Positions 1-64,000 of a stretch of 64,000 nt of DNA are shown piece by piece; positions within the stretch are counted from its first letter, which is position 1; the number at the start of each line of letters is the position of its first letter. The translations under genes were made by a program, and so were the position numbers. The notes beneath the pieces were generated by a model. It searched no databases and was not told the DNA's origin. It worked only from the letters and a program-made list of their open reading frames with translations. Source of the DNA: Sedimentisphaerales bacterium (GTDB lineage Bacteria > Planctomycetota > Phycisphaerae > Sedimentisphaerales > Anaerobacaceae); the NCBI GenBank assembly GCA_016931715.1, contig JAFGEF010000017.1, positions 1-64,000 of the forward strand, in the 5' to 3' direction.

Positions 1-1
1 A

Positions 2-283
2 CTGAATACTTTCTCGTTCACAATGGGACCGGACGGCAATCTTTCTGATGGCAGGCTGTTTGTCAATGAAGGCGGCGAAAGCATAGCAATCGATGAAAAA
101 GGCAATGTTTACCTTGCAGCCGGAAATATTCTTGTTTTTGATCCGTCGGGCAAACAAATCGATACAATCAAAGTTCCGCAAAGACCCATCAGTATTGCTT
201 TCGGCGGAAAGGATAAGAAAACGCTATATATTACAGCAAGGTCATCACTTTATAGTGTACGCACGAAATTTGCAGGACGATAG
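2..283 (+). CDS. C-terminal end of SMP-30/gluconolactonase-like beta-propeller protein (5' truncated)
   Basis: The frame is open from the first codon of the window, before the ATG at 23 in the ORF track, so this is the tail of a gene that starts upstream. The about 93 visible residues contain repeating propeller blades: 'ESIAIDEKGNVYLAAG' followed by 'ILVFDPSGKQID' and 'KTLYITARSSLYSVRT', ending in R. This blade pattern (AIDxxGNVYVA, then vFdpxGk, then tLYiTa) is typical of SMP-30/gluconolactonase/LRE proteins, which in Planctomycetes are usually secreted sugar-lactone hydrolases or relatives. The substrate cannot be read from the fragment. A strong stem-loop lies about 115 bp downstream. Confidence 0.75.
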   Translation: MNTFSFTMGPDGNLSDGRLFVNEGGESIAIDEKGNVYLAAGNILVFDPSGKQIDTIKVPQRPISIAFGGKDKKTLYITARSSLYSVRTKFAGR

Positions 284-591
284 TTAAATCATCCATTTAT
301 ATAAGAATGAGAAATATTCAAGCTAAGACAAAAATATCTTGAATTAAAAAATGTGCAAAAATATTTTTTGATGACATTCTTAACAAACTATAGAATAGCA
401 GCCTGTATTTTTAATCAATACAGGCTGCCTGTTTATTTCGTCTTTCTGAATCAACAAATAAATTACTGAACCTTCTTGCCAGTATTTTTCTATTATTCTC
501 CTCTTGCTCATCAACAGGAAAAATGTTATTCTGTCATTTTCCTGAATGATTATAAAATTTGTTGATTTAATTGATAGCAGGAGAAAAAATT
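284..591. other. Intergenic region between SMP-30-like gene and aroC
   Basis: No ORF is supported here. It is AT-rich and holds the stem-loop at 398-428, and presumably the aroC promoter and ribosome binding site near its right end. I see nothing else. Confidence 0.6.
398..428 (+). terminator. Stem-loop, probable intrinsic terminator
   Basis: A perfect 12-bp stem, GCAGCCTGTATT with AATACAGGCTGC, encloses a 7-nt loop and is followed by CTGTTTATTTCG. It lies between the SMP-30-like gene and aroC. The T tract is interrupted, so it is a moderately good Rho-independent terminator. Confidence 0.6.
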
Positions 592-1917
592 ATGATTGGT
601 TGTCATATTGGACGTTGTTTTCAGGTAACAGTAGGCGGTGGTTCATATCAGGAAGGATTAACATCTGTTCTGCAGGGCGTCCCCCCGGGAATGCTTTTAA
701 GCGAGCAGGAAATATACGGTGATTTGCTTTTGCGAAAGCCCGGCGCCGATGAGTTAAGCAGCCCGAGAAAAGAGCCTGACCTGCCGGTTATTTATACAGG
801 CCTGAACGCCGCTGATACAATCGAAAATGCGGGCAATCGCAACCATACGAACGGCACACCTCTGACAATCCTGATTCCCAATCTCGACAGGCACTTTATA
901 CATATAAAGCAGTACCAGGACACGAACCGCACACCAAGACCGGGACATGCTTCGTATGCTTCTTTTGTAAAGTACGGGCCGGACGACGATTCAATCGGCG
1001 CCGGTATTTTCAGCGGACGATATACTTCGACCATAGTCGCGGCGGGATATGTTGCGAAGAAAGTTCTGAAAAAATGCGGCATCGAAGTATTTTCCTATGT
1101 GAAAGAAATCGCAGGTGTTCGCTGTCCTGAAATAGCCGCAGAAAAAGCACTTGAATATACCGATAACTACAAACGCATGCGTCGTGACCTCGACCCGTTC
1201 TATCAGGAAATCTACATAAAAGGACGAGTTACAATGGAAATGAGATTTCTTGAGAAATTGAAGGTTTTTGCAGAAATTGAAAAGGAAATTGATGCAATTC
1301 GCGATAAAGCGCCGAAAAGCTCACCAAAAACAATTCGCGAAAAATATGGTGTTCATGCCGTCGTAAATTGTCCCGATATAGAAGCTGCAGGAGATATGGT
1401 TCAGGCGTGCAGCAAAATATCAGCAACAGGCGACTCTGCCGGAGGTCTGGTTGAAGTTGTTGTAACAGGAGTTCCTGCAGGTTTAGGTGAACCGGTATTC
1501 AACAAGCTCGACGCCGAATTGGGAAAGATGCTCGGAATAGGAGCTGTAAAAGGTGTCGAAGTCGGAGCAGGTTTCAGTGTTAAAGACATGACCGGCTATA
1601 AAAACAACGACCAGATGCATTCAGAGAACGGAAAAGTCGTATTCGATTCCAACAATGCAGGCGGCATAACAGGCGGTCTGGCTACCGGACAGCCAATCGT
1701 AGTGCGTCTTGCGGTAAAGCCAACGCCGACTATCGACAAAGCCCAGCATACAATAGATAAGTACACTTTGGAAAATAAGCAGTTAGCCGCTATAACAAGG
1801 CGTGACCCAACTATTGTTGCACGTATCTGGCCCGTAGCGGAAAATTATACTGCTTTAGTTATCCTTGACAATCTGATTATGCATTACGGCTACCAAATGC
1901 TGAAACAAAAAGTTTAA
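592..1917 (+). CDS. aroC: Divergent chorismate synthase
   Basis: It would convert 5-enolpyruvylshikimate-3-phosphate to chorismate, the last shared step of aromatic amino acid synthesis, using reduced FMN. I choose ATG 592 (441 aa) over the TTG at 571 because AGGAG ends 8 nt upstream of it. Family features seen: RPGHA around residues 116-120, the '[18 protein letters not shown]' block, 'VGAGFSVKD', '[15 protein letters not shown]' and 'VKPTPTI'. Oddities: the N-terminal signature GESHG is replaced by GGSYQ (residues 16-20), the C-terminal RHDP is RRDP, and a roughly 60-residue charged stretch (about residues 195-260) makes the protein longer than the usual 360-390 aa. The family assignment is firm; whether it keeps chorismate synthase activity is open. 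No other shikimate gene is nearby. Confidence 0.85.
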
Positions 1918-2324
1918 CGCTTTTCATACGTTTGTATTTGAACCTCAGAATGTTGATTTTTTTCAACATAAGCATAAATATGCCCGAATAAGGCTGTTAT
2001 ATGCGGCGTTTTTAACCTGTAAAAAATCGCGTGTTCATTTTTTTCAACATATAGTTCCAATCCATATAACAGTTGGCCTCCGAACAGTTATAACAAAGCT
2101 TATGGGCCGAAATTGCAAAAGCGAGAAATTTAAGTAAAAAGGCATATTCCTCACCAAATTCAACTCCCTGATAACAAAAAAATTATCCAGGCACGGCGTT
2201 TGCTCTATACCAGATATGTGGTTTTTGCTGTTCCGTAAAGCAGCACTCGCTGCAAGGCACGAGGGGGAAATTCCACATTACAGGGTGAAGAAAAGTAGAG
2301 GCATTCATTGAGGAGAGTGATTAA
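1918..2324. other. Intergenic region with dyad symmetries
   Basis: 407 bp without a convincing ORF. It contains a 7-bp stem ATGTTGA/TCAACAT with a T6 loop at 1950-1969, a repeat of its right half (TTTTTTTCAACATA) near 2040, and a foldable segment at 2202-2302 described separately. The RBS GAGGAGAG for the next gene lies at the right end. Confidence 0.5.
2202..2302 (+). ncRNA. Possible structured RNA / leader upstream of the coiled-coil gene
   Basis: Nested complementary arms: CTCTAT (2203-2208) with GTAGAG (2295-2300), ATGTGG (2216-2221) with CCACAT (2273-2278), and an inner perfect hairpin GCAGC-ACTC-GCTGC (2240-2253). An alternative pairing, CTCG with CGAG, would exclude the inner hairpin. 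I do not recognise a known riboswitch, 6S, SRP or RNase P signature. It could be a leader of the gene that follows or an independent small RNA. The call rests on manual base pairing only. Confidence 0.3.
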
Positions 2325-2588
2325 ATGGAAGATTCAAACCTGGAAGACAAATTGAACGAATTAGTCAAGGAATTTGGTGAGGCGGCGGACCCTCAGCACA
2401 AAAAACTGGCTCAACTCGCACAACAGGCTCAGGCAAATCGAAAAAAGCTGGAAAAAAGCATAAACAGCCTGCAGGAATCCCTGGATTACCTGCGCGTCTG
2501 CATTAAATACCAGGTCTTCGACCTCGAAGCGACACGCAGGGAAAACGAGTACCTCAGAAAAATGCTTGAGGACAATAACAACAGTTAA
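2325..2588 (+). CDS. Small coiled-coil protein of unknown function
   Basis: 87 aa, strongly charged, with no membrane segment. Heptad-like spacing of hydrophobics runs from about residue 20 to the end ('LAQLAQQAQANRKKLEKSI' and onward), so a helical coiled coil is likely. The start ATG has GAGGAGAG 7-8 nt upstream. I do not recognise a family. The size and coiled-coil nature recall ZapA-like or regulatory scaffolding proteins, but no diagnostic motif is present. It stands alone between aroC and lpxB, preceded by the foldable segment at 2202-2302. Confidence 0.65.
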   Translation: MEDSNLEDKLNELVKEFGEAADPQHKKLAQLAQQAQANRKKLEKSINSLQESLDYLRVCIKYQVFDLEATRRENEYLRKMLEDNNNS

Positions 2589-2775
2589 TTAGTGACTTAG
2601 CGAATTGATAAATCAGGCAATTAAGCTAATAAGCTGAAATAACTGCATTTATTGTATCGTACATTTTTAAATGATGCGCACATCGAATACAAAAAATTAC
2701 AATCCCTGCAATCCATTCTTGAGATTCTGATATTAGTGTTTTGAATTTACTGATAAACGCTTATAATGAGACCTG

Positions 2776-3912
2776 ATGTCAGAATTGAAAAAACACTACC
2801 GAATCTTTATCAGCGCTGCTGAACCCAGCGCCGATGCCCATTGCGCGAATCTGATAACAGAGTTGAAAAACCGGGACAGCAACATCGAATTTGTCGGCGT
2901 TGGCGGACCAAAAATGCAAAAGTCAGGCTGCGAACTGCTCGAAAACACCGCGGCAAAAGCTTCAATGATTTATAATGCCCTTGCGAATATAACTTATTTT
3001 CACAGGCTGATTAAACGAATCAAACAATACTTTACAAGCAATAAAATCGACCTTGTCATTGTCTGCGACTCCCCCGCTTTCAATTTTCACATCGCCAAAG
3101 CGGCTAAACAGGCCGGTATAAAGACACTCTTTTATGTGGCACCGCAGCTTTGGGCATGGGGTGCATGGCGAATCGGAAAACTAAAAAAGAACTGCGATAA
3201 GCTCTGCTGCATCCTGCCGTTCGAGCAGGAATGGTTTTCTTCCAGAGGAATCGATACCACTTTTGTGGGCAATCCATTATTCGATAACTCTAAAGTTCAA
3301 AATAATGTACGAGCATCGAGGGACCAGCGGCGAGCAGCGAAGATGATTGCTCTCATGCCCGGCTCGCGCGAGGCTGAAATTAAGTCACTCTGGCAGCCGA
3401 TGCAGCAGATTGCGCTCGCCTTAAAGAAAAAACACCCGGAAACAATCTTTACCGCGGTAGCGTTAAATTCAAAAAAAATGGAAGATTTACAGGCTTTACA
3501 AATTCCCGGCTTCGAGTGTGAATATGCAATAGATTCAGTCGCAAAAACAGCAAGCTCAGTCGATTTTACGATAGTCGCCAGCGGCAGCGCTACACTCGAA
3601 GCGGCTTCTGCCGGCTGCCCCATGGTGATTATGTATCAATCCAGCATGATTTTGTGGCATCTGTTCGGCAGGAGGCTCATAAAAACAAAATACCTTTCCT
3701 TAGTGAATATATTAGCGGGACGACAGTTAGTGCCTGAATTCATGCCCTGCTTCCGTTCTGTGGAACTGATTATCGAAACAATCGATGCTTTATTAAATGA
3801 TAATAACCAACTGAAACAAATCAGCATTTCCCTTCGCGAATTAGTCGAGCCGCTAACTAAAAAGAAAGCCCGCGAAGAAGTCGCGAAAATAGCTCTTGAA
3901 ATGCTTGATTAA
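2776..3912 (+). CDS. lpxB: Lipid-A-disaccharide synthase
   Basis: Condenses UDP-2,3-diacylglucosamine with lipid X to form the lipid A disaccharide; a peripheral inner-membrane GT19 enzyme. Seen: N-terminal 'FISAAEPSADAHCANLI' (family SxGExSGDxhga region, here with E-PSAD), 'FVGVGGPKMQ', 'VIVCDSPAFNF' (usual ID.PdFN), 'YVAPQLWAWG', 'VGNPLFD', 'ALMPGSREAEI', and the C-terminal 'ASGSATLEAASAGCPMVIMY'. Length 378 aa is normal. ATG 2776 has no obvious ribosome binding site. The gene indicates an outer membrane with lipid A. Other lpx genes are not in the window. It is followed after 28 bp by a DMT exporter on the same strand. Confidence 0.93.
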   Translation: MSELKKHYRIFISAAEPSADAHCANLITELKNRDSNIEFVGVGGPKMQKSGCELLENTAAKASMIYNALANITYFHRLIKRIKQYFTSNKIDLVIVCDSPAFNFHIAKAAKQAGIKTLFYVAPQLWAWGAWRIGKLKKNCDKLCCILPFEQEWFSSRGIDTTFVGNPLFDNSKVQNNVRASRDQRRAAKMIALMPGSREAEIKSLWQPMQQIALALKKKHPETIFTAVALNSKKMEDLQALQIPGFECEYAIDSVAKTASSVDFTIVASGSATLEAASAGCPMVIMYQSSMILWHLFGRRLIKTKYLSLVNILAGRQLVPEFMPCFRSVELIIETIDALLNDNNQLKQISISLRELVEPLTKKKAREEVAKIALEMLD

Positions 3913-3940
3913 AAGATAGATACATTGTTAGGATTTTTTT

Positions 3941-4864
3941 GTGAATGTACATAGAAGTATCAAAAAATTTGACATTACTGCAACACTCGAATGCCTTACG
4001 ACCCTGCTTTTCTGGTCACTTGGCCCCATTTTTATAACGTACCTGGCGGTGTATATAGATTCTTTTACACAGAACTTTCTTCGCTATTTAATCTCATGTA
4101 TATTCTGGTTTCCGTTTCTGATATTATCAATCAGGAAAAAACATTTCGACAGGAGTATCTGGCTCAAAGCAATATTTCCGGCAGCCGCAAACCTCACAAT
4201 GCAGAGTTTATATGCCGGCGCTTTCTATTGCATAAGTCCGGCATTCATGATTCTCCTGATGAAATCATCCATAGTTTGGACTGCTCTGTTTTCACTTGTC
4301 TTTTTTCTCGATGAAAGACCGCTCGCGAAAAGCAAACGCTTCTGGATCGGCATGACTTTATCTGCCGCAGGAGTAATAGGTGTTACGTATTACAAGACAG
4401 ATTTCGCAGCAGTGAAAACAATAACAGGCATAATTCTCGCTTTCGGAGCAAGCCTGGCTTTCGCTGTTTACGCGATTTCGGCAAGATATTTTTTTAAGAA
4501 TAACGACTCCCGTCAGGCTTTTTCCGTAACAAGCATATATACAACTCTCGGACTTGCAATCCTTACATTTGCATTTGGTGATATTAAAAGCAGTCTTGCA
4601 CTTAATACATGGCAATGGTCATGTATTGTAATTTCTTCGATAACAGGAATAGCGCTGGGACATACTCTATATTATGCAGCAATGAGACGAATCGGAGCAA
4701 CAATACCATCACTGCTAATACTGGCACAGCCTTTTGTCGTACTTGCGTTTTCACATATTATTTTCGAAGAATCGATGAACATTCAGCAAATAATATCCGG
4801 CGGAATCCTGTTAACAGGCTCGGCAATTGCAATCTGGGCACAGGAACATTTAAATAAAACTTAG
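3941..4864 (+). CDS. EamA/DMT-superfamily transporter
   Basis: 307 aa, about ten predicted transmembrane helices arranged as two EamA-type halves. The first half includes 'TTLLFWSLGPIFITYL', the second 'GIILAFGASLAFAVYAISA'. The C-terminal 'LLILAQPFVVLAFSHIIF' followed by 'GGILLTGSAIAIWAQE' is typical of drug/metabolite exporters. It probably exports a small metabolite; the substrate cannot be inferred. The GTG start at 3941 is the only in-frame choice preceding the first helix and lacks a clear RBS. It lies 28 bp after lpxB and could be co-transcribed. A strong promoter for pepF follows it. Confidence 0.85.
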   Translation: MNVHRSIKKFDITATLECLTTLLFWSLGPIFITYLAVYIDSFTQNFLRYLISCIFWFPFLILSIRKKHFDRSIWLKAIFPAAANLTMQSLYAGAFYCISPAFMILLMKSSIVWTALFSLVFFLDERPLAKSKRFWIGMTLSAAGVIGVTYYKTDFAAVKTITGIILAFGASLAFAVYAISARYFFKNNDSRQAFSVTSIYTTLGLAILTFAFGDIKSSLALNTWQWSCIVISSITGIALGHTLYYAAMRRIGATIPSLLILAQPFVVLAFSHIIFEESMNIQQIISGGILLTGSAIAIWAQEHLNKT

Positions 4865-4915
4865 CAATATCTGTCTTTATCATTGTTTATTCGCCGCTTA
4901 AAAATAATTCTATAA

Positions 4916-4945
4916 TTGACAAATACTATTCATGAACTTTACAAT
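4916..4945 (+). promoter_or_regulatory. Sigma-70-type promoter for the pepF gene
   Basis: TTGACA at 4916-4921 and TACAAT at 4940-4945 are separated by 18 bp. This is a near-consensus promoter about 50 bp upstream of the preferred pepF start. It would place the transcription start near 4952, which excludes the upstream ATG at 4932 used by the ORF track. Confidence 0.65.
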
Positions 4946-4994
4946 ACACAAAACTGTACATTGTTTTGATTTTGTATTTTTTAAGGAGAAAAAA

Positions 4995-6875
4995 ATGAAT
5001 AATTTATCCAGGACAGTCATTCCCCTGTCAGCAATACTTATGATATTTTCACAGGCACAGGTTTCAGCACAAACTCGTGAACGTTCTGAAATTGCAGTTG
5101 AGTATAAATGGAATCTCGATGACCTTTATCCATCCGTAGAAGCATGGAACGATGCAAAGGAAAAAGCCGCTTCGCAGTTCGATGAAGTGGAAAAATTCAG
5201 GGGCAAGCTGGGCAAATCGGCATCGAAGCTTCTCGAATGCCTGGAATTCAACAGTAAGCTCTCGAAAGAATTCGGGAGACTGGCAAGTTACGCCTCCATG
5301 AAGTCCGATGAGGATACGCGTGATTCCAATAGCCTGTCGCTGAAGCAGGAATTGCAGCAGCTCGCTACTGACTACAGTTCCAAAGCGGCGTTCATCACAC
5401 CTGAAATCGTCCAGATGAGCAAAAAGAAAATAGATTCCTTTATCAAAAAGGAACCTAAGCTCAAAATTTATAAATTCGCATTGTACGATGCACTGCGGAC
5501 CAAAGAACATACTTTGTCGGATAAGGAGGAAAAAATACTCGCCGAAGCAGGACTATTATCCGATGGACCTTATTCCATATTCAGCATATTCAGTGACGCC
5601 GAAGCGCCGTACCCGGAAATAAAACTCAGCGATGGCAATGAAGTGAAACTGACCAAGCCCGCTTATACCATGTATAGAGCCTTGCCGAATCCGGCCGACC
5701 GCGATGCAGTTTTTAAGGCTTTCTTCGGGATGTATGACAAGTTCAAAGGCACTTTCGGAGCCCAGCTTTATGCTAATGTAAAAACAGACATGTTTTATGC
5801 TCGAACGAGAAATTATGAATCATCACTTCAAAGTGCGCTCAATTCGGATAATATACCTACGGAAGTTTATAAAGCTCTCATTAAAAATGTAAATGACAAT
5901 CTCGATACATTTCATCGCTACCTGAACCTTAAAAAGCGGATGATGAAACTGGAGACATTGAAATATTCGGATGTTTACGCTCCGGCTGTGGCAGGTGTCG
6001 ATTTAAAATATACGTACGAAGAAGCTCAGAAACTAATTCTTGATTCGCTCGAACCTTTGGGAGAAGATTACAAAAACACAGTCGCCAGGGCATTTAAGGA
6101 ACGATGGCTCGATGTTTATCCCACCCCCGGCAAACGTTCAGGAGCCTACTCGAACGGAAGCGCATACGACGTTCATCCATATATGCTTTTGAACTATAAC
6201 GGCCAATACGAAGATGTAAGCACAGCAGCTCACGAGTTGGGCCACACAATGCATAGCTATTATGCGAATAAGACGCAGCCTTATCCAACAGCCGACTATT
6301 CTATTTTTGTCGCTGAAGTTGCTTCGACGTTTAACGAGGCGCTGTTGATTAATAAAATGCTCGAAACAATCAAAGACGACAACATCAGGCTGTCTTTGTT
6401 AATGAACTACCTCGAAGGAGTAAGAACCACTGTTTTCAGACAGACACAATTCGCGGAATTCGAGCTTGCGATACATGAAAAAGCCGAAAAAGGCGAGCCG
6501 CTGACGGGTGACATACTCACCGGAATATACGGCGACATTCTCAGAAGATATTACGGCCATGAAAAAGGCGTATGCCATATTGACGACCTGTATGCAGTCG
6601 AATGGGCTTATATCCCGCATTTCTACTATAATTTTTATGTCTATCAATATGCGACATCCTTCGCGGCTTCAACCGACCTTTCTCAAAGAGTACTCGCGAA
6701 AGAAGATGGGATAGTTGAAAAATATATGAATATGTTATCTTCAGGCGGTTCTGATTACCCAATCGAGCTTCTTAAAAAAGCCGGCGTTGATATGACTACT
6801 TCTGAGCCAATTAATAAAACTATGGCGGCTATGAACCGCGCAATGGATGAGATTGAGAAGATACTTAATAAATAG
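4995..6875 (+). CDS. pepF: Oligoendopeptidase F (M3 family), exported
   Basis: Zinc metallopeptidase of family M3 that cleaves oligopeptides of about 7-17 residues. ATG 4995 is chosen because AAGGAG lies 6 nt upstream and because a promoter sits over the ATG at 4932. From 4995 the protein (626 aa) begins with a clear Sec signal peptide ending '...AQVSAQ'. Seen: the zinc site HELGH in 'AAHELGHTMHSYYA', the third ligand in 'FVAEVASTFNEALL', and the C-terminal 'YQYATSFAAS' helix typical of PepF. PepF enzymes are mostly cytoplasmic, so export to the periplasm is the unusual feature. It suggests a role in digesting imported peptide or protein. A lolD-like ATPase follows after 18 bp. Confidence 0.92.
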   Translation: MNNLSRTVIPLSAILMIFSQAQVSAQTRERSEIAVEYKWNLDDLYPSVEAWNDAKEKAASQFDEVEKFRGKLGKSASKLLECLEFNSKLSKEFGRLASYASMKSDEDTRDSNSLSLKQELQQLATDYSSKAAFITPEIVQMSKKKIDSFIKKEPKLKIYKFALYDALRTKEHTLSDKEEKILAEAGLLSDGPYSIFSIFSDAEAPYPEIKLSDGNEVKLTKPAYTMYRALPNPADRDAVFKAFFGMYDKFKGTFGAQLYANVKTDMFYARTRNYESSLQSALNSDNIPTEVYKALIKNVNDNLDTFHRYLNLKKRMMKLETLKYSDVYAPAVAGVDLKYTYEEAQKLILDSLEPLGEDYKNTVARAFKERWLDVYPTPGKRSGAYSNGSAYDVHPYMLLNYNGQYEDVSTAAHELGHTMHSYYANKTQPYPTADYSIFVAEVASTFNEALLINKMLETIKDDNIRLSLLMNYLEGVRTTVFRQTQFAEFELAIHEKAEKGEPLTGDILTGIYGDILRRYYGHEKGVCHIDDLYAVEWAYIPHFYYNFYVYQYATSFAASTDLSQRVLAKEDGIVEKYMNMLSSGGSDYPIELLKKAGVDMTTSEPINKTMAAMNRAMDEIEKILNK

Positions 6876-6893
6876 TGCCTAAAGTGAGCTAAA

Positions 6894-7604
6894 GTGCCTA
6901 AAGTTGAAAATGTTCCTGAATATTTTGTCGAAGCACATAATCTGAGCAAGATATATTCGTCCGGCAAAATTGAAGTCGCAGCACTGCGTGACATTAATCT
7001 TGCAGTCAAAGAAGGGACATTCTGCGGAATTACAGGCACTTCAGGCTCCGGTAAATCCACTCTTATGAATTTGCTCGGAGGACTTGATACTCCCACATCA
7101 GGAAGTATAAAAGTTCAGGGTAAAGTTATATCGGAACTGAATTCAGATGAGCTTGCCCTTTACAGGCGATTCGAGGTCGGAATGATTTTTCAGTCATTCA
7201 ATCTTATCGCGTCCTACAGCGCGATGGAGAATGTCGCTTTCCCGCTGCTTTTTGCTGATGTCCCGAAAGCTGAAAGAACCAGGCGGGCGGAAGAATTACT
7301 CGAAAAAGTCGGACTGCTCGCCCGAAAAAATCACCGCCCTTCCGAACTATCAGGCGGTGAGCAGCAGAGAGTCGCTATCGCACGTGCATTGATAAATAAT
7401 CCGAAGCTGCTTCTTGCAGATGAGCCGACAGGAAACCTCGATAGTAAAACATCCCTGCAGATTGTTCAGACTCTCTCTGACCTGAACAAAAATCACGGCC
7501 TGACTATAATTATGATTTCACACGAAGAAGATTTACTGAACGAATTTGCGGACGATATAATTCATCTTCGCGATGGAAAATTTGTCGATAATAAGGAGTT
7601 TTGA
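6894..7604 (+). CDS. ABC transporter ATP-binding protein, LolD/MacB type
   Basis: 236-aa ATPase that would power the adjacent FtsX/MacB-type permease in lipoprotein release or extrusion of a cell-envelope substrate. Walker A 'GTSGSGKST' near residue 47, Q-loop 'MIFQSFNLI', ABC signature '[15 protein letters not shown]', Walker B '[12 protein letters not shown]' and the switch His in 'IMISHEE' are all intact. The start is GTG 6894. The bases around the start contain a short duplication (AAAGTG/CTAAAGTGCC), which obscures the RBS. Its stop codon lies inside the left arm of structured element A, which separates it from its permease partner. Confidence 0.9.
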
Positions 7605-7774
7605 AAAAATGGGAAAAGGCATATATTATTTAAGAAAATCGATGAACGATTTTCTTAAAATAATAAGTTTGAGCTTTGACAGGTCAGTTACATATAATAT
7701 CTTTCGTTTGAAAAGAAAAAATAACGATAAATATTTTTTCTTTTCAAAGTATGCCTTTTCCCATTTTTTCAAAA
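7599..7774 (+). repeat. Structured palindromic element A (176 bp)
   Basis: Outer arms 7599-7623 and 7750-7774 are a perfect 25-bp inverted repeat. Inside are two hairpins. Hairpin 1 pairs AAGAAAATCG with CGATTTTCTT around 7631-7656 and extends outward with one bulge. Hairpin 2 is a perfect 17-bp stem (7707-7723 with 7732-7748). The linker contains GAGCTTTG. The same layout and conserved words (CATATATT, AAGAAAATC, GCTTTG, AAAGTATG) occur in element B at 58395-58581, although the outer arms differ by paired changes. It overlaps the lolD-like stop codon and lies between the ATPase and permease genes. The 73-aa ORF through it is an artefact of the repeat. Confidence 0.85.
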
Positions 7775-7794
7775 GCTTAACGAATGAGAAATAA

Positions 7795-9168
7795 ATGCGA
7801 TTTACAGATTACATAGAAACATCTTTTTCCAATTTATGGAAGATGAAGCTTCGCACGTTCCTTACAACGTTCGGCGTAGTAATCGGAATCGGTGCGCTCG
7901 TTTCCATGTTCGCATTCGGCAAAGGTGTGCAAAAAAACATTACCGACACTTTCAACGAGCTTGGCTTGCTAAACTATATCAGTGTCTATCCGCGTTCAAA
8001 CAGATACCGCAGCCCGACAATACCAGATGACCCGGATGCACCGGGTTATGTCCCCCCTGTGGAAAATAAGAGCGAAAAAGCCCGCCTGCTTGATGAAGAT
8101 TTCGTAAAAGAGCTTTCTTCTTTGGAAGGCGTAGAAGCCGCATTTCCGGAAATCCGCTTTCCCGCTATGGTCAGATTCGATGATAAAGAAAATTTCGAGA
8201 TGGTACAGGCTTTGCCGGCCAAAATCTGCAACTCAGGATTTCTCAAGCTCCGGGAAGGCTCGTTTTATAATTCCGACGACGAATATTCAATCTTAATAAG
8301 CGATTCTCTGCTGCGGCGGATGGGCATTAAAGATATGAAATCCGTCATAGGCAAAAAAGTTGAGATTTCCACGATGGCGTTCGATGTGAGCATCGAGAGC
8401 ATCCCGAATATCATCTCTTTTTTGCAGGGCAAGGGACTTCCATTTACAAGTAAAAATTACCGGTTCACTATCTCCGGCGTGATTGAACTGATGGGAATGT
8501 CCGGACCTATACCAATGAGAACAAATATCCTAATCCCGTCAGGCATCTCGGAAAAGATGAAGAAAATACAAATCACAAGCATTTCAGATATTTTTCAATC
8601 CATAACGCAGCCTAAAGGCTATTCCATGGTCGGCATAAAACTTAAGGACCCGAAACACATCGATTCGGTAAAAAAATGGGTTGAAGATGCAGGCTTCAGG
8701 ACGTTTACGCTCATCGACCAGTTACAGGAAATAAAGACCGCTTTTATATTTATGGACTTGTTCCTTTTCGCGGTCGGAATGATAGCTATTACTGTCGCGT
8801 CACTGGGAATTATAAATACGCTCGTAATGTCAATCCTCGAAAGATACAGGGAAATCGGAATAATGAAAGCGGTAGGTGCAAGCAGCGCGGATGTAAAAAA
8901 AATATTCCTGTTCGAGGCAGGTCTTATCGGCTTTCTTGGCGGCGTGCTCGGACTTGTGCTCGGATGGATAGTTAGTACGATAATAAACTTTATCGCAAAT
9001 CAAATCCTTATCAGACAGGGTGTCCCGCACATGAGCTATTTCAGCTTCCCGTTATGGCTTTGCTTCGGCTCAATTATTTTCTCCATTCTAATCAGTCTCC
9101 TCGCCGGAATATATCCCACAATCCGCGCCTCACGCGTCGATCCAGTCGTAGCTCTGAGGCATGATTAG
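7795..9168 (+). CDS. ABC transporter permease, MacB/LolC (FtsX-domain) type
   Basis: 457 aa. Topology matches MacB/LolCE: an N-terminal helix ('FLTTFGVVIGIGALVSMFAF'), a large periplasmic MacB_PCD domain (about residues 45-310), then three C-terminal helices of the FtsX domain ('MIAITVASLGIINTLVMS', 'LIGFLGGVLGLVLGWIV', 'IIFSILISLLAGIYPTIRA') and the usual ending '...RASRVDPVVALRHD'. The coupling motif 'ERYREIGIMKAVGASS' is present. It pairs with the ATPase encoded just upstream, from which it is separated only by element A. No membrane-fusion protein or outer-membrane channel is next to it, so the substrate (lipoprotein, peptide or drug) is unknown. Confidence 0.9.
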   Translation: MRFTDYIETSFSNLWKMKLRTFLTTFGVVIGIGALVSMFAFGKGVQKNITDTFNELGLLNYISVYPRSNRYRSPTIPDDPDAPGYVPPVENKSEKARLLDEDFVKELSSLEGVEAAFPEIRFPAMVRFDDKENFEMVQALPAKICNSGFLKLREGSFYNSDDEYSILISDSLLRRMGIKDMKSVIGKKVEISTMAFDVSIESIPNIISFLQGKGLPFTSKNYRFTISGVIELMGMSGPIPMRTNILIPSGISEKMKKIQITSISDIFQSITQPKGYSMVGIKLKDPKHIDSVKKWVEDAGFRTFTLIDQLQEIKTAFIFMDLFLFAVGMIAITVASLGIINTLVMSILERYREIGIMKAVGASSADVKKIFLFEAGLIGFLGGVLGLVLGWIVSTIINFIANQILIRQGVPHMSYFSFPLWLCFGSIIFSILISLLAGIYPTIRASRVDPVVALRHD

Positions 9169-9296
9169 TCACTCGCAAAGAAATATTTTTCACGATGCAA
9201 AATATAAAAGGTGATATGCAGCACAGGAATAAGTGACAAAAACACACACTCTTAAATGGACCAAATCACTTTGTTGCTTTTCATTTAAGAATCCAG

Positions 9297-10802
9297 CTAT
9301 TGAGTGTTCCATGGCGGCCGGTATGATTCTGACCTTGGAAAATAAGAAATATTCAGCTCAGGCAAAGCCTTTATCAAATCATCTGCTTTCTCTTGTGTAA
9401 TATTATCGCAGTATATTAGTGAAAGATTTTTCAAATTTTTCATTTCCTTCACAGGCTCAAGGTCAGAAACAGGAGCATCAATAATCACAAGACGCTGCAA
9501 GTTTCCCAGTTCCCTGAGAGGTTCAAGGTCGATTATTTTTGTTCCGCTCAGTGAAAGAGTACGTAAATTCTTCAGATTTCGTAAAGGTTCAAGATTAGAG
9601 AGCGCCGTCACGCTTGAATTAGAAATTGAAAGCTCCTCCAGATTTGTCAGGTTCTTTAAAGGAGTAAGATCAGAAGCTTGTGCTTTATAGAGCACGAGCA
9701 TTCGCAGATTAATTAGATCGCTTAGAGGACTAAGGTCAGAAGCATCATTAACGGTAATAAATATTCTCTTCAGGTTCTTGAGTTTTTTAAGAGGGCCAAG
9801 ATCAGAAATCCCATTTGTTTTTGTCAAATTGATAAAATTAAACTCCTGCAGGCTTGTAAGCTCCTCAATCGGCTCAAGGTCACTAACCTCTGTTTCGAGC
9901 AGTGCGAGACTTTGAAGATTCTTCAATCCACGGAGTGACTCAAGTCCGGATATCGGAGTATCATTAATTTCAATTTTTTGAAGGTTAATCATTCCATCCA
10001 TCGAACCAGGATTAAAAATAGTAGATTTGCTAATCGTAAGCTCCTGCAGATTCATCATCTCATTTATATGTTCAAGGCTGGTAATCTCTGTACTACCAAG
10101 AGTAAGTTTTTTCAAATTATTCAGTCCCTTTATGGGTTCAAGATTGTTTACGGGAGCTTCATAAATATTAAGCTCCTGTAGGTTTATTAGTTTCTTTAAA
10201 GGCTCAAGGTCGCGAATCTTTCCGGAATTAAAAGCAAGCTTTTGCAGGTTTTTCAGGTTCTTAAGCGGCTCGAGATTTTGAACCTGAGATCCGTTAAAAT
10301 AGAGTTCCTGCAGCTTAGTAAGTTTAGCCAATGGCTTTATGTCACGAGCCATCAGCCATGAGATGCGAAGACTCTTCAAATTTTTAAGATAAGACAAAGA
10401 ATGGATATTTGTAATCTCAGAAAAACTAATATCAAGGATTTCAAGGTTTGGCAATTTTTTAATTGGGCTAAAATCAAATGTGTATTCCTGTGGAAGCTCC
10501 AAAATACGAAGCTTTGCGAGTATATTTTTCCATCCAGGTATATCGGCTTGTGAACCAACAAGATCTTTGAGATATAATTCTTTCAGATTCGTGTAATCAT
10601 CTGCTGTCAGCTTGTCTGGAGCTTTCTTTAATTGCAAGGCTATTTTCTGTTTAAAAACTGCCTCGCTTGCAGGGTCGCACTTCAATTTCTGTGAACGAAA
10701 AATAATCACCAAACCTGTGACGAATAAAAGCAGAAGAATCACAGCCGCAAGAAAATATCTCCGGCTATATGTTTTATTTTGTATAAACTCTTTCTTTTTC
10801 AT
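9297..10802 (-). CDS. Membrane-anchored internalin-type leucine-rich repeat protein
   Basis: I choose the ATG at 10802 (MKKKEF...), preceded by GGCGGAG, rather than the GTG at 10823. One N-terminal transmembrane helix ('YFLAAVILLLLFVTGLVIIF') is followed by a short cap domain ('LKKAPDKLTADDYTNLKEL'). About fifteen LRRs of 22-24 residues follow, of the internalin pattern 'LxPLxxLxNLqxLxlxxtxvxdL', then a C-terminal cap ending 'KADDLIKALPELNISYF'. The same three-part design is found in three tandem genes at 47.8-50.8 kb. N-in topology would place the LRR domain outside the cytoplasmic membrane, suggesting protein binding. No enzymatic motif is present. Confidence 0.85.
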   Translation of the reverse strand: MKKKEFIQNKTYSRRYFLAAVILLLLFVTGLVIIFRSQKLKCDPASEAVFKQKIALQLKKAPDKLTADDYTNLKELYLKDLVGSQADIPGWKNILAKLRILELPQEYTFDFSPIKKLPNLEILDISFSEITNIHSLSYLKNLKSLRISWLMARDIKPLAKLTKLQELYFNGSQVQNLEPLKNLKNLQKLAFNSGKIRDLEPLKKLINLQELNIYEAPVNNLEPIKGLNNLKKLTLGSTEITSLEHINEMMNLQELTISKSTIFNPGSMDGMINLQKIEINDTPISGLESLRGLKNLQSLALLETEVSDLEPIEELTSLQEFNFINLTKTNGISDLGPLKKLKNLKRIFITVNDASDLSPLSDLINLRMLVLYKAQASDLTPLKNLTNLEELSISNSSVTALSNLEPLRNLKNLRTLSLSGTKIIDLEPLRELGNLQRLVIIDAPVSDLEPVKEMKNLKNLSLIYCDNITQEKADDLIKALPELNISYFPRSESYRPPWNTQ

Positions 10803-10954
10803 GGCTCCGCCAAACATATTCACAATAAAAGCTCGATATTCTGCCTTTATTACTTCGCATATACGAACTATATATTATAGACGGATTATTTTTGTAATTC
10901 ATTGCATAAATATCTTAAAACATTTTATTGTCGAAAAAACAGGAAATTATTGAG

Positions 10955-10982
10955 TTGCGTTTGTTATAAACGGATTTATAAT
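10955..10982 (+). promoter_or_regulatory. Putative sigma-70 promoter of the GH51 gene
   Basis: TTGCGT (10955-10960) and TATAAT (10977-10982) are spaced by 16 bp, about 75 bp before the GH51 start codon. The gene's RBS is AAGGAGG at 11047-11053. Confidence 0.45.
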
Positions 10983-11059
10983 TCTAAAAGCAATGGTAAT
11001 TGAATGAATACATTCAAATGTAACCGAAAGCATAAGGAACCATTTTAAGGAGGCAAAAA

Positions 11060-13084
11060 ATGAGAAAGACGAGTTTTACTTGTCACGGCACAAGCCTAAG
11101 CGGGATTATCGGAATTGCAGCGTTGATAATTATTTCCATTATCTTCACATCAGCGGGAGCGGCGGAAAAACAAATTTCGGCGGTAATAAACGCAGGTAAA
11201 ACAGGCGAACCCATTTCCAACAAAATTTACGGCCAGTTTCTCGAACATATTGGAGGTATCGTTACAAGCAATCTCTGGGCTGAGATGCTGAACGACCGGA
11301 AGTTTTATAATGTGATTCAGCCGCAGCAGACAGGAGGCAGCCGCCGGGGCATGGGCGCCAGAGGCGGCATGGGCGGCGGAAGATTCGGCGGCGGAGCTTC
11401 ATGGACTATAATCGGGCCTAATGACTGTGTCACTATGGACAAAGTCAATCCTTACGTCGGCGATCATACTCCTCTCGTTATGCTGAACGGCGCCGAAAAA
11501 AGAGGAATCAGCCAGGCGGGACTGTCAGTCACAAAGGGCAAAAGCTACACAGGGAGAGTAGTTCTTGCAGGCGACTCCAGAGCCAAAGTTACCGTTAGTC
11601 TCGCCTGGGGAGAAGAAGCAGGCAATCGCCAAAACACTGCCATCAGAAGAATCGGTCCCAACTATTATACGATTCAATTAAAGTTCACGGCTCGTGCAGA
11701 CAGTACCAATGCCCGTCTTGAAATTACAGGCACAGGAACAGGCTCGTTTCATATCGGAGCCGTCTCGCTTATGCCGGCAGATAACATCTATGGTTTCAAA
11801 CCGGAACCTGTCGAAACTCTTAAGTCACTGCGTTCAGGTGTTTATCGCTTCCCGGGCGGTAATTTCGTTTCAGCTCACGAATGGCGATATGCAATAGGCA
11901 ACCCGGACAAGCGCCCGCCTGTTTGGGACCCTGTCTGGAGTTCAATCCAGCAGAACGATGTCGGCACCGATGAGTTCCTGACACTTTGCAGGCTTCTTGA
12001 AGTAGAACCTTATATCACGGTCAACGCAGGTTACGGAGATGCATGGTCGGCGGCGGAATATGTCGAGTATTGCAACGGTGATGAGACTACGCCAATGGGC
12101 AGTCGGAGAGCAATCAACGGACATTCCGAACCGTACAACGTCAAACTATGGGGCATAGGCAATGAAATGTTCGGCATCTGGCAGAATGGTGTCATGCCGC
12201 AGAAACAGTACTGGATTAAACATAACCTCTTCGCAAAAGCGATGAAAAAAGTGGATCCGAATATCACAATTCTGTGCTCAGGGGCAATGCCTGACCACAT
12301 GACCGGCTCAGAGCTTTTGAAAATGTACACAGGCAGAGTATATCCCGAATATCTCGGCAAATGGGACTGGACGGGCGGACTGCTGAAAAACTGCCTTGAT
12401 AATATCGATATGATAAGCGAGCATTATTACGCGTACAGCAATCAGATTTTCGATTTCAATGAAGGAGACCGGGTGCGAGTCCAGAACCAGCCGCAAATCG
12501 AATGGGCAAGACAGTGCGCAATGTATGTTCGAGCCAAGTATGAGCATTACCAGAAATATCTCGAACTGATTCCGGAATTCAAGGCTAACCCGCGCCCTGT
12601 CAGTATTTCGGAATGGGCATATACAGGAGCGCAAACTGATTCACAAAACGCGGTACTGGCTTATTCGTGGGCGATTCAGGAAATGTTCCGTCACCCGGAT
12701 GTGTTTAAGATGGCAACTTACACTTTTGCTACCTCACTGCTGAATGCCGATGGAACAGGACTGAATGCATCCAGGAAAATGTTCAAGTTTTATCGTGACC
12801 ATTTCAGCTCGATACCAGTTGAAGTTTCCGGCGATTCACCCCAGCCAAAGCAGGAATATCATCCGGGTGAAGGCATATACCCGAAAGTCAATCCTGGAAG
12901 TGACACATATCCTCTCGATGTAGTCGCGGTGTTCAGCGATGATAAAAAGACATTGACAATCGCCGTCAGTGCAATGAGTGTGAATATTTACGAATTGCCG
13001 ATTTCAGAATTATTATTGCTGTACCAGTGGTCAATTGCATCGAGAAGCTCTTTGCCGCTTGACGCCGCAAGCAGACTTCTTTGA
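11060..13084 (+). CDS. Secreted GH51 alpha-L-arabinofuranosidase with abnormal C-terminus
   Basis: Releases terminal arabinose from arabinan/arabinoxylan. AAGGAGG precedes ATG 11060. The first about 35 residues form a Sec signal peptide ('IIISIIFTSAGAAEK'). An N-terminal carbohydrate-binding-like region (about 70-250) precedes the catalytic barrel, with acid/base E369 in 'GIGNEMFGIW' and nucleophile E518 in 'ISEWAYTG'. A Gly/Arg-rich insert ('GGMGGGRFGGG') lies near residue 100. The end is abnormal: 'DKKTLTIAV' runs directly into 'SAMSVNIYELPIS'. In relatives as I know them these motifs are separated by a stretch of the C-terminal sandwich. The frame then continues 97 bp into convergent dusB. 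I infer an internal deletion plus loss of the native stop. Confidence 0.88.
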   Translation: MRKTSFTCHGTSLSGIIGIAALIIISIIFTSAGAAEKQISAVINAGKTGEPISNKIYGQFLEHIGGIVTSNLWAEMLNDRKFYNVIQPQQTGGSRRGMGARGGMGGGRFGGGASWTIIGPNDCVTMDKVNPYVGDHTPLVMLNGAEKRGISQAGLSVTKGKSYTGRVVLAGDSRAKVTVSLAWGEEAGNRQNTAIRRIGPNYYTIQLKFTARADSTNARLEITGTGTGSFHIGAVSLMPADNIYGFKPEPVETLKSLRSGVYRFPGGNFVSAHEWRYAIGNPDKRPPVWDPVWSSIQQNDVGTDEFLTLCRLLEVEPYITVNAGYGDAWSAAEYVEYCNGDETTPMGSRRAINGHSEPYNVKLWGIGNEMFGIWQNGVMPQKQYWIKHNLFAKAMKKVDPNITILCSGAMPDHMTGSELLKMYTGRVYPEYLGKWDWTGGLLKNCLDNIDMISEHYYAYSNQIFDFNEGDRVRVQNQPQIEWARQCAMYVRAKYEHYQKYLELIPEFKANPRPVSISEWAYTGAQTDSQNAVLAYSWAIQEMFRHPDVFKMATYTFATSLLNADGTGLNASRKMFKFYRDHFSSIPVEVSGDSPQPKQEYHPGEGIYPKVNPGSDTYPLDVVAVFSDDKKTLTIAVSAMSVNIYELPISELLLLYQWSIASRSSLPLDAASRLL

Positions 13085-13986
13085 ACATGCTTGCGAAGAG
13101 GATGAAGTCTGCAATAGCGAACGGAAAATTTGCGGAAATACCAGACGGATTTTTTCTTGTCGTAGAGCCTGCAAATTATCTCGAAGTGCTTTCGTATTAT
13201 TTCAGCCTGCTCGTCAAGAGTCGGAGCATTCGGAACAGGTTTTCCTTCCAGGATAGCGTTAAGGCCCCTGTATATCCAGGGATTTCCGATTGCACCTCGA
13301 GCGATTTGTACGCCGTCAAGATTTGCCGTCTTGAGACGATTTATAATTTCCTGCGGCTCGAAAAGGTCGCCGCTCCCGATTATCGTTGTTTTCGGAAATT
13401 CATTTTTTATTTTTGCAATAATATCCCAGTTCCCGGGACCGGAGAATCTCTGAGCGACAGTCCTTCCATGAATTGTCAGGGCATCTATATTCAAACGTGA
13501 CGTCTCAGAAACAATATCGTAAAATTTATCATAGGATTCGCTGCTCGAATCGAAACCGACGCGAAGCTTAATTGTAACCGGACATGTCACTGCATCACGA
13601 ACGCTCTTATAAACCTGTATTACGTTCTCAGGGTCGGTCATCATCCATCCTCCCCGCTTGCGGCTGACAACTTTCGGAGTCGGACATGAAAAGTTCAAAT
13701 CAATTATATCGTAGCCGGCAGCCTGAAGGTCTTTTGCGGCTTTGGACATAATTGACGGGTCATCGCCGAAAATCTGAGCGCCGATAGGATGTTCGTCATC
13801 ATGCGGTTGAAATTCAGGCTTTTTCAAAATCTTGGGATGAGCCGCACTTTTGGCAAGCATAACGCCCGCGAAAGTCAGAGGCGCACCGAAATCGAGCGCA
13901 AGCCTGCGCATCGCATAATCGCTGTAGCCGCTCAGAGGAGCCTGAACGAAAGGCGCTTTAAGAACAAGATTTCCAATTTTTAACAC
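12988..13986 (-). CDS. dusB: tRNA-dihydrouridine synthase
   Basis: FMN enzyme reducing specific uridines of the tRNA D-arm. 332 aa. Seen: N-terminal 'APLSGYSDYAMRRLALDFGA', catalytic Cys in 'DLNFSCPTPKVV', 'TIKLRVGFDSSS', 'LTIHGRTVAQRFSGP', FMN phosphate-binding 'IIGSGDLF' and 'GVQIARGAIGNPWIY'. The start is GTG 13986, immediately before the motif-bearing first strand. The last 97 bp overlap the end of the convergent GH51 ORF. DusB has a normal length, so the overlap is more likely an anomaly of the GH51 gene. DusB is the closest subtype by motif; DusA or DusC cannot be strictly excluded. Confidence 0.92.
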   Translation of the reverse strand: MLKIGNLVLKAPFVQAPLSGYSDYAMRRLALDFGAPLTFAGVMLAKSAAHPKILKKPEFQPHDDEHPIGAQIFGDDPSIMSKAAKDLQAAGYDIIDLNFSCPTPKVVSRKRGGWMMTDPENVIQVYKSVRDAVTCPVTIKLRVGFDSSSESYDKFYDIVSETSRLNIDALTIHGRTVAQRFSGPGNWDIIAKIKNEFPKTTIIGSGDLFEPQEIINRLKTANLDGVQIARGAIGNPWIYRGLNAILEGKPVPNAPTLDEQAEIIRKHFEIICRLYDKKKSVWYFRKFSVRYCRLHPLRKHVQRSLLAASSGKELLDAIDHWYSNNNSEIGNS

Positions 13987-14024
13987 AGTTGGATATAACC
14001 TAACTCAACCTGGCCGTCTCAAAC

Positions 14025-14096
14025 TGTCATACCCGCGCAGGCGGGTATCCAGTTATCCTATCACAGTATTGGATTCCCGCCTGCGCGGGAATGACA
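14025..14096. repeat. Intergenic inverted repeat (CCCGCGCAGGCGGG type)
   Basis: TGTCATaCCCGCgCAGGCGGG at the left is mirrored by CCCGCCTGcGCGGGaATGACA at the right, with ATCCA/TGGAT continuing the symmetry. This is the 'GTCATTCCCGCGCAGGCGGGAATCCA' type of interspersed repeat found in many bacterial genomes. A mutated relative lies near 62145-62190. It sits upstream of dusB. Just downstream (14131-14205) are remnants of two other common repeats, 'CACAAATGAACACGAATGA' and 'CCACAGAGGTCACCGAGG'. Confidence 0.75.
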
Positions 14097-14253
14097 ACAT
14101 ACGGAAACTATAATTTCAGGGGAATAGTTTAACCACAAATGAACACGAATGAACACAAAAAACTTTATTATTTTTTAAGCCACAGAGGTCACCGAGGCCT
14201 CAGAGAAATAATGAAGAATCTATTAACCAGATAAAAATCACAATGTACTTTTT

Positions 14254-14856
14254 TTAAGCTTTTAGCTTTTTTCTTGAAGCGGCGGTAGAAAATAAGCCAA
14301 TGGCCGCTAAAAGAAATGCGCCTGGAGCAGGGACAAATTTTACATTGTCTATTAAAACATACGTTATAATATCATCATCCAACTGATTCGCTAACTGAAA
14401 AGAAAGGGTATAGGGGGAGAAGGGATCAAGACCGGAATTCCAGCCTGTCAGGTCGATAATAATTGTTTCTGAATGTACAGAACTGGAAATAGATGAACTG
14501 GATATAGAACGTGAGTCAGAATATAATCCATTGCTGAAAGTTGCTGTGAATGTATCTGTTTCGCCACCAATGCTCGAATACATAACGACATCAAACATCA
14601 ACTGTGTTTCGTTAGGAAGTAGAAAAATACCATACTGAGTCAATGTGCTCTCTTCATAATCTGACAGCAAAACCGCAATTCCGTTACCCCCGGCTTCACT
14701 ATCACTATATACGTATGAATTGGAAAGTGTCCAACCGGAACCGTTAGGATCCTGTGAAAAATCGCCGTTTGTTATCCCTGCAAAGACAGGCTGGCTCGAG
14801 AAGAAAAATAATGAAAAAACAATAAATGCACAAAAGCTATATTTCGACCTGTCCAT
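14254..14856 (-). CDS. PEP-CTERM-type secreted protein
   Basis: About 200 aa. An N-terminal signal peptide ends '...SSQPVFAG'. The mature part ('GITNGDFSQDPNGSGW...') is a predicted all-beta carbohydrate-binding-like domain. The C-terminus has the three-part exosortase sorting signal: motif 'VPAPGA', a hydrophobic helix 'FLLAAIGLFSTAA', then basic 'SRKKLKA'. It would be processed by an exosortase not present in this window and displayed on the envelope or exported. I choose ATG 14856, with AAGGGTG upstream; GTG 14865 is the alternative. The specific ligand is unknown. Confidence 0.85.
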   Translation of the reverse strand: MDRSKYSFCAFIVFSLFFFSSQPVFAGITNGDFSQDPNGSGWTLSNSYVYSDSEAGGNGIAVLLSDYEESTLTQYGIFLLPNETQLMFDVVMYSSIGGETDTFTATFSNGLYSDSRSISSSSISSSVHSETIIIDLTGWNSGLDPFSPYTLSFQLANQLDDDIITYVLIDNVKFVPAPGAFLLAAIGLFSTAASRKKLKA

Positions 14857-15030
14857 TTTCTTCACCCTTACAAAACCTCATTCTTGCGGCTTACAACTTA
14901 AATAAAGCAAAAATGCCGCACAAACCGAATAGGGAAAATAACAGAATTATCCGGAAATTGCAAGAAGGTTTTTTTATTTTTTTTCACTCCATAGTCATGG
15001 AAAAAAATATATAAGAGGCTTCCTTCGGGG

Positions 15031-15801
15031 CTATTCTCCGTAAGTTATTACTGTACTTTTTGTGCCAAGGTCAACATTCACAAATACTTCTCCACCAAGT
15101 GTATGCGGCCCTTCTGATGGGTCATCAGGTACTAATTCTTTGGGTTTGAAAGTAACTCGCCAGATATATTTTCCACCGCGGATATTTTGTTGAACCGCTG
15201 TTAAAATATACTCCGTCTTATTCGCAAGGACATCTTTTTTCAAAGCCGGGATGGCAAGATTAATCGCCTCCAGAAGATTTGTTGTATTAGTTGTAATTAC
15301 TGGTGTCGATTTCAATACAGGTTTGTTTTTATTTATTTCTATCAGAATTTCCTCTATCGCCTGGCTCGCGAAATCGCGGATTTGCGAGATTGTTAAATCT
15401 TCTGAAGGATGAGGAATAGAGACATTGATTACGTTTTTATCGGTAAACTCTATATAGCAGTACTGGTTCTTTCTTTGGGAATCGCGTATTACAAGAGTCT
15501 GGAAATCTGATTTGTCCAGCTCGCAGTTTATATTCGCTTGTCCCGTATCGGGATTTAAATAGAATGCGAATTGTTTGGAATGATACGCGGGATTATTATT
15601 GAACATCTGGCTGTACGTTTCGCGAAGGCCATTCTTGATAATAAACTCCTTTATGGTTGTCAGGCTGGCTCTGTTGATTATCTTTTCATCGTTCTTATCG
15701 TTACGTATTCGAAGATTTAGCTCTATTGTTTCAGCATAACTCTGGGATATACTCAAATACAAAACAATTAAAACTGCCTGAACTGCCTTTTTTCTAAACA
15801 T
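15031..15801 (-). CDS. Secreted hypothetical protein
   Basis: 256 aa with an N-terminal signal peptide ('AVLIVLYLSISQSYAE'). The remainder is soluble, with alternating charged and beta-type segments and no motif I recognise ('FAFYLNPDTGQANINCEL', 'WRVTFKPKELVPDDP'). It is predicted to be periplasmic. The ATG at 15801 is preceded by AGGAGAAAA, a good RBS. It lies in a repeat-rich accessory stretch next to the PEP-CTERM gene, with its own upstream region, so nothing about function follows from context. Confidence 0.75.
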   Translation of the reverse strand: MFRKKAVQAVLIVLYLSISQSYAETIELNLRIRNDKNDEKIINRASLTTIKEFIIKNGLRETYSQMFNNNPAYHSKQFAFYLNPDTGQANINCELDKSDFQTLVIRDSQRKNQYCYIEFTDKNVINVSIPHPSEDLTISQIRDFASQAIEEILIEINKNKPVLKSTPVITTNTTNLLEAINLAIPALKKDVLANKTEYILTAVQQNIRGGKYIWRVTFKPKELVPDDPSEGPHTLGGEVFVNVDLGTKSTVITYGE

Positions 15802-15901
15802 AATTTTTCTCCTATCATTTATTAAACACCCACCATTATCCCCAAATAAAATCCTTCTACAAAGTAAAAAGTTTGTAAAATCTTTTAAGACCGTTTCGTA
15901 T

Positions 15902-15919
15902 GGTGCGAAGTTTCGTACC
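15902..15919. repeat. Short palindrome GGTGCGAAGTTTCGTACC
   Basis: An 18-bp imperfect palindrome followed by GTTAGAC. A nearly identical perfect palindrome, GGTGCGAAATTTCGCACC followed by GTT, occurs at 51316-51333, so this is a dispersed small repeat. Confidence 0.7.
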
Positions 15920-16043
15920 GTTAGACATTAATAGCATAAAAGGTTTAATCTTAAATGATTGGTACAATTCATCACGCCCGCTTTTTATAAATGATAATAG
16001 ATTGCCACGTCAGCCTTGCGGCTTCCTCATAGGAAACTAAGAC

Positions 16044-16132
16044 GGGTGGCATCTTCAAGCTCAGCTTGGAGATGGTTCGGTATGAGTTCACCATCCCCAT
16101 CCTGATAAAAAATCAGGATGAGGATGCCACCC
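16044..16132. repeat. Nested palindromic repeat
   Basis: Outer arms GGGTGGCATC (16044-16053) and GATGCCACCC (16123-16132) enclose two hairpins. One pairs CAAGCT with AGCTTG around 16056-16068, extended by flanking ATCT/AGAT. The other pairs CATCCTGAT (16098-16106) with ATCAGGATG (16112-16120). It is probably an interspersed repeat. No function is evident. Confidence 0.65.
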
Positions 16133-16286
16133 ATTATTCCAGGAAGCTACGTTTCTTTCGCATGTATCCTGAGAATCAGTTGATGTGTTCGCAATTGACG
16201 CTGGGCAGTTCTAAATCCTCTCAAAAAAATATTATCCATTCAAAATGTTTGCTTAAGTTGAGGTTTTGGAGTACACTTCTTGTGAT

Positions 16287-17654
16287 ATGGATATCAAAAG
16301 ATTATTAACGTCTGTGTTTGGCTTAGGATGGCTGCCTAAAGCGCCGGGGACATGGGGTTCGCTTCCTGCGGCTGTAATATTTGCGCTAGTATGTCACTTC
16401 GCGGGGACGCCAATCTCAATATTAATTGCAATGGGAGCGTTGATAGTCGCAGGGTCAATTGTATGCGTGAAATTTTCTCCCGCCGTGATAATGCAGACTG
16501 GTAAAAATGACCCGGGCGAGATAGTAGCCGATGAGACAACCGGTCAGGCGGTAACTTTTTTAGCGGCTGTTTTTTTCAATTTTGAAAGTTTAAGCTTAAG
16601 TCAAATTCTTACAGCCGCCCTGCTCGGATTTTTGCTGTTTCGGATTTTCGATATTGTCAAGCCATGGCCAGTTTATAAACTTGAAAAATATCCCCAGGGA
16701 TGGGGCATTCTTTTAGATGATTTATTAGCGGGATTTTTCGCGGGCATCGTCCTGTTTCTCTGTTTTAAATTCGGCGCGATTGATTATATAAGCGGCCTGT
16801 TATTCAATCAGGAAAATGGTTCCGTTGGAATTGCACATGCTATTGCATTGGGCATTGTTCAGGGAGCAACTGAATTTTTACCTGTTTCCTCATCCGGTCA
16901 TTTGATTTTATTCGAGAATATTTTCAATTTCAATTCTGATACTCCCGAGATGCTGATGTTCGATTTGTGCGTTCACGTGGGAACGCTTGCGGCGATTTTT
17001 GTCGTCTTTCGCAAATCTATCCGCAATTTTGTGAAAAATCTGCTCGGTTCCCGAAAATACGGCACAAACGCACTCGAAATTTACCAAAAAAGTCCGGGCG
17101 TTCACATTTTCGTATTAGCAATCCTCGTAACGCTCATAACAGGTGTAATTGGTTTATTATTGGAGAAATATTTCGAGTCGGCGAGGGGTAGTTTGAAGTT
17201 CGTTGCGTTTATGTGGCTCATTACAGGCACGTTATTGATTATTACCGATATGAGGAAAAAAAATCGCATGGGTTTGCGTCAGTTCGGCATTCTTGCGGCG
17301 ATAATAGTCGCTCTTGCCCAATCTGTGGCGATTTTACCCGGAATATCGCGAAGCGGAGCTACTATCTGTGCGGCTATACTTGTGGGTCTGCATCGCCGCT
17401 GGGCAGTCGAATTCAGCTTTCTTATCGCAATACCGGCGATTCTCGGTGCGGCTATGATTCAATTAGTCAAGGATTATGCAGAAATAAGCGCGAGTAATTT
17501 ATCAATAGCTTCGGTCATCGCAGGCTCCATCGCGGCAGGCGCTACAGGCGTTATCGCTCTGAAACTGCTGATTAAGACATCAAGAAGAACCAACCTGAAG
17601 TATTTCGCGTTTTACTGCTATGCGCTGGCATGTATTGTTTTTATTTTCTTATAA
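16287..17654 (+). CDS. Fused phosphatidylglycerophosphatase A - undecaprenyl-diphosphatase
   Basis: Two membrane lipid phosphatases in one 455-aa chain. Residues about 5-165 are PgpA (phosphatidylglycerophosphate to phosphatidylglycerol): 'GLGWLPKAPGTWGS', 'DPGEIVADETTGQ', 'FRIFDIVKPWPV' and 'GWGILLDDLLAG'. Residues about 180-455 are UppP/BacA (undecaprenyl-PP to undecaprenyl-P for peptidoglycan recycling): 'IVQGATEFLPVSSSGHL', 'HVGTLAAIFVVF' and 'ILPGISRSGATICA'. All active-site motifs of both families are intact and the frame is continuous, so this reads as a true fusion. I choose ATG 16287; the ORF track's TTG at 16266 is 21 bp upstream. uppS and cdsA, in the same pathways, lie 3-5 kb downstream on the same strand. 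Confidence 0.92.
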   Translation: MDIKRLLTSVFGLGWLPKAPGTWGSLPAAVIFALVCHFAGTPISILIAMGALIVAGSIVCVKFSPAVIMQTGKNDPGEIVADETTGQAVTFLAAVFFNFESLSLSQILTAALLGFLLFRIFDIVKPWPVYKLEKYPQGWGILLDDLLAGFFAGIVLFLCFKFGAIDYISGLLFNQENGSVGIAHAIALGIVQGATEFLPVSSSGHLILFENIFNFNSDTPEMLMFDLCVHVGTLAAIFVVFRKSIRNFVKNLLGSRKYGTNALEIYQKSPGVHIFVLAILVTLITGVIGLLLEKYFESARGSLKFVAFMWLITGTLLIITDMRKKNRMGLRQFGILAAIIVALAQSVAILPGISRSGATICAAILVGLHRRWAVEFSFLIAIPAILGAAMIQLVKDYAEISASNLSIASVIAGSIAAGATGVIALKLLIKTSRRTNLKYFAFYCYALACIVFIFL

Positions 17655-17804
17655 TATAAAAAGTTAAGAGTTTGGCTGAAAACCTTTGGAAAAAGCAATT
17701 TTGTATGTATAATATTGAAGTTTTGTGACGGATTGCTGAAACTTAATATTTTAGTCGGCTCTCATGGATGAGTTTAAGAAACAGCCGCAGGAGAATTTAA
17801 TACA

Positions 17805-18566
17805 ATGAATTCTGACAGTTTTAATTTATTATGTGATGACCTTTATCTGGATATGTATATCAATACGGAACTGGAACTTCCAACCGAACGGGATACTATT
17901 CTGGCTTTTTTCGAGCGGATACGAAAAAAATATTCCTCGATGGGCTGTTTTTACAAACGTGAAAATAATGAATTTTGTCTTGAAGAGGACCGCGAACGCA
18001 GTCAATATCGATGGGTATGCCTTGAGACAGACCGCATCGGCTCCGGAGTAGTGAATCCTTCGGAGTTCGAGATGGCATACGAGCAGGACAGACTGGTTCT
18101 GGATTTGATTCCTTATATGCTCAGCGTCAGCTCTCTCGATATAGATTCTCTGGATGTAACTTTCGCAATGGATTTCGACTGTTCAGACAATCATGATGAA
18201 GTCATCGCCGAGGCTCTTTTGTCGCAGAGCTCATTCAACTGCGTCCTCGACTTGCCGGGCGCCAAACCGATAGGTGTTTCTCCTACGATAGTTGTTGCAC
18301 TTTCCAGTGATGAGCTGACCCAGGCGCGAATCAGCATAGAATCGAAAACAGGCGTTTACTGCCCAAAGAAAAAAGAGCAGACCATAGACGAAGCCATAAG
18401 CCTGTCATGCACGATACGACAATACCCGGAAACGTTTGAGAAATTCGACCTGATTAAATCCTTCAATCATCAATGCAGAATTGCAGAAGAATTGATGATA
18501 GAAAAAATAATCCCCGGTATTGTGCTGCCTTTGACGGAAACAATTGCACAAAAACGATTGACATAA
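17805..18566 (+). CDS. Conserved-looking hypothetical protein
   Basis: 253 aa, acidic and soluble, with no signal peptide or membrane helix. The beginning 'LLCDDLYLDMYINTELELP' and the segment 'SSLDIDSLDVTFAMDFDCS' suggest an alpha/beta domain. The C-terminal half includes 'ARISIESKTGVYCPKKKEQ'. I do not recognise a family. The ATG at 17805 has CAGGAG about 12 nt upstream. It lies between the lipid-phosphatase fusion and purA on the same strand, followed after 21 bp by a small membrane protein, so the two may be expressed together. Confidence 0.7.
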   Translation: MNSDSFNLLCDDLYLDMYINTELELPTERDTILAFFERIRKKYSSMGCFYKRENNEFCLEEDRERSQYRWVCLETDRIGSGVVNPSEFEMAYEQDRLVLDLIPYMLSVSSLDIDSLDVTFAMDFDCSDNHDEVIAEALLSQSSFNCVLDLPGAKPIGVSPTIVVALSSDELTQARISIESKTGVYCPKKKEQTIDEAISLSCTIRQYPETFEKFDLIKSFNHQCRIAEELMIEKIIPGIVLPLTETIAQKRLT

Positions 18567-18587
18567 AATTAATGAAAGCGTTTTTAG

Positions 18588-19049
18588 ATGGCTATCGAGG
18601 CACCAATAAGTAAATTCAAAAAAAATAATATTTTAATTTACACAGGAATATGCATCATATTCGCCGCATGGTTTGGTTATGACGGATACTTCAACAGGAA
18701 TTTTATAAAGGAACACACTGACGAAAACGGTAAAGCGAACAGTACGCTGATTTTTAATCAGAAGTCACCTCCATTTTTCATGGCAGCAGCGGTTTTATTC
18801 GGAGTTTATTTCGCCATGATAAAAGGAAAGAAGCTGCTCGCCGAGGAAACTGAGCTTATAATAAGCAGTAAAAAAAGAATACCCTATAATTCGATTGAGA
18901 AAATTAATAAAACATGGTTTGAGAAAAAAGGGTATTTTATTATCACATATAAAGACGAAGCCGGAAAAGAAACCAGCCATAAACTAAGCGACAGAGCATA
19001 CGATGGATTGGAAAATATTCTTAATCATCTCATTAAAAAAATCTCCTGA
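18588..19049 (+). CDS. Small two-helix membrane protein with C-terminal PH-like domain
   Basis: 153 aa. Two transmembrane segments ('ILIYTGICIIFAAWFGY' and 'PPFFMAAAVLFGVYFAMI') are separated by a hydrophilic loop. A cytosolic tail 'ELIISSKKRIPYNSIEKIN', 'YFIITYKDEAGKE' has the strand pattern of bacterial PH/YdbT-like domains. That assignment is by pattern only. It follows the 253-aa hypothetical closely and precedes purA by 79 bp. Function unknown. Confidence 0.7.
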   Translation: MAIEAPISKFKKNNILIYTGICIIFAAWFGYDGYFNRNFIKEHTDENGKANSTLIFNQKSPPFFMAAAVLFGVYFAMIKGKKLLAEETELIISSKKRIPYNSIEKINKTWFEKKGYFIITYKDEAGKETSHKLSDRAYDGLENILNHLIKKIS

Positions 19050-19128
19050 AAACACGAACGGAATTTAAGAATATCTTTCATACAATGAATAAGGCTGTTA
19101 ATAAGAATCTTGTAAAATAAGGATAAAA

Positions 19129-20403
19129 ATGAATAAATGTATTATCGGATTGCAATGGGGTGACGAAGGCAAAGGCAAGATTGTCGATATTCTTGCCGAA
19201 AAGAGTGATATAGTAGTACGATACGGGGGCGGCGCAAACGCCGGACATACAGTTGTCGTAGGAAACGATAAATTCGCACTGCACCTGCTGCCCAGCGGCT
19301 CTATCAGGCCTGATGTCAAATGCCTGATTACAAACGGTGTCGTGCTTGACCCTGAAGTTATTCTGGGTGAAATAGACAAACTTGCAAAAGCAAATATTTC
19401 ACTTAAAAACCGGCTCTTAATCAGTGAAAATGCCCACGTAGTTCTGGATTATCACAAAAAAGAAGACCAGCTTCGCGAAGAAGCCTTAGGTAAAAATAAA
19501 ATCGGAACAACTATTCGCGGCATCGGGCCATGCTACTGTGACAAAGTAGGAAGGAGTTTTGCAATTCGCATGGCGGATTTCCTTGACCTTGAAAGCCTCA
19601 AAAGCAAGCTGCAAGCTATTGTCGAATATAAAAATAAAGTTTTCAGCGCTATTTACAATGCAGCGCCCATGAGCAGTGACGAAATTTTCGATAAATGCAA
19701 ACTTTACGCAAAAAAGCTGAAACCTTTCATCACCGATACAACCGAATTTCTGCATAAATCCTTAACAGAAGGAAAATCCATTCTTTTCGAAGGCGCTCAG
19801 GGCTCTCTTCTGGATTTGGATCACGGCACGTTCCCGTTTGTGACAAGCTCCAACTCAAGCTCATTAGGCATGTCAGCCGGATGCGGCGTTCCGGCAAAAT
19901 ATGTGGATGAATTCATTGGAGTAATTAAAGCATACACAACAAGAGTAGGAGCAGGTCCATTTCCATCGGAGCAGGACAACGACACAGGCCAGTATATACG
20001 TGACAGAGGTCACGAATACGGCACAACCACGGGGCGTCCCCGCAGGTGCGGCTGGTTCGATGCAGTCGCGGTTGCGTATTCGATAACAATAGGCGGAATC
20101 GACTCTGTTGCACTGCTGCATCTTGATACACTTTCGGGATTGAAAGAATTAAATATTTGCAGGGCGTATAACATCGAAGGTAAAGAGACAACCTTTTTCC
20201 CGTCCAATATTAATAAACTTGCCAAAGCCGCGCCGGTTTATGAAACTATGCAGGGCTGGGACGAAGAAATTACCGAAGCTGAAACTTTCGATGATTTACC
20301 GGCTAATGCGAAGGATTATGTTTGCAAAATCGAAGAAATAATCGGCAAACCGATAACCATGATTGGAGTCGGCCCCAAACGCAGTCAGACAATATTCAGA
20401 TAG
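19129..20403 (+). CDS. purA: Adenylosuccinate synthetase
   Basis: GTP-dependent condensation of IMP and aspartate to adenylosuccinate, the first committed step to AMP. 424 aa, the standard length. Motifs: P-loop 'GLQWGDEGKGKIVD' at the N-terminus with catalytic Asp, 'GGANAGHTVVV' with catalytic His, 'GIGPCYCDK', 'EGAQGSLLDLDHGTFPFVTSS', 'TTGRPRRCGWFD', and the C-terminal guanine site 'GVGPKRSQTI'. The start ATG has AAGGA 6 nt upstream. uppS begins 10 bp after its stop, so purA probably heads or joins the uppS-cdsA-phoH operon. Confidence 0.97.
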   Translation: MNKCIIGLQWGDEGKGKIVDILAEKSDIVVRYGGGANAGHTVVVGNDKFALHLLPSGSIRPDVKCLITNGVVLDPEVILGEIDKLAKANISLKNRLLISENAHVVLDYHKKEDQLREEALGKNKIGTTIRGIGPCYCDKVGRSFAIRMADFLDLESLKSKLQAIVEYKNKVFSAIYNAAPMSSDEIFDKCKLYAKKLKPFITDTTEFLHKSLTEGKSILFEGAQGSLLDLDHGTFPFVTSSNSSSLGMSAGCGVPAKYVDEFIGVIKAYTTRVGAGPFPSEQDNDTGQYIRDRGHEYGTTTGRPRRCGWFDAVAVAYSITIGGIDSVALLHLDTLSGLKELNICRAYNIEGKETTFFPSNINKLAKAAPVYETMQGWDEEITEAETFDDLPANAKDYVCKIEEIIGKPITMIGVGPKRSQTIFR

Positions 20404-20413
20404 AAGATATTTT

Positions 20414-21187
20414 ATGAACAAAGAACTCGAAGAAAAACTGAAAAAAACCGCAGAGCGTCTCGGTCTTACTCTCGACCAGATGCCTCGTCATATTGCCATT
20501 ATAATGGACGGTAACGGGCGATGGGCACAAAGCCGGGGCCTGCCGCGAGTAGAGGGACATAACAAAGGCGGCCAGGTAGTCGAAACGATAGCTTTGGATT
20601 GTGTCGCTTTAGGAATTGAAGTTCTCACTTTATATTCTTTCAGCATAGAAAACTGGAAAAGACCGAAGGAAGAAATAGACGGGCTTATGCATCTTTATAT
20701 TCAATACCTTGTCGGGATTCGCAATATACTGATGAAAAATAACGTGAAGCTGATTCACCTCGGCAGGATGGCTACTTTGCCCGGCTCAGTGCGAAAAGAG
20801 CTTTTGGAAACCATGAGATTGACTGAATCCAATACCGGAATGATTCTTGCGCTTGCGCTCAACTATGCCGGCAGAGCGGAAATCGTGGATGCGACAAAAA
20901 AAATCGCGGAGGAATATAAACAGGGCAAAATTCAACTTGATGACATTAATGAACAGACAATAAGTAATAATCTATATACTGCCGGGCTGAACGATCCGGA
21001 CCTGCTGATTCGCACCGCAAACGAGCTTAGGGTCAGCAATTTCCTATTGTGGCAAATATCATACAGTGAATTCTATGTGACAGAAACTTATTGGCCGGAC
21101 TTTGTGAAAGAAGACCTTGAAAAAGCGATTGCAGCCTATGCAAACAGGGACAGACGCTTTGGAAACATCGGAACAATTCATAAATAA
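20414..21187 (+). CDS. uppS: Isoprenyl transferase (undecaprenyl diphosphate synthase)
   Basis: Cis-prenyltransferase elongating FPP to undecaprenyl diphosphate, the lipid carrier for peptidoglycan and O-antigen. I choose ATG 20414 (257 aa) because the ORF-track start lies deep inside purA. Motifs: 'RHIAIIMDGNGRWAQSRGL' with the catalytic Asp, 'GHNKGGQVV', 'LTLYSFSIENWKRP' and the substrate-binding C-terminal 'DLLIRTANELRVSNFLLWQ', 'YSEFYVTETYWPDF'. The usual 'RTsGE.RlSNFLLWQ' motif here reads RTANELRVSNF, a conservative variation. It is followed by cdsA in the classical bacterial order. Confidence 0.96.
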   Translation: MNKELEEKLKKTAERLGLTLDQMPRHIAIIMDGNGRWAQSRGLPRVEGHNKGGQVVETIALDCVALGIEVLTLYSFSIENWKRPKEEIDGLMHLYIQYLVGIRNILMKNNVKLIHLGRMATLPGSVRKELLETMRLTESNTGMILALALNYAGRAEIVDATKKIAEEYKQGKIQLDDINEQTISNNLYTAGLNDPDLLIRTANELRVSNFLLWQISYSEFYVTETYWPDFVKEDLEKAIAAYANRDRRFGNIGTIHK

Positions 21188-21230
21188 CTGCCCAATTTCA
21201 CAAACTCTTAATTGAAAAAAGCGAAAAAAT

Positions 21231-22088
21231 ATGGTCAGAAACAGATTGCTTTTCGGAATATTGATGTCAGTGCTCTTTACAGGCATAGTCATTATAGACG
21301 GCTGGATGGATGGCTCCATTACCAAATCAGTCGATGACGACTCACAAGTAAAAGGAACTATTTTCTGTATCCTCATCTGCCTTTTAGCAATTCCTGCGAA
21401 CCTTGAATTAGCACAGCTTGCTTCAGCCAAAAACCTTAAAATATTTGTTCCTGTTTCCATTATTACGTCAATTTTACTTGCAGAATTGCCGTATCTGGCA
21501 CAATTCAAAAATTTCGATCAGACGCACTTTTTTCTTTTTGTGATGGTATTTTCTTTCTTAATAATATTCTTATTCCAATACCTTAACTTCAGCATATCTT
21601 CGGTTATTGCCAATTGCGGCGCAAACTGTTTCGTTATTTTATATCTTGGCTTATTAAGCTATTTCGCCTCAGCTATTCGCATTGATTTCGGCCTTTGGCC
21701 TCTGCTGATGTATATTTTTGTCGTAAAAGCCACTGATATTGGCGCTTATACCGCAGGAAGCCTCTACGGGAAACACAAATTTTCGCCTGCAATCAGTCCC
21801 GGCAAAACATGGGAGGGCATGGCCGGCGGAGCCGCATGCGCATTTTTAGTTGCTATTGGCTTTGCCGCTGGTTTTGGTATAATGGGCTGGATGACGGCTA
21901 TAGTTTTTGGTGTATGTCTTGCCTTTATTGGTCAGTTAGGTGATTTAATGGAATCCATGATGAAACGTGACGCCCGGCAGAAAGACTCGGCAAATAAAAT
22001 ACCGGGATTCGGCGGCGTACTTGATGTAATTGATTCGCCTTTGGCGACGGCGCCGTTCGCATATTTATTGTTTATGTGGGCTTCCTGA
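21231..22088 (+). CDS. cdsA: Phosphatidate cytidylyltransferase
   Basis: Makes CDP-diacylglycerol from phosphatidic acid and CTP in the inner membrane. 285 aa with about eight hydrophobic segments. The family signature is near the C-terminus: 'SPGKTWEGMAGG', 'GQLGDLMESMMKRDA' and 'KDSANKIPGFGGVLDVIDS'. It sits between uppS and phoH. Its product feeds phosphatidylglycerophosphate synthesis, the substrate of the PgpA half of the fusion encoded about 4 kb upstream. Confidence 0.96.
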   Translation: MVRNRLLFGILMSVLFTGIVIIDGWMDGSITKSVDDDSQVKGTIFCILICLLAIPANLELAQLASAKNLKIFVPVSIITSILLAELPYLAQFKNFDQTHFFLFVMVFSFLIIFLFQYLNFSISSVIANCGANCFVILYLGLLSYFASAIRIDFGLWPLLMYIFVVKATDIGAYTAGSLYGKHKFSPAISPGKTWEGMAGGAACAFLVAIGFAAGFGIMGWMTAIVFGVCLAFIGQLGDLMESMMKRDARQKDSANKIPGFGGVLDVIDSPLATAPFAYLLFMWAS

Positions 22089-22100
22089 GAAGAGGAAAAT

Positions 22101-23048
22101 TTGGAAACAACTATACAATTAGAACCAGCGCAAAAACAACTCGAATTATTCGGTCCCGGGGACAGCTTTCTGCGTTTAATACGCCAGTCTCTTGATGTGA
22201 AAATTTCTGCACGTCAGAACATATTGACTCTTTCAGGCAAAGAAAAAAACGTGAACAAAGCTGTCGAAGTATTTAACAAAATGCAGCAGCAGCTCTTCAA
22301 ATATCACTCGCTTAAATCCGAAGATATATCGATTTTTATCATGCAGGAGAATTCATATCCGGGCAATGACGATGACGATGTTATTTCTGTCTATTCACAC
22401 AGAAAAGCCATCAAGCCTACCACGAAGGGGCAGATAAAATATGTCCAGACAATGCTGAAAAACGACCTTACATTCTGTATCGGTCCTGCCGGAACAGGCA
22501 AAACATACATGGCGGTCGCTATCGCTGTTTCCATGCTGAAAAAAAGGCAAATAAGAAGAATTATTCTCGCCCGTCCGGCTGTCGAAGCCGGTGAAAAACT
22601 CGGTTTTCTGCCCGGCGACCTGCAGGCAAAAGTAAATCCCTATCTGCGCCCTTTATTCGACGCTCTCGAAGATATGCTCGAATTTACTCAAATGCGAAAG
22701 CTGATGGATCTGGATATTATTGAAATTATACCTCTTGCCTTTATGCGAGGCAGAACCTTAAACGAATCTGTTATTATCTGCGACGAGGCGCAAAATACTT
22801 CAGCCATGCAAATGCTGATGGTTCTCACCAGGCTGGGGCAAGGCTCAAAAATGATAATCACCGGCGACATAACACAAATTGACCTGCCCGCCGGACAAAA
22901 AAGCGGTATGATTGAAGCGATTGAAACACTCCGCAGAATTAAAGGTATAGGCTATGTAGAATTGAACCAGACAGATATTGTTCGTCATCGACTGGTTCAA
23001 AATATCGTTCAGGCTTATAAGAAACGTAATCCGAAAAAACAGTTGTGA
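22101..23048 (+). CDS. phoH: PhoH-like ATPase
   Basis: Cytosolic ATPase of the PhoH/YbeZ type, functionally linked to YbeY and rRNA/RNA metabolism. 315 aa. A KH-like N-terminal region (about 20-80) precedes the ATPase with Walker A 'GPAGTGKT' at about residue 128, 'RPAVEAGEKLGFLPGDL', Walker B 'VIICDEAQNT' and the sensor region 'GDITQIDLP'. The start codon is TTG 22101, preceded by AGAGGAAAA. ATG alternatives would remove the N-terminal domain. It is followed by the 7TM-HD gene and ybeY, the standard partner order. Confidence 0.95.
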   Translation: METTIQLEPAQKQLELFGPGDSFLRLIRQSLDVKISARQNILTLSGKEKNVNKAVEVFNKMQQQLFKYHSLKSEDISIFIMQENSYPGNDDDDVISVYSHRKAIKPTTKGQIKYVQTMLKNDLTFCIGPAGTGKTYMAVAIAVSMLKKRQIRRIILARPAVEAGEKLGFLPGDLQAKVNPYLRPLFDALEDMLEFTQMRKLMDLDIIEIIPLAFMRGRTLNESVIICDEAQNTSAMQMLMVLTRLGQGSKMIITGDITQIDLPAGQKSGMIEAIETLRRIKGIGYVELNQTDIVRHRLVQNIVQAYKKRNPKKQL

Positions 23049-23068
23049 GCAATCGCGGGAAATATTAG

Positions 23069-24631
23069 ATGCCTTTACTGAAAAAAATAAATCCCAGACG
23101 AAGCAGACTTCGCAAGAGTATGTTCACCGAGCGTTTTTCGCAGGCAGACAGCATTGTTAATACAGACAGTATAATTTCATTTTCCCTGCTGTTCCTGTTT
23201 ATATTCCTCATGGTTGGCATTCTTGCCTACCATCAAACCACATACTACAAAGTGCTTCCTGTTATAATTACTGTAACTTTGATTTCCATCGCCGGAGCCT
23301 TATATATTTATCACTATCAAAAACGGATGCTGAGAAGCCATATGAGAGTGGTCATTTTAATAATTCTGTTTCTGCTCCTTTTGATATCTAATAAACTCAT
23401 CGCATCCGAACTTATCTCATTAAAGACCAAATATACCCCAATGCCCTGGGCGACCGGTACCGCGGTTATTGTTGCTATAGTACTGACAATTGCATACGAC
23501 CAGCGTTTCGCTATCGGTATGAGCATATTTTATTGCATATTCGCCTGTCTTGCGGCGGAACCCGTAGAGACCGGCAGCCAATATCAATTATTAAATATCG
23601 ACCTTTTTTTAATAATGATGACCGGCGCTTTTACATGCTCGTTATCTTTGAAAGAGATACGAACAAGAATCAAACTGCTCCAGGTCAGCGCTTTGGCGGC
23701 GGTTCTCGTATTTATCATGGCGCTTTCTCTCGAACTTTTCAATAGTGACATTGCTGTTACTGCCGCTCTTGTCAATGCGGGCCTGCATGCAGGTGTTACT
23801 ATGGCGGTAGGATTAGTCATACAAAGCCTGCTTCCTCTTATCGAAAAAACTTTCCACATAGTAACAAGCATGACCCTGCTGGATTACAGCGATGCCAATC
23901 AGCCGCTGCTGAAAAAACTTGCTATGGAAGCGCCGGGAACATTCAGCCACAGCCTGCTGATAGGTTCTGTTGCGGAAGCCGCGGCTGAATCAATCGGACG
24001 AAACGGTCTTTTATGCAGGGTCGGCGCCTACTATCATGACATCGGCAAATTAAATAAAGCTGATTATTTTATCGAAAATGAAATCGGTTCGGGAAGCCGC
24101 CATAAAGAACTCGCACCGACAATGAGCCTTTTAATCATTATTGGACATGTTAAAGACGGAATTGAAATGGCCAGGGAGTACGGCCTGCCAAAAGTGCTGA
24201 GACAATTTATTGAAACACATCACGGAACCACATTAGTCGAGCATTTTTATAACGAAGCAAAAAAACTCAACAAAAAAAAATCAAAAGGCAAAAGTATCGA
24301 TGAGCCTTTTGAGAGCGAGTTCAGGTATCCCGGGCCAAAGCCGCGAACAAAAGAAGCTGCAATTATTATGCTGGCCGACACAGTGGAAGGCGCAGTCAGA
24401 AGTTTACAGGAAATCACTCCTACAAAAATCGATACCGTTGTACATAATATGGCCATGAGACGTCTCCAGGACGGGCAATTCGACGAATGTGACATGTCAC
24501 TTCGGGAGTTAAGCCAAATCGAAACGAGTATATCGAAAACGCTTGCCGCACATTACCACAGCAGAATTGCGTATCCGAAGGCGCCGGACGAACCATTTGA
24601 AACACTGCCGATTTCTCATAAGAACACATAA
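23069..24631 (+). CDS. 7TM-HD family phosphohydrolase (PgpH-like)
   Basis: 520 aa. Residues about 30-265 contain seven hydrophobic helices. The C-terminal cytosolic HD domain includes 'GTFSHSLLIGSVAEAAA', the HD pair in 'AYYHDIGKL' (about residue 323), 'IIGHVKDGIEMA' and 'FIETHHGTTLVEHFY'. Characterised PgpH proteins hydrolyse c-di-AMP. This one lacks their large extracytoplasmic N-terminal domain, so nucleotide specificity is not certain. ATG 23069 lies 20 bp after phoH. The phoH-pgpH-ybeY order is conserved widely, which supports the assignment. Confidence 0.92.
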   Translation: MPLLKKINPRRSRLRKSMFTERFSQADSIVNTDSIISFSLLFLFIFLMVGILAYHQTTYYKVLPVIITVTLISIAGALYIYHYQKRMLRSHMRVVILIILFLLLLISNKLIASELISLKTKYTPMPWATGTAVIVAIVLTIAYDQRFAIGMSIFYCIFACLAAEPVETGSQYQLLNIDLFLIMMTGAFTCSLSLKEIRTRIKLLQVSALAAVLVFIMALSLELFNSDIAVTAALVNAGLHAGVTMAVGLVIQSLLPLIEKTFHIVTSMTLLDYSDANQPLLKKLAMEAPGTFSHSLLIGSVAEAAAESIGRNGLLCRVGAYYHDIGKLNKADYFIENEIGSGSRHKELAPTMSLLIIIGHVKDGIEMAREYGLPKVLRQFIETHHGTTLVEHFYNEAKKLNKKKSKGKSIDEPFESEFRYPGPKPRTKEAAIIMLADTVEGAVRSLQEITPTKIDTVVHNMAMRRLQDGQFDECDMSLRELSQIETSISKTLAAHYHSRIAYPKAPDEPFETLPISHKNT

Positions 24632-24647
24632 AAGATTCTCTATAATT

Positions 24648-25181
24648 ATGGCTCCTGCTAAATTAGATCGGAATATCAAGATTCGGATTACAAAGCACTT
24701 CAGGGATATCGATTTCTCGCTGTCGAAGTTAAGGAAATTAATCCGAACAATCTGTCGGCGTTTCGAAAAAAATAAACCTGCTCATCCGGATAAATCCTCT
24801 AATAAATACGAAATCAGCGTTGTCGTTGTTGATAACGCGGAATTTAAGAAAATAAATCACCAGTTCCTGAGACGAAAATCGCTTTCTGATTGTCTTAGTT
24901 TCGATTTATCTGACGACAACGAATCCGGTTCACCTAAAAATTTCGAGCTGATTATTAATGGCCAAATGGCTGTCAGGCAGGCAAATTTACGCGGACATTC
25001 GGCAGAAGCAGAGCTTGCTCTTTATATAACTCACGGCCTGCTGCACAACTTCAATTTCGACGACTTAGAGCCGGTAAAAGCAGAAATTATGCACGCTAAA
25101 GAAGATGAAATTTTGCAGGAACTTGGTTACGGTTTTGTTTATAATACAAGTATAGAACCAGAAAATAATCGAAACAGATAA
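24648..25181 (+). CDS. ybeY: Endoribonuclease YbeY, divergent
   Basis: Metal-dependent RNase acting in 16S rRNA 3' maturation and ribosome quality control. I choose ATG 24648 (177 aa) because the track start at 24543 lies inside the pgpH-like gene. Seen: 'EISVVVVDNAEFKKINHQFL', 'SLSDCLSFDL' (usual TDVLSFp) and the metal site 'THGLLHNFNFDDLEP'. The family motif is HGxLHLxGyDH. Here H129 and H133 are kept, but the third ligand position is D139 and the middle is diverged. Asp can ligate zinc, so activity is possible. A basic N-terminal extension is also present. Position after phoH supports identity. Confidence 0.85.
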   Translation: MAPAKLDRNIKIRITKHFRDIDFSLSKLRKLIRTICRRFEKNKPAHPDKSSNKYEISVVVVDNAEFKKINHQFLRRKSLSDCLSFDLSDDNESGSPKNFELIINGQMAVRQANLRGHSAEAELALYITHGLLHNFNFDDLEPVKAEIMHAKEDEILQELGYGFVYNTSIEPENNRNR

Positions 25182-25199
25182 ATACAGGAAACATAAATC

Positions 25200-26486
25200 G
25201 TGATAAATATGGGTTGGGCAATATTGCTGATTTGTTTTTGTGCCGCAGGGACATTATTTTTTTCGATAAATGCGGTTGCACTGAGAACTTTTTCTCATGT
25301 CAAATTGCAGGAAGCATTCAAAGAAATAAATAAAAAAGATAATTCCGAGGCGCTTGCTGTGTACATTTCCAAAAAAGCAGAACAGTTCATTCTTGCATGC
25401 TGGCTGTATCGTCTTGTTTTCAACATGTTCATTGTTGTGCTTCTGGTCGATATCTTTTTTGTGCTGAACTTATCTCATTACGCGTGGAGTTATCTTTTTG
25501 CGTCTATTATCGCAATTTCTATATTTTCAGCCTTCAGTCTTGCGATTCCGCAGGCATGGGCAAAATATTCCGGAGAGAAATTTCTAAGCAGGACATATAA
25601 GGTACTTATTATCGCAGCTTTTATATCCGCACCGGCGCTGTATATATTCAGATTATATGACAGGTTCGTGCGAAGACTTGCAGGCGTCGCCGAATCCACA
25701 CCCCAGGAGCAGCACGAAGAAAAACAGGAAGAATTCATAACCGAACTCGAGCAGCACAAAACCGAGGGAGCGCTCGACGAAGAAGAGCAGGAAATGATTG
25801 AGAATGTGCTGGAATTGAGCAGCAGTACGGCGATTGAAATCATGACGCCTCGCACTGACATAATAGCAATCGAGGTTAATTCGGATTTGCAGAAGGTTAT
25901 CGATACTATTACAGAAGCCGGTCATACACGTGTGCCCGTCTATGAAAACAATATAGATAATATTGTCGGTTTTATTTATGCGAAAGATTTACTTTCGGAA
26001 ATCGGTAAAAATCCGGCGGATTTCAAACTGCGCGACAAAATGAGAAATCCCTACTTTGTACCGGAAACAAAACCCCTGCGAGTTTTACTGCACGAGTTTC
26101 AGAACCAGAAATTGCATATAGCAGTCGTGCTCGATGAATATGGCGGTACCGCAGGAGTTGTAACTTTAGAGGATATTCTCGAAGAGCTTGTCGGGGAAAT
26201 AGCGGATGAATACGAGGACTCACCGAACAGACCAGCAAAAAAAATCGATGAAAATACAATCGAAGCTGATGCAAGAACTTCAGTTGACGATCTGAACGAC
26301 GAGTTTCAGCTCGACCTTCCCGAAGATGAAGATTACGAAACAATAGGCGGATTTATTTTTTCTCAGCTTGGTTATATTCCCAAAACAGGTGAAACCTTCG
26401 ATTATCAAAATATTAAATTCGAGATTACGTCTGCTGAAGCAAGGAAAATAAAACGAATTAAAATCAGCAAAATTTCTCAATCATAA
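25200..26486 (+). CDS. CNNM/CorC-type membrane protein with CBS pair
   Basis: 428 aa HlyC/CorC family. The N-terminal DUF21 membrane domain has about four helices ('WAILLICFCAAGTLFF', 'LVFNMFIVVLLVDIFFVL' and two more). Then comes the acidic linker, a CBS pair ('IEIMTPRTDIIAIEVN', 'HTRVPVYE', 'HIAVVLDEYGGTAGVVTLED') and the C-terminal CorC_HlyC FAD-like domain ('DYETIGGFIFSQLGYIPKTG'). Homologues are implicated in Mg2+/Co2+ efflux. GTG 25200 has AGGAAA 8 nt upstream; ATG 25209 is the alternative. It belongs to the ybeY-corC-recO run often seen in bacteria. Confidence 0.92.
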   Translation: MINMGWAILLICFCAAGTLFFSINAVALRTFSHVKLQEAFKEINKKDNSEALAVYISKKAEQFILACWLYRLVFNMFIVVLLVDIFFVLNLSHYAWSYLFASIIAISIFSAFSLAIPQAWAKYSGEKFLSRTYKVLIIAAFISAPALYIFRLYDRFVRRLAGVAESTPQEQHEEKQEEFITELEQHKTEGALDEEEQEMIENVLELSSSTAIEIMTPRTDIIAIEVNSDLQKVIDTITEAGHTRVPVYENNIDNIVGFIYAKDLLSEIGKNPADFKLRDKMRNPYFVPETKPLRVLLHEFQNQKLHIAVVLDEYGGTAGVVTLEDILEELVGEIADEYEDSPNRPAKKIDENTIEADARTSVDDLNDEFQLDLPEDEDYETIGGFIFSQLGYIPKTGETFDYQNIKFEITSAEARKIKRIKISKISQS

Positions 26487-26496
26487 TTCACATAAT

Positions 26497-27243
26497 ATGC
26501 TGACCAAAGATTTAGCAATTTGCTTACGTGCCGTTGATTACTCTGAAACATCGCAGATAGCCGTATTTTTTACCAGGGAGCACGGCAAAATCAGCGTTAT
26601 CGCCAAAGGCTCGAAAAGACCTAAATCAGCGTTTGGCGGCCCGATTGAAATTTTCTCTTTCGGAACAATCATGTTTACCGACTCTGATAGAGATAAACTT
26701 GCCGTTCTTGCTGAATTTGAATCCGATTGCAGCAGCATGACCGGCGCCGGATTATATGAGAACATTTTTGCATTAAACTGCTGTTTTTTTGCCGCTGAAC
26801 TGCTTGCCAAACTAACAGACGACTACGATTCTCACACAGAACTTTTCGACAGTTTCCTGGAATTTCTGAAAAATGTACACGGGCAAAATGCAAATCAAAT
26901 ATTATCGCTTTTAATTATATTCCAATTAACACTGCTCACAGAAGTCGGCTTGCAGCCTGTATTGAATTATTGTGTCAACTGCAAAACGAGCTTTGAGCCA
27001 CTGGGAACGAGTAATGAATATTACTTCAGCAGTTCCGCTAACGGCGTGGTTTGCAAAGACTGCGAAATGAGCTTTCCAGATAAAATCAGGCTGTCAAAAC
27101 AGGCTGCAGATTGCCTAACTGATTTGAAGCTACTTGCCCAGGCACATGAAAAACCGCTCAAAGAAATCGAAAAAATCCTGATTCGCCACTTCACCAGCAT
27201 ACTCGGCCACCAGCCCAAAATGGGAAAATATATATTGAAGTAA
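26497..27243 (+). CDS. recO: DNA repair protein RecO
   Basis: RecFOR pathway mediator that loads RecA onto SSB-coated ssDNA. 248 aa. An N-terminal OB fold starts 'DLAICLRAVDYSETSQIAVFF', with 'GKISVIAKGSKRPKS'. The C-terminal zinc-binding region has four cysteines in 'CVNCKTSFE' and 'CKDCEMSF'. ATG 26497 is 10 bp after the corC-like stop, so it is co-transcribed. It converges with the sulP-like gene, only 5 bp apart at the stops. Confidence 0.94.
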   Translation: MLTKDLAICLRAVDYSETSQIAVFFTREHGKISVIAKGSKRPKSAFGGPIEIFSFGTIMFTDSDRDKLAVLAEFESDCSSMTGAGLYENIFALNCCFFAAELLAKLTDDYDSHTELFDSFLEFLKNVHGQNANQILSLLIIFQLTLLTEVGLQPVLNYCVNCKTSFEPLGTSNEYYFSSSANGVVCKDCEMSFPDKIRLSKQAADCLTDLKLLAQAHEKPLKEIEKILIRHFTSILGHQPKMGKYILK

Positions 27244-27248
27244 AAATC

Positions 27249-28949
27249 TCAAGCCTTCATTTGAATTGAGTTTGAAGCAGAATAGTTATTTCTGATCCAT
27301 TTTAATGCATGCTGCAATGAGTTATATTCAACGCTTTCTCCATACTTGTTCTGCCAGCCGGCCTTTGCTACAAGGTCACGTACGGGACCTTTCATGGAAC
27401 AAAATGCAAACCTAATTCCCCTGCTGCCGTATGTCTTTATAATATCTTCAAGAGTGCTTATAGCAACAGCATCAATATCATTAACTCCGGAAAAATCAAC
27501 GAGAATCCATTTGATTTCAGAATTGCGTTCTATCCACAGCCGCAACTTGTCTTCGACGAATCTCATATTGGCAAAATATAATGAAGCATCGACACGAAAC
27601 ATCAGAATATCAGGATATGTTTGCGCTTCAGGATAACGCTCAATATTGCGAAATACATCTTCCCTTTGTATATATCCAAGCTGTACCATATACGGATGTG
27701 CACTTCGTCTGATAAACAGTCCTAATGAAAAAACAGCTCCAATAATAATTCCCCATTCTACTCCCCACAAAAGAGTTGAAAGAAAAGTCAACACCAAAGT
27801 CAAACCGTCGGCAGTCTTGATTTTAAACAAATAAATCGGCTCTTTTATATCGATAAGCACAACAACTGCAACAATAATAACAGCAGCCAAAACTGCATTA
27901 GGCAGATAATAAAACAGCGGCGTTAGAATAATCAATATGAGCACGACGACAGCTGCTGTGACAATCGAAGCCAGTCCAGTCCTGCCGCCAGCCTGATAAT
28001 TAACTGCAGTACGGGAAAATCCGCCAGTGACGATATAACCTGAGAATAAAGAACTTACAATATTAGCCAGGCCAAGACCACGGAGTTCTGAATCGGCATC
28101 GACTTTATATCTTTCCTTTGCCGCAATATATCTCGCTATTGAAATAGATTCCATATATCCAACAAAGACAATAGCTAAAGCTGCCGGAAACAGGCTGGAC
28201 AATTTGGCAATGTCAAAATCAGGCAGGGAAAAACCAGGCAATCCTCTGGGCAATTCCCCCACAGTTTTAACTCCAGCATCTGTTAACTTAAATAGATAAA
28301 CAATCACAGTCCCGGCAGCAACAAAAAACAAAGCGCCTGGTAACTTCGGATACTTTTGCCTCAAAATGAGTAAGCCTATAACCGAACAAACACCGATTGC
28401 CAAAGTTGCAGGATTCGTATGGCGCAGATTCTCTATTATTAATAATATCAAACGCAACGCCGAATTTTCATTCGATAGCTGGATTCCGAGAAAATGTTTC
28501 ATCTGACTGAGACAAATAATAATTGCGGCCGCTGATGTAAATCCGCTAAGAACTGCATGTGAAAAATAATTCGCCAGAAATCCAAACTTCAGCAATCCCG
28601 CAATCATTTGCAAGATACCAACCAGCATCGTAAGCATTAAGACTGTGGAAATATATTCCTGTGAACCTGCCTGAGCCTCTTTGGAACATACTTCATAAAT
28701 CAATAAGGATACAATAGCAACCGGCCCAACTGCCAAATGTCGGGATGAACCAAGCAAAATATAAGCAAGGATAGGAAGAGTGGACGCATATAATCCCATT
28801 ACCGGCGGCAAGCCCGCTATCATAGCATAAGCCATCGCCTGAGGTACGAGCATAACTGCTACAATTAATCCCGCTCCCAGATCACCTCGCAAATTCTCTT
28901 TGCGATAATCTCTAAGCGTACCTATTATTGGAAATATTTTCTCCCACAA
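27249..28949 (-). CDS. SulP-family anion transporter with STAS domain
   Basis: 566 aa SLC26/SulP transporter. The membrane part begins 'LRGDLGAGLIVAVMLVPQAMAYAMIAGLPPV' (the SulP consensus), with 'GYIVTGGFSRTAVNYQAGGRTG' in the second half. Residues about 435-550 form a STAS domain ('WILVDFSGVNDIDAVAISTL'). The likely substrate is sulfate or bicarbonate. The start is TTG 28949 with AGGGAAA upstream. Next to YeeE-type and persulfide-metabolising genes, a sulfate/sulfur-oxyanion role is the best inference. It is last in the - strand sulfur cluster, though separated from the YeeE gene by 72 bp. Confidence 0.92.
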   Translation of the reverse strand: MWEKIFPIIGTLRDYRKENLRGDLGAGLIVAVMLVPQAMAYAMIAGLPPVMGLYASTLPILAYILLGSSRHLAVGPVAIVSLLIYEVCSKEAQAGSQEYISTVLMLTMLVGILQMIAGLLKFGFLANYFSHAVLSGFTSAAAIIICLSQMKHFLGIQLSNENSALRLILLIIENLRHTNPATLAIGVCSVIGLLILRQKYPKLPGALFFVAAGTVIVYLFKLTDAGVKTVGELPRGLPGFSLPDFDIAKLSSLFPAALAIVFVGYMESISIARYIAAKERYKVDADSELRGLGLANIVSSLFSGYIVTGGFSRTAVNYQAGGRTGLASIVTAAVVVLILIILTPLFYYLPNAVLAAVIIVAVVVLIDIKEPIYLFKIKTADGLTLVLTFLSTLLWGVEWGIIIGAVFSLGLFIRRSAHPYMVQLGYIQREDVFRNIERYPEAQTYPDILMFRVDASLYFANMRFVEDKLRLWIERNSEIKWILVDFSGVNDIDAVAISTLEDIIKTYGSRGIRFAFCSMKGPVRDLVAKAGWQNKYGESVEYNSLQHALKWIRNNYSASNSIQMKA

Positions 28950-29021
28950 GGGCTGTTTCCCTACAAAATATCAGGTTGGAAGTATGATTTCATAACAGGA
29001 AATTATATACAATATCCACAA

Positions 29022-29579
29022 TCACCATCCCGCCTTATAAATCAGCAGCAAAAATACAATCAGCATTATCGATACTGGTATGACAACAATCCAACGATTT
29101 ACCTTAAAAAGTTCTGGCAGGGTCAATTCTCCGAAATTCATTTTGTTTAAGATGCTTTCCTGCAATTTCGGATACGCCAGCACAAATAACCAGGCGCCAA
29201 TCAGGATTCCAACAACTCCGCCAAGCAAGGCATCTATCGCTCCGGTTCCTGCAGCAGCAACAACTGTACCCGGACAGTAACCCAGAATGCCGAAACCTGT
29301 GCCAAATATCAAACCGCCGATAACAGAACTTCCGATGGAACCAGACTTCGGGTGTAATTTTGCCATACCGAGACTGCAAAGAAAATGGACGCCTAACATT
29401 CCGACAAGCACTGCGGAAAGCATAATTTTTAGAACAGTGAAATCCCTTAACAGGAGTTGACCAATAAGTATGTCATATTTTGTAACACCTCCTTTTTCAA
29501 GTAAAAATCCAAAAACAATGCCCATAATAAGACCGAGAACCAGTTGTATCTTTTTATTAACATGTAATGTACTGAGCAT
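29022..29579 (-). CDS. YeeE/YedE (PmpA/B-like) sulfur-compound transporter subunit
   Basis: 185 aa with about five helices. The conserved cysteine motif 'GILGYCPGTVVAAAGTGA' marks it as one half of the YeeE/YedE family, which moves thiosulfate or persulfidic sulfur through relayed Cys thiols. RBS AGAGGA precedes the ATG at 29579. It pairs with the 172-aa half encoded 17 bp upstream; the two together equal one full-length YeeE. The CstB-like enzyme next door supports polysulfide/persulfide handling. Confidence 0.9.
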   Translation of the reverse strand: MLSTLHVNKKIQLVLGLIMGIVFGFLLEKGGVTKYDILIGQLLLRDFTVLKIMLSAVLVGMLGVHFLCSLGMAKLHPKSGSIGSSVIGGLIFGTGFGILGYCPGTVVAAAGTGAIDALLGGVVGILIGAWLFVLAYPKLQESILNKMNFGELTLPELFKVNRWIVVIPVSIMLIVFLLLIYKAGW

Positions 29580-29596
29580 TTTTTATCCTCTCGCAT

Positions 29597-30115
29597 TTAG
29601 ATTAAAACATGGAAAATCAACATAGCACTTGCTATCCCGCCGACAAAAAAACTTAAGGCGGCGAGCCAGCTGCTAACAGCCAATTGGAGTGTCCCGCTTA
29701 TACCATGGCCGCTTGTACAACCACCAGCCCATCGGGCTCCGAAACCCATTATTATTCCTCCTGATAACGCACACAACCATCTTACAGTTCTGCCGTTGCC
29801 AATTGTTTCACTCCAGAAATCCGGTACCCAGAGCCAGTTAAAACCGCCTGATAAACAGGAAGAAATAAATGACCCTATCACAATGCCAATAACCATCATC
29901 CATTCCCAGTCTATTGAGGGTGCGAATTTTTTATAGTATGGTCTATCTAAAACTTTGCTGCCGAACAAAAGTCTCTCTATCATTCCTCCTGTCCTGGAAA
30001 ATGCCGTAGAACACCCTAAAGGTTTGTCAGAGAGAACAAATGTAACCCAACTAAGCGCGCCAATCAATGCACCAGCCACATACGGCGACCATTGTTTTGC
30101 GGTGAGAAAATCCAT
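29597..30115 (-). CDS. YeeE/YedE (PmpA/B-like) sulfur-compound transporter subunit
   Basis: 172 aa, about four to five helices. It carries two cysteine motifs: 'PLGCSTAFSRTGGM' and 'RWAGGCTSGHGISGTLQLA', the latter being the YeeE signature GGCxxGHGxSG. It has an excellent RBS, GGAGG, 7 nt before the ATG. It is the first of two tandem half-transporter genes and follows the MBL-rhodanese gene after 97 bp that contain the deleted palindromic element C. The assignment as the PmpA or PmpB partner is by family; the exact substrate is inferred. Confidence 0.9.
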   Translation of the reverse strand: MDFLTAKQWSPYVAGALIGALSWVTFVLSDKPLGCSTAFSRTGGMIERLLFGSKVLDRPYYKKFAPSIDWEWMMVIGIVIGSFISSCLSGGFNWLWVPDFWSETIGNGRTVRWLCALSGGIIMGFGARWAGGCTSGHGISGTLQLAVSSWLAALSFFVGGIASAMLIFHVLI

Positions 30116-30149
30116 AATCTATCCTCCGTAACAATTTAGTTTTTATGAG

Positions 30150-30190
30150 TTCTGCAAAAATAAAGTATGTCTAACTACAATTTTTCAGAA
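30150..30190 (+). repeat. Internally deleted copy (element C) of the structured palindromic family
   Basis: It begins GAGTTCTGCAAAA, as in the left end of element B, then jumps directly to TAAAGTATGTCTAACT and ends CAATTTTTCAGAATCC, matching the right end of B. The hairpins and linker are missing. The residual ends still pair (TTCTG-c-AAAAAT with ATTTTTCAGAA). It lies between the MBL-rhodanese and YeeE-like genes of the sulfur operon. Confidence 0.75.
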
Positions 30191-30212
30191 TCCTCGATTT
30201 AGTTTAAAAAAC

Positions 30213-31631
30213 TCAAATCTTTTCCATCAGAGGCAAATGCGGAGCTACACACATCGGACACTCAGTGCTAAAACCTGCTGCGCTATAACCTGTCATTCCG
30301 CCAGCTACATTATAAAGTTCACGGAATCCCTTCTGTTGCAGAATGCTTGCTCCAAGGCTTGAACGATGACCCGTACTGCAGAGAAGAAACACAGATTTGC
30401 CGTTATCTAACTCCTTATATCGAGTACGCAGTTCCGGAGCAGGAATATTGACAGCTCCTTCTATATGATTAGATTGATATTCTCCGATTGTACGAACATC
30501 AACTAATATCATACGTTCCGTCTTTTGTAACTTATTATGCAATTCTGAGGCACTTACCTGATAAATATGCTCTGTTGTTAATCCATCTTTCGCCCATGCA
30601 AACATTCCGCCATCCAAAAAACCTACTGCTTTGTCCAAACCCACTCTCTTGAGCAGGACATTGGCATCATGTGCCTGTTGAGCCGAATTCGCAACAAGCA
30701 GAATATCTTTATCAGGAGGAAGAATCCAGCCTGCAAATGTGGCAAAATTACCACCGAAGTCAATATGATATGCACCAGGTACATGTTGACCGCCAAAAGA
30801 TGTATAGTCTCTGATATCCAAAACAATAGTATTTTTCTTTTTCATCATCTGTGCGAATTTTTTCGTCGGTAAAGGAGCCAGTTTGGGCAGCCTGCTAACA
30901 AGAGCCGGACCTTTGCCATTTATTGCACTGCATCTGCTGAAATGATCCGGCGCTGCCGGCATATTGGTTGTTAATGACTCAATAAATTTTTCCTTGTTAG
31001 AAATCTGCAAAGCCGAATTATAGCGTCTTTCGTAACCAATTGTGCTTGTCCTTTTTGCCCCCATTGCTCTGCCGCATAAAGAACCGGCGCCATGAGCCGG
31101 ATATACTTCACAGAAATCAGGAAGATTGAATATCTTGTTATGAAGGTTATCATAAAGCTGCGAGGCAAGATACTTAGCTTTTCCGGGGAATAAGTCTGGT
31201 CTGCCTACATCTCCGACAAATAAGACATCGCCACAAAAAATACATACCGGCTCAGTACCCCTGGATTTATCCGTGACAACATATGTAATATGTTCCGGAG
31301 TATGACCGGGTGTATCAAGTACCTTAAAATGCATGTTCTCAATCTTAAACGTGTCGTCTTCAGCAACTGCTTTATGTTTAAATTTACATTTTGCAGATTT
31401 TGGCGCTACAATTATCGCACCAGTCTTTTCAGCAAGATCCAAATGCCCGGATACAAAATCCGCATGAAGATGCGTTTCCAGAATATGCGTGATTATCATC
31501 CCCATATCTTCTGCCGCCTTTAAATATAAATCCACATCCCTTTGAGGATCAATGATTGCACAATTTTTACTTCCGCCAAGCAAATAGGAACTATGTGCCA
31601 AACCTTTGACAAAAAATTGCTGAACAAACAT
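30213..31631 (-). CDS. CstB-like persulfide dioxygenase-rhodanese fusion
   Basis: 472 aa in three parts. Residues 1-230 are a metallo-beta-lactamase fold of the persulfide dioxygenase type ('ETHLHADFVSGHLDL', 'DTPGHTPEHI', 'FCGDVLFVGDVGRPDL', 'VYPAHGAGSLCG'). About 255-355 is a degenerate rhodanese domain with no catalytic Cys ('LLVANSAQQAHD'). About 375-460 is an active-type rhodanese with Cys in 'LLCSTGHRSS'. This order matches CstB, which oxidises persulfides and forms thiosulfate. RBS GGGAGG precedes the ATG. It heads the sulfur gene cluster, with a palindrome about 115 bp upstream. Confidence 0.92.
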   Translation of the reverse strand: MFVQQFFVKGLAHSSYLLGGSKNCAIIDPQRDVDLYLKAAEDMGMIITHILETHLHADFVSGHLDLAEKTGAIIVAPKSAKCKFKHKAVAEDDTFKIENMHFKVLDTPGHTPEHITYVVTDKSRGTEPVCIFCGDVLFVGDVGRPDLFPGKAKYLASQLYDNLHNKIFNLPDFCEVYPAHGAGSLCGRAMGAKRTSTIGYERRYNSALQISNKEKFIESLTTNMPAAPDHFSRCSAINGKGPALVSRLPKLAPLPTKKFAQMMKKKNTIVLDIRDYTSFGGQHVPGAYHIDFGGNFATFAGWILPPDKDILLVANSAQQAHDANVLLKRVGLDKAVGFLDGGMFAWAKDGLTTEHIYQVSASELHNKLQKTERMILVDVRTIGEYQSNHIEGAVNIPAPELRTRYKELDNGKSVFLLCSTGHRSSLGASILQQKGFRELYNVAGGMTGYSAAGFSTECPMCVAPHLPLMEKI

Positions 31632-31745
31632 ATCTTACCTCCCATAGATAAAATCGAAACATGAAATTTATTTACTATAAAACATAATACAGTTCAATAT
31701 GATTAACTCATAAGCATAATCATAATATTATACTTTGTTAATGAG

Positions 31746-31768
31746 AACATATTATATATCAATATGTT
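31746..31768 (-). promoter_or_regulatory. Perfect dyad upstream of the sulfur cluster, candidate operator
   Basis: AACATATT-atatatc-AATATGTT is a perfect 8-bp inverted repeat about 115 bp before the CstB-like start codon. AT-rich dyads of this kind are bound by ArsR/BigR-type persulfide sensors in other bacteria. No regulator gene is present in the window, so this is a candidate only. Confidence 0.35.
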
Positions 31769-31805
31769 AAAAACGACAAGGTTTTAACTTTTATCCTGCT
31801 TAATA

Positions 31806-32855
31806 TTAAAAGATTAAGTCCATGAAATTCCGCACGGATTGTTCGGTCGTCCAGGCAGGAGTAAAGCCGCTGAATTCCCTCGATTGTTCAATTGCTTCTT
31901 TCAGCTTAAGCCTGTACTGGCTAACATGGTGAAAATACTTCTGTTCATCGTAATAATTCGCCAGGTATTCCTGCTCACTCTGGCCGGGCGTAGGCATAAA
32001 CAAGACCTTTTTTTTGTTCAGTTCTGCAAGCTCCATGACAGTTGTATAGCCGGGCCTGCTTATTATAAACTGTGCCCGATTCATAATATCTTCCTGCTGC
32101 TGAGAATTTAAAAAGCCATGCACTGTTAAATTGCCCCGATTGCTTGTCTCCGTACTATCGGGATTGCCGCCTGCGATTACCACTTTACCTTCGAGCTGAT
32201 TTACCTGCGACATTATCTTCTTATAGAGTATGGACCTCTGAGGCTCCGGACCGGAAAGCGAAATAAAATAATCGATATCTTTAGGCACGTCTTTCTTCCT
32301 GACATGTGATAATATTCCAATGTATTTTATCCTGTCTTTACTTTCGTATCTTAAGTTGTGTGAGAGCCTGCCTGAAAGATTCGGCTGCTCGAAATCAGGT
32401 ACAATAATATGCTTATATTTATTCATCCTCAAATCAAGCCATTTCTCAATAATCCTTTCCGCTCCCAAAGGCGTTTTAAATCTTAGCTGATGATTTATCA
32501 GGTACGAATTATCATGCTTGTCATAAACATCGTACCTGCAATCGGAAATTACCTTGTCAAAGCCCTGATTTATAATAATTTTTGATTTCTGTCTCGCTTT
32601 TCGCAGCGTTTTTACCATCAAAGGCAATGCAAATGTGAATTTTGTTTTGAAAAAAGGTGTCTTTGTATAAGGCAGATATACACTTGGAACATCATAATAC
32701 GTGCATTTATCGCCAAAATACCCATTAGCAAGTTTCATCGCCCTGCCGGTCGATATGATATGCACTTCATTGCTTTTCAATAATTCCGTTATGAGCGGGA
32801 TGTCCCTCGTCGCGTGTCCCAGTCCCCAGTCAAAAATTCCAAAAAGAATCTTCAT
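31806..32855 (-). CDS. Glycosyltransferase, GT-B fold (MurG/GT28-like)
   Basis: 349 aa. 'MKILFGIFDWGLGHATRDIPLI' is the N-terminal glycine-rich loop of GT-B enzymes. The C-terminal donor-binding half has 'VIAGGNPDSTETSN', 'FIISRPGYTTVMELAELNKK' and 'PTPGQSEQEYLANYY', as in GT28-type UDP-sugar transferases and their DUF relatives. It probably adds a sugar to a lipid or polysaccharide; donor and acceptor are unknown. It is 14 bp downstream of ruvB on the same strand, so it is likely co-transcribed with the ruv genes, although functionally unrelated. Confidence 0.82.
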   Translation of the reverse strand: MKILFGIFDWGLGHATRDIPLITELLKSNEVHIISTGRAMKLANGYFGDKCTYYDVPSVYLPYTKTPFFKTKFTFALPLMVKTLRKARQKSKIIINQGFDKVISDCRYDVYDKHDNSYLINHQLRFKTPLGAERIIEKWLDLRMNKYKHIIVPDFEQPNLSGRLSHNLRYESKDRIKYIGILSHVRKKDVPKDIDYFISLSGPEPQRSILYKKIMSQVNQLEGKVVIAGGNPDSTETSNRGNLTVHGFLNSQQQEDIMNRAQFIISRPGYTTVMELAELNKKKVLFMPTPGQSEQEYLANYYDEQKYFHHVSQYRLKLKEAIEQSREFSGFTPAWTTEQSVRNFMDLIF

Positions 32856-32869
32856 ACGGATTTACAATA

Positions 32870-33907
32870 TTAAAACAATTCCATCTCGCTGTCCGGCGGT
32901 TTCTTTTTCTGCACTTTAAGCCCAAGGTGCTCGCAGGCCTGCTGAGTGATTTCCCTGCCGCGTTTTGTTCTGCGTAAAAATCCTATTTGTAAAAGGTACG
33001 GCTCAACTACATCCTCCAGCGTGTCTCTTTCTTCACCGAGAGTAGCGGCTATCGCTTCTATTCCAGCGGGCCCGCCTTCGTAAACATCGACAAGAGCACG
33101 TAAAACCGCCCTGTCAAGCTCGTCCAAACCCAGCTTGTCGATTCGCTCCATTTTCAAAGAGCTTTCGACAATCTTCGTACTTAGCACGCCTGAGCCTTTT
33201 ACCTGTGCGTAATCGCGTACACGTTTGAGCAATCTATTTGCGACTCGCGGCGTACCTCGCGAACATGCGGCTATCAATTCGAGCGTTCCAGGCTCATATT
33301 GAAGATTAAGCATCTTTGCAGACCTTGCCACTATTTGAGTAAGGTCATCGACAGTGTAAAAATCAAGGTGATACATCATGCCGAATCTGCTGCGAAGCGG
33401 TGCGCTCAATAATCCTGCGCGTGTTGTTGCACCTATAAGAGTGAAGCGTTTGAGCGGGAAATTTATCGTTTTGGCATGTAAGCCGCTATCGACTGTATAA
33501 TCGACTTTGAAATCTTCCATAGCCGGATAAATAAATTCCTCGACAGGCGTACTGAGCCTGTGGATTTCATCTATGAAAAGCACATCCCCTGTATTAATAT
33601 TGCTCAACAAGCCCATTATGTCTCCAGCTTTCGCCAGCGCTGGGCCGGAAGTGCAGCGAACTTTCGCTTCCATCTCGTTCGCTACTACATTCGCTAATGT
33701 CGTTTTACCAAGCCCGGGGGGACCGTAAAACAATATATGTTCGAGCGGCTCCTGCCTTTTCTTGGCCGCTTCTATCGCTATGGAAAGTTTTTCCCGGACA
33801 TTATGCTGACCAATACACTCGGAAAGCAGTTTCGGCCTGAGCGACTGGTTGAAACTTTCTTCCTGATCACTTAATGGTTGTCCGCTGATTATTCTGCCAA
33901 TAGTCAT
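32870..33907 (-). CDS. ruvB: Holliday junction branch migration ATPase RuvB
   Basis: 345-aa AAA+ hexameric motor that drives branch migration with RuvA. Walker A 'FYGPPGLGKTTLANVVA', Walker B 'VLFIDEIHRL', sensor 1 'TLIGATTRAGLLSAPLRSRFG', and the C-terminal winged helix 'QIGFLRRTKRGREIT'. The length is standard. The 36 bp between ruvA and ruvB consist almost entirely of TTAGT/TAGTT low-complexity repeats, which leaves no clear RBS. ruvC, ruvA, ruvB order on the same strand. Confidence 0.97.
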   Translation of the reverse strand: MTIGRIISGQPLSDQEESFNQSLRPKLLSECIGQHNVREKLSIAIEAAKKRQEPLEHILFYGPPGLGKTTLANVVANEMEAKVRCTSGPALAKAGDIMGLLSNINTGDVLFIDEIHRLSTPVEEFIYPAMEDFKVDYTVDSGLHAKTINFPLKRFTLIGATTRAGLLSAPLRSRFGMMYHLDFYTVDDLTQIVARSAKMLNLQYEPGTLELIAACSRGTPRVANRLLKRVRDYAQVKGSGVLSTKIVESSLKMERIDKLGLDELDRAVLRALVDVYEGGPAGIEAIAATLGEERDTLEDVVEPYLLQIGFLRRTKRGREITQQACEHLGLKVQKKKPPDSEMELF

Positions 33908-33943
33908 TTTTAGTCGTTAGTTATTAGTTGTTAGTAATTAGTT

Positions 33944-34573
33944 TTAAACTTCAACGCCCTGCTTTAATCGATACACAAGAGGCACAAGCGCTTCGGCTGA
34001 AGTTATATCCGGATGCTTTCGCTTAGCCATTTCAATCAGCTCAATCGCTTCGGCACGCTTTTCGCCCCACGCTATTAAAATTTCGAGAGCTTCAACCTGG
34101 TAAGGCTTGAATCCGGCTCCCGTTTGTGAGCCGGCCTGAGATTGTTCTGCGAAATCCTGCAATTTACCCTTCAATTCAGCGATAATTTGCTGTGCCATCC
34201 TGCTTCCTATCGCAGGCATTGTGAGCAGGACTTTTTCGTCGCCGTTCTCTATCGCTGTTGCGATAGTCGCTATCGGAAGGTTTAGCGAACGCAGACCTTT
34301 TTTTATGCCGATTCCCTTCACGCTCGTATATTTTTTGAAAAAGTCTCTTTCGCCTTCATTCAAAAAACCAACCATTCTCGGAACGAGATTTCCGCCTCCA
34401 AGCGAACCTTCGTAATACTCCATCGTGCAAAGCGTAATATCCGAGCCGACCTTGCCTGAAAGCGCATCTGCGCAGTAGCTTGCAAGCATTACTTCATAGC
34501 TTACCGAACCAACCTTTACAAGGCAGGATTCAGCATCAAGTTTTATCAATTGTCCTTCTATTTGAGCTATCAT
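33944..34573 (-). CDS. ruvA: Holliday junction branch migration protein RuvA
   Basis: 209 aa junction-binding tetramer subunit. An N-terminal OB fold 'MIAQIEGQLIKLDAESCLVKVG', helix-hairpin-helix regions around 'FFKKYTSVKGIGIKKGL' and 'LTMPAIGSRMAQQIIAELK', a flexible linker, then the C-terminal RuvB-binding domain ('YQVEALEILIAWGEKRAEA'). Immediately upstream is a 142-bp gap containing a GxxExxY remnant and an 'acagattacacagat' repeat, which interrupts the expected tight ruvC-ruvA spacing. Confidence 0.93.
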   Translation of the reverse strand: MIAQIEGQLIKLDAESCLVKVGSVSYEVMLASYCADALSGKVGSDITLCTMEYYEGSLGGGNLVPRMVGFLNEGERDFFKKYTSVKGIGIKKGLRSLNLPIATIATAIENGDEKVLLTMPAIGSRMAQQIIAELKGKLQDFAEQSQAGSQTGAGFKPYQVEALEILIAWGEKRAEAIELIEMAKRKHPDITSAEALVPLVYRLKQGVEV

Positions 34574-34604
34574 AATTATCAGAAACTGATTTATTCCTTA
34601 TTTT

Positions 34605-34636
34605 ATCAGACACAGATTACACAGATTTCACTGATT
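34605..34636. repeat. 'acacagattacacagat' interspersed repeat
   Basis: CAGACACAGATTACACAGATTTCACTGATT, read in short words, belongs to the same CACAGAT/ACACGGATT family seen at 36698-36766, 37845-37919, 38326-38387 and 62280-62315. It abuts the GxxExxY gene remnant. Confidence 0.7.
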
Positions 34637-34646
34637 GTAAATAAAA

Positions 34647-34703
34647 TTAAAATATCTTTCTTCTGATTTCAACCGATGTGCCAAAATTTATCAATAGCCT
34701 GAC
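34647..34703 (-). pseudogene. C-terminal remnant of a GxxExxY protein gene
   Basis: On the - strand the frame reads 'VRLLINFGTSVEIRRKIF' followed by TAA. This is the characteristic C-terminus of GxxExxY proteins (GLLINFG.s...krrif) and parallels 'GLLINFGQSVKVKRRVFGY' of the intact gene at 37930-38310. Only about 19 codons remain; the rest of the gene is missing. It lies between ruvC and ruvA beside the CACAGAT repeat, the same association as the intact copy. Confidence 0.75.
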
Positions 34704-34715
34704 AGATATCAGTTT

Positions 34716-35207
34716 CTAACAATTTTTCATCTGTATCTGCAGCGAATTGGCACAGCACATAGCTGCGGCGACGGCATCCGCTACATCGTTGGGCTCGGGC
34801 AGTTCCGGCAGCATGAGAATCGTCTGAATAGTTCTCTGCACCTGCTCCTTTGACGCCCTGCCGTTGCCTGTTATTGATTTTTTTATCCGAGTCGCAGCAA
34901 AACTTTTCACTTCAATCAGCGACTGGGCACATTTTTGCAGTATAACACCTCTTGCGTGTCCCATCAATATCGCAGTTTTCGGATGTGCATAATGGGAGTA
35001 TAATTCCTCGACCGCGACAATATCCGGCCTGAAATTTTCGAGAATTTCACTTATATCACCGGCTATCCTGTTCAATCTTACCTCGAGCGGCAAATCGGTC
35101 GGCGTTCGCAAAACGCCCGCCTCGACAAGCTTTTCACCTTCGATGCTCGTTTCAAGGAAAGCATAGCCGCAAACCTGTAAACCAGGGTCAATACCAAGTA
35201 TTCTCAT
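34716..35207 (-). CDS. ruvC: Crossover junction endodeoxyribonuclease RuvC
   Basis: 163-aa Holliday junction resolvase. I choose ATG 35207 (MRILGIDPG...) over 35219, because this ATG overlaps the cysS stop as ATGA and has GGAG 7 nt upstream. Catalytic acidic residues are visible: Asp in 'LGIDPGLQVCGYAF', Glu in 'VAVEELYSH', and the C-terminal Asps in 'NDVADAVAAAMC'. 'HARGVILQK' and 'KKSITGNGRASKEQV' are family blocks. Translationally coupled to cysS. Confidence 0.95.
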   Translation of the reverse strand: MRILGIDPGLQVCGYAFLETSIEGEKLVEAGVLRTPTDLPLEVRLNRIAGDISEILENFRPDIVAVEELYSHYAHPKTAILMGHARGVILQKCAQSLIEVKSFAATRIKKSITGNGRASKEQVQRTIQTILMLPELPEPNDVADAVAAAMCCANSLQIQMKNC

Positions 35208-36682
35208 TTGGTTCTCCATGAGGTTCCATCAGGTTTATCTTCGAGCACGACTCCGGCTTCATCGATTTTTTTGCGAATCTCGTCAGCTCGCTTATAATCT
35301 TTCTGTTTTCTTGCTTCGTTTCGCTGTTCAATAAGAATCCTGACCAGCTTATCCATCAGTTCATTATCTACAGAACCAGTTTGCTCATATTCGTCCTTAA
35401 CAATTCCAAGCACATCGCCGCCAAGCAAGCTGAACAAGCCGTCAACTGCCTCCAAAGTCTGTTTTGTTGTTTTACTATCTTCAAGAAGTTTCTGCGTATC
35501 GCGTACGAACTCGAACATAACTGCCAAAGCAACAGAAGTATTCAGGTCGTCGTTCATCGCCTTTTCAAATTTCTCTTTCAAAACATCGAGCATCTTCGCG
35601 GCTTCTTTATCAACTTCGCCATCAGGAGCAGATTTTATTTTTTTTCTGACTTCAATCACGGCAGAAGTAATTTTGTCGAAGCCGCTCTGTGCGGCGTACA
35701 ATGCAGCATCGGAAAAGTCCAGAGGGCTTCTGTAATGGCTGTTCAAAACCAACTGCCGTATTGCCAGCGGGTCATATTGCCTTGTAAGCCTTTCATGCGA
35801 ACCAGAAAAAGCCTGTTTTAGAGTAATGAAATTATTGAGGCTCTTGCCCATTTTCTGGCCGTCAACTGTAACCATATTATTATGCACCCAGTATTTTACA
35901 AACGGTGCATCGTTGGCGGCTTCCGACTGGGCGATTTCACATTCGTGATGCGGGAATTTATTTTCCATACCGCCGCCGTGAATATCGATGGTCATGCCGA
36001 GATATTTCATACTCATAACCGAACATTCGAGATGCCAGCCGGGATAACCCATTCCCCACGGGCTTGGCCACTGCATGATATGGTTCGGTTCCGCTTTCTT
36101 CCAAATGGCGAAATCAACCGGATTTTTCTTTTCGGGTGAAACTTCCACACGTGTTCCCGCTATCATCTCATCAATATTTCTGCCGGAGAGCTTCCCGTAG
36201 TCCTTAAACTTCAAGACATCAAAATAAACCGAGCCGTTGACTTCGTAAGCATAGCCTTTTTCCAGCAGCGTTTTTACTAATTCAATCTGTTCGGTTATAT
36301 GGCCGCTCGCGCGCGGGCTTATATCAGGACGCACACAGTTCAGCATGTCCATATCCTCGAAATAGCTTCGTGTATAATATTCCGCTACTGCCATCGGATG
36401 CTTCTTTTCCTTGCGGGCTTCTTTCGCGATTTTGTCCTCGCCTTCGTCGGCATCGTCTGTGAGATGGCCCACATCAGTTATGTTCTGAACATAAGTAACA
36501 TTATACCCAAGGTAACGCAAGTAACGAACAAGTATATCGAAGCTGACATAACTTTTCGCATGACCGAGATGCGCATGACCATACACAGTCGGCCCGCAAA
36601 CATACATCCCGACACGACCTTCTTCCAGCGGCTCAAATTCTTCCTGCCGCCTCGTCAAACTATTATAAAGCTGCAATCCCAT
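35204..36682 (-). CDS. cysS: Cysteinyl-tRNA synthetase
   Basis: Class I aaRS charging tRNA-Cys. I choose ATG 36682 (492 aa) with AAGGGA upstream; the GTG 36703 alternative adds seven lysine-rich residues. Motifs: zinc Cys in 'MYVCGPTVYGHAHLGHAKSY' with HIGH as HLGH, 'WHLECSVMSMKYLG' zinc region, 'GGGMENKFPHHECEIAQSE', and the KMSKS loop as KMGKS in 'GQKMGKSLNNF'. The C-terminal DALR/anticodon region is present. It overlaps ruvC by 4 bp. Upstream it is separated from ispF by the GxxExxY/nuclease-like island. Confidence 0.96.
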   Translation of the reverse strand: MGLQLYNSLTRRQEEFEPLEEGRVGMYVCGPTVYGHAHLGHAKSYVSFDILVRYLRYLGYNVTYVQNITDVGHLTDDADEGEDKIAKEARKEKKHPMAVAEYYTRSYFEDMDMLNCVRPDISPRASGHITEQIELVKTLLEKGYAYEVNGSVYFDVLKFKDYGKLSGRNIDEMIAGTRVEVSPEKKNPVDFAIWKKAEPNHIMQWPSPWGMGYPGWHLECSVMSMKYLGMTIDIHGGGMENKFPHHECEIAQSEAANDAPFVKYWVHNNMVTVDGQKMGKSLNNFITLKQAFSGSHERLTRQYDPLAIRQLVLNSHYRSPLDFSDAALYAAQSGFDKITSAVIEVRKKIKSAPDGEVDKEAAKMLDVLKEKFEKAMNDDLNTSVALAVMFEFVRDTQKLLEDSKTTKQTLEAVDGLFSLLGGDVLGIVKDEYEQTGSVDNELMDKLVRILIEQRNEARKQKDYKRADEIRKKIDEAGVVLEDKPDGTSWRTK

Positions 36683-36697
36683 AATTCCCTTCTTCTT

Positions 36698-36766
36698 TGA
36701 CACTTATTTTGACACTGATTAACACTGTTTTTTTAGACACGGATTTACACAGATAAACACGGATTT
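36698..36766. repeat. 'acacggatttacacagat' interspersed repeat
   Basis: Tandem, partly degenerate copies of ACACTGATT, ACACGGATTT and ACACAGATAAACACGG lie between cysS and the DUF5655-like gene. They mark the right edge of the two-gene island. Confidence 0.7.
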
Positions 36767-36791
36767 TATTATATTTTTTAGAATTCTACAT

Positions 36792-37826
36792 TTACTCATA
36801 TTTTTTTACAAGTTGTTCTATTAATCTTCTAATTTCATCCCAATGATTAGCATCAACGATTTCAACCGAGCAATTTGGGCTATTTCCGCCCCAATAACGC
36901 CGAATGGATTCAGAATGACTACGGATATTATTATGTTCTGATCCTAAAATTTTTTGAACCTCTTTTTCTGTCATAAGTACAATAAGTCGGATTTTCTTCT
37001 TTTGAAGCTGTATGTATGCAATTTGTTTGGTATCGAGCACGCCAATATAATATTTAGTTGGATTGAACCTCAACGTTTCCTTAGTATTGATAAATGTTTG
37101 CTGGAGTTTTTTATATATTGCCACAATTTCCGATGGGCGGTCTTGGAGATGAAATTCTTCTGTGTATTTAAAGGATTCTGGCTTTTCCTTTTCAGGCAAA
37201 AGCGTAATGGCATCTTCAAACGACAAATTTTGTAAGGGCGGCTCGACTGTGATAATATCATTGTTGTTTTGTCGAAAATGATTGACTATTTCGACTTTAA
37301 CCATTTTTGCCCATGTATCTGTGTAAGTATCAATTATCTCTTTGAACTCTGCTTTTGGCCCGTCAATAATAATCAGAATATTCTGGCTATCATCCAACAT
37401 GTCTTTCAAGAACTTATATATTTCTCTCGATCCAATTGACTCTCTAATTTTATTTTCGAGATTTGCGTTTTCACGAAAAAGTCTGAATATAGCATCTATT
37501 AGTTTCTGTCGTTGTTTTGAGTCCCTGTAGAAAGCAAAGAATTTAGTAATCTGTGGGAAAATATGGTTGAAGAAATCGTGACTTTGGAGTTCAACTTCAA
37601 CGAGATAGAACTGCGGGTCATCAGAATCAGACATGTCGATTAAGAAGCCGTCAGGGATTGTTCCTCCCAAAGATGAGGTATTGACTTTTTTCTTAGTGTC
37701 GATATAAATCGCCTTGTCACCAAAGATGGTTTGGGCGTTCTGGGCGATGAGTTGTTCAAATGCATCTTCCTTGTTGTAAAGTACTTGCTCAAAATTATCC
37801 CCGTTAAGAGACACACCTATAGCCAT
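36792..37826 (-). CDS. DUF5655-type protein with PD-(D/E)XK nuclease-like N-terminus
   Basis: 344 aa. The N-terminal half has the pattern 'GTIPDGFLIDMSDSDD' then 'FYLVEVELQSHDFFNHIFPQI', that is D...ExE, which resembles PD-(D/E)XK restriction-like folds although the usual Lys is not obvious. The C-terminal about 110 residues ('TKYYIGVLDTKQIAYIQLQK' to 'HWDEIRRLIEQLV') match the DUF5655 pattern that often ends such proteins. RBS GGAGG-like sequence (GGAGAATTTA) precedes the ATG. It is flanked on both sides by ACACGGATT repeats and lies next to a GxxExxY gene. A DNA-related or defence role is possible, not shown. Confidence 0.75.
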   Translation of the reverse strand: MAIGVSLNGDNFEQVLYNKEDAFEQLIAQNAQTIFGDKAIYIDTKKKVNTSSLGGTIPDGFLIDMSDSDDPQFYLVEVELQSHDFFNHIFPQITKFFAFYRDSKQRQKLIDAIFRLFRENANLENKIRESIGSREIYKFLKDMLDDSQNILIIIDGPKAEFKEIIDTYTDTWAKMVKVEIVNHFRQNNNDIITVEPPLQNLSFEDAITLLPEKEKPESFKYTEEFHLQDRPSEIVAIYKKLQQTFINTKETLRFNPTKYYIGVLDTKQIAYIQLQKKKIRLIVLMTEKEVQKILGSEHNNIRSHSESIRRYWGGNSPNCSVEIVDANHWDEIRRLIEQLVKKYE

Positions 37827-37844
37827 TATTAAATTCTCCTCCGT

Positions 37845-37919
37845 TTTATCTGTGTTAATCTGTGTAAATCCGTGTCTAAAATCATTACCGTGTTAATCCT
37901 GTGTAAATCCGTGCCTAAA
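37845..37919. repeat. 'gtgttaatccgtgtctaaa' interspersed repeats
   Basis: Several tandem copies of TGTGTTAATCTGTGTAAATC and CGTGTTAATCCTGTG-like words lie between the nuclease-like gene and the GxxExxY gene. This is the opposite orientation of the repeat seen at 36698. Confidence 0.75.
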
Positions 37920-37929
37920 AAGAGCCCTG

Positions 37930-38310
37930 TCAATCTGTGTCGTAACCAAAGACCCGGCGTTTTACTTTTACAGATTGTCCGAAATTTATTAATAAGCCCA
38001 CCTGCAACCCTGTAGCCTTCAGATAATTTACCAACTGCACCTCGTGGGCAGGCATAAGGTCGCTTACGGCCTTAACTTCTACAATAACTTTATCGTCAAC
38101 CACAATATCAACAAAGTAGTCGCCAATAATTTGCCCGTGATAAGAAACCTTAAGCGGAACTTCAGAATTACATTTTACTACATTTTCACTCAGTTCTATC
38201 TCAAGAGCTTTTTGATAGAGTTTTTCGACAAAACCCTGCCCAAGCTCTTTATGTACCGCGTAGGCCGCAGCAATAATTTTCTCCGATAACTCCTTATGCT
38301 TCAACATCAT
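37930..38310 (-). CDS. GxxExxY family protein
   Basis: 126 aa. It contains the name-giving motif in 'GQGFVEKLYQKALEIEL' (G-x-x-E-x-x-Y) and PD-(D/E)XK-like blocks 'GDYFVDIVVDDKVIVEVKAV' and 'HEVQLVNYLKATGLQVGLLINFG'. The D...ExK arrangement suggests a nuclease-like fold. The biological role of the family is not established to my knowledge. Flanked on both sides by 'gtgttaatccgtgtctaaa' repeats, with a decayed relative at 34647-34703. Confidence 0.9.
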   Translation of the reverse strand: MMLKHKELSEKIIAAAYAVHKELGQGFVEKLYQKALEIELSENVVKCNSEVPLKVSYHGQIIGDYFVDIVVDDKVIVEVKAVSDLMPAHEVQLVNYLKATGLQVGLLINFGQSVKVKRRVFGYDTD

Positions 38311-38325
38311 CGTTACTCAAATTTT

Positions 38326-38387
38326 AACAGTGTTAATCTGTGTTAATCCGTGTCTAAAAATAACCGTGTTAATCCGTGTCTAAAAAA
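38326..38387. repeat. 'gtgttaatccgtgtctaaa' interspersed repeats
   Basis: Three close copies of GTGTTAATCCGTGTCTAAAA separate the GxxExxY gene from ispF. They mark the left (operon-upstream) edge of the island. Confidence 0.75.
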
Positions 38388-38392
38388 CATTT

Positions 38393-38908
38393 TTACAAGC
38401 CTCTTCTTTTTTTCTTTCTCAAAAGAGCTGTTGCAGTGGCGGCGATAGCCTGGCCTGCGCCGATGTCACCTAATCCTTCGTTGGTTTTGGCTTTGACATT
38501 CATCGCGGTAAAGTCAATTCCCAAAAGCCCTGCGACAATCCTTTTCATCTGTCCCTTATATGGACCGAGCCGGGGCATTTCCGCGTGAATAATCAAATCG
38601 ACATTTATTACCTGCCAGCGTTTTTCTTCGAGCTTTTCCTTAACAACTAACAGCAATTCCTTGCTGTCAATATCCTTCCATTTGTCATCGGTATCTGGAA
38701 ACAATGTCCCGATATCGCCCATGCCTGAAGCCCCGAGCAACGCATCTATCACGGCGTGAATGCCGACATCGCCGTCGCTATGCCCGAGCAGCCCAAGCGG
38801 AAAAGGAATATAAATCCCGCAGAGCATCAGCTTGCGGTTCTCGACGAGCCTGTGGATGTCCGTGCCAATCCCGATTCGATAATCAGGTTCGTTCTCCTCT
38901 GGTATCAC
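38393..38908 (-). CDS. ispF: 2-C-methyl-D-erythritol 2,4-cyclodiphosphate synthase
   Basis: MEP-pathway enzyme making the cyclic diphosphate precursor of isoprenoids; trimeric and zinc-dependent. 171 aa. Metal ligands in 'RIGIGTDIHRL' (D-x-H) and 'HSDGDVGIHAVIDALLGAS', then 'GDIGTLFPDTD', 'VDLIIHAEMPRLGPY' and 'KAKTNEGLGDIGAGQAI'. The GTG start at 38908 overlaps the hisB stop by 4 bp, indicating translational coupling. The product ultimately feeds the FPP used by UppS. The last residues are strongly basic (KKKRRG). Confidence 0.96.
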   Translation of the reverse strand: MIPEENEPDYRIGIGTDIHRLVENRKLMLCGIYIPFPLGLLGHSDGDVGIHAVIDALLGASGMGDIGTLFPDTDDKWKDIDSKELLLVVKEKLEEKRWQVINVDLIIHAEMPRLGPYKGQMKRIVAGLLGIDFTAMNVKAKTNEGLGDIGAGQAIAATATALLRKKKRRGL

Positions 38909-39489
38909 AATACCCCCTTCGTACTTGGCACGTCAGAACCGCGAATTTTTATCGCTGCACTCAATGCCATGCCAAGCCCTTTGAAAATAGCTTCCGCTAT
39001 GTGATGACTGTTCGTGCCGTAAGGTACGTTTATATGAAGATTGAACCTGCCGTTATTTGAAAAACTTCGCAGCATTTCTTCGAGGCACTCGACATCGAAA
39101 TCCCCGATTTTGTTTGTCCTGTACTCAACATTATAAACGCACGCCGCCCTGCCCGACAAATCGACCGAGACATTCGCCAGCGCATCTTCCATAGGCACAG
39201 AACTGGAACCATAACGCACGATACCCTTTTTACCGCCGAGCGCTTTGAGAAGACCTTCTCCAAGGCATATTGCAATATCTTCTACGGTATGATGAGCGTC
39301 AACCTCGAGGTCACCTTTCGCTTTCACAACCAGGTCTATTCCGCTGTGCTTGCTCAAATGTGTAAGCATGTGGTCGAGAAAACCGACGCCCGTATCGATT
39401 TCATACCTGCCTGTCCCATCAAGGTTCATCTCCACGTGAATATCGGTTTCGTTAGTTTTCCTGTCTATCTTTGCAATTCTATCATCCAT
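38905..39489 (-). CDS. hisB: Imidazoleglycerol-phosphate dehydratase
   Basis: Sixth step of histidine synthesis. Monofunctional, 194 aa. Manganese ligands in the two repeats: 'LDHMLTHLSKHSGIDL', 'DAHHTVEDIAICLGE' and 'NSHHIAEAIFKGLG'. N-terminal 'RKTNETDIHVEMNLDG' is typical. Follows hisC (35 bp) and overlaps ispF by 4 bp on the - strand. Confidence 0.97.
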   Translation of the reverse strand: MDDRIAKIDRKTNETDIHVEMNLDGTGRYEIDTGVGFLDHMLTHLSKHSGIDLVVKAKGDLEVDAHHTVEDIAICLGEGLLKALGGKKGIVRYGSSSVPMEDALANVSVDLSGRAACVYNVEYRTNKIGDFDVECLEEMLRSFSNNGRFNLHINVPYGTNSHHIAEAIFKGLGMALSAAIKIRGSDVPSTKGVL

Positions 39490-39524
39490 AACAATACCCT
39501 TTTACAACTGTCCGCCAAACCAGT

Positions 39525-40580
39525 TCAGGCGGACTTAATTGCCAGAATTTCCTTCATGGCTGCTATTAATTTGTCATTCTGCTGCGGTTTTCCTACTGAA
39601 ATTCTCAGATTATTATCAATACCCGGATATGGGAAATATCTTACGTAAATATTTTTCTTTTTTAGTTCCTCATAAATTTTCGAAGCACTGCTGTTTCTGC
39701 ATTCGGCAAAAACGAAGTTTGAAGAACTGTCCGGAACCTTAAAACCAAGACTTCTTAACTGTTCCGTCAGCCTTGCTCTTTCAGATTTTATTTTCTCGAT
39801 ATTTGTTTTGAAATACTTCTGGTCTTTTATTGCTTCGGCTGCAAGTGCAATCGCTATCGAATCGACATTATAAGAATCCTTCACTTTTATCAGGCCTTCT
39901 ATCAGGTCCGGCTGTGCTATTGCGTAACCAAACCTCAATCCCGCCAGAGAGTATCCTTTGCTCAAAGAACGCAGAATTATTACATTATCGAAATCCTTAA
40001 CCAGAGCAGTACAATTTTTTTCGGCATAATCGACATAAGCTTCATCGACAAGCAGTACGCCGGTAATTTCATCAGCCAGCGAAGCCAGTTCTTCCGTATT
40101 AATAAAGCTGCCGCTTGGAGCGTTCGGATTACATACGATAGTTAAAGAAGCATTAGTCGCCGCCAGCTTTGCAGGCAGGTTAAACTCCTCGTCGAAAGGA
40201 ATTTCTATCACCTGGCAATTCTGAATTTTGGCAAGGACGGGATAAAGTGTATATGTCGGAACCGGATAAGCGGCCGGCCGATTCTCGTCGCAAAATGCCC
40301 GAAAAGCCAGGTTCAGCAGGTCATCACCGCCGTTGCAGCACATAATATTTTCAGCAGAAACACCATTCAGCTCTGCAGCCGCCTCGCGAAACTTGTTTCC
40401 GAGAGGGTCGGGATACCGCCGCAATTGCTCGGCTGTAATTTTGCCAAGCATTTCCATCACTTTTGGCGACGGCGGAAACGGATTTTCATTGGTATTCAGC
40501 TTGATTACATCTGTCTGTTTCGGCTGAAAACCAGGCTCGTAACCTTTTAATTTCTCTATATTTTCACGAAAATAACTCAT
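39525..40580 (-). CDS. hisC: Histidinol-phosphate aminotransferase
   Basis: PLP enzyme of histidine biosynthesis. 351 aa. Seen: 'IKLNTNENPFPPSPKV', 'NIMCCNGGDDLLNLAF', 'VCNPNAPSGSFI', 'VLLVDEAYVDYA', PLP-lysine in 'ILRSLSKGYSLAGLRFGYA', and the C-terminal Arg in 'NNLRISVGKPQQNDKLI'. It is the first gene of the long - strand run that continues through hisB, ispF, cysS and ruvCAB. Other his genes are not nearby. Confidence 0.95.
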   Translation of the reverse strand: MSYFRENIEKLKGYEPGFQPKQTDVIKLNTNENPFPPSPKVMEMLGKITAEQLRRYPDPLGNKFREAAAELNGVSAENIMCCNGGDDLLNLAFRAFCDENRPAAYPVPTYTLYPVLAKIQNCQVIEIPFDEEFNLPAKLAATNASLTIVCNPNAPSGSFINTEELASLADEITGVLLVDEAYVDYAEKNCTALVKDFDNVIILRSLSKGYSLAGLRFGYAIAQPDLIEGLIKVKDSYNVDSIAIALAAEAIKDQKYFKTNIEKIKSERARLTEQLRSLGFKVPDSSSNFVFAECRNSSASKIYEELKKKNIYVRYFPYPGIDNNLRISVGKPQQNDKLIAAMKEILAIKSA

Positions 40581-41000
40581 AAACCACCAATATCGTCATT
40601 GCGAGACGTCTGAAAGACAACGCGGCAATCTGCAATCGTACGCTCTGAGATTGCTTCGTCGCTGCGATTCCGGCAATGACGTGTTAAATAATACGCAATA
40701 AGATAAGATTATAAGATATTTTGCCAAAAGTGAAAGAGAAGATTTTAGGATAAATCAAAACATACTTCGGAAAGGAAATATTGAATTTGATAATTTTTTC
40801 TTTTTAAACCTAAAATACTATCTGCACAAGAGTTACGCAGGCGGCAATTTATTATTTTACTTGTGGATTTTACAAAACCATTCGTGTAAAATAATTGCTT
40901 CGTAAATATAAATGAATAGGCTGTTTTGCATTAGTGAATCTTTATCTGACAAAAGTTTTTAAGGATGAAGATTTCACGACATCTTTGAAAGGAGAAGAAA
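40581..41000. other. Divergent intergenic region between hisC and the triple methyltransferase
   Basis: 420 bp without a gene. It contains the inverted repeat at 40594-40681 and an AT-rich stretch that should hold both divergent promoters. An RBS, AAAGGAG, lies at the right end. Confidence 0.6.
40594..40681. repeat. Interspersed repeat, CGTCATTGC...GCAATGACG
   Basis: Ends CGTCATTGC and GCAATGACG form an inverted pair. The interior includes GAGATTGCTTCGTCGC, the common 'cgtcattgcgag...gaagcaatctc' interspersed type. A second, reversed partial copy is at 43572-43619, and a fragment is near 62247-62272. Confidence 0.75.
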
Positions 41001-42542
41001 ATGAAAAATTCTGTTTTCGCAGTCCTCGCATTATGTTTTCTCTCATCAATTTGTACAGTTGCCGCGCAGGGAAATACACAACCGGCTCAAACGCGCAGGC
41101 CGGATGTTATCTATGTCCCTACACCGCAAAATGTAGTGGATAAGATGCTCGAACTGGCACAGGTCAAAAAAACCGACCTTGTTTATGACCTTGGCTGCGG
41201 CGATGGACGAATCGTGGTTACCGCCGCGAAAAAATACGGATGTAAGGCTGTGGGTTACGATATTGATCCTGACCGTATAAAAGAATCAAATGATAACGTA
41301 GCCAAAAACAATGTCTCTGACCTGGTAACGATAAAGCAGCAGGATATTTTTACGCTTGATTTAAGTAATGCAAATGTTATTACTTTATATTTGCTGCCAA
41401 GCCTGAATGTAAAGCTGATTCCTCAACTGGAAAAGCTTAAACCAGGCTCCCGGATTGTCTCGCATGATTTCGATATGGAAGGTGTTATACCTGACCAGGT
41501 AGTAGAAATTAAATCCGAAACTGGTTATGTTGAGCATACGATTTACTTCTGGACTACACCTTTGAAAAAACAATTGCGTGAGCCGGACGTAATTTATGTT
41601 CCCACGCCGCAGGATGTTGTCGATAAAATGCTTGAACTTGCCCAGGTTAAAAAGGATGACCTGGTTTATGACCTGGGCTGCGGAGACGGACGCATTGTAG
41701 TAACTGCCGCAAAAAAGTACGGATGCAAAGCAGTCGGATTTGATATTGATCCCAACAGGATTAAGGATTCGCTTGATAATGTGGCAAAGAACAATGTCTC
41801 TGACCTGGTTTCAATTGTACAGCAGGATATTTTTACCCTTGACCTGAGCAACGTGGATGTTGTGACACTTTATCTGCTTCCAAGCCTTAATGTCAAGCTT
41901 ATTCCCCAGCTTGAAAAACTCAAGCCCGGTGCAAGAATTGTCTCTCATAGTTTTGACATGGAAGGAGTTGAGCCGGACAAGGTTGTGACTGTTAAACCGA
42001 ATGATTCGAACTGGGAGCATACTGTTTATCTCTGGACTGCACCGATAACTAAATATCGCAAGCCGGATATACTTTATGTTCCTACACCGCAAAATGTGGT
42101 TGATAAAATGCTTGAAATGGCAAAAGTCAAAAAAACAGATTTGCTTTACGACTTAGGCTGCGGCGACGGACGAATCGTAGTTACCGCCGCACAGAAATAC
42201 GGCTGCAAAGCTGTTGGTTACGATATCGATCCCAATCGAATTAAAGAATCACGGGATAATGTCATAAAGAACAACGTCTCTGACCTGGTTATGATAAAAC
42301 AACAAGACATTTTTACACTCGACTTAAGTAATGTAGATGTTGTGACGCTTTATTTACTGCCGAGCCTGAATGTTAAGCTGATTCCGCAGTTGGAAAAGCT
42401 CAAACCCGGCTCGCGGATTGTCTCGCACGATTTCGATATGAAAGGCGTCATACCCGATGAAGTAATCACAATGACTCCCGGCGATGTCTATGGCGACCAT
42501 AAAGTATATCTATGGACTACGCCGCTTAAGAAGGAGAAATGA
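41001..42542 (+). CDS. Secreted protein with three tandem SAM-methyltransferase domains
   Basis: 513 aa. AAAGGAG precedes ATG 41001. A signal peptide ends '...SICTVAAQG'. Three near-identical domains begin at about residues 34, 195 and 355 (period about 160), each starting 'PD(V/I)(I/L)YVPTPQ(N/D)VVDKM' and carrying SAM motif I 'YDLGCGDGRIVVTAA', the acidic 'GYDIDP(D/N)RIK', 'QQDIFTLDLSN' and 'SRIVSHDFDM'. Every copy keeps motif I, so none is obviously dead. Single-domain versions exist as secreted or cytosolic proteins; the triplication is unusual. A periplasmic methyltransferase would need exported SAM, so binding or another activity is possible. A Tat lipoprotein gene follows by 9 bp. Confidence 0.88.
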   Translation: MKNSVFAVLALCFLSSICTVAAQGNTQPAQTRRPDVIYVPTPQNVVDKMLELAQVKKTDLVYDLGCGDGRIVVTAAKKYGCKAVGYDIDPDRIKESNDNVAKNNVSDLVTIKQQDIFTLDLSNANVITLYLLPSLNVKLIPQLEKLKPGSRIVSHDFDMEGVIPDQVVEIKSETGYVEHTIYFWTTPLKKQLREPDVIYVPTPQDVVDKMLELAQVKKDDLVYDLGCGDGRIVVTAAKKYGCKAVGFDIDPNRIKDSLDNVAKNNVSDLVSIVQQDIFTLDLSNVDVVTLYLLPSLNVKLIPQLEKLKPGARIVSHSFDMEGVEPDKVVTVKPNDSNWEHTVYLWTAPITKYRKPDILYVPTPQNVVDKMLEMAKVKKTDLLYDLGCGDGRIVVTAAQKYGCKAVGYDIDPNRIKESRDNVIKNNVSDLVMIKQQDIFTLDLSNVDVVTLYLLPSLNVKLIPQLEKLKPGSRIVSHDFDMKGVIPDEVITMTPGDVYGDHKVYLWTTPLKKEK

Positions 42543-42551
42543 GTTTATTCT

Positions 42552-43457
42552 ATGGATAAATGGATAATTACTCGCAGAGAGTTTATGAAATCATCTGCAA
42601 TTGCCGGTATTTCAGCAGCGACGCTTTCCGGCTGTTTTCAGCAATCCGACTCGAAAAAAAGTGTGCGTTTCGGAATAGTTACTGATTCTCATTATGCCGA
42701 TACAGATATGAGAGAGAACCGGTACTACCGTGAATCTGCTGACAAAATGGCTGAATGTGTCAATTTGATGAACGACCAGAAGGTCGATTTCCTGATAGAG
42801 CTGGGTGATTTCAAAGACCAGGATAATCCGCCGGTCGAGGAAAGAACTATTTCGCATCTTCGGACCATTGAACAGGTTTTTCAGAAATTCAATGGCCCGA
42901 AGTATCATGTTCTCGGGAACCATGATGTTGACAGCATTTCAAAAGAGCAGTTTCTTGAAAATATAACGAATACGAAAATACCGGCCCGGTCAACATATTA
43001 CAGCTTCAACTGCAAAAGTATTCATTTTATTGTGCTTGACGCGAATTTTCTCGCAGACGAAACTCCCTACGACCATGGCAATTTTAGCTGGACTGATACT
43101 TATATCCCAAAAGCTCAGTTAAACTGGCTCACACAAGACCTCGCTAAATCCCAACTGCCAGCGATTGTATTTTGCCATCAGCAGCTTGGCGGCGAAAGCG
43201 GTACATGTGTTCGCAATGCAAAGGAAGTCCGTGATATTTTACAGAAATCGGGCAAGGTTCTCGCTTCCTTTGACGGCCATGAGCATAACGGCGGCTACAG
43301 ATTCGTCGAGGGAATACATTATTATACCTTAAGAGCTGTTGTGACCAATTCAGGTAAGGAAAACAGTGCCTATGCCATTGTCGAGGTCCTGCCCGATAAA
43401 AATATCATTGTTACCGGCTACTGCAAAGCACAAAGCATGGATTTTTCCATAGCCTGA
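42552..43457 (+). CDS. Tat-exported lipoprotein, calcineurin-like metallophosphoesterase
   Basis: 301 aa. N-terminal 'TRREFMKSSAIAGISAATLSG' followed by Cys is a twin-arginine signal with a lipobox (LSGC), so the protein is folded in the cytosol and anchored as a lipoprotein. Metallophosphoesterase motifs are complete: 'GIVTDSHYADTD' (DxH), 'IELGDFKDQ' (GDxxD), 'VLGNHDVD' (GNHD), 'IVFCHQQLG' and 'FDGHEHNG' (GHxH). Closest to purple acid/3',5'-cNMP phosphodiesterase-type enzymes; substrate unknown. Nine bp after the triple methyltransferase, likely in one operon. Confidence 0.92.
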   Translation: MDKWIITRREFMKSSAIAGISAATLSGCFQQSDSKKSVRFGIVTDSHYADTDMRENRYYRESADKMAECVNLMNDQKVDFLIELGDFKDQDNPPVEERTISHLRTIEQVFQKFNGPKYHVLGNHDVDSISKEQFLENITNTKIPARSTYYSFNCKSIHFIVLDANFLADETPYDHGNFSWTDTYIPKAQLNWLTQDLAKSQLPAIVFCHQQLGGESGTCVRNAKEVRDILQKSGKVLASFDGHEHNGGYRFVEGIHYYTLRAVVTNSGKENSAYAIVEVLPDKNIIVTGYCKAQSMDFSIA

Positions 43458-43571
43458 CAATTTTTTCATCGCTGTTTCAATTGCTTTCTTGCAATTCCCA
43501 CGCTGGCGGATATAAATATATTCTTACGGCTGCCAAAGCAAAAACTTTGACAAGCGTACACAATGTTCTTC

Positions 43572-43619
43572 TGTCATTGCCGGGAAGCCAACAGGCTGAC
43601 GAAGCAATCTCAGAACGTG
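43572..43619. repeat. Partial interspersed repeat, TGTCATTGCCGG...GAAGCAATCTCAGA
   Basis: TGTCATTGCCGGGAAGCC followed by GACGAAGCAATCTCAGAAC matches the reverse complement of part of the 40594-40681 repeat. It lies 47 bp before purL. Confidence 0.65.
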
Positions 43620-43665
43620 CATTTTCCTTTTTGTTTATGTTATTCTGTAAAGAAAGGCTTTATTT

Positions 43666-46600
43666 ATGATGATATCGTTTTTTCGTCGCTCTAAGCTGTG
43701 GGCGATTGAAGAAAAATCCTTGCTGCGGATTCTGCGTCAGAAAGTATCTCCCGAAATTAAAAATGTTGAACTCGAAAGGAGATTTCTTGTCGATTCAGTC
43801 CGGCCGCTGTCAAACGATGAGCAGGACAAGCTCAAATGGCTCCTGAAAGAAACGTTCGAGCAGGAATTATTCGATGAGCAGTCTATGCTCAAAACTCCTG
43901 TTTTAGAAGTCGGGCCAAGACTTGCGATAGTTACTCCGGGCAGCACAAACGCTGTTTCTATTTGTTCCGCCTGCGGGCTGGATTCCATAAAAAGAATCGA
44001 GCAGACAAGACGCTTGTCCATACAGATGGCAAACAACGCCGCTATTTCGCAGGAGCAGATTGATAAGATATATGCGATAGTTCACGACAGAATGACAGAA
44101 ATGCCCTATTTGGAAGTGCCTTCGACTTTTGAGCATGATGCACAACCAGAACCCATAAGACTAATCAACCTTCTGGAAAATGGAATCGATGTACTCAAAC
44201 AAGCCAATGAAACGCTCGGACTTGCTCTTGATAAACAGATGATGGAGTATGTCTTCGGTCATTACAGTAAAATCGGCCGCAACCCAACAGATGTCGAATT
44301 GTTCATGTTCGGCCAGCTCAACTCCGAGCATTGCCGCCATCATTTATTCAACGGCAACTTTGTTATTGACGGCAAACGAATGAAAAACAGCCTGTTCGAC
44401 ATGGTAAAATCGACTACAAAAGCTAACGCGGGAAACATCACTGTAGCTTACAAGGACAACGCCGCTGTTACTTTGGGCAGACCTGTCAAAATGTTCTATC
44501 CGTCCGACCCGGTAAATCCATCACTTTTCAAAACCAAGCAGGCTAACATAAGCGATACATTCAAGGTCGAGACTCATAATCACCCGACAACCGTCAGCGC
44601 ACATCCCGGCGCAGGAACTGGTCTGGGCGGCAATATACGTGACATTCAGGGCGTGGGCAGAGGCGGAACCGTCCTCGGCGCACTGGCAATTTATAACGTT
44701 GCGAATCTTCTCATCAGCGGCTACGAACTGCCATGGGAAAAAGAATACGCGCCACATCCATCGCGTTTCCAGACGCCGCTCGAAATCATCATCGAAGCCT
44801 CGAACGGAGCCAGCGACTACGGCAATAAGTTCGGTGTCCCGCTCACTACAGGCTCATGCACATCATTCGAGCTGATTATCGCCGGCGGCGAGCATTACGG
44901 CTGGAAAAAAACCTGCATGGTCGCGGGAAACTGGGGAGTTATAAATGAACAGCACGCGCATAAAAAAGAACTTAAAAAAGACTTCATAATCGTCCAAATC
45001 GGCGGAGACAGATACCCAATCGGACTAGGCGGCGGCTCCGGCTCGAGCAAGGACGCAGGAGGCCAGCAGGCAGACCTCGATTTCGATTCCGTACAGAGAG
45101 CAAATCCCGAAATGGAAAACCGCAACGAATCCGTAATACGTGCCTGTGCTGAACTTGGAAGCAAATCGCCGATTGTCAGTATGACAGACCTCGGCGCAGG
45201 CGGCGAATGTGTCGCCCTGCCGGAGATTGTCGATCCCTACGGCGCGAAATATGAGTTGAGAAATATTCCATGCGGCGATAAAACCATGAGCGTACTTGTC
45301 TATTGGTGCAACGAGTCGCAGGAAAGCATGGTAATGATTATCAAAAAGCAGTCGCAGGGAATTCTCGAGCAGATTTGCAGAAGAAACCGCTGCCCGATGT
45401 ACATCATCGGCACAGTTTCAAACGACGGCCAACTGATACTTACAGACAAGGACGCACCGCAAAACGCACCGAGAGAGCAGAAAGTCCCTATCGATTTGGA
45501 CATGGAATTTCTGCTTGCGAATCTGCCTGAAATGAAAATCGAATGCAAGAGCAAGGCTCGCAAACTGAAGCCTTTGAAATTGCCGAAGAATTTATCTGTC
45601 TGCGATGCTCTCGATAGAGTTCTTCGCCTGCTTAAAGTCGGCTCCAAACATTTCCTCACAAGGAAAGTTGACCGTTCAGTCGGAGGCTTGAGCGCTCGTC
45701 AGCAAACAGTCGGTCCGCTCCAGCTTACAATTGCGGATTGTGCCGTAACTGCAAGGAGTTTCTTTGAAACGACAGGAATTGCCACAGCGATAGGCGAGCA
45801 GCCTGTCAAAGGTCTCATCGAAACGCAGGCCGGCGGAAGGATGAGCCTCGCCGAAGCACTTACAAATCTGGTCTGGGCTCCGATAGAAGATTTTTCTTCG
45901 ATAAATTTCTCAGCGACATGGCAATGGCCATGCAAGCAGCCGGGAGAAGACGAGCGGCTTTATAAAACTGTGAAATCAACAACGGATTTATGCAAATCTC
46001 TCGGCCTGCGAATACCGGTCGGAAAAGATTCTGTTTCCATGACTGCATGGACAACGCTAAATGGCAAAAAACATCCAATAAAGTCACCCGGCTCGGTTCA
46101 GATAGTAAGCTGTGCCCCATGTTCAGATATAACAAAGGTCATCACTCCTGATATTAAAAAACCGTCCGAAAGCGTGTCGCGGGCATCTTGCCCGCGTATT
46201 CGAGGACGGGACGCCCAAGACACAAGCGTTCTGATTATGCTTGACCTTGCAGGAGGCAAAAAACGGCTTGGCGGCTCGGCTCTCGCCCAGGTCTATGAGC
46301 AGCTTGGCAATGAAACTCCCGATGTTCATTCAGCAAAACTATTGAAAAACGGTTTTGAAGCAGTCCAGAAATTAATAAAAGATGGTCTCATTCTTTCAGG
46401 CCATGATGTTTCCGAAGGCGGCCTTGTCACATGCCTGCTTGAAATGGCATTTGCAGGCAACTGCGGCCTCGATATAGACATAACTAAAATCTCAAACAAC
46501 GTTCTTGCATCGCTTTTCGCAGAAGAATCAACGCTCGTATTCGAAGTTCCTGAGAGCAATCTGAAAGAGGTCGAAAAGAGCCTCAAAAAATTCGGCTTCA

Positions 46601-47661
46601 AGTTCGACATAAATGCTTTCGTTCTCGGCAAGGCAACTGTCGAGCATCAAATTATAATTAAGCATAAAAACAAAGAAGTCCTCTCTGCCGACATGAAGCA
46701 ACTGCGTGACATATGGCAGGACACTTCATTCCGGCTCGATATGCTTCAGGCTAATCCTGACTGCGTGCAGGCTGAGCGCAAAGTCAATTACGACCGAAAA
46801 GGATTGAACTTTAGTCTTTCCTTCGAGCCTGCTCCCACTCCGAAGGAAAAGTTAAATTCCAGAAACAAGCCGAAAATCGCTGTTCTCCGCGAGGCAGGTA
46901 CAAACGGCGCACGAGAAATGGCGGGAGCGTTCTACGCCGCAGGCTTCGAGACGTGGGATGTCACTATGGCGGATATCGCCGAAGGCAGAATAAGCCTGAA
47001 AGATTTTCGAGGCATAGCGTTCTCCGGCGGTTTCAGCTTCGCGGACACTCTCGATGCGGGCAAAGGCTGGGCGGGCGTTATCCAATTCAACGATAAGATT
47101 CGCAAAGAATTCGATGCCTTCATCGAGCGAAACGACACGTTCTCTCTGGGCGTCTGCAACGGCTGCCAGGTAATGGCTCTGCTCGGCTGGATTCCCTGGC
47201 GAGGGATAGAGCTTTCACATCAGCCGCGCTTCGTGAAAAACGAATCGGGAATTTTCGAGTCGCGTTTCGTCTCAGTGAAAATCGAGCCGGGTCCGTCAAT
47301 CTTTCTAAAGGGAATGGAAGGCTCAAGACTCGGTATCTGGGTCGCTCACGGCGAAGGACGATGCTTCTGGCCCGATGAAAAAATACTCGAGCAGGTTACA
47401 AAGAACGAACCGGGACTTGCACCGATACGCTACGTCGATGATTCCGGCGAACAAACTGAAGCCTATCCATTCAATCCGAACGGCTCGCAGTTAGGCATTA
47501 CCGCCCTATCGTCTCGCGACGGCAGACACATGGTTCTCATGCCCCACCCGGAAAGATTATTCAATCTCTGGCAATGGCCATATTTACCTGATGATTGGAA
47601 AAACCTGAAAGCCTCACCCTGGCTCAAACTCTTCCAAAACGCCAGAGTTTGGTGTGAATAA
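43666..47661 (+). CDS. purL: Phosphoribosylformylglycinamidine synthase (single-chain PurL)
   Basis: Fourth step of purine synthesis: FGAR + ATP + Gln to FGAM. 1331 aa, the large fused form. N-terminal PurS-like region, linker 'FGQLNSEHCRHHLFNG', first AIRS-like domain 'KVETHNHPTTVSAHPGAGTG', second with 'VSMTDLGAGGECVALPE' and 'GRMSLAEALTNL', and the C-terminal class I glutaminase with 'LGVCNGCQVMALLGW' (Cys nucleophile) and 'MPHPERLF' (His). RBS AAAGAAAGG. Oddity: between 'TPDIKKPSE' and 'SVLIMLDLAGG' an 18-residue insert 'SVSRASCPRIRGRDAQDT' is encoded by a palindromic repeat with a 6-bp duplication. The frame is intact. Confidence 0.97.
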   Translation: MMISFFRRSKLWAIEEKSLLRILRQKVSPEIKNVELERRFLVDSVRPLSNDEQDKLKWLLKETFEQELFDEQSMLKTPVLEVGPRLAIVTPGSTNAVSICSACGLDSIKRIEQTRRLSIQMANNAAISQEQIDKIYAIVHDRMTEMPYLEVPSTFEHDAQPEPIRLINLLENGIDVLKQANETLGLALDKQMMEYVFGHYSKIGRNPTDVELFMFGQLNSEHCRHHLFNGNFVIDGKRMKNSLFDMVKSTTKANAGNITVAYKDNAAVTLGRPVKMFYPSDPVNPSLFKTKQANISDTFKVETHNHPTTVSAHPGAGTGLGGNIRDIQGVGRGGTVLGALAIYNVANLLISGYELPWEKEYAPHPSRFQTPLEIIIEASNGASDYGNKFGVPLTTGSCTSFELIIAGGEHYGWKKTCMVAGNWGVINEQHAHKKELKKDFIIVQIGGDRYPIGLGGGSGSSKDAGGQQADLDFDSVQRANPEMENRNESVIRACAELGSKSPIVSMTDLGAGGECVALPEIVDPYGAKYELRNIPCGDKTMSVLVYWCNESQESMVMIIKKQSQGILEQICRRNRCPMYIIGTVSNDGQLILTDKDAPQNAPREQKVPIDLDMEFLLANLPEMKIECKSKARKLKPLKLPKNLSVCDALDRVLRLLKVGSKHFLTRKVDRSVGGLSARQQTVGPLQLTIADCAVTARSFFETTGIATAIGEQPVKGLIETQAGGRMSLAEALTNLVWAPIEDFSSINFSATWQWPCKQPGEDERLYKTVKSTTDLCKSLGLRIPVGKDSVSMTAWTTLNGKKHPIKSPGSVQIVSCAPCSDITKVITPDIKKPSESVSRASCPRIRGRDAQDTSVLIMLDLAGGKKRLGGSALAQVYEQLGNETPDVHSAKLLKNGFEAVQKLIKDGLILSGHDVSEGGLVTCLLEMAFAGNCGLDIDITKISNNVLASLFAEESTLVFEVPESNLKEVEKSLKKFGFKFDINAFVLGKATVEHQIIIKHKNKEVLSADMKQLRDIWQDTSFRLDMLQANPDCVQAERKVNYDRKGLNFSLSFEPAPTPKEKLNSRNKPKIAVLREAGTNGAREMAGAFYAAGFETWDVTMADIAEGRISLKDFRGIAFSGGFSFADTLDAGKGWAGVIQFNDKIRKEFDAFIERNDTFSLGVCNGCQVMALLGWIPWRGIELSHQPRFVKNESGIFESRFVSVKIEPGPSIFLKGMEGSRLGIWVAHGEGRCFWPDEKILEQVTKNEPGLAPIRYVDDSGEQTEAYPFNPNGSQLGITALSSRDGRHMVLMPHPERLFNLWQWPYLPDDWKNLKASPWLKLFQNARVWCE
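46170..46229. repeat. In-frame palindromic insertion in purL, with 6-bp direct repeats
   Basis: AAGCGT (46170-46175) is repeated at 46224-46229. Removing one copy and the 48 bp between (54 bp, 18 codons) restores the uninterrupted reading 'KKPSESVLIMLDL'. The inserted DNA contains the hairpin CGCGGG-catcttg-CCCGCG (46178-46196) inside an outer GTGTC...GACAC (46174-46223). It encodes Arg/Ser-rich residues not expected in PurL. Confidence 0.85.
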
Positions 47662-47670
47662 ACCAAAAAA

Positions 47671-47747
47671 CGTAGGGAGGGGTTCTACCCCACCTTTTCC
47701 TTACAAATCACGAATTAATAAATCGGTGGGGCAAGCCCCACCCTACC
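47671..47747. repeat. Inverted pair of GTAGGG-GGGG...CCCCACC repeats between convergent genes
   Basis: GTAGGGAGGGGTTCTACCCC on the left is mirrored by GGTGGGGCAAGCCCCACC then CTACC on the right. Each half is itself palindromic. It lies between the purL stop and the convergent LRR gene, where the long stem could act as a bidirectional transcription stop. Confidence 0.65.
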
Positions 47748-47753
47748 TCATAA

Positions 47754-48566
47754 TTATTTGTATATTTTCAGATTCGGCAGAGCTTTTTGCAATTCATCAA
47801 CCTGCTGGTCCGAAATATTATTACAATCTCTTATATAAAACTCTCGCAGATTGGTTAATCCTTTGATAGGATCAAGATTTGAAATCTTGGTATAACTGAC
47901 ATAAAGTGACTGCAGATTTTTCAGGTTTTTGACGAGTTTGATTTCAAAACTTTTTATATTATTAATACGAAGAATTTCAAGTTTGTTTAACTTCTTTATA
48001 TATTTAAGGTTGGGTATCTGGATTTGTCTCGTTAATTGTTCACTTCCAAGTGAAAACTCTTTAAGATTTTTAAATGATAAAAGAGGTTTCAAGCTTTCAA
48101 TATCAGTATTATGAATTTTGAGTATTTGAAGTTTTTGAAGATTTGTAAGAGGGCTTAAATCAAGCACGCCCCAGTCCGGTTGTTTTATAATTCGACAAGA
48201 TACAAGAAAAGCTTTCCCCGTAGGTAAATCCGGTTGCGGCACTTTAATATTTTCGAGATATAATTTCTGAAGATTGGGAAATTTCATAATGTACTTGATA
48301 TGAGAGAGCGTTTTGTTACTAATCTCAAGTTCAGTTATTTTTACAAAGTCATCTTCTGTAAGTTCCAACCAGTCTTTATTGAGCGTTTTGGCAACCGCCT
48401 GACGAATAAAAACCTCTTCGCCCGGGATAGGCTCATCAAGATGGACATTAGAACCCCACGTTAAAAATCTGTAAATAAATACTGCAATAACAACACAAAG
48501 AAAGATAACAGCAGCAATTATGCATTTTGAACGAGATGTTTTTATTTGAGTGTAATTCATATTCAT
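47754..48566 (-). CDS. Membrane-anchored LRR protein (third of tandem set)
   Basis: 270 aa. Single N-terminal helix ('CIIAAVIFLCVVIAVFIYRFL'), cap region 'QAVAKTLNKDWLELTEDDF', then fewer and less regular LRRs than its neighbours ('TNLQKLQILKIHNTDIESL'), and the end cap 'CNNISDQQVDELQKALPNLKI'. The start ATG overlaps the stop of the upstream paralogue as ATGA, so it is translationally coupled. The least repeat-rich member of the family in this window. Confidence 0.82.
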   Translation of the reverse strand: MNMNYTQIKTSRSKCIIAAVIFLCVVIAVFIYRFLTWGSNVHLDEPIPGEEVFIRQAVAKTLNKDWLELTEDDFVKITELEISNKTLSHIKYIMKFPNLQKLYLENIKVPQPDLPTGKAFLVSCRIIKQPDWGVLDLSPLTNLQKLQILKIHNTDIESLKPLLSFKNLKEFSLGSEQLTRQIQIPNLKYIKKLNKLEILRINNIKSFEIKLVKNLKNLQSLYVSYTKISNLDPIKGLTNLREFYIRDCNNISDQQVDELQKALPNLKIYK

Positions 48567-49729
48567 CGTTCAATTATCAGGTTTGGGAGTGCTTTTTGCA
48601 AGTCTTCTACCTGCTGGTCTGTTATGTTCTCAGTTTCTTTCAAATAAAGATTTTGCAAATTTGTGAGATTATGGAGCGGCGTAAGGTCAGAGATAGAAGT
48701 ATTGTTAATACAAAGGCTGGTTAATTTTGTCAGGTATTTTATCGGTTCCAAATCACTAATGGGTGTTTGGTCCAAATTAAGACTTTCTAAGTTAATTAAT
48801 CTCTTGAGCTGTTCGAGGTCGGTTATTTGGGTGTTGTAAAGAAGAAGCGTTTTAAGATTAGTCATTTCCTTTATATGGCCGAGATATGATATTTTGATAT
48901 TAGCAACGTTAAGATAAGTTAGATTTTTAAGATCTTTGATTGGCTCAAAATCGGTTATCTGTGTTTGGTTAAGGTCAAGGTTTTGCAATTTTGTTAAATT
49001 TCTCAAAGGCTCGATACTGGTTATTTTTGTTGATTCTAAAAGAAGTGATTGTAAATTAACGAGCTCTTTTACAGGATCAAGCTCTGATAAATTACATCGT
49101 ATAACCGCAAGATTTCTGAGGTTTGTTAATTTACTTAAGGGTCTGATATCAGTTATATAAGTCCCGCAAAGCGCAAGACTCTCCAGGTTAGAGAGATTTG
49201 AGAGTGGTCCAATATTTTTAAAGGGTGCAAAATCAATAACAAATGTCCGAAGGTTATCAAGTTTCGAAATAGGGCTCAAATCAATAAAAAATCTTTCCTC
49301 AATATCGATAATGCCTGTTTTTGCTAATATTTTAATCCATTTAGGTTTTGCTTTTTCAGAAAAACGGATATGTGCTATATATAGTGTCTGTAGATTCGTG
49401 AATTTCTCAAGCATTTTGATTTCTGTGATTTCATCAAAATTAGCTTTATTGATAACACCTGAAAACTCAAGCAGTTTTGCAGGAATATAAAGCTTTGTTA
49501 TTTTAGCGAAATCTTCGCCGTTAAGTTCATTGGGCTCTTTATTTAGAACATATGCCGCTGCTTCTCGAATAATTTTTTCGCTTACGGTGTCGGGTTTTGG
49601 CTTCCAATTCAATAGCCAAAAAGCAAAGACAATTACTATTAGGAGAAGGAAAATCCCAGCCGTAATTATATTTCGCGTTCGCGAATATTTATTTTGAATT
49701 TTGTTTTTCTGTTCTTTTGTTTCATCCAT
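48563..49729 (-). CDS. Membrane-anchored LRR protein (second of tandem set)
   Basis: 388 aa. A short basic N-terminus and one helix ('IITAGIFLLLIVIVFAFWLL'), cap 'AAAYVLNKEPNELNGEDFA', a non-LRR stretch with 'LAKTGIIDIEERFFIDLSPI', about nine internalin-type LRRs ('LRNLTKLQNLDLNQTQITDF'), and end cap 'ENITDQQVEDLQKALPNL'. Only 3 bp separate it from the upstream paralogue and it overlaps the downstream one by 4 bp, so all three form an operon. Confidence 0.85.
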   Translation of the reverse strand: MDETKEQKNKIQNKYSRTRNIITAGIFLLLIVIVFAFWLLNWKPKPDTVSEKIIREAAAYVLNKEPNELNGEDFAKITKLYIPAKLLEFSGVINKANFDEITEIKMLEKFTNLQTLYIAHIRFSEKAKPKWIKILAKTGIIDIEERFFIDLSPISKLDNLRTFVIDFAPFKNIGPLSNLSNLESLALCGTYITDIRPLSKLTNLRNLAVIRCNLSELDPVKELVNLQSLLLESTKITSIEPLRNLTKLQNLDLNQTQITDFEPIKDLKNLTYLNVANIKISYLGHIKEMTNLKTLLLYNTQITDLEQLKRLINLESLNLDQTPISDLEPIKYLTKLTSLCINNTSISDLTPLHNLTNLQNLYLKETENITDQQVEDLQKALPNLIIER

Positions 49730-49732
49730 TTT

Positions 49733-50803
49733 TTATCTTTCTATTTTCAGATTCGGCAAAGCTTTTTGTAAATCCTCTACCATTTTATCCGTTGTATTGG
49801 GACATTCCCTTAAATAAAGAGAATTAAGGTTTGTTAATTCCTTCAAAGATTCAAGATCAGATACATGAGTCATGGTTAAATAAAGTTCTTGCAAATTAGT
49901 TAATTCCTTTAATGGCTTAATGTCGGATATCTGTATGAATTCAAGGTGAAGTATTTGCAGGTTTATTAATTTCTTCAAAGGTCCAATATCAGATACCTGA
50001 GTTCTGGTCAAATTAAGTTGCTGCAAATTGGTTAAATCCTCTAATGGCTTAAGGTCGGATATCTGTGTGCCATTAAGTTTAAGTATTTGCAGGTTCGTTA
50101 ATTTTTTCAAAGGTTCGAGATCAGATACCTTAGTCTTGCTCAAGTATAGTTCTTGCAAATTAGTTAAATCCTCTAAAGGCTTAAGGTCGGATATTTGTGT
50201 GTTTTCAAGATGAAGTATTCGCAGGTTTATTAATTCCTTTAGCGGTTTAAAATCAGATACCTTAGCACTGCCAAGCCAAAGCGTTTGGAGGTTTTTTAGT
50301 TCCTTTAATTTCTCAATATGACTAATCTGACAATTCACAGCTATAAGAGTTTTTAGATTGGATAGATTCTCTAAAGGACTTAAATCAATGGGAATTCTAA
50401 TTGCTGGATCAATGATACCCAATTTATATAATATTAATTTCCATGTCGGTATAGTATTTACATAAACTTGACCTTTGGTAGATATAAAAAGCTTTTGCAA
50501 ATTCGTAAATTTATCAAGAAGCTTTATGTCGGTAATTTCTGAATCTTCAATCAAAAGTTCATTAATTGTCGCAAAATCTTCGTCCGTCAATTCGTTTGGG
50601 TCTTTATTAAGTTGTTTGGCAGCTATTTTACGAATTATTATTTTGCTTTGTTTTTGAGATTCATAGTAAACATGAGTATATGTCATTACCCAATAAACAT
50701 ATCCGGCAAGAACACAAAGAATAATACAAGCAGCGATTATGTATTTTCTGCGTGATGGTTTCTTTTCATCCGTTTGATTTTGTAATGTTTTTTCGTTTTT
50801 CAT
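49733..50803 (-). CDS. Membrane-anchored LRR protein (first of tandem set)
   Basis: 356 aa. N-terminal helix ('YIIAACIILCVLAGYVYWVM'), cap 'IAAKQLNKDPNELTDEDFA', segment 'LYKLGIIDPAIRIPIDLSPL', then eight highly regular LRRs. Neighbouring repeats are nearly identical as 44-residue doublets ('DLKPLEDLTNLQ' alternating with 'DLEPLKKLTNLQ'), suggesting recent duplication within the gene. End cap 'CPNTTDKMVEDLQKALPNLKI'. It heads the three-gene LRR operon. Predicted to present its LRR face outside the cytoplasmic membrane. Confidence 0.87.
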   Translation of the reverse strand: MKNEKTLQNQTDEKKPSRRKYIIAACIILCVLAGYVYWVMTYTHVYYESQKQSKIIIRKIAAKQLNKDPNELTDEDFATINELLIEDSEITDIKLLDKFTNLQKLFISTKGQVYVNTIPTWKLILYKLGIIDPAIRIPIDLSPLENLSNLKTLIAVNCQISHIEKLKELKNLQTLWLGSAKVSDFKPLKELINLRILHLENTQISDLKPLEDLTNLQELYLSKTKVSDLEPLKKLTNLQILKLNGTQISDLKPLEDLTNLQQLNLTRTQVSDIGPLKKLINLQILHLEFIQISDIKPLKELTNLQELYLTMTHVSDLESLKELTNLNSLYLRECPNTTDKMVEDLQKALPNLKIER

Positions 50804-50928
50804 ATATAAAATCCCTGTTCAATCTCTGTCGAAGAGTATAACAGAAAATCATTTTATGAGGAAGTAAATAAAAACTTATATTTTATTTGAGGTTTTAAGC
50901 AGGATGTGCTTTGAATATTTGTTTCATT

Positions 50929-50945
50929 GGTGGGCACATCCCACC
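50929..50945. repeat. Short palindrome GGTGGGCACATCCCACC
   Basis: A 17-bp palindrome in the GGTG...CACC style, between the LRR operon and the 108-aa ORF. It shares ends but not the core with the palindromes at 15902, 47725 and 51316. Confidence 0.6.
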
Positions 50946-50966
50946 ATACGGATTATGATTACATTT

Positions 50967-51293
50967 CTATCTTTTGGTGCGGCCGGAACGGAAATTCTGG
51001 ATGTCCCTTGCTACGATTTCAGAAATGATTTGGTCTTGGGAATTATCTTTTGCAGGGACAGGGATAGGATTAAGTGCACTTTGCTTTTTTATTTCAGTTT
51101 CAACATTACTATTCCTAATCCTGTTTTTTGACGGTGCTGTTCTTTTCATCGAAGCGAATTTTCGCTGGCCGGCGAGTATCTGCTCTGCAAGGTCGAATTT
51201 AGGGATTGCCTGCCTCGCATGGCTCTGCACAGGTGCGTCACCAGCTTTGTCCGCTGTATTTTCATCTCGAAGAGGTGCATCTTCACTTTTCAT
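50967..51293 (-). CDS. Small hydrophilic protein of unknown function
   Basis: 108 aa, very basic and polar, without membrane segments. The internal stretch 'KFDLAEQILAGQRKFASMKR' followed by 'RTAPSKN', and the end 'IISEIVARDIQNFRSG', look like two conserved helices joined by a low-complexity linker. It follows the M16 peptidase on the same strand. The overlapping + ORF (50974-51315) is hydrophobic in an unstructured way and is less likely. Probably real but unassigned. Confidence 0.55.
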   Translation of the reverse strand: MKSEDAPLRDENTADKAGDAPVQSHARQAIPKFDLAEQILAGQRKFASMKRTAPSKNRIRNSNVETEIKKQSALNPIPVPAKDNSQDQIISEIVARDIQNFRSGRTKR

Positions 51294-51315
51294 CTTTACT
51301 CACATCACTATGTAG

Positions 51316-51333
51316 GGTGCGAAATTTCGCACC
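51316..51333. repeat. Short palindrome GGTGCGAAATTTCGCACC
   Basis: Perfect 18-bp palindrome preceded by TGTAG. A related GGTGCGATTCATTGCACT lies 20 bp further on. Partner of the 15902-15919 repeat. Confidence 0.7.
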
Positions 51334-51369
51334 GTTCAATCATATCCAAAAAAGGTGCGATTCATTGCA

Positions 51370-52587
51370 CTACTTAGGTCCCATTGACATCTGCGTGAAA
51401 TCGCCTGGATTCAACTGCTTTATCAGGGATTGTATGTCGTCAACTGTTACATCTTTTATCGCCCTGATTTCGCCTTCGATTGTAAAATATTGTTTGAGAT
51501 AAATCCAGTTAAAACCGAGGTCAACGAGTCTTCCCATCGGCAGCTCATTTTTAATAACCAGCTCGCTCAAGACCTTGTTCTTCGCCTTGGTAAGCTCATC
51601 AGCCGTCACGCCGGAACTGGCAATATCCCGGAAAATGCCGTTCACGATATCGAGCACTTTTGCCATATTCTCGCTGCTGCACTGGATATAGCTGTTGAAC
51701 ATTCCCGTTCCATCCATCGCACCGAACTGCATCGAAGCGGACTCAGCCAGAGCCTTATCGACAAGCTCCCAGAAGAACCGCGAGCCGACATCATCGCCGA
51801 CAATCATCGCCAGAAGAGACGCTGCGAATCTTGACGGGTCCTGAGCCGATACGCCCGGGCTTATCAGGCATATATGCTCGCGTGTGATATTTGCTTTTCC
51901 GATTCTCTCTTTCTTTTTGCTTCCGTCATAATGCTTAAGCTCTCTTGCGGCGTCGGCGCGAGTCCACGGGCCGCAGTATTCTTCCGCAAACGAGCAGATT
52001 TGTTCCCATTTGAAATTACCTGAGCATGCAAGAGTTATATTATTCGGAGCATAACGGCTATCGAAATACGCTCGCATCTGGTTTGCAGTGAGCTTATCGA
52101 TGCTCTCGACGCTTCCGAGAACGCTGTTGCCGCACGGATGGCCGTCGAAATGCAGCGTTCTGCATTTTTCAACAACCTCGAAGTTCGGCATATCCTGGTA
52201 CATCGCGATTTCTTCCTTGATAACGTTTTTCTCGATATCGAAATCTTCATCGCGAAGTGCAGGTCTCATCAACTGTGACCAGAGTTTTGTTATCTCGACG
52301 ATATATTCAGGCAGAATCGCGGCGTAAAAAACTGTGTTTTCCTCGCTCGTAAAAGCGTTAAACTGTGCCCCTGTCCTGTCGAAAGCCTCGTTGACCTCGA
52401 AAGAATTTAGCTTGTCAGTGCCTTTGAAGAGCATATGTTCGAGAAAGTGCGATACGCCGTTTATTTCCTGCGTTTCATCCCGCGAGCCTGTTCTTACGAA
52501 AAATCCGACCGCCGCAGATTTTGCCGCCGGATTTACTTCACCGATTATGTTCAGACCATTCGATAGCTGTTTATGTTTAAATTCCAT
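51370..52587 (-). CDS. M16 family zinc peptidase (processing-peptidase-like)
   Basis: 405 aa, the size of bacterial M16B peptidases. The inverted zinc motif HxxEH is in 'NGVSHFLEHMLFKGT', with the distal Glu in 'EKNVIKEEIAMYQD'. N-terminal 'NGLNIIGEVNPAAKSAAVGFFV' and the C-terminal half with 'RIGKANITREHICLI' are family-typical. No signal peptide, so cytoplasmic. It degrades peptides or processes proteins; substrate unknown. The neighbouring 108-aa ORF follows on the same strand. Confidence 0.92.
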   Translation of the reverse strand: MEFKHKQLSNGLNIIGEVNPAAKSAAVGFFVRTGSRDETQEINGVSHFLEHMLFKGTDKLNSFEVNEAFDRTGAQFNAFTSEENTVFYAAILPEYIVEITKLWSQLMRPALRDEDFDIEKNVIKEEIAMYQDMPNFEVVEKCRTLHFDGHPCGNSVLGSVESIDKLTANQMRAYFDSRYAPNNITLACSGNFKWEQICSFAEEYCGPWTRADAARELKHYDGSKKKERIGKANITREHICLISPGVSAQDPSRFAASLLAMIVGDDVGSRFFWELVDKALAESASMQFGAMDGTGMFNSYIQCSSENMAKVLDIVNGIFRDIASSGVTADELTKAKNKVLSELVIKNELPMGRLVDLGFNWIYLKQYFTIEGEIRAIKDVTVDDIQSLIKQLNPGDFTQMSMGPK

Positions 52588-52934
52588 AAAAGTTTATTAA
52601 AAACCGACCTTTAATAAAAATACATAAAGAAATATTGCAGAAAGAATACGCCACTTTGTTCCAACAAACAAATTTTTCTTTCAAAACGCAGGCTATTATA
52701 AATGATTTGCCGTAATTATACATTAATATTTTCAACTCATATTTATTATGGGAGAAGCAAATCAGCGAAGGAGTAAGTATTAAAAGCCATGCCGCAAAGA
52801 TTCTACTTAGACAAAATTGTCTGGGTAACATAGACAAAACTGTCCTACTTACTGCGACAAAAGATGTATTTCAAGTACGACAGAATTGTCTACATATTAA
52901 TAACACGATTAATAAAGATACTATAGAAAGGACT
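52588..52934. other. Intergenic region containing iteron array
   Basis: 347 bp with no convincing gene. It holds four 23-bp-spaced iterons (52810-52901) and, presumably, the promoter of the M16 gene on its left side. Confidence 0.55.
52810..52901. repeat. Four iterons at exact 23-bp spacing
   Basis: GACAAAATTGTC (52810), GACAAAACTGTC (52833), GACAAAAGATGT (52856) and GACAGAATTGTC (52879) start at intervals of exactly 23 bp. Units 1, 2 and 4 have GACA...TGTC dyad symmetry. The array is consistent with multiple protein-binding sites, for example a transposon end or a regulator array. Confidence 0.8.
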
Positions 52935-53081
52935 ATGGAGCAGCCTCCGCCTTTACCTGCCGGGGGGCAGGCTCCGGCTGCTCTGATAGAAAGAACACAG
53001 GCTCAGCAGGAAACGATTGATAATTTCAAGCAAAAGTTCGGAATCGGCAAAAAGGGAACATTTACTCCGATGCCGGAATGA
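52935..53081 (+). CDS. Short ORF, 48 aa, proline-rich N-terminus
   Basis: ATG 52935 with AGAAAGGA just upstream, stop TGA at 53079-53081. The protein begins 'MEQPPPLPAGGQAPAALIE' and continues with a helical 'RTQAQQETIDNFKQKFG' and a basic end 'IGKKGTFTPMPE'. Codon use and composition look protein-like. No family recognised. It may be a small gene or the leftover 3' part of a lost one. It lies 33 bp after the iteron array. Confidence 0.4.
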   Translation: MEQPPPLPAGGQAPAALIERTQAQQETIDNFKQKFGIGKKGTFTPMPE

Positions 53082-53243
53082 GATTTCCAGGACAAAGTCC
53101 GGCAGAAGAGAAAAGCCCTGCTTGCATTAAAATAGCTTATGAAAACAGTCTCCAAAATGATATGATACTCAATATTTTACCCATTTTAACAACAATACTT
53201 ATGCATACAGGCTTATATATTTTGATTATGCCCTCTTTATCCT

Positions 53244-53304
53244 TTGACAATCTGCAATTTTTTTTTTGTAATATACGACTGCCCTAAGTAAAGGGGCTTT
53301 TTTT
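53244..53304 (+). promoter_or_regulatory. Promoter followed by terminator-like hairpin upstream of the PpiC gene
   Basis: TTGACA (53244-53249) and TAATAT (53269-53274) are 19 bp apart, slightly long. Directly downstream, GCCCT-aagtaaa-GGGGC (53281-53297) is followed by seven T (53298-53304), an intrinsic-terminator form. It could stop transcription from upstream, or attenuate the leader if transcription starts at about 53281. Confidence 0.4.
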
Positions 53305-53341
53305 ATTTTCGCACTTTATTGTGTTTAGAAAGGATTATTTG

Positions 53342-54451
53342 ATGAAAAAATCAGCATATATTAGGCAAGCGTTTGCTTTTTTAATGATAGTTTCAGTTTT
53401 GATTGTTTCAGGCTGCAAAAAGAAAGACATGAAACCATCAGACGGCAATACCGTAATAGACACAGGCCAGAGACGCTCTTTGGACAAAATAATCAAGTTT
53501 GCCGATCCGAATGAAGTGGCGGCTACTGTAAATGACTTCAAAATCAGGGAAGGCCGAGTTCAGGAAATCCTTAATCCGGAGATTGCAAATATTAAAGAAG
53601 CCATGAAAAACGGAGAGGAGATGCCGTCAGACGCCATTATTACGCAGCATATAAAAGACAGAAGAGAAATGGTGCTGCAGCAGCTTATTATCGAGCAGTT
53701 GCTGGATGAAAAAGTAAAAGATTTGAATATAGTCGTTACAACAGAAGAAGCCGATGAGTTATTAAAAAAGCAGCTTTCAGAACAATCTTTAAGTATGGCA
53801 GATTTTAAAGAGACTCTTGAAAAAAATAACATCAGCTATAATGAACTTCTGGAAGAAGTCAAAAAGGAACGGATATATCAGAAATTTATGGACCAGCAAA
53901 TGGAAGGCAAGGTCAACGTTTCCGAAGAAGATGCAAAAAAATATTACGACGAGAATATAAAAGCATTCGACAGGCCGGAACAGGTAAGAGCAAGTCATAT
54001 TCTTGTTGCTGCTTCCAGGGATGAACCGAATGATGTAAGACAGAAAGCAAGAGCGAAAATCGAAGATATGCTCCGCCAGGTTAAAGAGGGCGCCGATTTT
54101 GCCGAACTGGCAAAGGCAAATCCGGACGCGACCGCATCGACTGGAGGTGACCTTGATTATTTCAGCAAGGGGAGAATGGTGGAAGAATTTGAAAAACCGG
54201 CTTTCGAACTTTCAGTCGGTCAGGTCAGTGACGTTGTAGAAACAGAGTATGGATATCACATAATCAAGGTAACCGACCACAAAGAAGCCGGAGTTATACC
54301 TTTCGATGAAGTCAAAGAAGATTTAACCAAGGCATTAAGCAATCGAGAAAAGTCAGAGTTCACCAGCAAATACATCGAATCGCTGATTAAAGAAGCGGCT
54401 ATAAAATTTCCCGAAGGCAAGGAAATAAAGTTAGAGCTTTCCGGGCAATAA
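53342..54451 (+). CDS. Periplasmic lipoprotein peptidyl-prolyl isomerase (SurA/PrsA-like)
   Basis: Assists folding of exported proteins. I choose ATG 53342 (369 aa) with AAAGGA 7 nt upstream, over 53321. Lipoprotein signal 'FLMIVSVLIVSG' then Cys. A SurA_N-like helical chaperone region covers about residues 45-190, and a parvulin PpiC domain about 215-320 ('RASHILVAASRDEPND', 'GADFAELAKANPDATA', 'GGDLDYFSKGRMVEEFE', 'ETEYGYHIIKV'). Stop abuts the nagB stop on the opposite strand with no gap. Confidence 0.92.
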   Translation: MKKSAYIRQAFAFLMIVSVLIVSGCKKKDMKPSDGNTVIDTGQRRSLDKIIKFADPNEVAATVNDFKIREGRVQEILNPEIANIKEAMKNGEEMPSDAIITQHIKDRREMVLQQLIIEQLLDEKVKDLNIVVTTEEADELLKKQLSEQSLSMADFKETLEKNNISYNELLEEVKKERIYQKFMDQQMEGKVNVSEEDAKKYYDENIKAFDRPEQVRASHILVAASRDEPNDVRQKARAKIEDMLRQVKEGADFAELAKANPDATASTGGDLDYFSKGRMVEEFEKPAFELSVGQVSDVVETEYGYHIIKVTDHKEAGVIPFDEVKEDLTKALSNREKSEFTSKYIESLIKEAAIKFPEGKEIKLELSGQ

Positions 54452-55267
54452 TCAGCGGCGCATCAGCTTTTGCGGGTCAAGGTTTACAGATTCGATATCT
54501 TTATAATATTTGAATGTGCCAAGCTTCAGCTCGATACATGCCTGCTCATCGCAGACAATAATTCCCCTCGGATGCATTTGCAGTGCGCTGATAGTCCACA
54601 TATGATTGACGCCTCCTTCTATTGCATGACGCAGAGCGCGTGCTTTATTGTGGCCGTTGACGATAATCAGAACCTCATCCGCGTCCATAACCGTTCCGAC
54701 ACCGACAGTCAATGCGGTTTTAGGCACTTTATTAACATCGCCGCCGAAGAATCGCGAATTGGCAACTATTGTATCGTAGGTGAGAGTTTTCACACGTGTT
54801 TTTGAAGACAGGGACGAACCCGGCTCATTGAAAGCCATATGGCCATCGGGTCCGATGCCGCCAACGAACAGCTTAATGCCGCCGTACTTTTTGATTTTTG
54901 CCTCATATTGGGCACACTCATCTTCGAGTTTTGGAGCGTTGCCGTTAAGGATATTAACGTTTTCTCTTTTTATGTCCAGATGACTGAAAAAATTGTTCCA
55001 CATAAAAGAATAATAGCTTTCGGGATGTTCTTTTGGAAGATTCACATATTCGTCCATATTGAAGGTAACAACATTTTCAAATGAAACGTATCCTTCCCTG
55101 TTAAGCTTAATCAGCTCCCTGTACATTCCCAGAGGGGAAGAGCCGGTCGGCAGTCCCAGAACGAAAGGATTCTTTTCGCCTGCTCCAAAATCCTTTATTT
55201 TTCCGGCAACATAATTAGCCGCCCATTTTGATACTAAATCATAATCAGGTTCTATTATCACTCTCAC
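54452..55267 (-). CDS. nagB: Glucosamine-6-phosphate deaminase
   Basis: Converts glucosamine-6-P to fructose-6-P and ammonia. 271 aa. '[17 protein letters not shown]' near the N-terminus, '[20 protein letters not shown]' with the active-site Asp, '[19 protein letters not shown]' with catalytic His, and '[19 protein letters not shown]'. It begins 12 bp after the DUF4954 gene, so the two form an operon concerned with amino-sugar phosphate metabolism. Confidence 0.95.
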
Positions 55268-55278
55268 TTTTCAACTCC

Positions 55279-57291
55279 TTATTCAATTTTGTTCATACGA
55301 TTTATAAGGTCATTTGCCAGTTCTGTTTTTGTTTTTATGTGGTTTTCAATTTCTGAAACAAATCTGTCTTTCTCGAAAGTACCCCTGACCGCTGCGAAAT
55401 CGGCGTGCTTTGTTTCAGTGTCGCCGTCAATTCCGAATCCGGTTTGAGCGAGAGCGGCGAACTCTTTTCCTGCGTCTATATAAAGCTGATTATCAAGGCC
55501 AATTACTGCGTTTTTCCATTTTATTGTAAGCTCGATTATGTCGCCTGGCGTTATCTCCTCGATTTTCTTTCCTGCCATTTTCTGCATAACATCCGCCGCC
55601 CAGGTCCATTCGTAAACAGGATAATTTTCATGTATGGAAATAAAAGTTTTCTCAACCTGCACGAGCGAGTTCAAAACATCATTTTCAATATCATTAAGCA
55701 TGATTTCAATCAATTCTTCAGGTGCAAAAAGCCCTGCCATATCGAACCACTTCCCAGCTCCCACATCAGACTGCGGCTTCAACGCATCACGTAATTCATT
55801 CACATTGGAAATTTGCCTGTTCTGCAGACGATGAATCAGGCAGTTACCGATAAATTTGTAAATTCCGATTTCATATAAGCTGATTCCATGTTCCAGCGAA
55901 GATTTTTCAATTTTCACGCTGTGATATGTATAATAGTCGGAGGTTTCGCCTGAAGTTGCCTTGAGCTTTTTGAGTAAATCTCTGCCATTAAGCATTTTTT
56001 GTATCGTATATGGACTGAGAAGCTTGAAGTTTATCATGTCGAGCTTATCGGGATTTTTCCGCTTGTCGCGATTAGGCCATTTCCGGGCGTCACGAACCGT
56101 CCCCACGCTTCGGAGATTGATTCCGGGAACAAGAATGCTTTCGTCCTCATGCTCGATAAGATATGAGAAAGGCAAATCAGACGTATCGGAATTCCTGTAA
56201 TGCCTTCCCATAACAACAGTAAAAGCTCCGACCTTTGCGGGCCAGAGGATATATGAATCGCTTCCCGTTTTCGAGCCTCTCTCGACAACACCCTGGTGAA
56301 CCGGCCCGAGCTTGTACATGTGGTTGCTCTGGTTTGTTCCGCTTCCGGCATTCAGGAAAGAAAATAATCCCGCGATAAGCAGCGTAGATTTATGATGCGT
56401 TACGGTATATGGTCCTGCGAAAATAGCGCAGGCTTCACCATGAAAACCGCCGCAGTTGGCGAAAAATACGGAATTTTCGGCTGAATACTCTTTCGATAAT
56501 TCCGTGCTTTGCCCGATGAAGCATTTCGAGATCATCGTACCATCGGAAATTTTTGCACCGCTCGATACGATGAAATCTTCTGCAAAAACACCCGGTCCAA
56601 TATAAACCGGGTCTTCCGGGCAGCTATTGATAGAGCCGTTTTCGAGGCTTGCAGTGCACTCGATTTTAGCGGCAGGACCGATTTTAACGTTTTTCAAAAT
56701 CCTGCAGTTAATTATCGAAGCGCCTTTTCCAACAAGACCCATCGAAGACGTTACAGAGCGTGCGTAATCAGAAATCATTTTCTGAAGCTTTTTGATAACC
56801 TGCGGCCTGTGACGATAAAACGCCATAATATAGGCGGTATGAGCAGAAAGTCTGTCGTATATCGGTATCTCTCTCCCTCCTGCTTCATTAACTGCTGCCA
56901 CTTCAATTCCGTTGCCGAAGGAGCTTTCGCCTTCGACCGCCAGCAGGTCAATGTTATCAATAACCGCATCTTCCTCGATTGTGTAGTTTGCAATACAATT
57001 TTTTATATGACTTATAAATACATTATCCCCGATTATGCAATTATGAAGTGTCGCGTCGCTAATGCCGGCCGGAATGGTTATGCCTCCGAAAAAACTAACA
57101 TTTTTCGCAAATGCTCCCATTCTTATTCTCCCGCTGAAATGAGTAGAATGTACATTATCAGTATTGAAATCCGCAGTGACACAGACTTTAGACCAGTCAC
57201 CGCAGGTACAGCCCTGCTTCTGAAGAGCAGTAATTTGCTCAGGAGACAATGAATGATATTTTCCCTCTTGCCAAATAGATTCCGATGTCAT
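55279..57291 (-). CDS. DUF4954 family protein (left-handed beta-helix)
   Basis: 670 aa. The first about 400 residues show hexapeptide-like repeats of GlmU/LpxA-type beta-helices ('LHNCIIGDNVFISHIKNC', 'VIDNIDLLAVEGESSFGNG', 'AKISDGTMISKCFIGQ'). The C-terminal half is helical ('LFAPEELIEIMLNDIEND'). The family matches DUF4954, of unknown function, in Bacteroidetes, spirochaetes and Planctomycetes. A sugar-nucleotide or acyl/nucleotidyl transfer role is suggested by fold and by the adjacent nagB, but is not established. Confidence 0.88.
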   Translation of the reverse strand: MTSESIWQEGKYHSLSPEQITALQKQGCTCGDWSKVCVTADFNTDNVHSTHFSGRIRMGAFAKNVSFFGGITIPAGISDATLHNCIIGDNVFISHIKNCIANYTIEEDAVIDNIDLLAVEGESSFGNGIEVAAVNEAGGREIPIYDRLSAHTAYIMAFYRHRPQVIKKLQKMISDYARSVTSSMGLVGKGASIINCRILKNVKIGPAAKIECTASLENGSINSCPEDPVYIGPGVFAEDFIVSSGAKISDGTMISKCFIGQSTELSKEYSAENSVFFANCGGFHGEACAIFAGPYTVTHHKSTLLIAGLFSFLNAGSGTNQSNHMYKLGPVHQGVVERGSKTGSDSYILWPAKVGAFTVVMGRHYRNSDTSDLPFSYLIEHEDESILVPGINLRSVGTVRDARKWPNRDKRKNPDKLDMINFKLLSPYTIQKMLNGRDLLKKLKATSGETSDYYTYHSVKIEKSSLEHGISLYEIGIYKFIGNCLIHRLQNRQISNVNELRDALKPQSDVGAGKWFDMAGLFAPEELIEIMLNDIENDVLNSLVQVEKTFISIHENYPVYEWTWAADVMQKMAGKKIEEITPGDIIELTIKWKNAVIGLDNQLYIDAGKEFAALAQTGFGIDGDTETKHADFAAVRGTFEKDRFVSEIENHIKTKTELANDLINRMNKIE

Positions 57292-57763
57292 CTTTCTTCC
57301 TTACGTTTTTTATACTGTTATTATATAAGGCAGGTATCTGAATAACTACCTGCAACTTTAAGGCAGATTATAATTTGAACCTATGCAGAATATCTTATAA
57401 AGCCTCAATGTAAAAAGCAATAAATTTGTAACATACTTTATGTGAATACTTTTTCGTATAAATTGGCAATTCTCATAAATATAAATTTATAAAACGATGA
57501 CCCCAAAAAATAAAAATACATTTTTGTTAAAAAAAATAAATTAATTTTTGTTTTTATAACAAAATTATTCAGTTAAAACTTGGCAGGTGCCGATGTTTAT
57601 ATTATAAAAGGATTTGTGCTTTCATCAGGCAATGACTTATCCTGTATCCGTCAGGAGAATATTGGATGTGACAGATGCAGGATGGGGACATAATAGTCTA
57701 TCGAGCCTTTTGTTCAGGGATGATGTTTTAAAGTTTGCAGTTATTACAATCAGGGACGTTGAT
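57292..57763. other. Intergenic/upstream region between DUF4954 and the amidase-like gene
   Basis: AT-rich, presumably with divergent promoters. TTGGCA with TATTATA about 17 bp downstream (near 57580-57607) looks like a + strand promoter. The ORF track begins at 57614 with TTG, but codons 57614-57763 give no recognisable protein segment, so I treat them as leader. Confidence 0.45.
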
Positions 57764-58312
57764 ATGCCGAACCAGGCGAGAGTAGTAAAAGTATTGGCAA
57801 TGCTTCTGGCTTCGATGACCATAGGCGCTATTGTATTGATGACAATGGGACATAATCCTCCTTCGGCGGGACCGTTTTCTTTATGGAGCTTTTACCGTCT
57901 GCCTCCGATAAGAGATGTGATATGCTCCAAAACATCGCAGTTAAGAGATCGCTGGAACTGGATCGAAATTTATTACAGCGGAACAAATTCCGGAAATATC
58001 GAGCAGCTTGCGGCTATTAACGGCCTTTCTAATTCACAGGATATAAATTGTCATTTCTGTATTTACAATGGTTTCGGCGGCAATGACGGCCAAATACAAC
58101 CCACAGAAAAATGGCAAAAGCAGCAATCCGCTCCAGGCTCAAATAAATGGAACGGAAGCGAGCAGGCTGTACGGATTTGCGTGGTAGCAGACGGAAGAAA
58201 CACACGTCCGACTGATTGCCAGATAAAAAGAATTCAGATATTGGTTGAGGAACTTTGCAGAACCTTCAATATCAAGCCGGAATCTGTTTTCTATCCCAAC
58301 GATTGGCGATAA
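57764..58312 (+). CDS. Membrane-anchored amidase_2/PGRP-like protein lacking zinc ligands
   Basis: 182 aa from ATG 57764, which has AGGGA 7 nt upstream. One N-terminal helix ('VVKVLAMLLASMTIGAIVLM'), then a domain with the layout of N-acetylmuramoyl-L-alanine amidase type 2. The first strand 'WNWIEIYYSGTNSGNIEQL' aligns with the usual 'W.yIvvHHSaT..Gna', 'CHFCIYNGFGGNDGQIQ' with 'YHfvI.nG.g..dG.I', and 'AVRICVVADGRNTRPTDCQ' with 'sigIclvGd....PT..Q'. The first metal His (HHS) is YYS, and the later GAH motif is absent. It may bind peptidoglycan without cutting it. The assignment is by pattern alignment from memory. Confidence 0.65.
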   Translation: MPNQARVVKVLAMLLASMTIGAIVLMTMGHNPPSAGPFSLWSFYRLPPIRDVICSKTSQLRDRWNWIEIYYSGTNSGNIEQLAAINGLSNSQDINCHFCIYNGFGGNDGQIQPTEKWQKQQSAPGSNKWNGSEQAVRICVVADGRNTRPTDCQIKRIQILVEELCRTFNIKPESVFYPNDWR

Positions 58313-58394
58313 TTGCCAAAAAAACATTTATTCCACTTGAAAAACCAATTCTGAAGTTCCCTGTTTGATAGAATTATTAATATTTACGATGAGT

Positions 58395-58581
58395 TCTGCA
58401 AAATTGAAGTTAGACATATATTGTATGAAGAAAATCAGTTTAAAAGATTTTCTTCATACAATCTGCCGCTTTGCTGTAACTGCTTATATATGAATAATTT
58501 AAGTTAATTGCTTAAGAAAGAAAAAATTAAACACAAGCAATTTTTTCTTTCTTAAAGTATGTCTAACTTCAATTTTGCAGA
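58395..58581 (+). repeat. Structured palindromic element B (187 bp)
   Basis: Perfect 24-bp outer arms at 58395-58418 and 58558-58581. Hairpin 1 is a perfect 16-bp stem (58421-58436 with 58446-58461, loop AGTTTAAAA). Hairpin 2 pairs TTAAGAAAGAAAAAATT with its complement (about 58512-58528 with 58539-58555). The linker between contains CCGCTTTGCTGTAACTGC. Homologous in layout and in the words CATATATT, AAGAAAATC, GCTTTG and AAAGTATG to element A at 7599-7774. Lies about 80 bp downstream of the amidase-like gene. Confidence 0.87.
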
Positions 58582-58596
58582 TTCCTTGTATTTACC

Positions 58597-58636
58597 AAAA
58601 AAAACTGGATGCGTATTTGTTTGAACACGCATCCAG
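58597..58636 (-). terminator. Intrinsic terminator on the - strand
   Basis: The 10-bp stem CTGGATGCGT (58605-58614) with ACGCATCCAG (58627-58636) is followed, on the - strand, by eight T (complement of A-run 58597-58604). It would end transcripts coming from the APC permease at 58992, leaving a roughly 350-nt 3' untranslated region. Confidence 0.7.
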
Positions 58637-58991
58637 CCGCTTAAAGGAGGGCGGTTATGTAAATAAATACGCCCGGTTTGCTTTTTCCACCTTTTTATTT
58701 CCCAACGTTTCTCTTTCTTATATACAAACGAGTTTTAGGAGGTCTATGTGTCAAATTTCTGAATAAACGCTTTAATGCCGATAAATTCTCCTCGATAATG
58801 AGCGAAACTGCTGTCTTCACTTCCGTATTTTCCTTCTTTCCCATATTCTTATTTCCCAAATTTTTCTACTTTCCTCACAGTTTCATATCATTGACAGAAA
58901 AGACGGACAGACAGCGGGATTTATTGCAGATTTTAAAAAATATTTTAAAAAAGTGAAAAAAAATGAATTGTATTAAAATAATTTGCTTATT
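58637..58991. other. Region without a supported gene
   Basis: 355 bp, AT-rich. It includes AAAGGAGGGCGGTTATGTAA (58632-58661 area), that is a good RBS followed by an ATG-TAA start-stop. The ORF 58678-58956 is Phe-rich and not credible. I see no other structure. Confidence 0.5.
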
Positions 58992-60335
58992 TTATGCAGT
59001 TTTTCGACGGAAAACGAATATCCAGATATAATACACCGGAATTCCTATCAGAATACTTCCAATGCTGAATATTGAAGGCATTTTCCATTGAATAAACGCA
59101 AATATAGTCATAAAAATAACCGTAACCAAATAAATTGCAGGTACTATGGGGTATCCGGGCACACGAAAAGGCCTTTCCAGATTCGGCTGACGCCATCTAA
59201 GCACATATACTGCTGCTATAAACAAAAGTGCAAAGATAGACAAACCTACTGCGGCATACTTATATAGACTCTGAAAAGGTGTAATGAAAAGAATTATAAT
59301 AGCACAAATACTTTGCGCAGCCATTGCATATACCGGAATATGCCCTTTCTGACTAATACGCCCTGCTATTGAAGGAAATAAACCATCTTTCGCCATAGCA
59401 TAATAAACACGCGGTCCTGTGATAATAAAGGCGCTTACGGTAGCCAAAAACGTCAATCCGAGCAGAACAGAAAAAACGCTTGAAATGCGAGATCCGAACA
59501 GGTTTGCAACTGCAAGTTGCGGCAGCTTTTCGGCGTTATCAAATCCAATATCGCTTATAGGAACTGCATATGCGAATACGAGGTTAATAGCTAAATATAA
59601 GGCAATAACAAGCCCGGTACCGATTAAAAGTGAACGCGGAAGAGTTTTTCCCGGATTTTTTACCTCACCGGCAAGATAACTTGCTGCGTTCCAGCCGCTA
59701 TAGGCAAATAATACATAAAACAATTGTGTCGCCGCTGTTGCAATATCGACATTACCGTCAGAATTGCTTTCTGCAATGTTTGCCAGTTTCCCATTACCGA
59801 AAATAAAAGCAGATATTGCTAAAATTACGAAAATGCCAAATTTGATTATAGTCGTAATATTTTGCGTTAAGGCAGAAAAACGATGACCGACGAGATTAGG
59901 TAATGTAATCGCTATTATTATTACAGCGGCTGATATCTTAAAAATTATATTTGCATTTGCACTCTCGCTCGATATAAAAGGATTTAAAAGGTACATTGAA
60001 GCGATATAACCTGCCACCGCTAATGGAGCTGAAAAGCCGAGAAAAAACGATGTCCAGCCAGAAAGAAATGCAGGCATCGGTCCGTATGCCTGGCGAAGAT
60101 ATACATATTCTCCACCTGCCCTGGGCAATGCAGCGGCAAGCTCCGCTACGCATAACGCGCCGCAGATAGCGAGCAATCCACCAAATACCCACAGTCCGAA
60201 AATAACAGTATAATTTCCAAGAGATGCCATCATATATCCGGGAGAGATTAAAATACCTGTTCCAATCATGCTTGCGATAACGACATATATAGAAGTTGAC
60301 AGACCAAATCCGCGTTTAAGTTCTTCTTCCTGCAT
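58992..60335 (-). CDS. APC-superfamily amino acid permease
   Basis: 447 aa with about twelve helices. The N-terminal 'GLSTSIYVVIASMIGTGILI' followed by 'SPGYMM' is the APC helix-1 substrate-binding motif (GsxIGtGIf). 'ALPRAGGEYVYLRQAYGPMPAF' and 'LFYVLFAYSGWNAASYLAGE' are typical of the LAT/APC group. It imports or exchanges amino acids; specificity is not readable. ATG 60335. Monocistronic, with a likely terminator at 58597-58636. Confidence 0.92.
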   Translation of the reverse strand: MQEEELKRGFGLSTSIYVVIASMIGTGILISPGYMMASLGNYTVIFGLWVFGGLLAICGALCVAELAAALPRAGGEYVYLRQAYGPMPAFLSGWTSFFLGFSAPLAVAGYIASMYLLNPFISSESANANIIFKISAAVIIIAITLPNLVGHRFSALTQNITTIIKFGIFVILAISAFIFGNGKLANIAESNSDGNVDIATAATQLFYVLFAYSGWNAASYLAGEVKNPGKTLPRSLLIGTGLVIALYLAINLVFAYAVPISDIGFDNAEKLPQLAVANLFGSRISSVFSVLLGLTFLATVSAFIITGPRVYYAMAKDGLFPSIAGRISQKGHIPVYAMAAQSICAIIILFITPFQSLYKYAAVGLSIFALLFIAAVYVLRWRQPNLERPFRVPGYPIVPAIYLVTVIFMTIFAFIQWKMPSIFSIGSILIGIPVYYIWIFVFRRKTA

Positions 60336-60467
60336 TCCATATACCCTTAAACAGAAGAAATATTTGTAGTTTTGAAAAGAACCGGTATCAATTTTTACTG
60401 CTCAAATTAGAGCTTAATATTTCCAGTACCGGCTATATAATCGCTTTATCTAAACATGCAGTCAAGA

Positions 60468-61244
60468 TTATTGTGCTGTTGTCACAGATGAAATTTCGAT
60501 TTTTTCGGGAGTTTTCTGCTCGCTCTGGCGTTTTTTAAGAGTCACTGTAACTCCTTCGAGCTGGACTGTTTCAAGATTAGGATTTGCAGTTATCGCATTA
60601 ATAAAGTCCCTGCCCACCTGGTCAATGTTATGAGCCAGGATAAGACCGCCCGGACGAACCAGAGGCATTAACTTGTTCAGATAGTCAAGATAACCCTCTT
60701 TATCAGCATCAAGAAACAGGATATCGATAGGCTCTTTCAGATTTTTAACTGTCTCATGAGCATCACCCATAACGAGCGTAACGATATTATCTACTCCCGC
60801 TCGTTTGAAGTTCTCCCGCGCAAGCGAAGCTCTGCCTTCGTCAATATCGTGTGTGATAAGCTTGCCGCCTGTTGCCTTCAGAGCCAGACAGAACCATATT
60901 CCGGAATAGCCGTTCGATGTCCCAATTTCGATGACATTTTGCGCATTTGTGGTTTCAGCAAGCATGCGCAGGATTCTGCCATCTAATGTTGGAACATTCA
61001 TCATTCCAGAACTCTGATTTCGATACATATCATCAAGCACACCGAGAATTTTCTTTTCCTGCTCGTTTAGCGGAATAGATGACTGCGGCGAAGTTAAAAC
61101 GCCCCTGCCTCTTGCACCGCCTCTTTGCATACCTGTTCCGAAATTACCACCACCGCCGCGACCCATCCTTTGAGCCGAAAGGCTCTGAGCCAATGTCAGC
61201 AGCAAAGCGACTGTCGCCACTAATAAAAATATTTTTCTGACCAT
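60468..61244 (-). CDS. Secreted class I O-methyltransferase (COMT-like)
   Basis: 258 aa from ATG 61244, with AAGGAG 6 nt upstream; GTG 61259 is rejected because the RBS lies inside that extension. The signal peptide 'IFLLVATVALLLTLAQSLSA' is followed by a Gly/Arg-rich segment ('RMGRGGGGNFGTGMQRGGAR'). Then a Methyltransf_3/24-type domain: motif I 'VIEIGTSNGYSGIW', 'LITHDIDEGRASLARENFKR', metal/SAM motif 'ILFLDADKEGYLDYL' and 'RPGGLILAHNI'. Bacterial relatives are usually cytosolic. Export plus the RGG-like linker is unusual and parallels the GH51 protein. Confidence 0.87.
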   Translation of the reverse strand: MVRKIFLLVATVALLLTLAQSLSAQRMGRGGGGNFGTGMQRGGARGRGVLTSPQSSIPLNEQEKKILGVLDDMYRNQSSGMMNVPTLDGRILRMLAETTNAQNVIEIGTSNGYSGIWFCLALKATGGKLITHDIDEGRASLARENFKRAGVDNIVTLVMGDAHETVKNLKEPIDILFLDADKEGYLDYLNKLMPLVRPGGLILAHNIDQVGRDFINAITANPNLETVQLEGVTVTLKKRQSEQKTPEKIEISSVTTAQ

Positions 61245-61698
61245 CTTCAACTCCTTCACAAAATGTTTTACTAAAATTTGTTATATAATTTCTTTACGTA
61301 TTAATCATAACAAATGTGCGAATCAATTTATATTAAAGTTTGCCTTATTGCAGAACATAATCATCAATAAGAAAGACGGACAAGCAAAAAGATTTATTAC
61401 ATAATTATGGATAATAATAAAAATCATGCACAGATATTAAATTGTTGATTCAGACACATTTTTTCTCTTGCTTGCCCGGCAGCCGAGTTGTATATTGCAT
61501 GTTGCGACGTACTCCATGATTTTCGAGCCGGCATTTAAGGCTCTCAGGTGTGTTCGTGTTTGCGTTACACCGGCAATGACGGAGTCCAGTTAGCAAAGCT
61601 AACTGTCCGCCATAGCCTTGTCGACGGTGGATGTACTTTTATCAGGCTGAAGGATGAAAACAAACTGCTAAATAGTTATACAGAAATTATAGAATAAT
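61245..61698. other. Intergenic region with repeat fragments
   Basis: About 450 bp with no supported gene. It includes a 'GGCAATGACGGAGTCC' repeat fragment near 61573 and a palindrome CAGTTAGC-aaa-GCTAACTG at about 61582-61600. Promoters for the flanking divergent genes must lie here. Confidence 0.5.
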
Positions 61699-62001
61699 AT
61701 GTTGAAAGGCAATATGAAAAGAAAAACGGACAACCAGCAATCTCTACTTTCCTTACCAAATATTGGAGAAGAAATGGCTCGATGCCTTCATCAGGCCGGC
61801 ATCACCACTGCTCATGAATTAGCTAAAATCGGAAGTGTGGAAGCGGCTGTACTTGTGAATCCATATAAGCGATCCGGCCCTGTCTGCAGGAGTGCACTAT
61901 GTGCGATTGAAGGCGCCATTCGCGGCGTACGCTGGCACTCTATCCCCAAGTCAGAACGTGATGAATTGTGGAATAAATATCAACTGCGAATTAAGGGGTA
62001 A
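61699..62001 (+). CDS. TfoX/Sxy C-terminal domain-like protein
   Basis: 100 aa (95 if ATG 61714, which has GAAAGG just upstream, is used). The helix-hairpin-helix core 'SLPNIGEEMARCLHQAGITT' with 'HELAKIGSVEAAVLV' and 'CRSALCAIEGAIRGVRWHSI' and 'PKSERDELW' matches the TfoX_C domain. In Proteobacteria TfoX/Sxy is tied to competence regulation. Standalone C-terminal domains like this have no defined role. Flanked on both sides by repeat-rich noncoding DNA. Confidence 0.85.
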   Translation: MLKGNMKRKTDNQQSLLSLPNIGEEMARCLHQAGITTAHELAKIGSVEAAVLVNPYKRSGPVCRSALCAIEGAIRGVRWHSIPKSERDELWNKYQLRIKG

Positions 62002-62576
62002 ATTCGGGAATACATAGCTATCCAGTACATTTTAGATATTCAAAACCAAATAAACTTTATTTAACCACGACTCGACTGAGCTCGTCGAAGTCAGATTAAC
62101 GCCTATTTACACAGATAATTCATAATCACGACACTGTCATTCTCGCGCAGAGCATGCCCTGAGCGAAGCCGAATGGGCGGGAATCCATTTAAAAAGCAAT
62201 TCAAAACCACAAATGAACACGAATAAACACAAATAAAGATGTCATTGCGAACGAAGTGCGGCAATCTTCAAATTATTTTTTCGACACAGATTAACAGGAT
62301 TTACACGGATTTTTAATATTATTTTCTTTTTAATGTCATTCTGAGTGCAACGAAGAATCTATTTAAAAAAGAACTTCAATTTCTACTGTCTCCAGTATTT
62401 CCCTTGGGGATGGCCAAGCCACTGTGTTCTGTATTCTTCGTTTAGACTGGATAACAGGCTAAACAGGAATTATTTAGATACAAAATAACTTCATACTTGA
62501 CATAATCACACATCAATTATACCTTTTTAGAATGTTATATGAAAACCATTGAATAATATGATAGGCAAGAATTAGA
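62002..62576. repeat. Cluster of degenerate interspersed repeats
   Basis: 575 bp with pieces of at least five repeat types seen elsewhere: 'TGTCATTCTCGCGCAGAG...GCGGGAATCCA' (62145-62190), 'CACAAATGAACACGAATAAACAC' in short form (62209-62237), 'GTCATTGCGAACGAAGTGCGG' in part (62250-62272), 'ACACAGATTAACAGGATTTAC' in part (62284-62312), 'GTCATTCTGAGTGCAACGAAG' in part (62335-62360), and 'GGATAACAGGCTAAACAGG' (62450-62468). It looks like an insertion hot spot directly upstream of the SIR2-like gene. Confidence 0.65.
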
Positions 62577-63701
62577 ATGACGAATAAGAAGACATGTCTC
62601 ATTATCGGAGCTGGAGCTACATTTGCCGATGCAAATAAAAAAGGCTTTAGGTATGAACTCCCCCCTTTAGATAAGAACTTTTTTTGGAATCACCATATTT
62701 CATATTCGTATTCAAAGGCGAAAGATGGTAAAACATACAAAGCAAGTGGCTGGAATAGCTTTATTATGTATGACCTCAATAACTACTTTAGAAAGAAATA
62801 TGGCTATGACATATACACAAAAGATTCTCCAAATGATTCTTTAGAAAAAGTACTAAGAAATCTTTATACCGACATTTTTATCGCCGAGTCCACTAAGGAA
62901 GCCGAAGAATTGTTGGTTGGATTAATGACTCTACTAAACAATCTTATTTCCACATCAACGGCCAGAATAAAATTATCAATGAGGAACAAATTAATCAGAA
63001 TTATTAATAAGCTCATAAATGATTGTAAGTCGCAAGAAGACCTCACTATAATATCATATAATTTTGATTTGCAAGTTGAGAAATCATTGCATTACATAGC
63101 GAGTGTGTACCCAAGATTCAAGTCTTATTTTGATTTCCCAAATTGTTATTGTCTACCATCAAATAGTTATAAACTGACAGCACCTAAAAATGATAACTCC
63201 AAAATCTTTGATTCAGGCAAACAAGATACTCGTAAATTAAAAAGTATCAAAATACTAAAGCCGCATGGTTCACTGAATTGGTTTAGCCTTTATCCAGCGA
63301 AAAGTTCTTTACTTACACACATTATTAAATCTAAAAACATTATGATTTCAAGGCGGGTATTGCTTACCAAAAACTTAACATTCCAGGGAGAAAAAACCTT
63401 TCCTGTTGTCATACCACCACTCGTTAACAAAGGAACGTTTATAAGAAGCACAGTAATTAATAACGTTTGGAATAAAATGCGAAACGAGTTGAAAAAGTGT
63501 TCACGTTTGGTCGTATACGGATATTCTTGTCCTGAAGCTGATACAGAATCTTTTAATTTGTTGTCTCAGGTTTTTACAGAATCGCGATTGATCAAGGAGT
63601 TAGACATTATAAATCCAGATCCATCGATAATTACCAGATTGCAGGATGCTGTTAGATCGCCTATTATTCACTATTATAAAAACGCAGATAACTATGCATA
63701 G
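62577..63701 (+). CDS. SIR2-like domain protein, possible NADase/defence gene
   Basis: 374 aa, AT-rich compared with its neighbours. N-terminal 'KTCLIIGAGATFADA' matches the SIR2 GAGxS nucleotide-binding loop. 'DLTIISYNFDLQVEKSL' matches the (T)xNyD block, 'IKILKPHGSLNW' carries the catalytic-type His (PHGS), and 'CSRLVVYGYSCPEADTESF' matches the 'l.viGyS..D' block. Such SIR2_2-type proteins hydrolyse NAD+ in several antiphage systems. No partner gene is visible immediately downstream, where the next gene is on the opposite strand, so it would act alone. It is preceded by a repeat cluster and followed by a small hairpin (ACCATC...GATGGT, about 63720-63741). Confidence 0.82.
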   Translation: MTNKKTCLIIGAGATFADANKKGFRYELPPLDKNFFWNHHISYSYSKAKDGKTYKASGWNSFIMYDLNNYFRKKYGYDIYTKDSPNDSLEKVLRNLYTDIFIAESTKEAEELLVGLMTLLNNLISTSTARIKLSMRNKLIRIINKLINDCKSQEDLTIISYNFDLQVEKSLHYIASVYPRFKSYFDFPNCYCLPSNSYKLTAPKNDNSKIFDSGKQDTRKLKSIKILKPHGSLNWFSLYPAKSSLLTHIIKSKNIMISRRVLLTKNLTFQGEKTFPVVIPPLVNKGTFIRSTVINNVWNKMRNELKKCSRLVVYGYSCPEADTESFNLLSQVFTESRLIKELDIINPDPSIITRLQDAVRSPIIHYYKNADNYA

Positions 63702-63794
63702 AGGTGAGAAAACACGAACTACCATCTATTAATGGATGGTAATGGTACATAGAAAATAGTAACTGCTTACTATAAAGTCCATTTACTCAAAAAA

Positions 63795-63828
63795 AGGTGA
63801 GCTGCAACATTGTGATGCAGCCGCACCT
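63795..63828 (-). terminator. Intrinsic terminator on the - strand
   Basis: On the - strand, AGGTGcgGCTGCA-loop-TGCAGCtCACCT is followed by a run of T (complement of A-run 63789-63795). Good stem plus T tract, about 95 bp downstream of the - strand gene ending at 63924. Confidence 0.8.
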
Positions 63829-63923
63829 GAATTTATTTATCGATAAATTTTTGTATTCTTTAATTTATACAACTATTTTAAAATCCGTTGTGCGAACCAA
63901 TAGAGACTGTTCTTCGGCGATTT

Positions 63924-64000
63924 TTAAAACCGCATGAAGAAATCCCAGGTTTCTTTTGCAATCCAGTTTACATTTGATCCGGGGTCTTTTTCGTTATTTG
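63924..64000 (-). CDS. C-terminal end of probable secreted esterase/hydrolase (continues beyond window)
   Basis: On the - strand the frame is open from the window edge and reads 'NNEKDPGSNVNWIAKETWDF' then 'FMRF' and stop. The ending '(D/N)...A.e..W.FF.rf' is typical of alpha/beta-hydrolase esterases such as feruloyl-esterase or PHB-depolymerase-like proteins. The good terminator downstream supports a real gene. Only about 25 codons are visible, so the family is a suggestion. Confidence 0.55.
   Translation of the reverse strand, partial: NNEKDPGSNVNWIAKETWDFFMRF

Follow-up and report, generated by a model that had tools for sequence, protein, structure and literature searches.

A REP doublet inserted in frame in purL of a Sedimentisphaerales bacterium and a related RAYT embedded in valyl-tRNA synthetase

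The purL gene of a Sedimentisphaerales bacterium raises the question of how a palindromic repeat has come to lie inside a protein gene that can still be read through, and what has moved it there. The gene is located in a 64,000-nucleotide stretch of contig JAFGEF010000017.1 (the window), and its 1331-codon open reading frame, coding for 1331 amino acids, is intact despite the insert. The original prediction, made from the letters alone, described an in-frame addition of 54 bp with a 6-bp target duplication and proposed a protein-invading repeat analogous to the Rickettsia palindromic elements.

The insert in purL and its empty site

Positions 46170-46229 read AAGC-GTGTCGCGGGCATCTTGCCCGCG-TATT-CGAGGACGGGACGCCCAAGACAC-AAGCGT. 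The two PurL genes of the same genus, those of G018 (the closest relative, 87% PurL identity) and G052 (76% identity), have been compared, and the 18 additional residues are absent in both, as had been predicted. The clean empty site is that of the closer one, G018, where the sequence is AAAAAACCGGGCGAAAGCGTTCTGGTTATG, exactly 54 bp shorter and with a single AAGCGT. The 54-bp in-frame addition is therefore real, and it is an insertion polymorphism, filled here and empty in G018. Elsewhere in the family, PurL is distant (~25–39% identity) and in most cases separate from its glutaminase part, and the same 18 residues have not been found in distant PurL, which favors an insertion. On alignment with solved PurL structures (9n9w and the 1t3t group), the insert is positioned in a short turn, which fits the surface loop that had been expected. 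Among the family genomes searched, the long fused PurL is restricted to this genus, and the distant, mostly split forms in the rest of the family suggest that it may have been acquired by transfer.

The predicted AAGCGT duplication is present on both sides of a 48-bp core, but the last two bases of its left copy are the first bases of the GTGT that opens the repeat. The informative direct repeat is AAGC (4 bp), which surrounds a 50-bp element (Table 1). The only forward match of the 19-mer in the window is the purL copy, with 0.01 matches expected. Elsewhere in the window, a 513-aa ORF (41001-42542) consists of three tandem methyltransferase-like domain copies of ~160 aa each, and several adjacent leucine-rich-repeat type ORFs made of 66-bp repeats are located on the minus strand (47754-50770).

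Table 1. Features of purL and its insert, in positions of the window
Feature	Position	Strand	Basis
purL, phosphoribosylformylglycinamidine synthase, long fused form (host gene)	43666..47661	+	ORF, PDB matches 9n9w/1t3t, Pfam domains, relatives
REPIN (inverted REP doublet), 50 bp; codes for VSRASCPRIRGRDAQDT including flanks	46174..46223	+	family members, G018 empty site
REP unit 1: GTGT tetranucleotide (46174-46177) and hairpin CGCGGGCATCTTGCCCGCG (46178-46196)	46174..46196	+	exact 23-mer, single-strand fold
REP unit 2, inverted, decayed: CGAGGACGGGACGCCCAAGACAC; intact relatives have CGAGGGCGAGACGCCCTCGACAC	46201..46223	-	doublet comparison, weak fold
Left flanking direct repeat AAGC (AAGCGT counting the first two REP bases)	46170..46173	+	single copy in empty site
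Right flanking direct repeat AAGCGT	46224..46229	+	single copy in empty site

The repeat family and its copies in other proteins

The 15-base core of the repeat, CGGGCATCTTGCCCG, is present in 64 exact copies in the 4.55-Mb genome, and a reversed control gives 0. The finding of further cores favors an insertion in purL. Together with the other genes that are occupied and the empty site of G018, it bears out the prediction of a dispersed palindrome that inserts in frame. The family unit is GTRT (sometimes GTAG) followed by CGMGGGCNNNNNGCCCKCG, and the foot of the purL copy, GTGT, departs from the canonical GTAG. With one mismatch allowed, the generic unit has 70 forward and 71 reverse matches, some of them counted on both strands. 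Inverted doublets such as GTGTCGCGGGCATCCTGCCCGCG-AAT-CGAGGGCGAGACGCCCTCGACAC are common; 22 have been counted in this genome and 51 elsewhere. The layout of the purL copy is GTGT and a hairpin, a spacer, and a decayed inverted hairpin with ACAC. Intact doublets form two strong hairpins (fold z of about -8), while the purL copy (-2.6) retains an intact first hairpin and a decayed second one; given this decay, the purL REPIN may not be very recent. A narrow doublet pattern matched the purL copy alone because the doublets vary in spacer length and arm sequence. A contig scan for the purL 23-mer matched at least 95 stretches; almost every one is labeled as Sedimentisphaerales, Phycisphaerales, Phycisphaerae or Planctomycetota, and one belongs to an Acidobacteria bin.

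As judged from its sequence, the purL element is a REP doublet (REPIN) with a GTRT/GTAG tag. Its family shows a palindrome of ~20–60 bp with a tetranucleotide foot, a high copy number, inverted pairing with hairpins, and a RAYT bordered by the REP. REPs owe their name to an extragenic location. The family is not mainly extragenic, either in this genome or elsewhere, and extragenic location is treated here as typical of REPINs and not as defining, since exceptions are known (PMC3733652). In-frame REPs have already been described, with Opitutus terrae and R. conorii as the main examples (PMC3733652), and the purL insert alone is a further case of a known kind of element. The genome also contains a longer MITE-like family, AGAACCTCTAACAAAAAGAATC-[REP hairpin]-AAACATTACC...GCATCTTAAAAATTCATTTTGTTAGAGGCTCT, in which the REP hairpin is located between terminal inverted repeats (L004, L006, L007, L009-L015, L164, L166-L169, L182, L184-L188 and others). 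Of its recognized copies, 0 of 14 are within long ORFs.

A duplication of constant length has not been found around the 22 REPINs of this genome or the 51 elsewhere, and target duplication as a rule of the family is rejected on these two sets. Four of the 22 have at least three matching flanking bases (1.4 expected) and one has at least four (0.46 expected), so the 6-bp duplication fails as a family trait. Five of the 51 have at least three (1.1 expected), and there may be a slight excess of flanking matches. The other pairs of filled and empty sites show no clean duplication; codons have been replaced instead. The known chemistry of Y1 transposases leaves no duplication. The AAGC(GT) repeat at purL is not explained by this chemistry and may be due to chance.

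Besides purL, REPs are found in frame at no fewer than 12 sites in 11 genes of this genome that have orthologues in G018 or G052, and most of these sites are empty or different in the two relatives. The hosts are an M56 peptidase (BlaR1-like), an ADP-forming acyl-CoA synthetase, an FAD/Fe-S oxidoreductase, MurF, homoserine dehydrogenase, an HhH-GPD repair enzyme, a sigma factor (C-terminal), a GNAT acetyltransferase, an SPFH-GYF protein, an FHA/TPR-like protein (labeled by eye), and valyl-tRNA synthetase (ValRS, two sites). None of the six frames of the hairpin contains a stop; they code for VSRASCPR, CRGHLAR and VAGILPA, and for RGQDARDT, SRARCPRH and AGKMPAT. Open frames that extend 100 codons or more to either side surround 16 of 55 REP units in this genome, compared to 39% of random positions, and 65 of 137 REP units in other genomes, compared to 58%. 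Genes are therefore hardly avoided by these REPs. The three REP 16-mers most frequent in P. fluorescens have 1,067 occurrences, of which only 14 overlap genes (PMC3116915).

Two of these sites, in the HhH-GPD repair enzyme and in the FHA/TPR-like gene, are also filled in G018, by a REP doublet with other hairpin arms that are still palindromic (L200 with L225; L202 with L237). The arms differ as if one REP had replaced another or gene conversion had occurred between them. G018 also contains a second in-frame repeat of the CGTCGCTCGT type (L239, L221, L227, L233), which codes for Ser/Asp/Glu/Arg-rich peptides. Some of the loops that it occupies hold REPs in the genome studied here, as though several kinds of invading repeat preferred these loops.

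A RAYT within valyl-tRNA synthetase

Five Y1-transposase matches have been identified in this genome, and for four of them no REP of the purL family is nearby in the stretches read. The fifth is part of a 480-aa frame that comprises the start of ValRS, a complete RAYT flanked by REP-coded peptides, and a tandem REP array; this GTATCGCGGGCATCTTGCCCGCG array adjoins the RAYT. It is the only REP-flanked RAYT found in the genome. The ValRS gene is split between two contigs: C166 ends in the REP array, and C81 starts in the same array and continues with the rest of ValRS, from which we infer that the two are joined. In G018, ValRS-RAYT-ValRS is a single ORF of 1268 aa on one contig, and G052 has a 1044-aa ValRS with no RAYT. 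A Pfam scan of the 1267-aa G018 protein detected tRNA synthetase-type domains and Y1_Tnp only, and no protein-splicing domain. The RAYT part matches the TnpAREP structure 4er8. An AlphaFold model of the ValRS-RAYT segment of L084 has a mean pLDDT of 34 from a two-row alignment and is uninformative.

The 161 genomes of the order contain 21 RAYTs at 54% identity or above, and all 21 are embedded in larger open frames; relatives at ~40% identity stand alone. Eighteen are hosted by ValRS at a single site, in 18 genomes of two families; one is hosted by NadE, between its two domains, and two by type ISP restriction enzymes (L334, L335 in G134, G130), at two different places of the enzyme. The ValRS site is the turn that precedes TVATTRPETMLGDT, where the editing domain starts; in the T. 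thermophilus structure 1gax it falls between residues 205 and 209. In G031, a run of N is located exactly at this site. All 21 RAYTs retain PNHVH and the tyrosine motif and have a length of 188–189 aa. They have no conserved start codon upstream and no stop of their own. Their dN is well below dS (e.g., 0.138 vs 1.59 between this genome and G018), indicating purifying selection.

The embedded RAYT is tied to the purL repeat by the REPs that border it. The exact purL 23-mer is present on both sides of the RAYT, in inverted orientation, in L074 (JAFGEJ010000162.1), and it is found beside the RAYT in G060 too. In L084 (PMYM01000161.1), the ValRS RAYT has GTGTCGCGGGCATCCTGCCCGCG twice upstream and CGCGGGCAAGATGCCCGCGACAC downstream; the exact 23-mer or a one-base variant adjoins the RAYT in L074, L084 and L254. 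Because the purL 23-mer borders the RAYT, the purL insert appears to be a REP-RAYT-REP unit that lacks the RAYT. REP density is 12.9 per Mb in the 16 RAYT-bearing genomes and 1.5 in the 53 genomes with an uninterrupted valS (p 4e-6, ignoring kinship). Within the genus, the REP counts are 143 and 47 with a RAYT and 1 without. The exceptions are G085, G086 and G056, which are rich in REPs and have a plain valS. From this association, we infer that the ValRS-embedded RAYT may mobilize purL-type REPINs.

The distribution of the RAYT is patchy. It is present in 16 of the 80 family genomes with a valS match, and along the ValRS tree it has been gained or lost no fewer than 10 times. One ValRS clade (support 94/80) contains G054, G007, G027, G052 and the second ValRS of G088. 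In the RAYT tree, G054 instead groups with G081, against this clade, and holding the RAYTs of G054, G007 and G027 together is rejected (AU p 1e-5, for a group chosen after the host tree was seen). RAYT and ValRS distances are partially correlated (Mantel r 0.35). By these comparisons, vertical descent, as for this genome with G018 and for G057 with G088, and renewed entry into the same site both appear compatible with the data. The G088 bin contains two ValRS genes (L314, L315), one with a RAYT and one without, and the second is either contamination (5%) or a real second copy.

Proposed explanation, rivals and known systems

Taken as a whole, the explanation that joins the purL REPIN, a high-copy REP family, in-frame gene invasion and the ValRS-embedded RAYT as the presumed mobilizer is considered likely. 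The RAYT would be produced as a part of ValRS, from the host promoter, and would cut and rejoin single-stranded REP or REPIN DNA, spreading the RAYT-less REPIN. One such REPIN would have entered purL after the split from the sister species. It would have survived there due to a net length that is a multiple of three, no stops in the frame used, and an exposed turn. Copies that break genes would be lost and copies in turns and linkers kept. Since the REP-RAYT-REP unit has no conserved start and no stop, it could persist only within the reading frame of a host gene, chiefly at one ValRS turn. We lean slightly toward a more specific proposal, in which a RAYT lineage with no start or stop of its own, carried as an in-frame passenger in ValRS, NadE and type ISP enzymes, enters valS horizontally at the same site, in the manner of an intein but without splicing, and seeds protein-invading REPINs, including that of purL.

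It is doubtful, yet well worth considering, that the REPINs are spread by another RAYT or enzyme, or by template switching and gene conversion, with the ValRS RAYT as a mere passenger. This reading gains from the REP-rich genomes with an uninterrupted valS and from the REPs that differ between species at one site as if exchanged (those of the repair enzyme and of the FHA/TPR-like gene). However, the embedded RAYT is the sole one in its genome found bordered by the REP family, and REP density follows it both across the family and within the genus. The ValRS RAYT could instead be immobile, a domain that has been domesticated, passes down vertically and serves the host, for example in editing or DNA repair. 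Its constant length, the purifying selection and the identical ValRS turn in 18 genomes agree with such a domain, but the patchy distribution with its many presence/absence changes, the same RAYT clade in NadE and type ISP enzymes, and the conflict between the RAYT and ValRS trees make domestication unlikely.

A classical MITE moved by a DDE transposase, whose staggered cut would have left a 4–6-bp target duplication in purL, is very unlikely. The AAGC(GT) on both sides of the purL insert would be accounted for, as would the slight excess of flanking repeats of three or more bases at other REPINs, and the same hairpin is found inside the terminal-inverted-repeat MITE-like family of the genome. 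On the other hand, neither set of REPINs shows a constant duplication, the other filled and empty pairs show replacement and not duplication, the REPIN ends match the REPs bordering a RAYT, and none of the recognized MITE-like copies is in a long ORF.

The system described here resembles the REPtrons, in which GTAG-tagged REPs and REPINs are associated with a RAYT (PMC3116915, PMC3733652, PMC6006769). The shared features are a GT-tetranucleotide foot, a short hairpin, inverted doublets, the copy number and a REP-bordered Y1 transposase. Unlike in the REPtrons, the foot is mostly GTGT/GTAT, genes are hardly avoided, and the RAYT, rather than being a gene of its own, is carried in frame within ValRS (or NadE and type ISP enzymes). 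The REPs found inside genes of Opitutus terrae and further species (PMC3733652) are likewise doublets in ORFs that add ~18–30 residues in frame; here, the filled and empty sites of sister species show the insertion directly, and the bordering RAYT is intragenic too. In TnpAREP subclass 2.4 (PMC6006769), REP and RAYT coding sequences also share one frame, but the REPs are inside a free RAYT gene, whereas here the RAYT and REPs are inside a host gene. The same survey discarded unexpectedly long fusion proteins (PMC6006769).

The Rickettsia palindromic elements (RPE) are similar in behavior, in that they too are palindromes carried in frame by unrelated protein-coding genes. The predicted analogy stands insofar as this lineage does have a protein-invading repeat, and fails insofar as the element is a REP doublet associated with a RAYT-type HUH transposase. 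By description, the RPE are set apart by another sequence, and by the two-hairpin REPIN layout and the RAYT association found here. Membership among them has not been adopted, as the tetranucleotide, the doublets and the RAYT fit REPINs. RPE-4 and RPE-6 of R. conorii have been equated with CGTC-tagged REPs, a class for which no dedicated transposase was found (PMC3733652).

No report of a RAYT or Y1 transposase inside a tRNA synthetase was found in the literature searched, mostly without subscription journals, and the stop-less RAYT housed in ValRS together with protein-invading REPINs is a previously unreported variant in that literature. These REPs occupy genes with little avoidance, and the filled and empty pairs of sister species reveal new protein segments arising. 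If the proposal is true, a transposase that exists only within an aminoacyl-tRNA synthetase would be an unusual route to the expression and inheritance of a selfish element, and it bears on the persistence of single-copy RAYTs. Inteins with homing endonucleases are alike in that an endonuclease-type protein is found in frame in an essential gene, at a recurrent site and with a patchy distribution. In contrast, the insert described here has no splicing domain (Pfam), has REP-coded peptides at its borders and would be expected to use single-strand HUH/Tyr chemistry.
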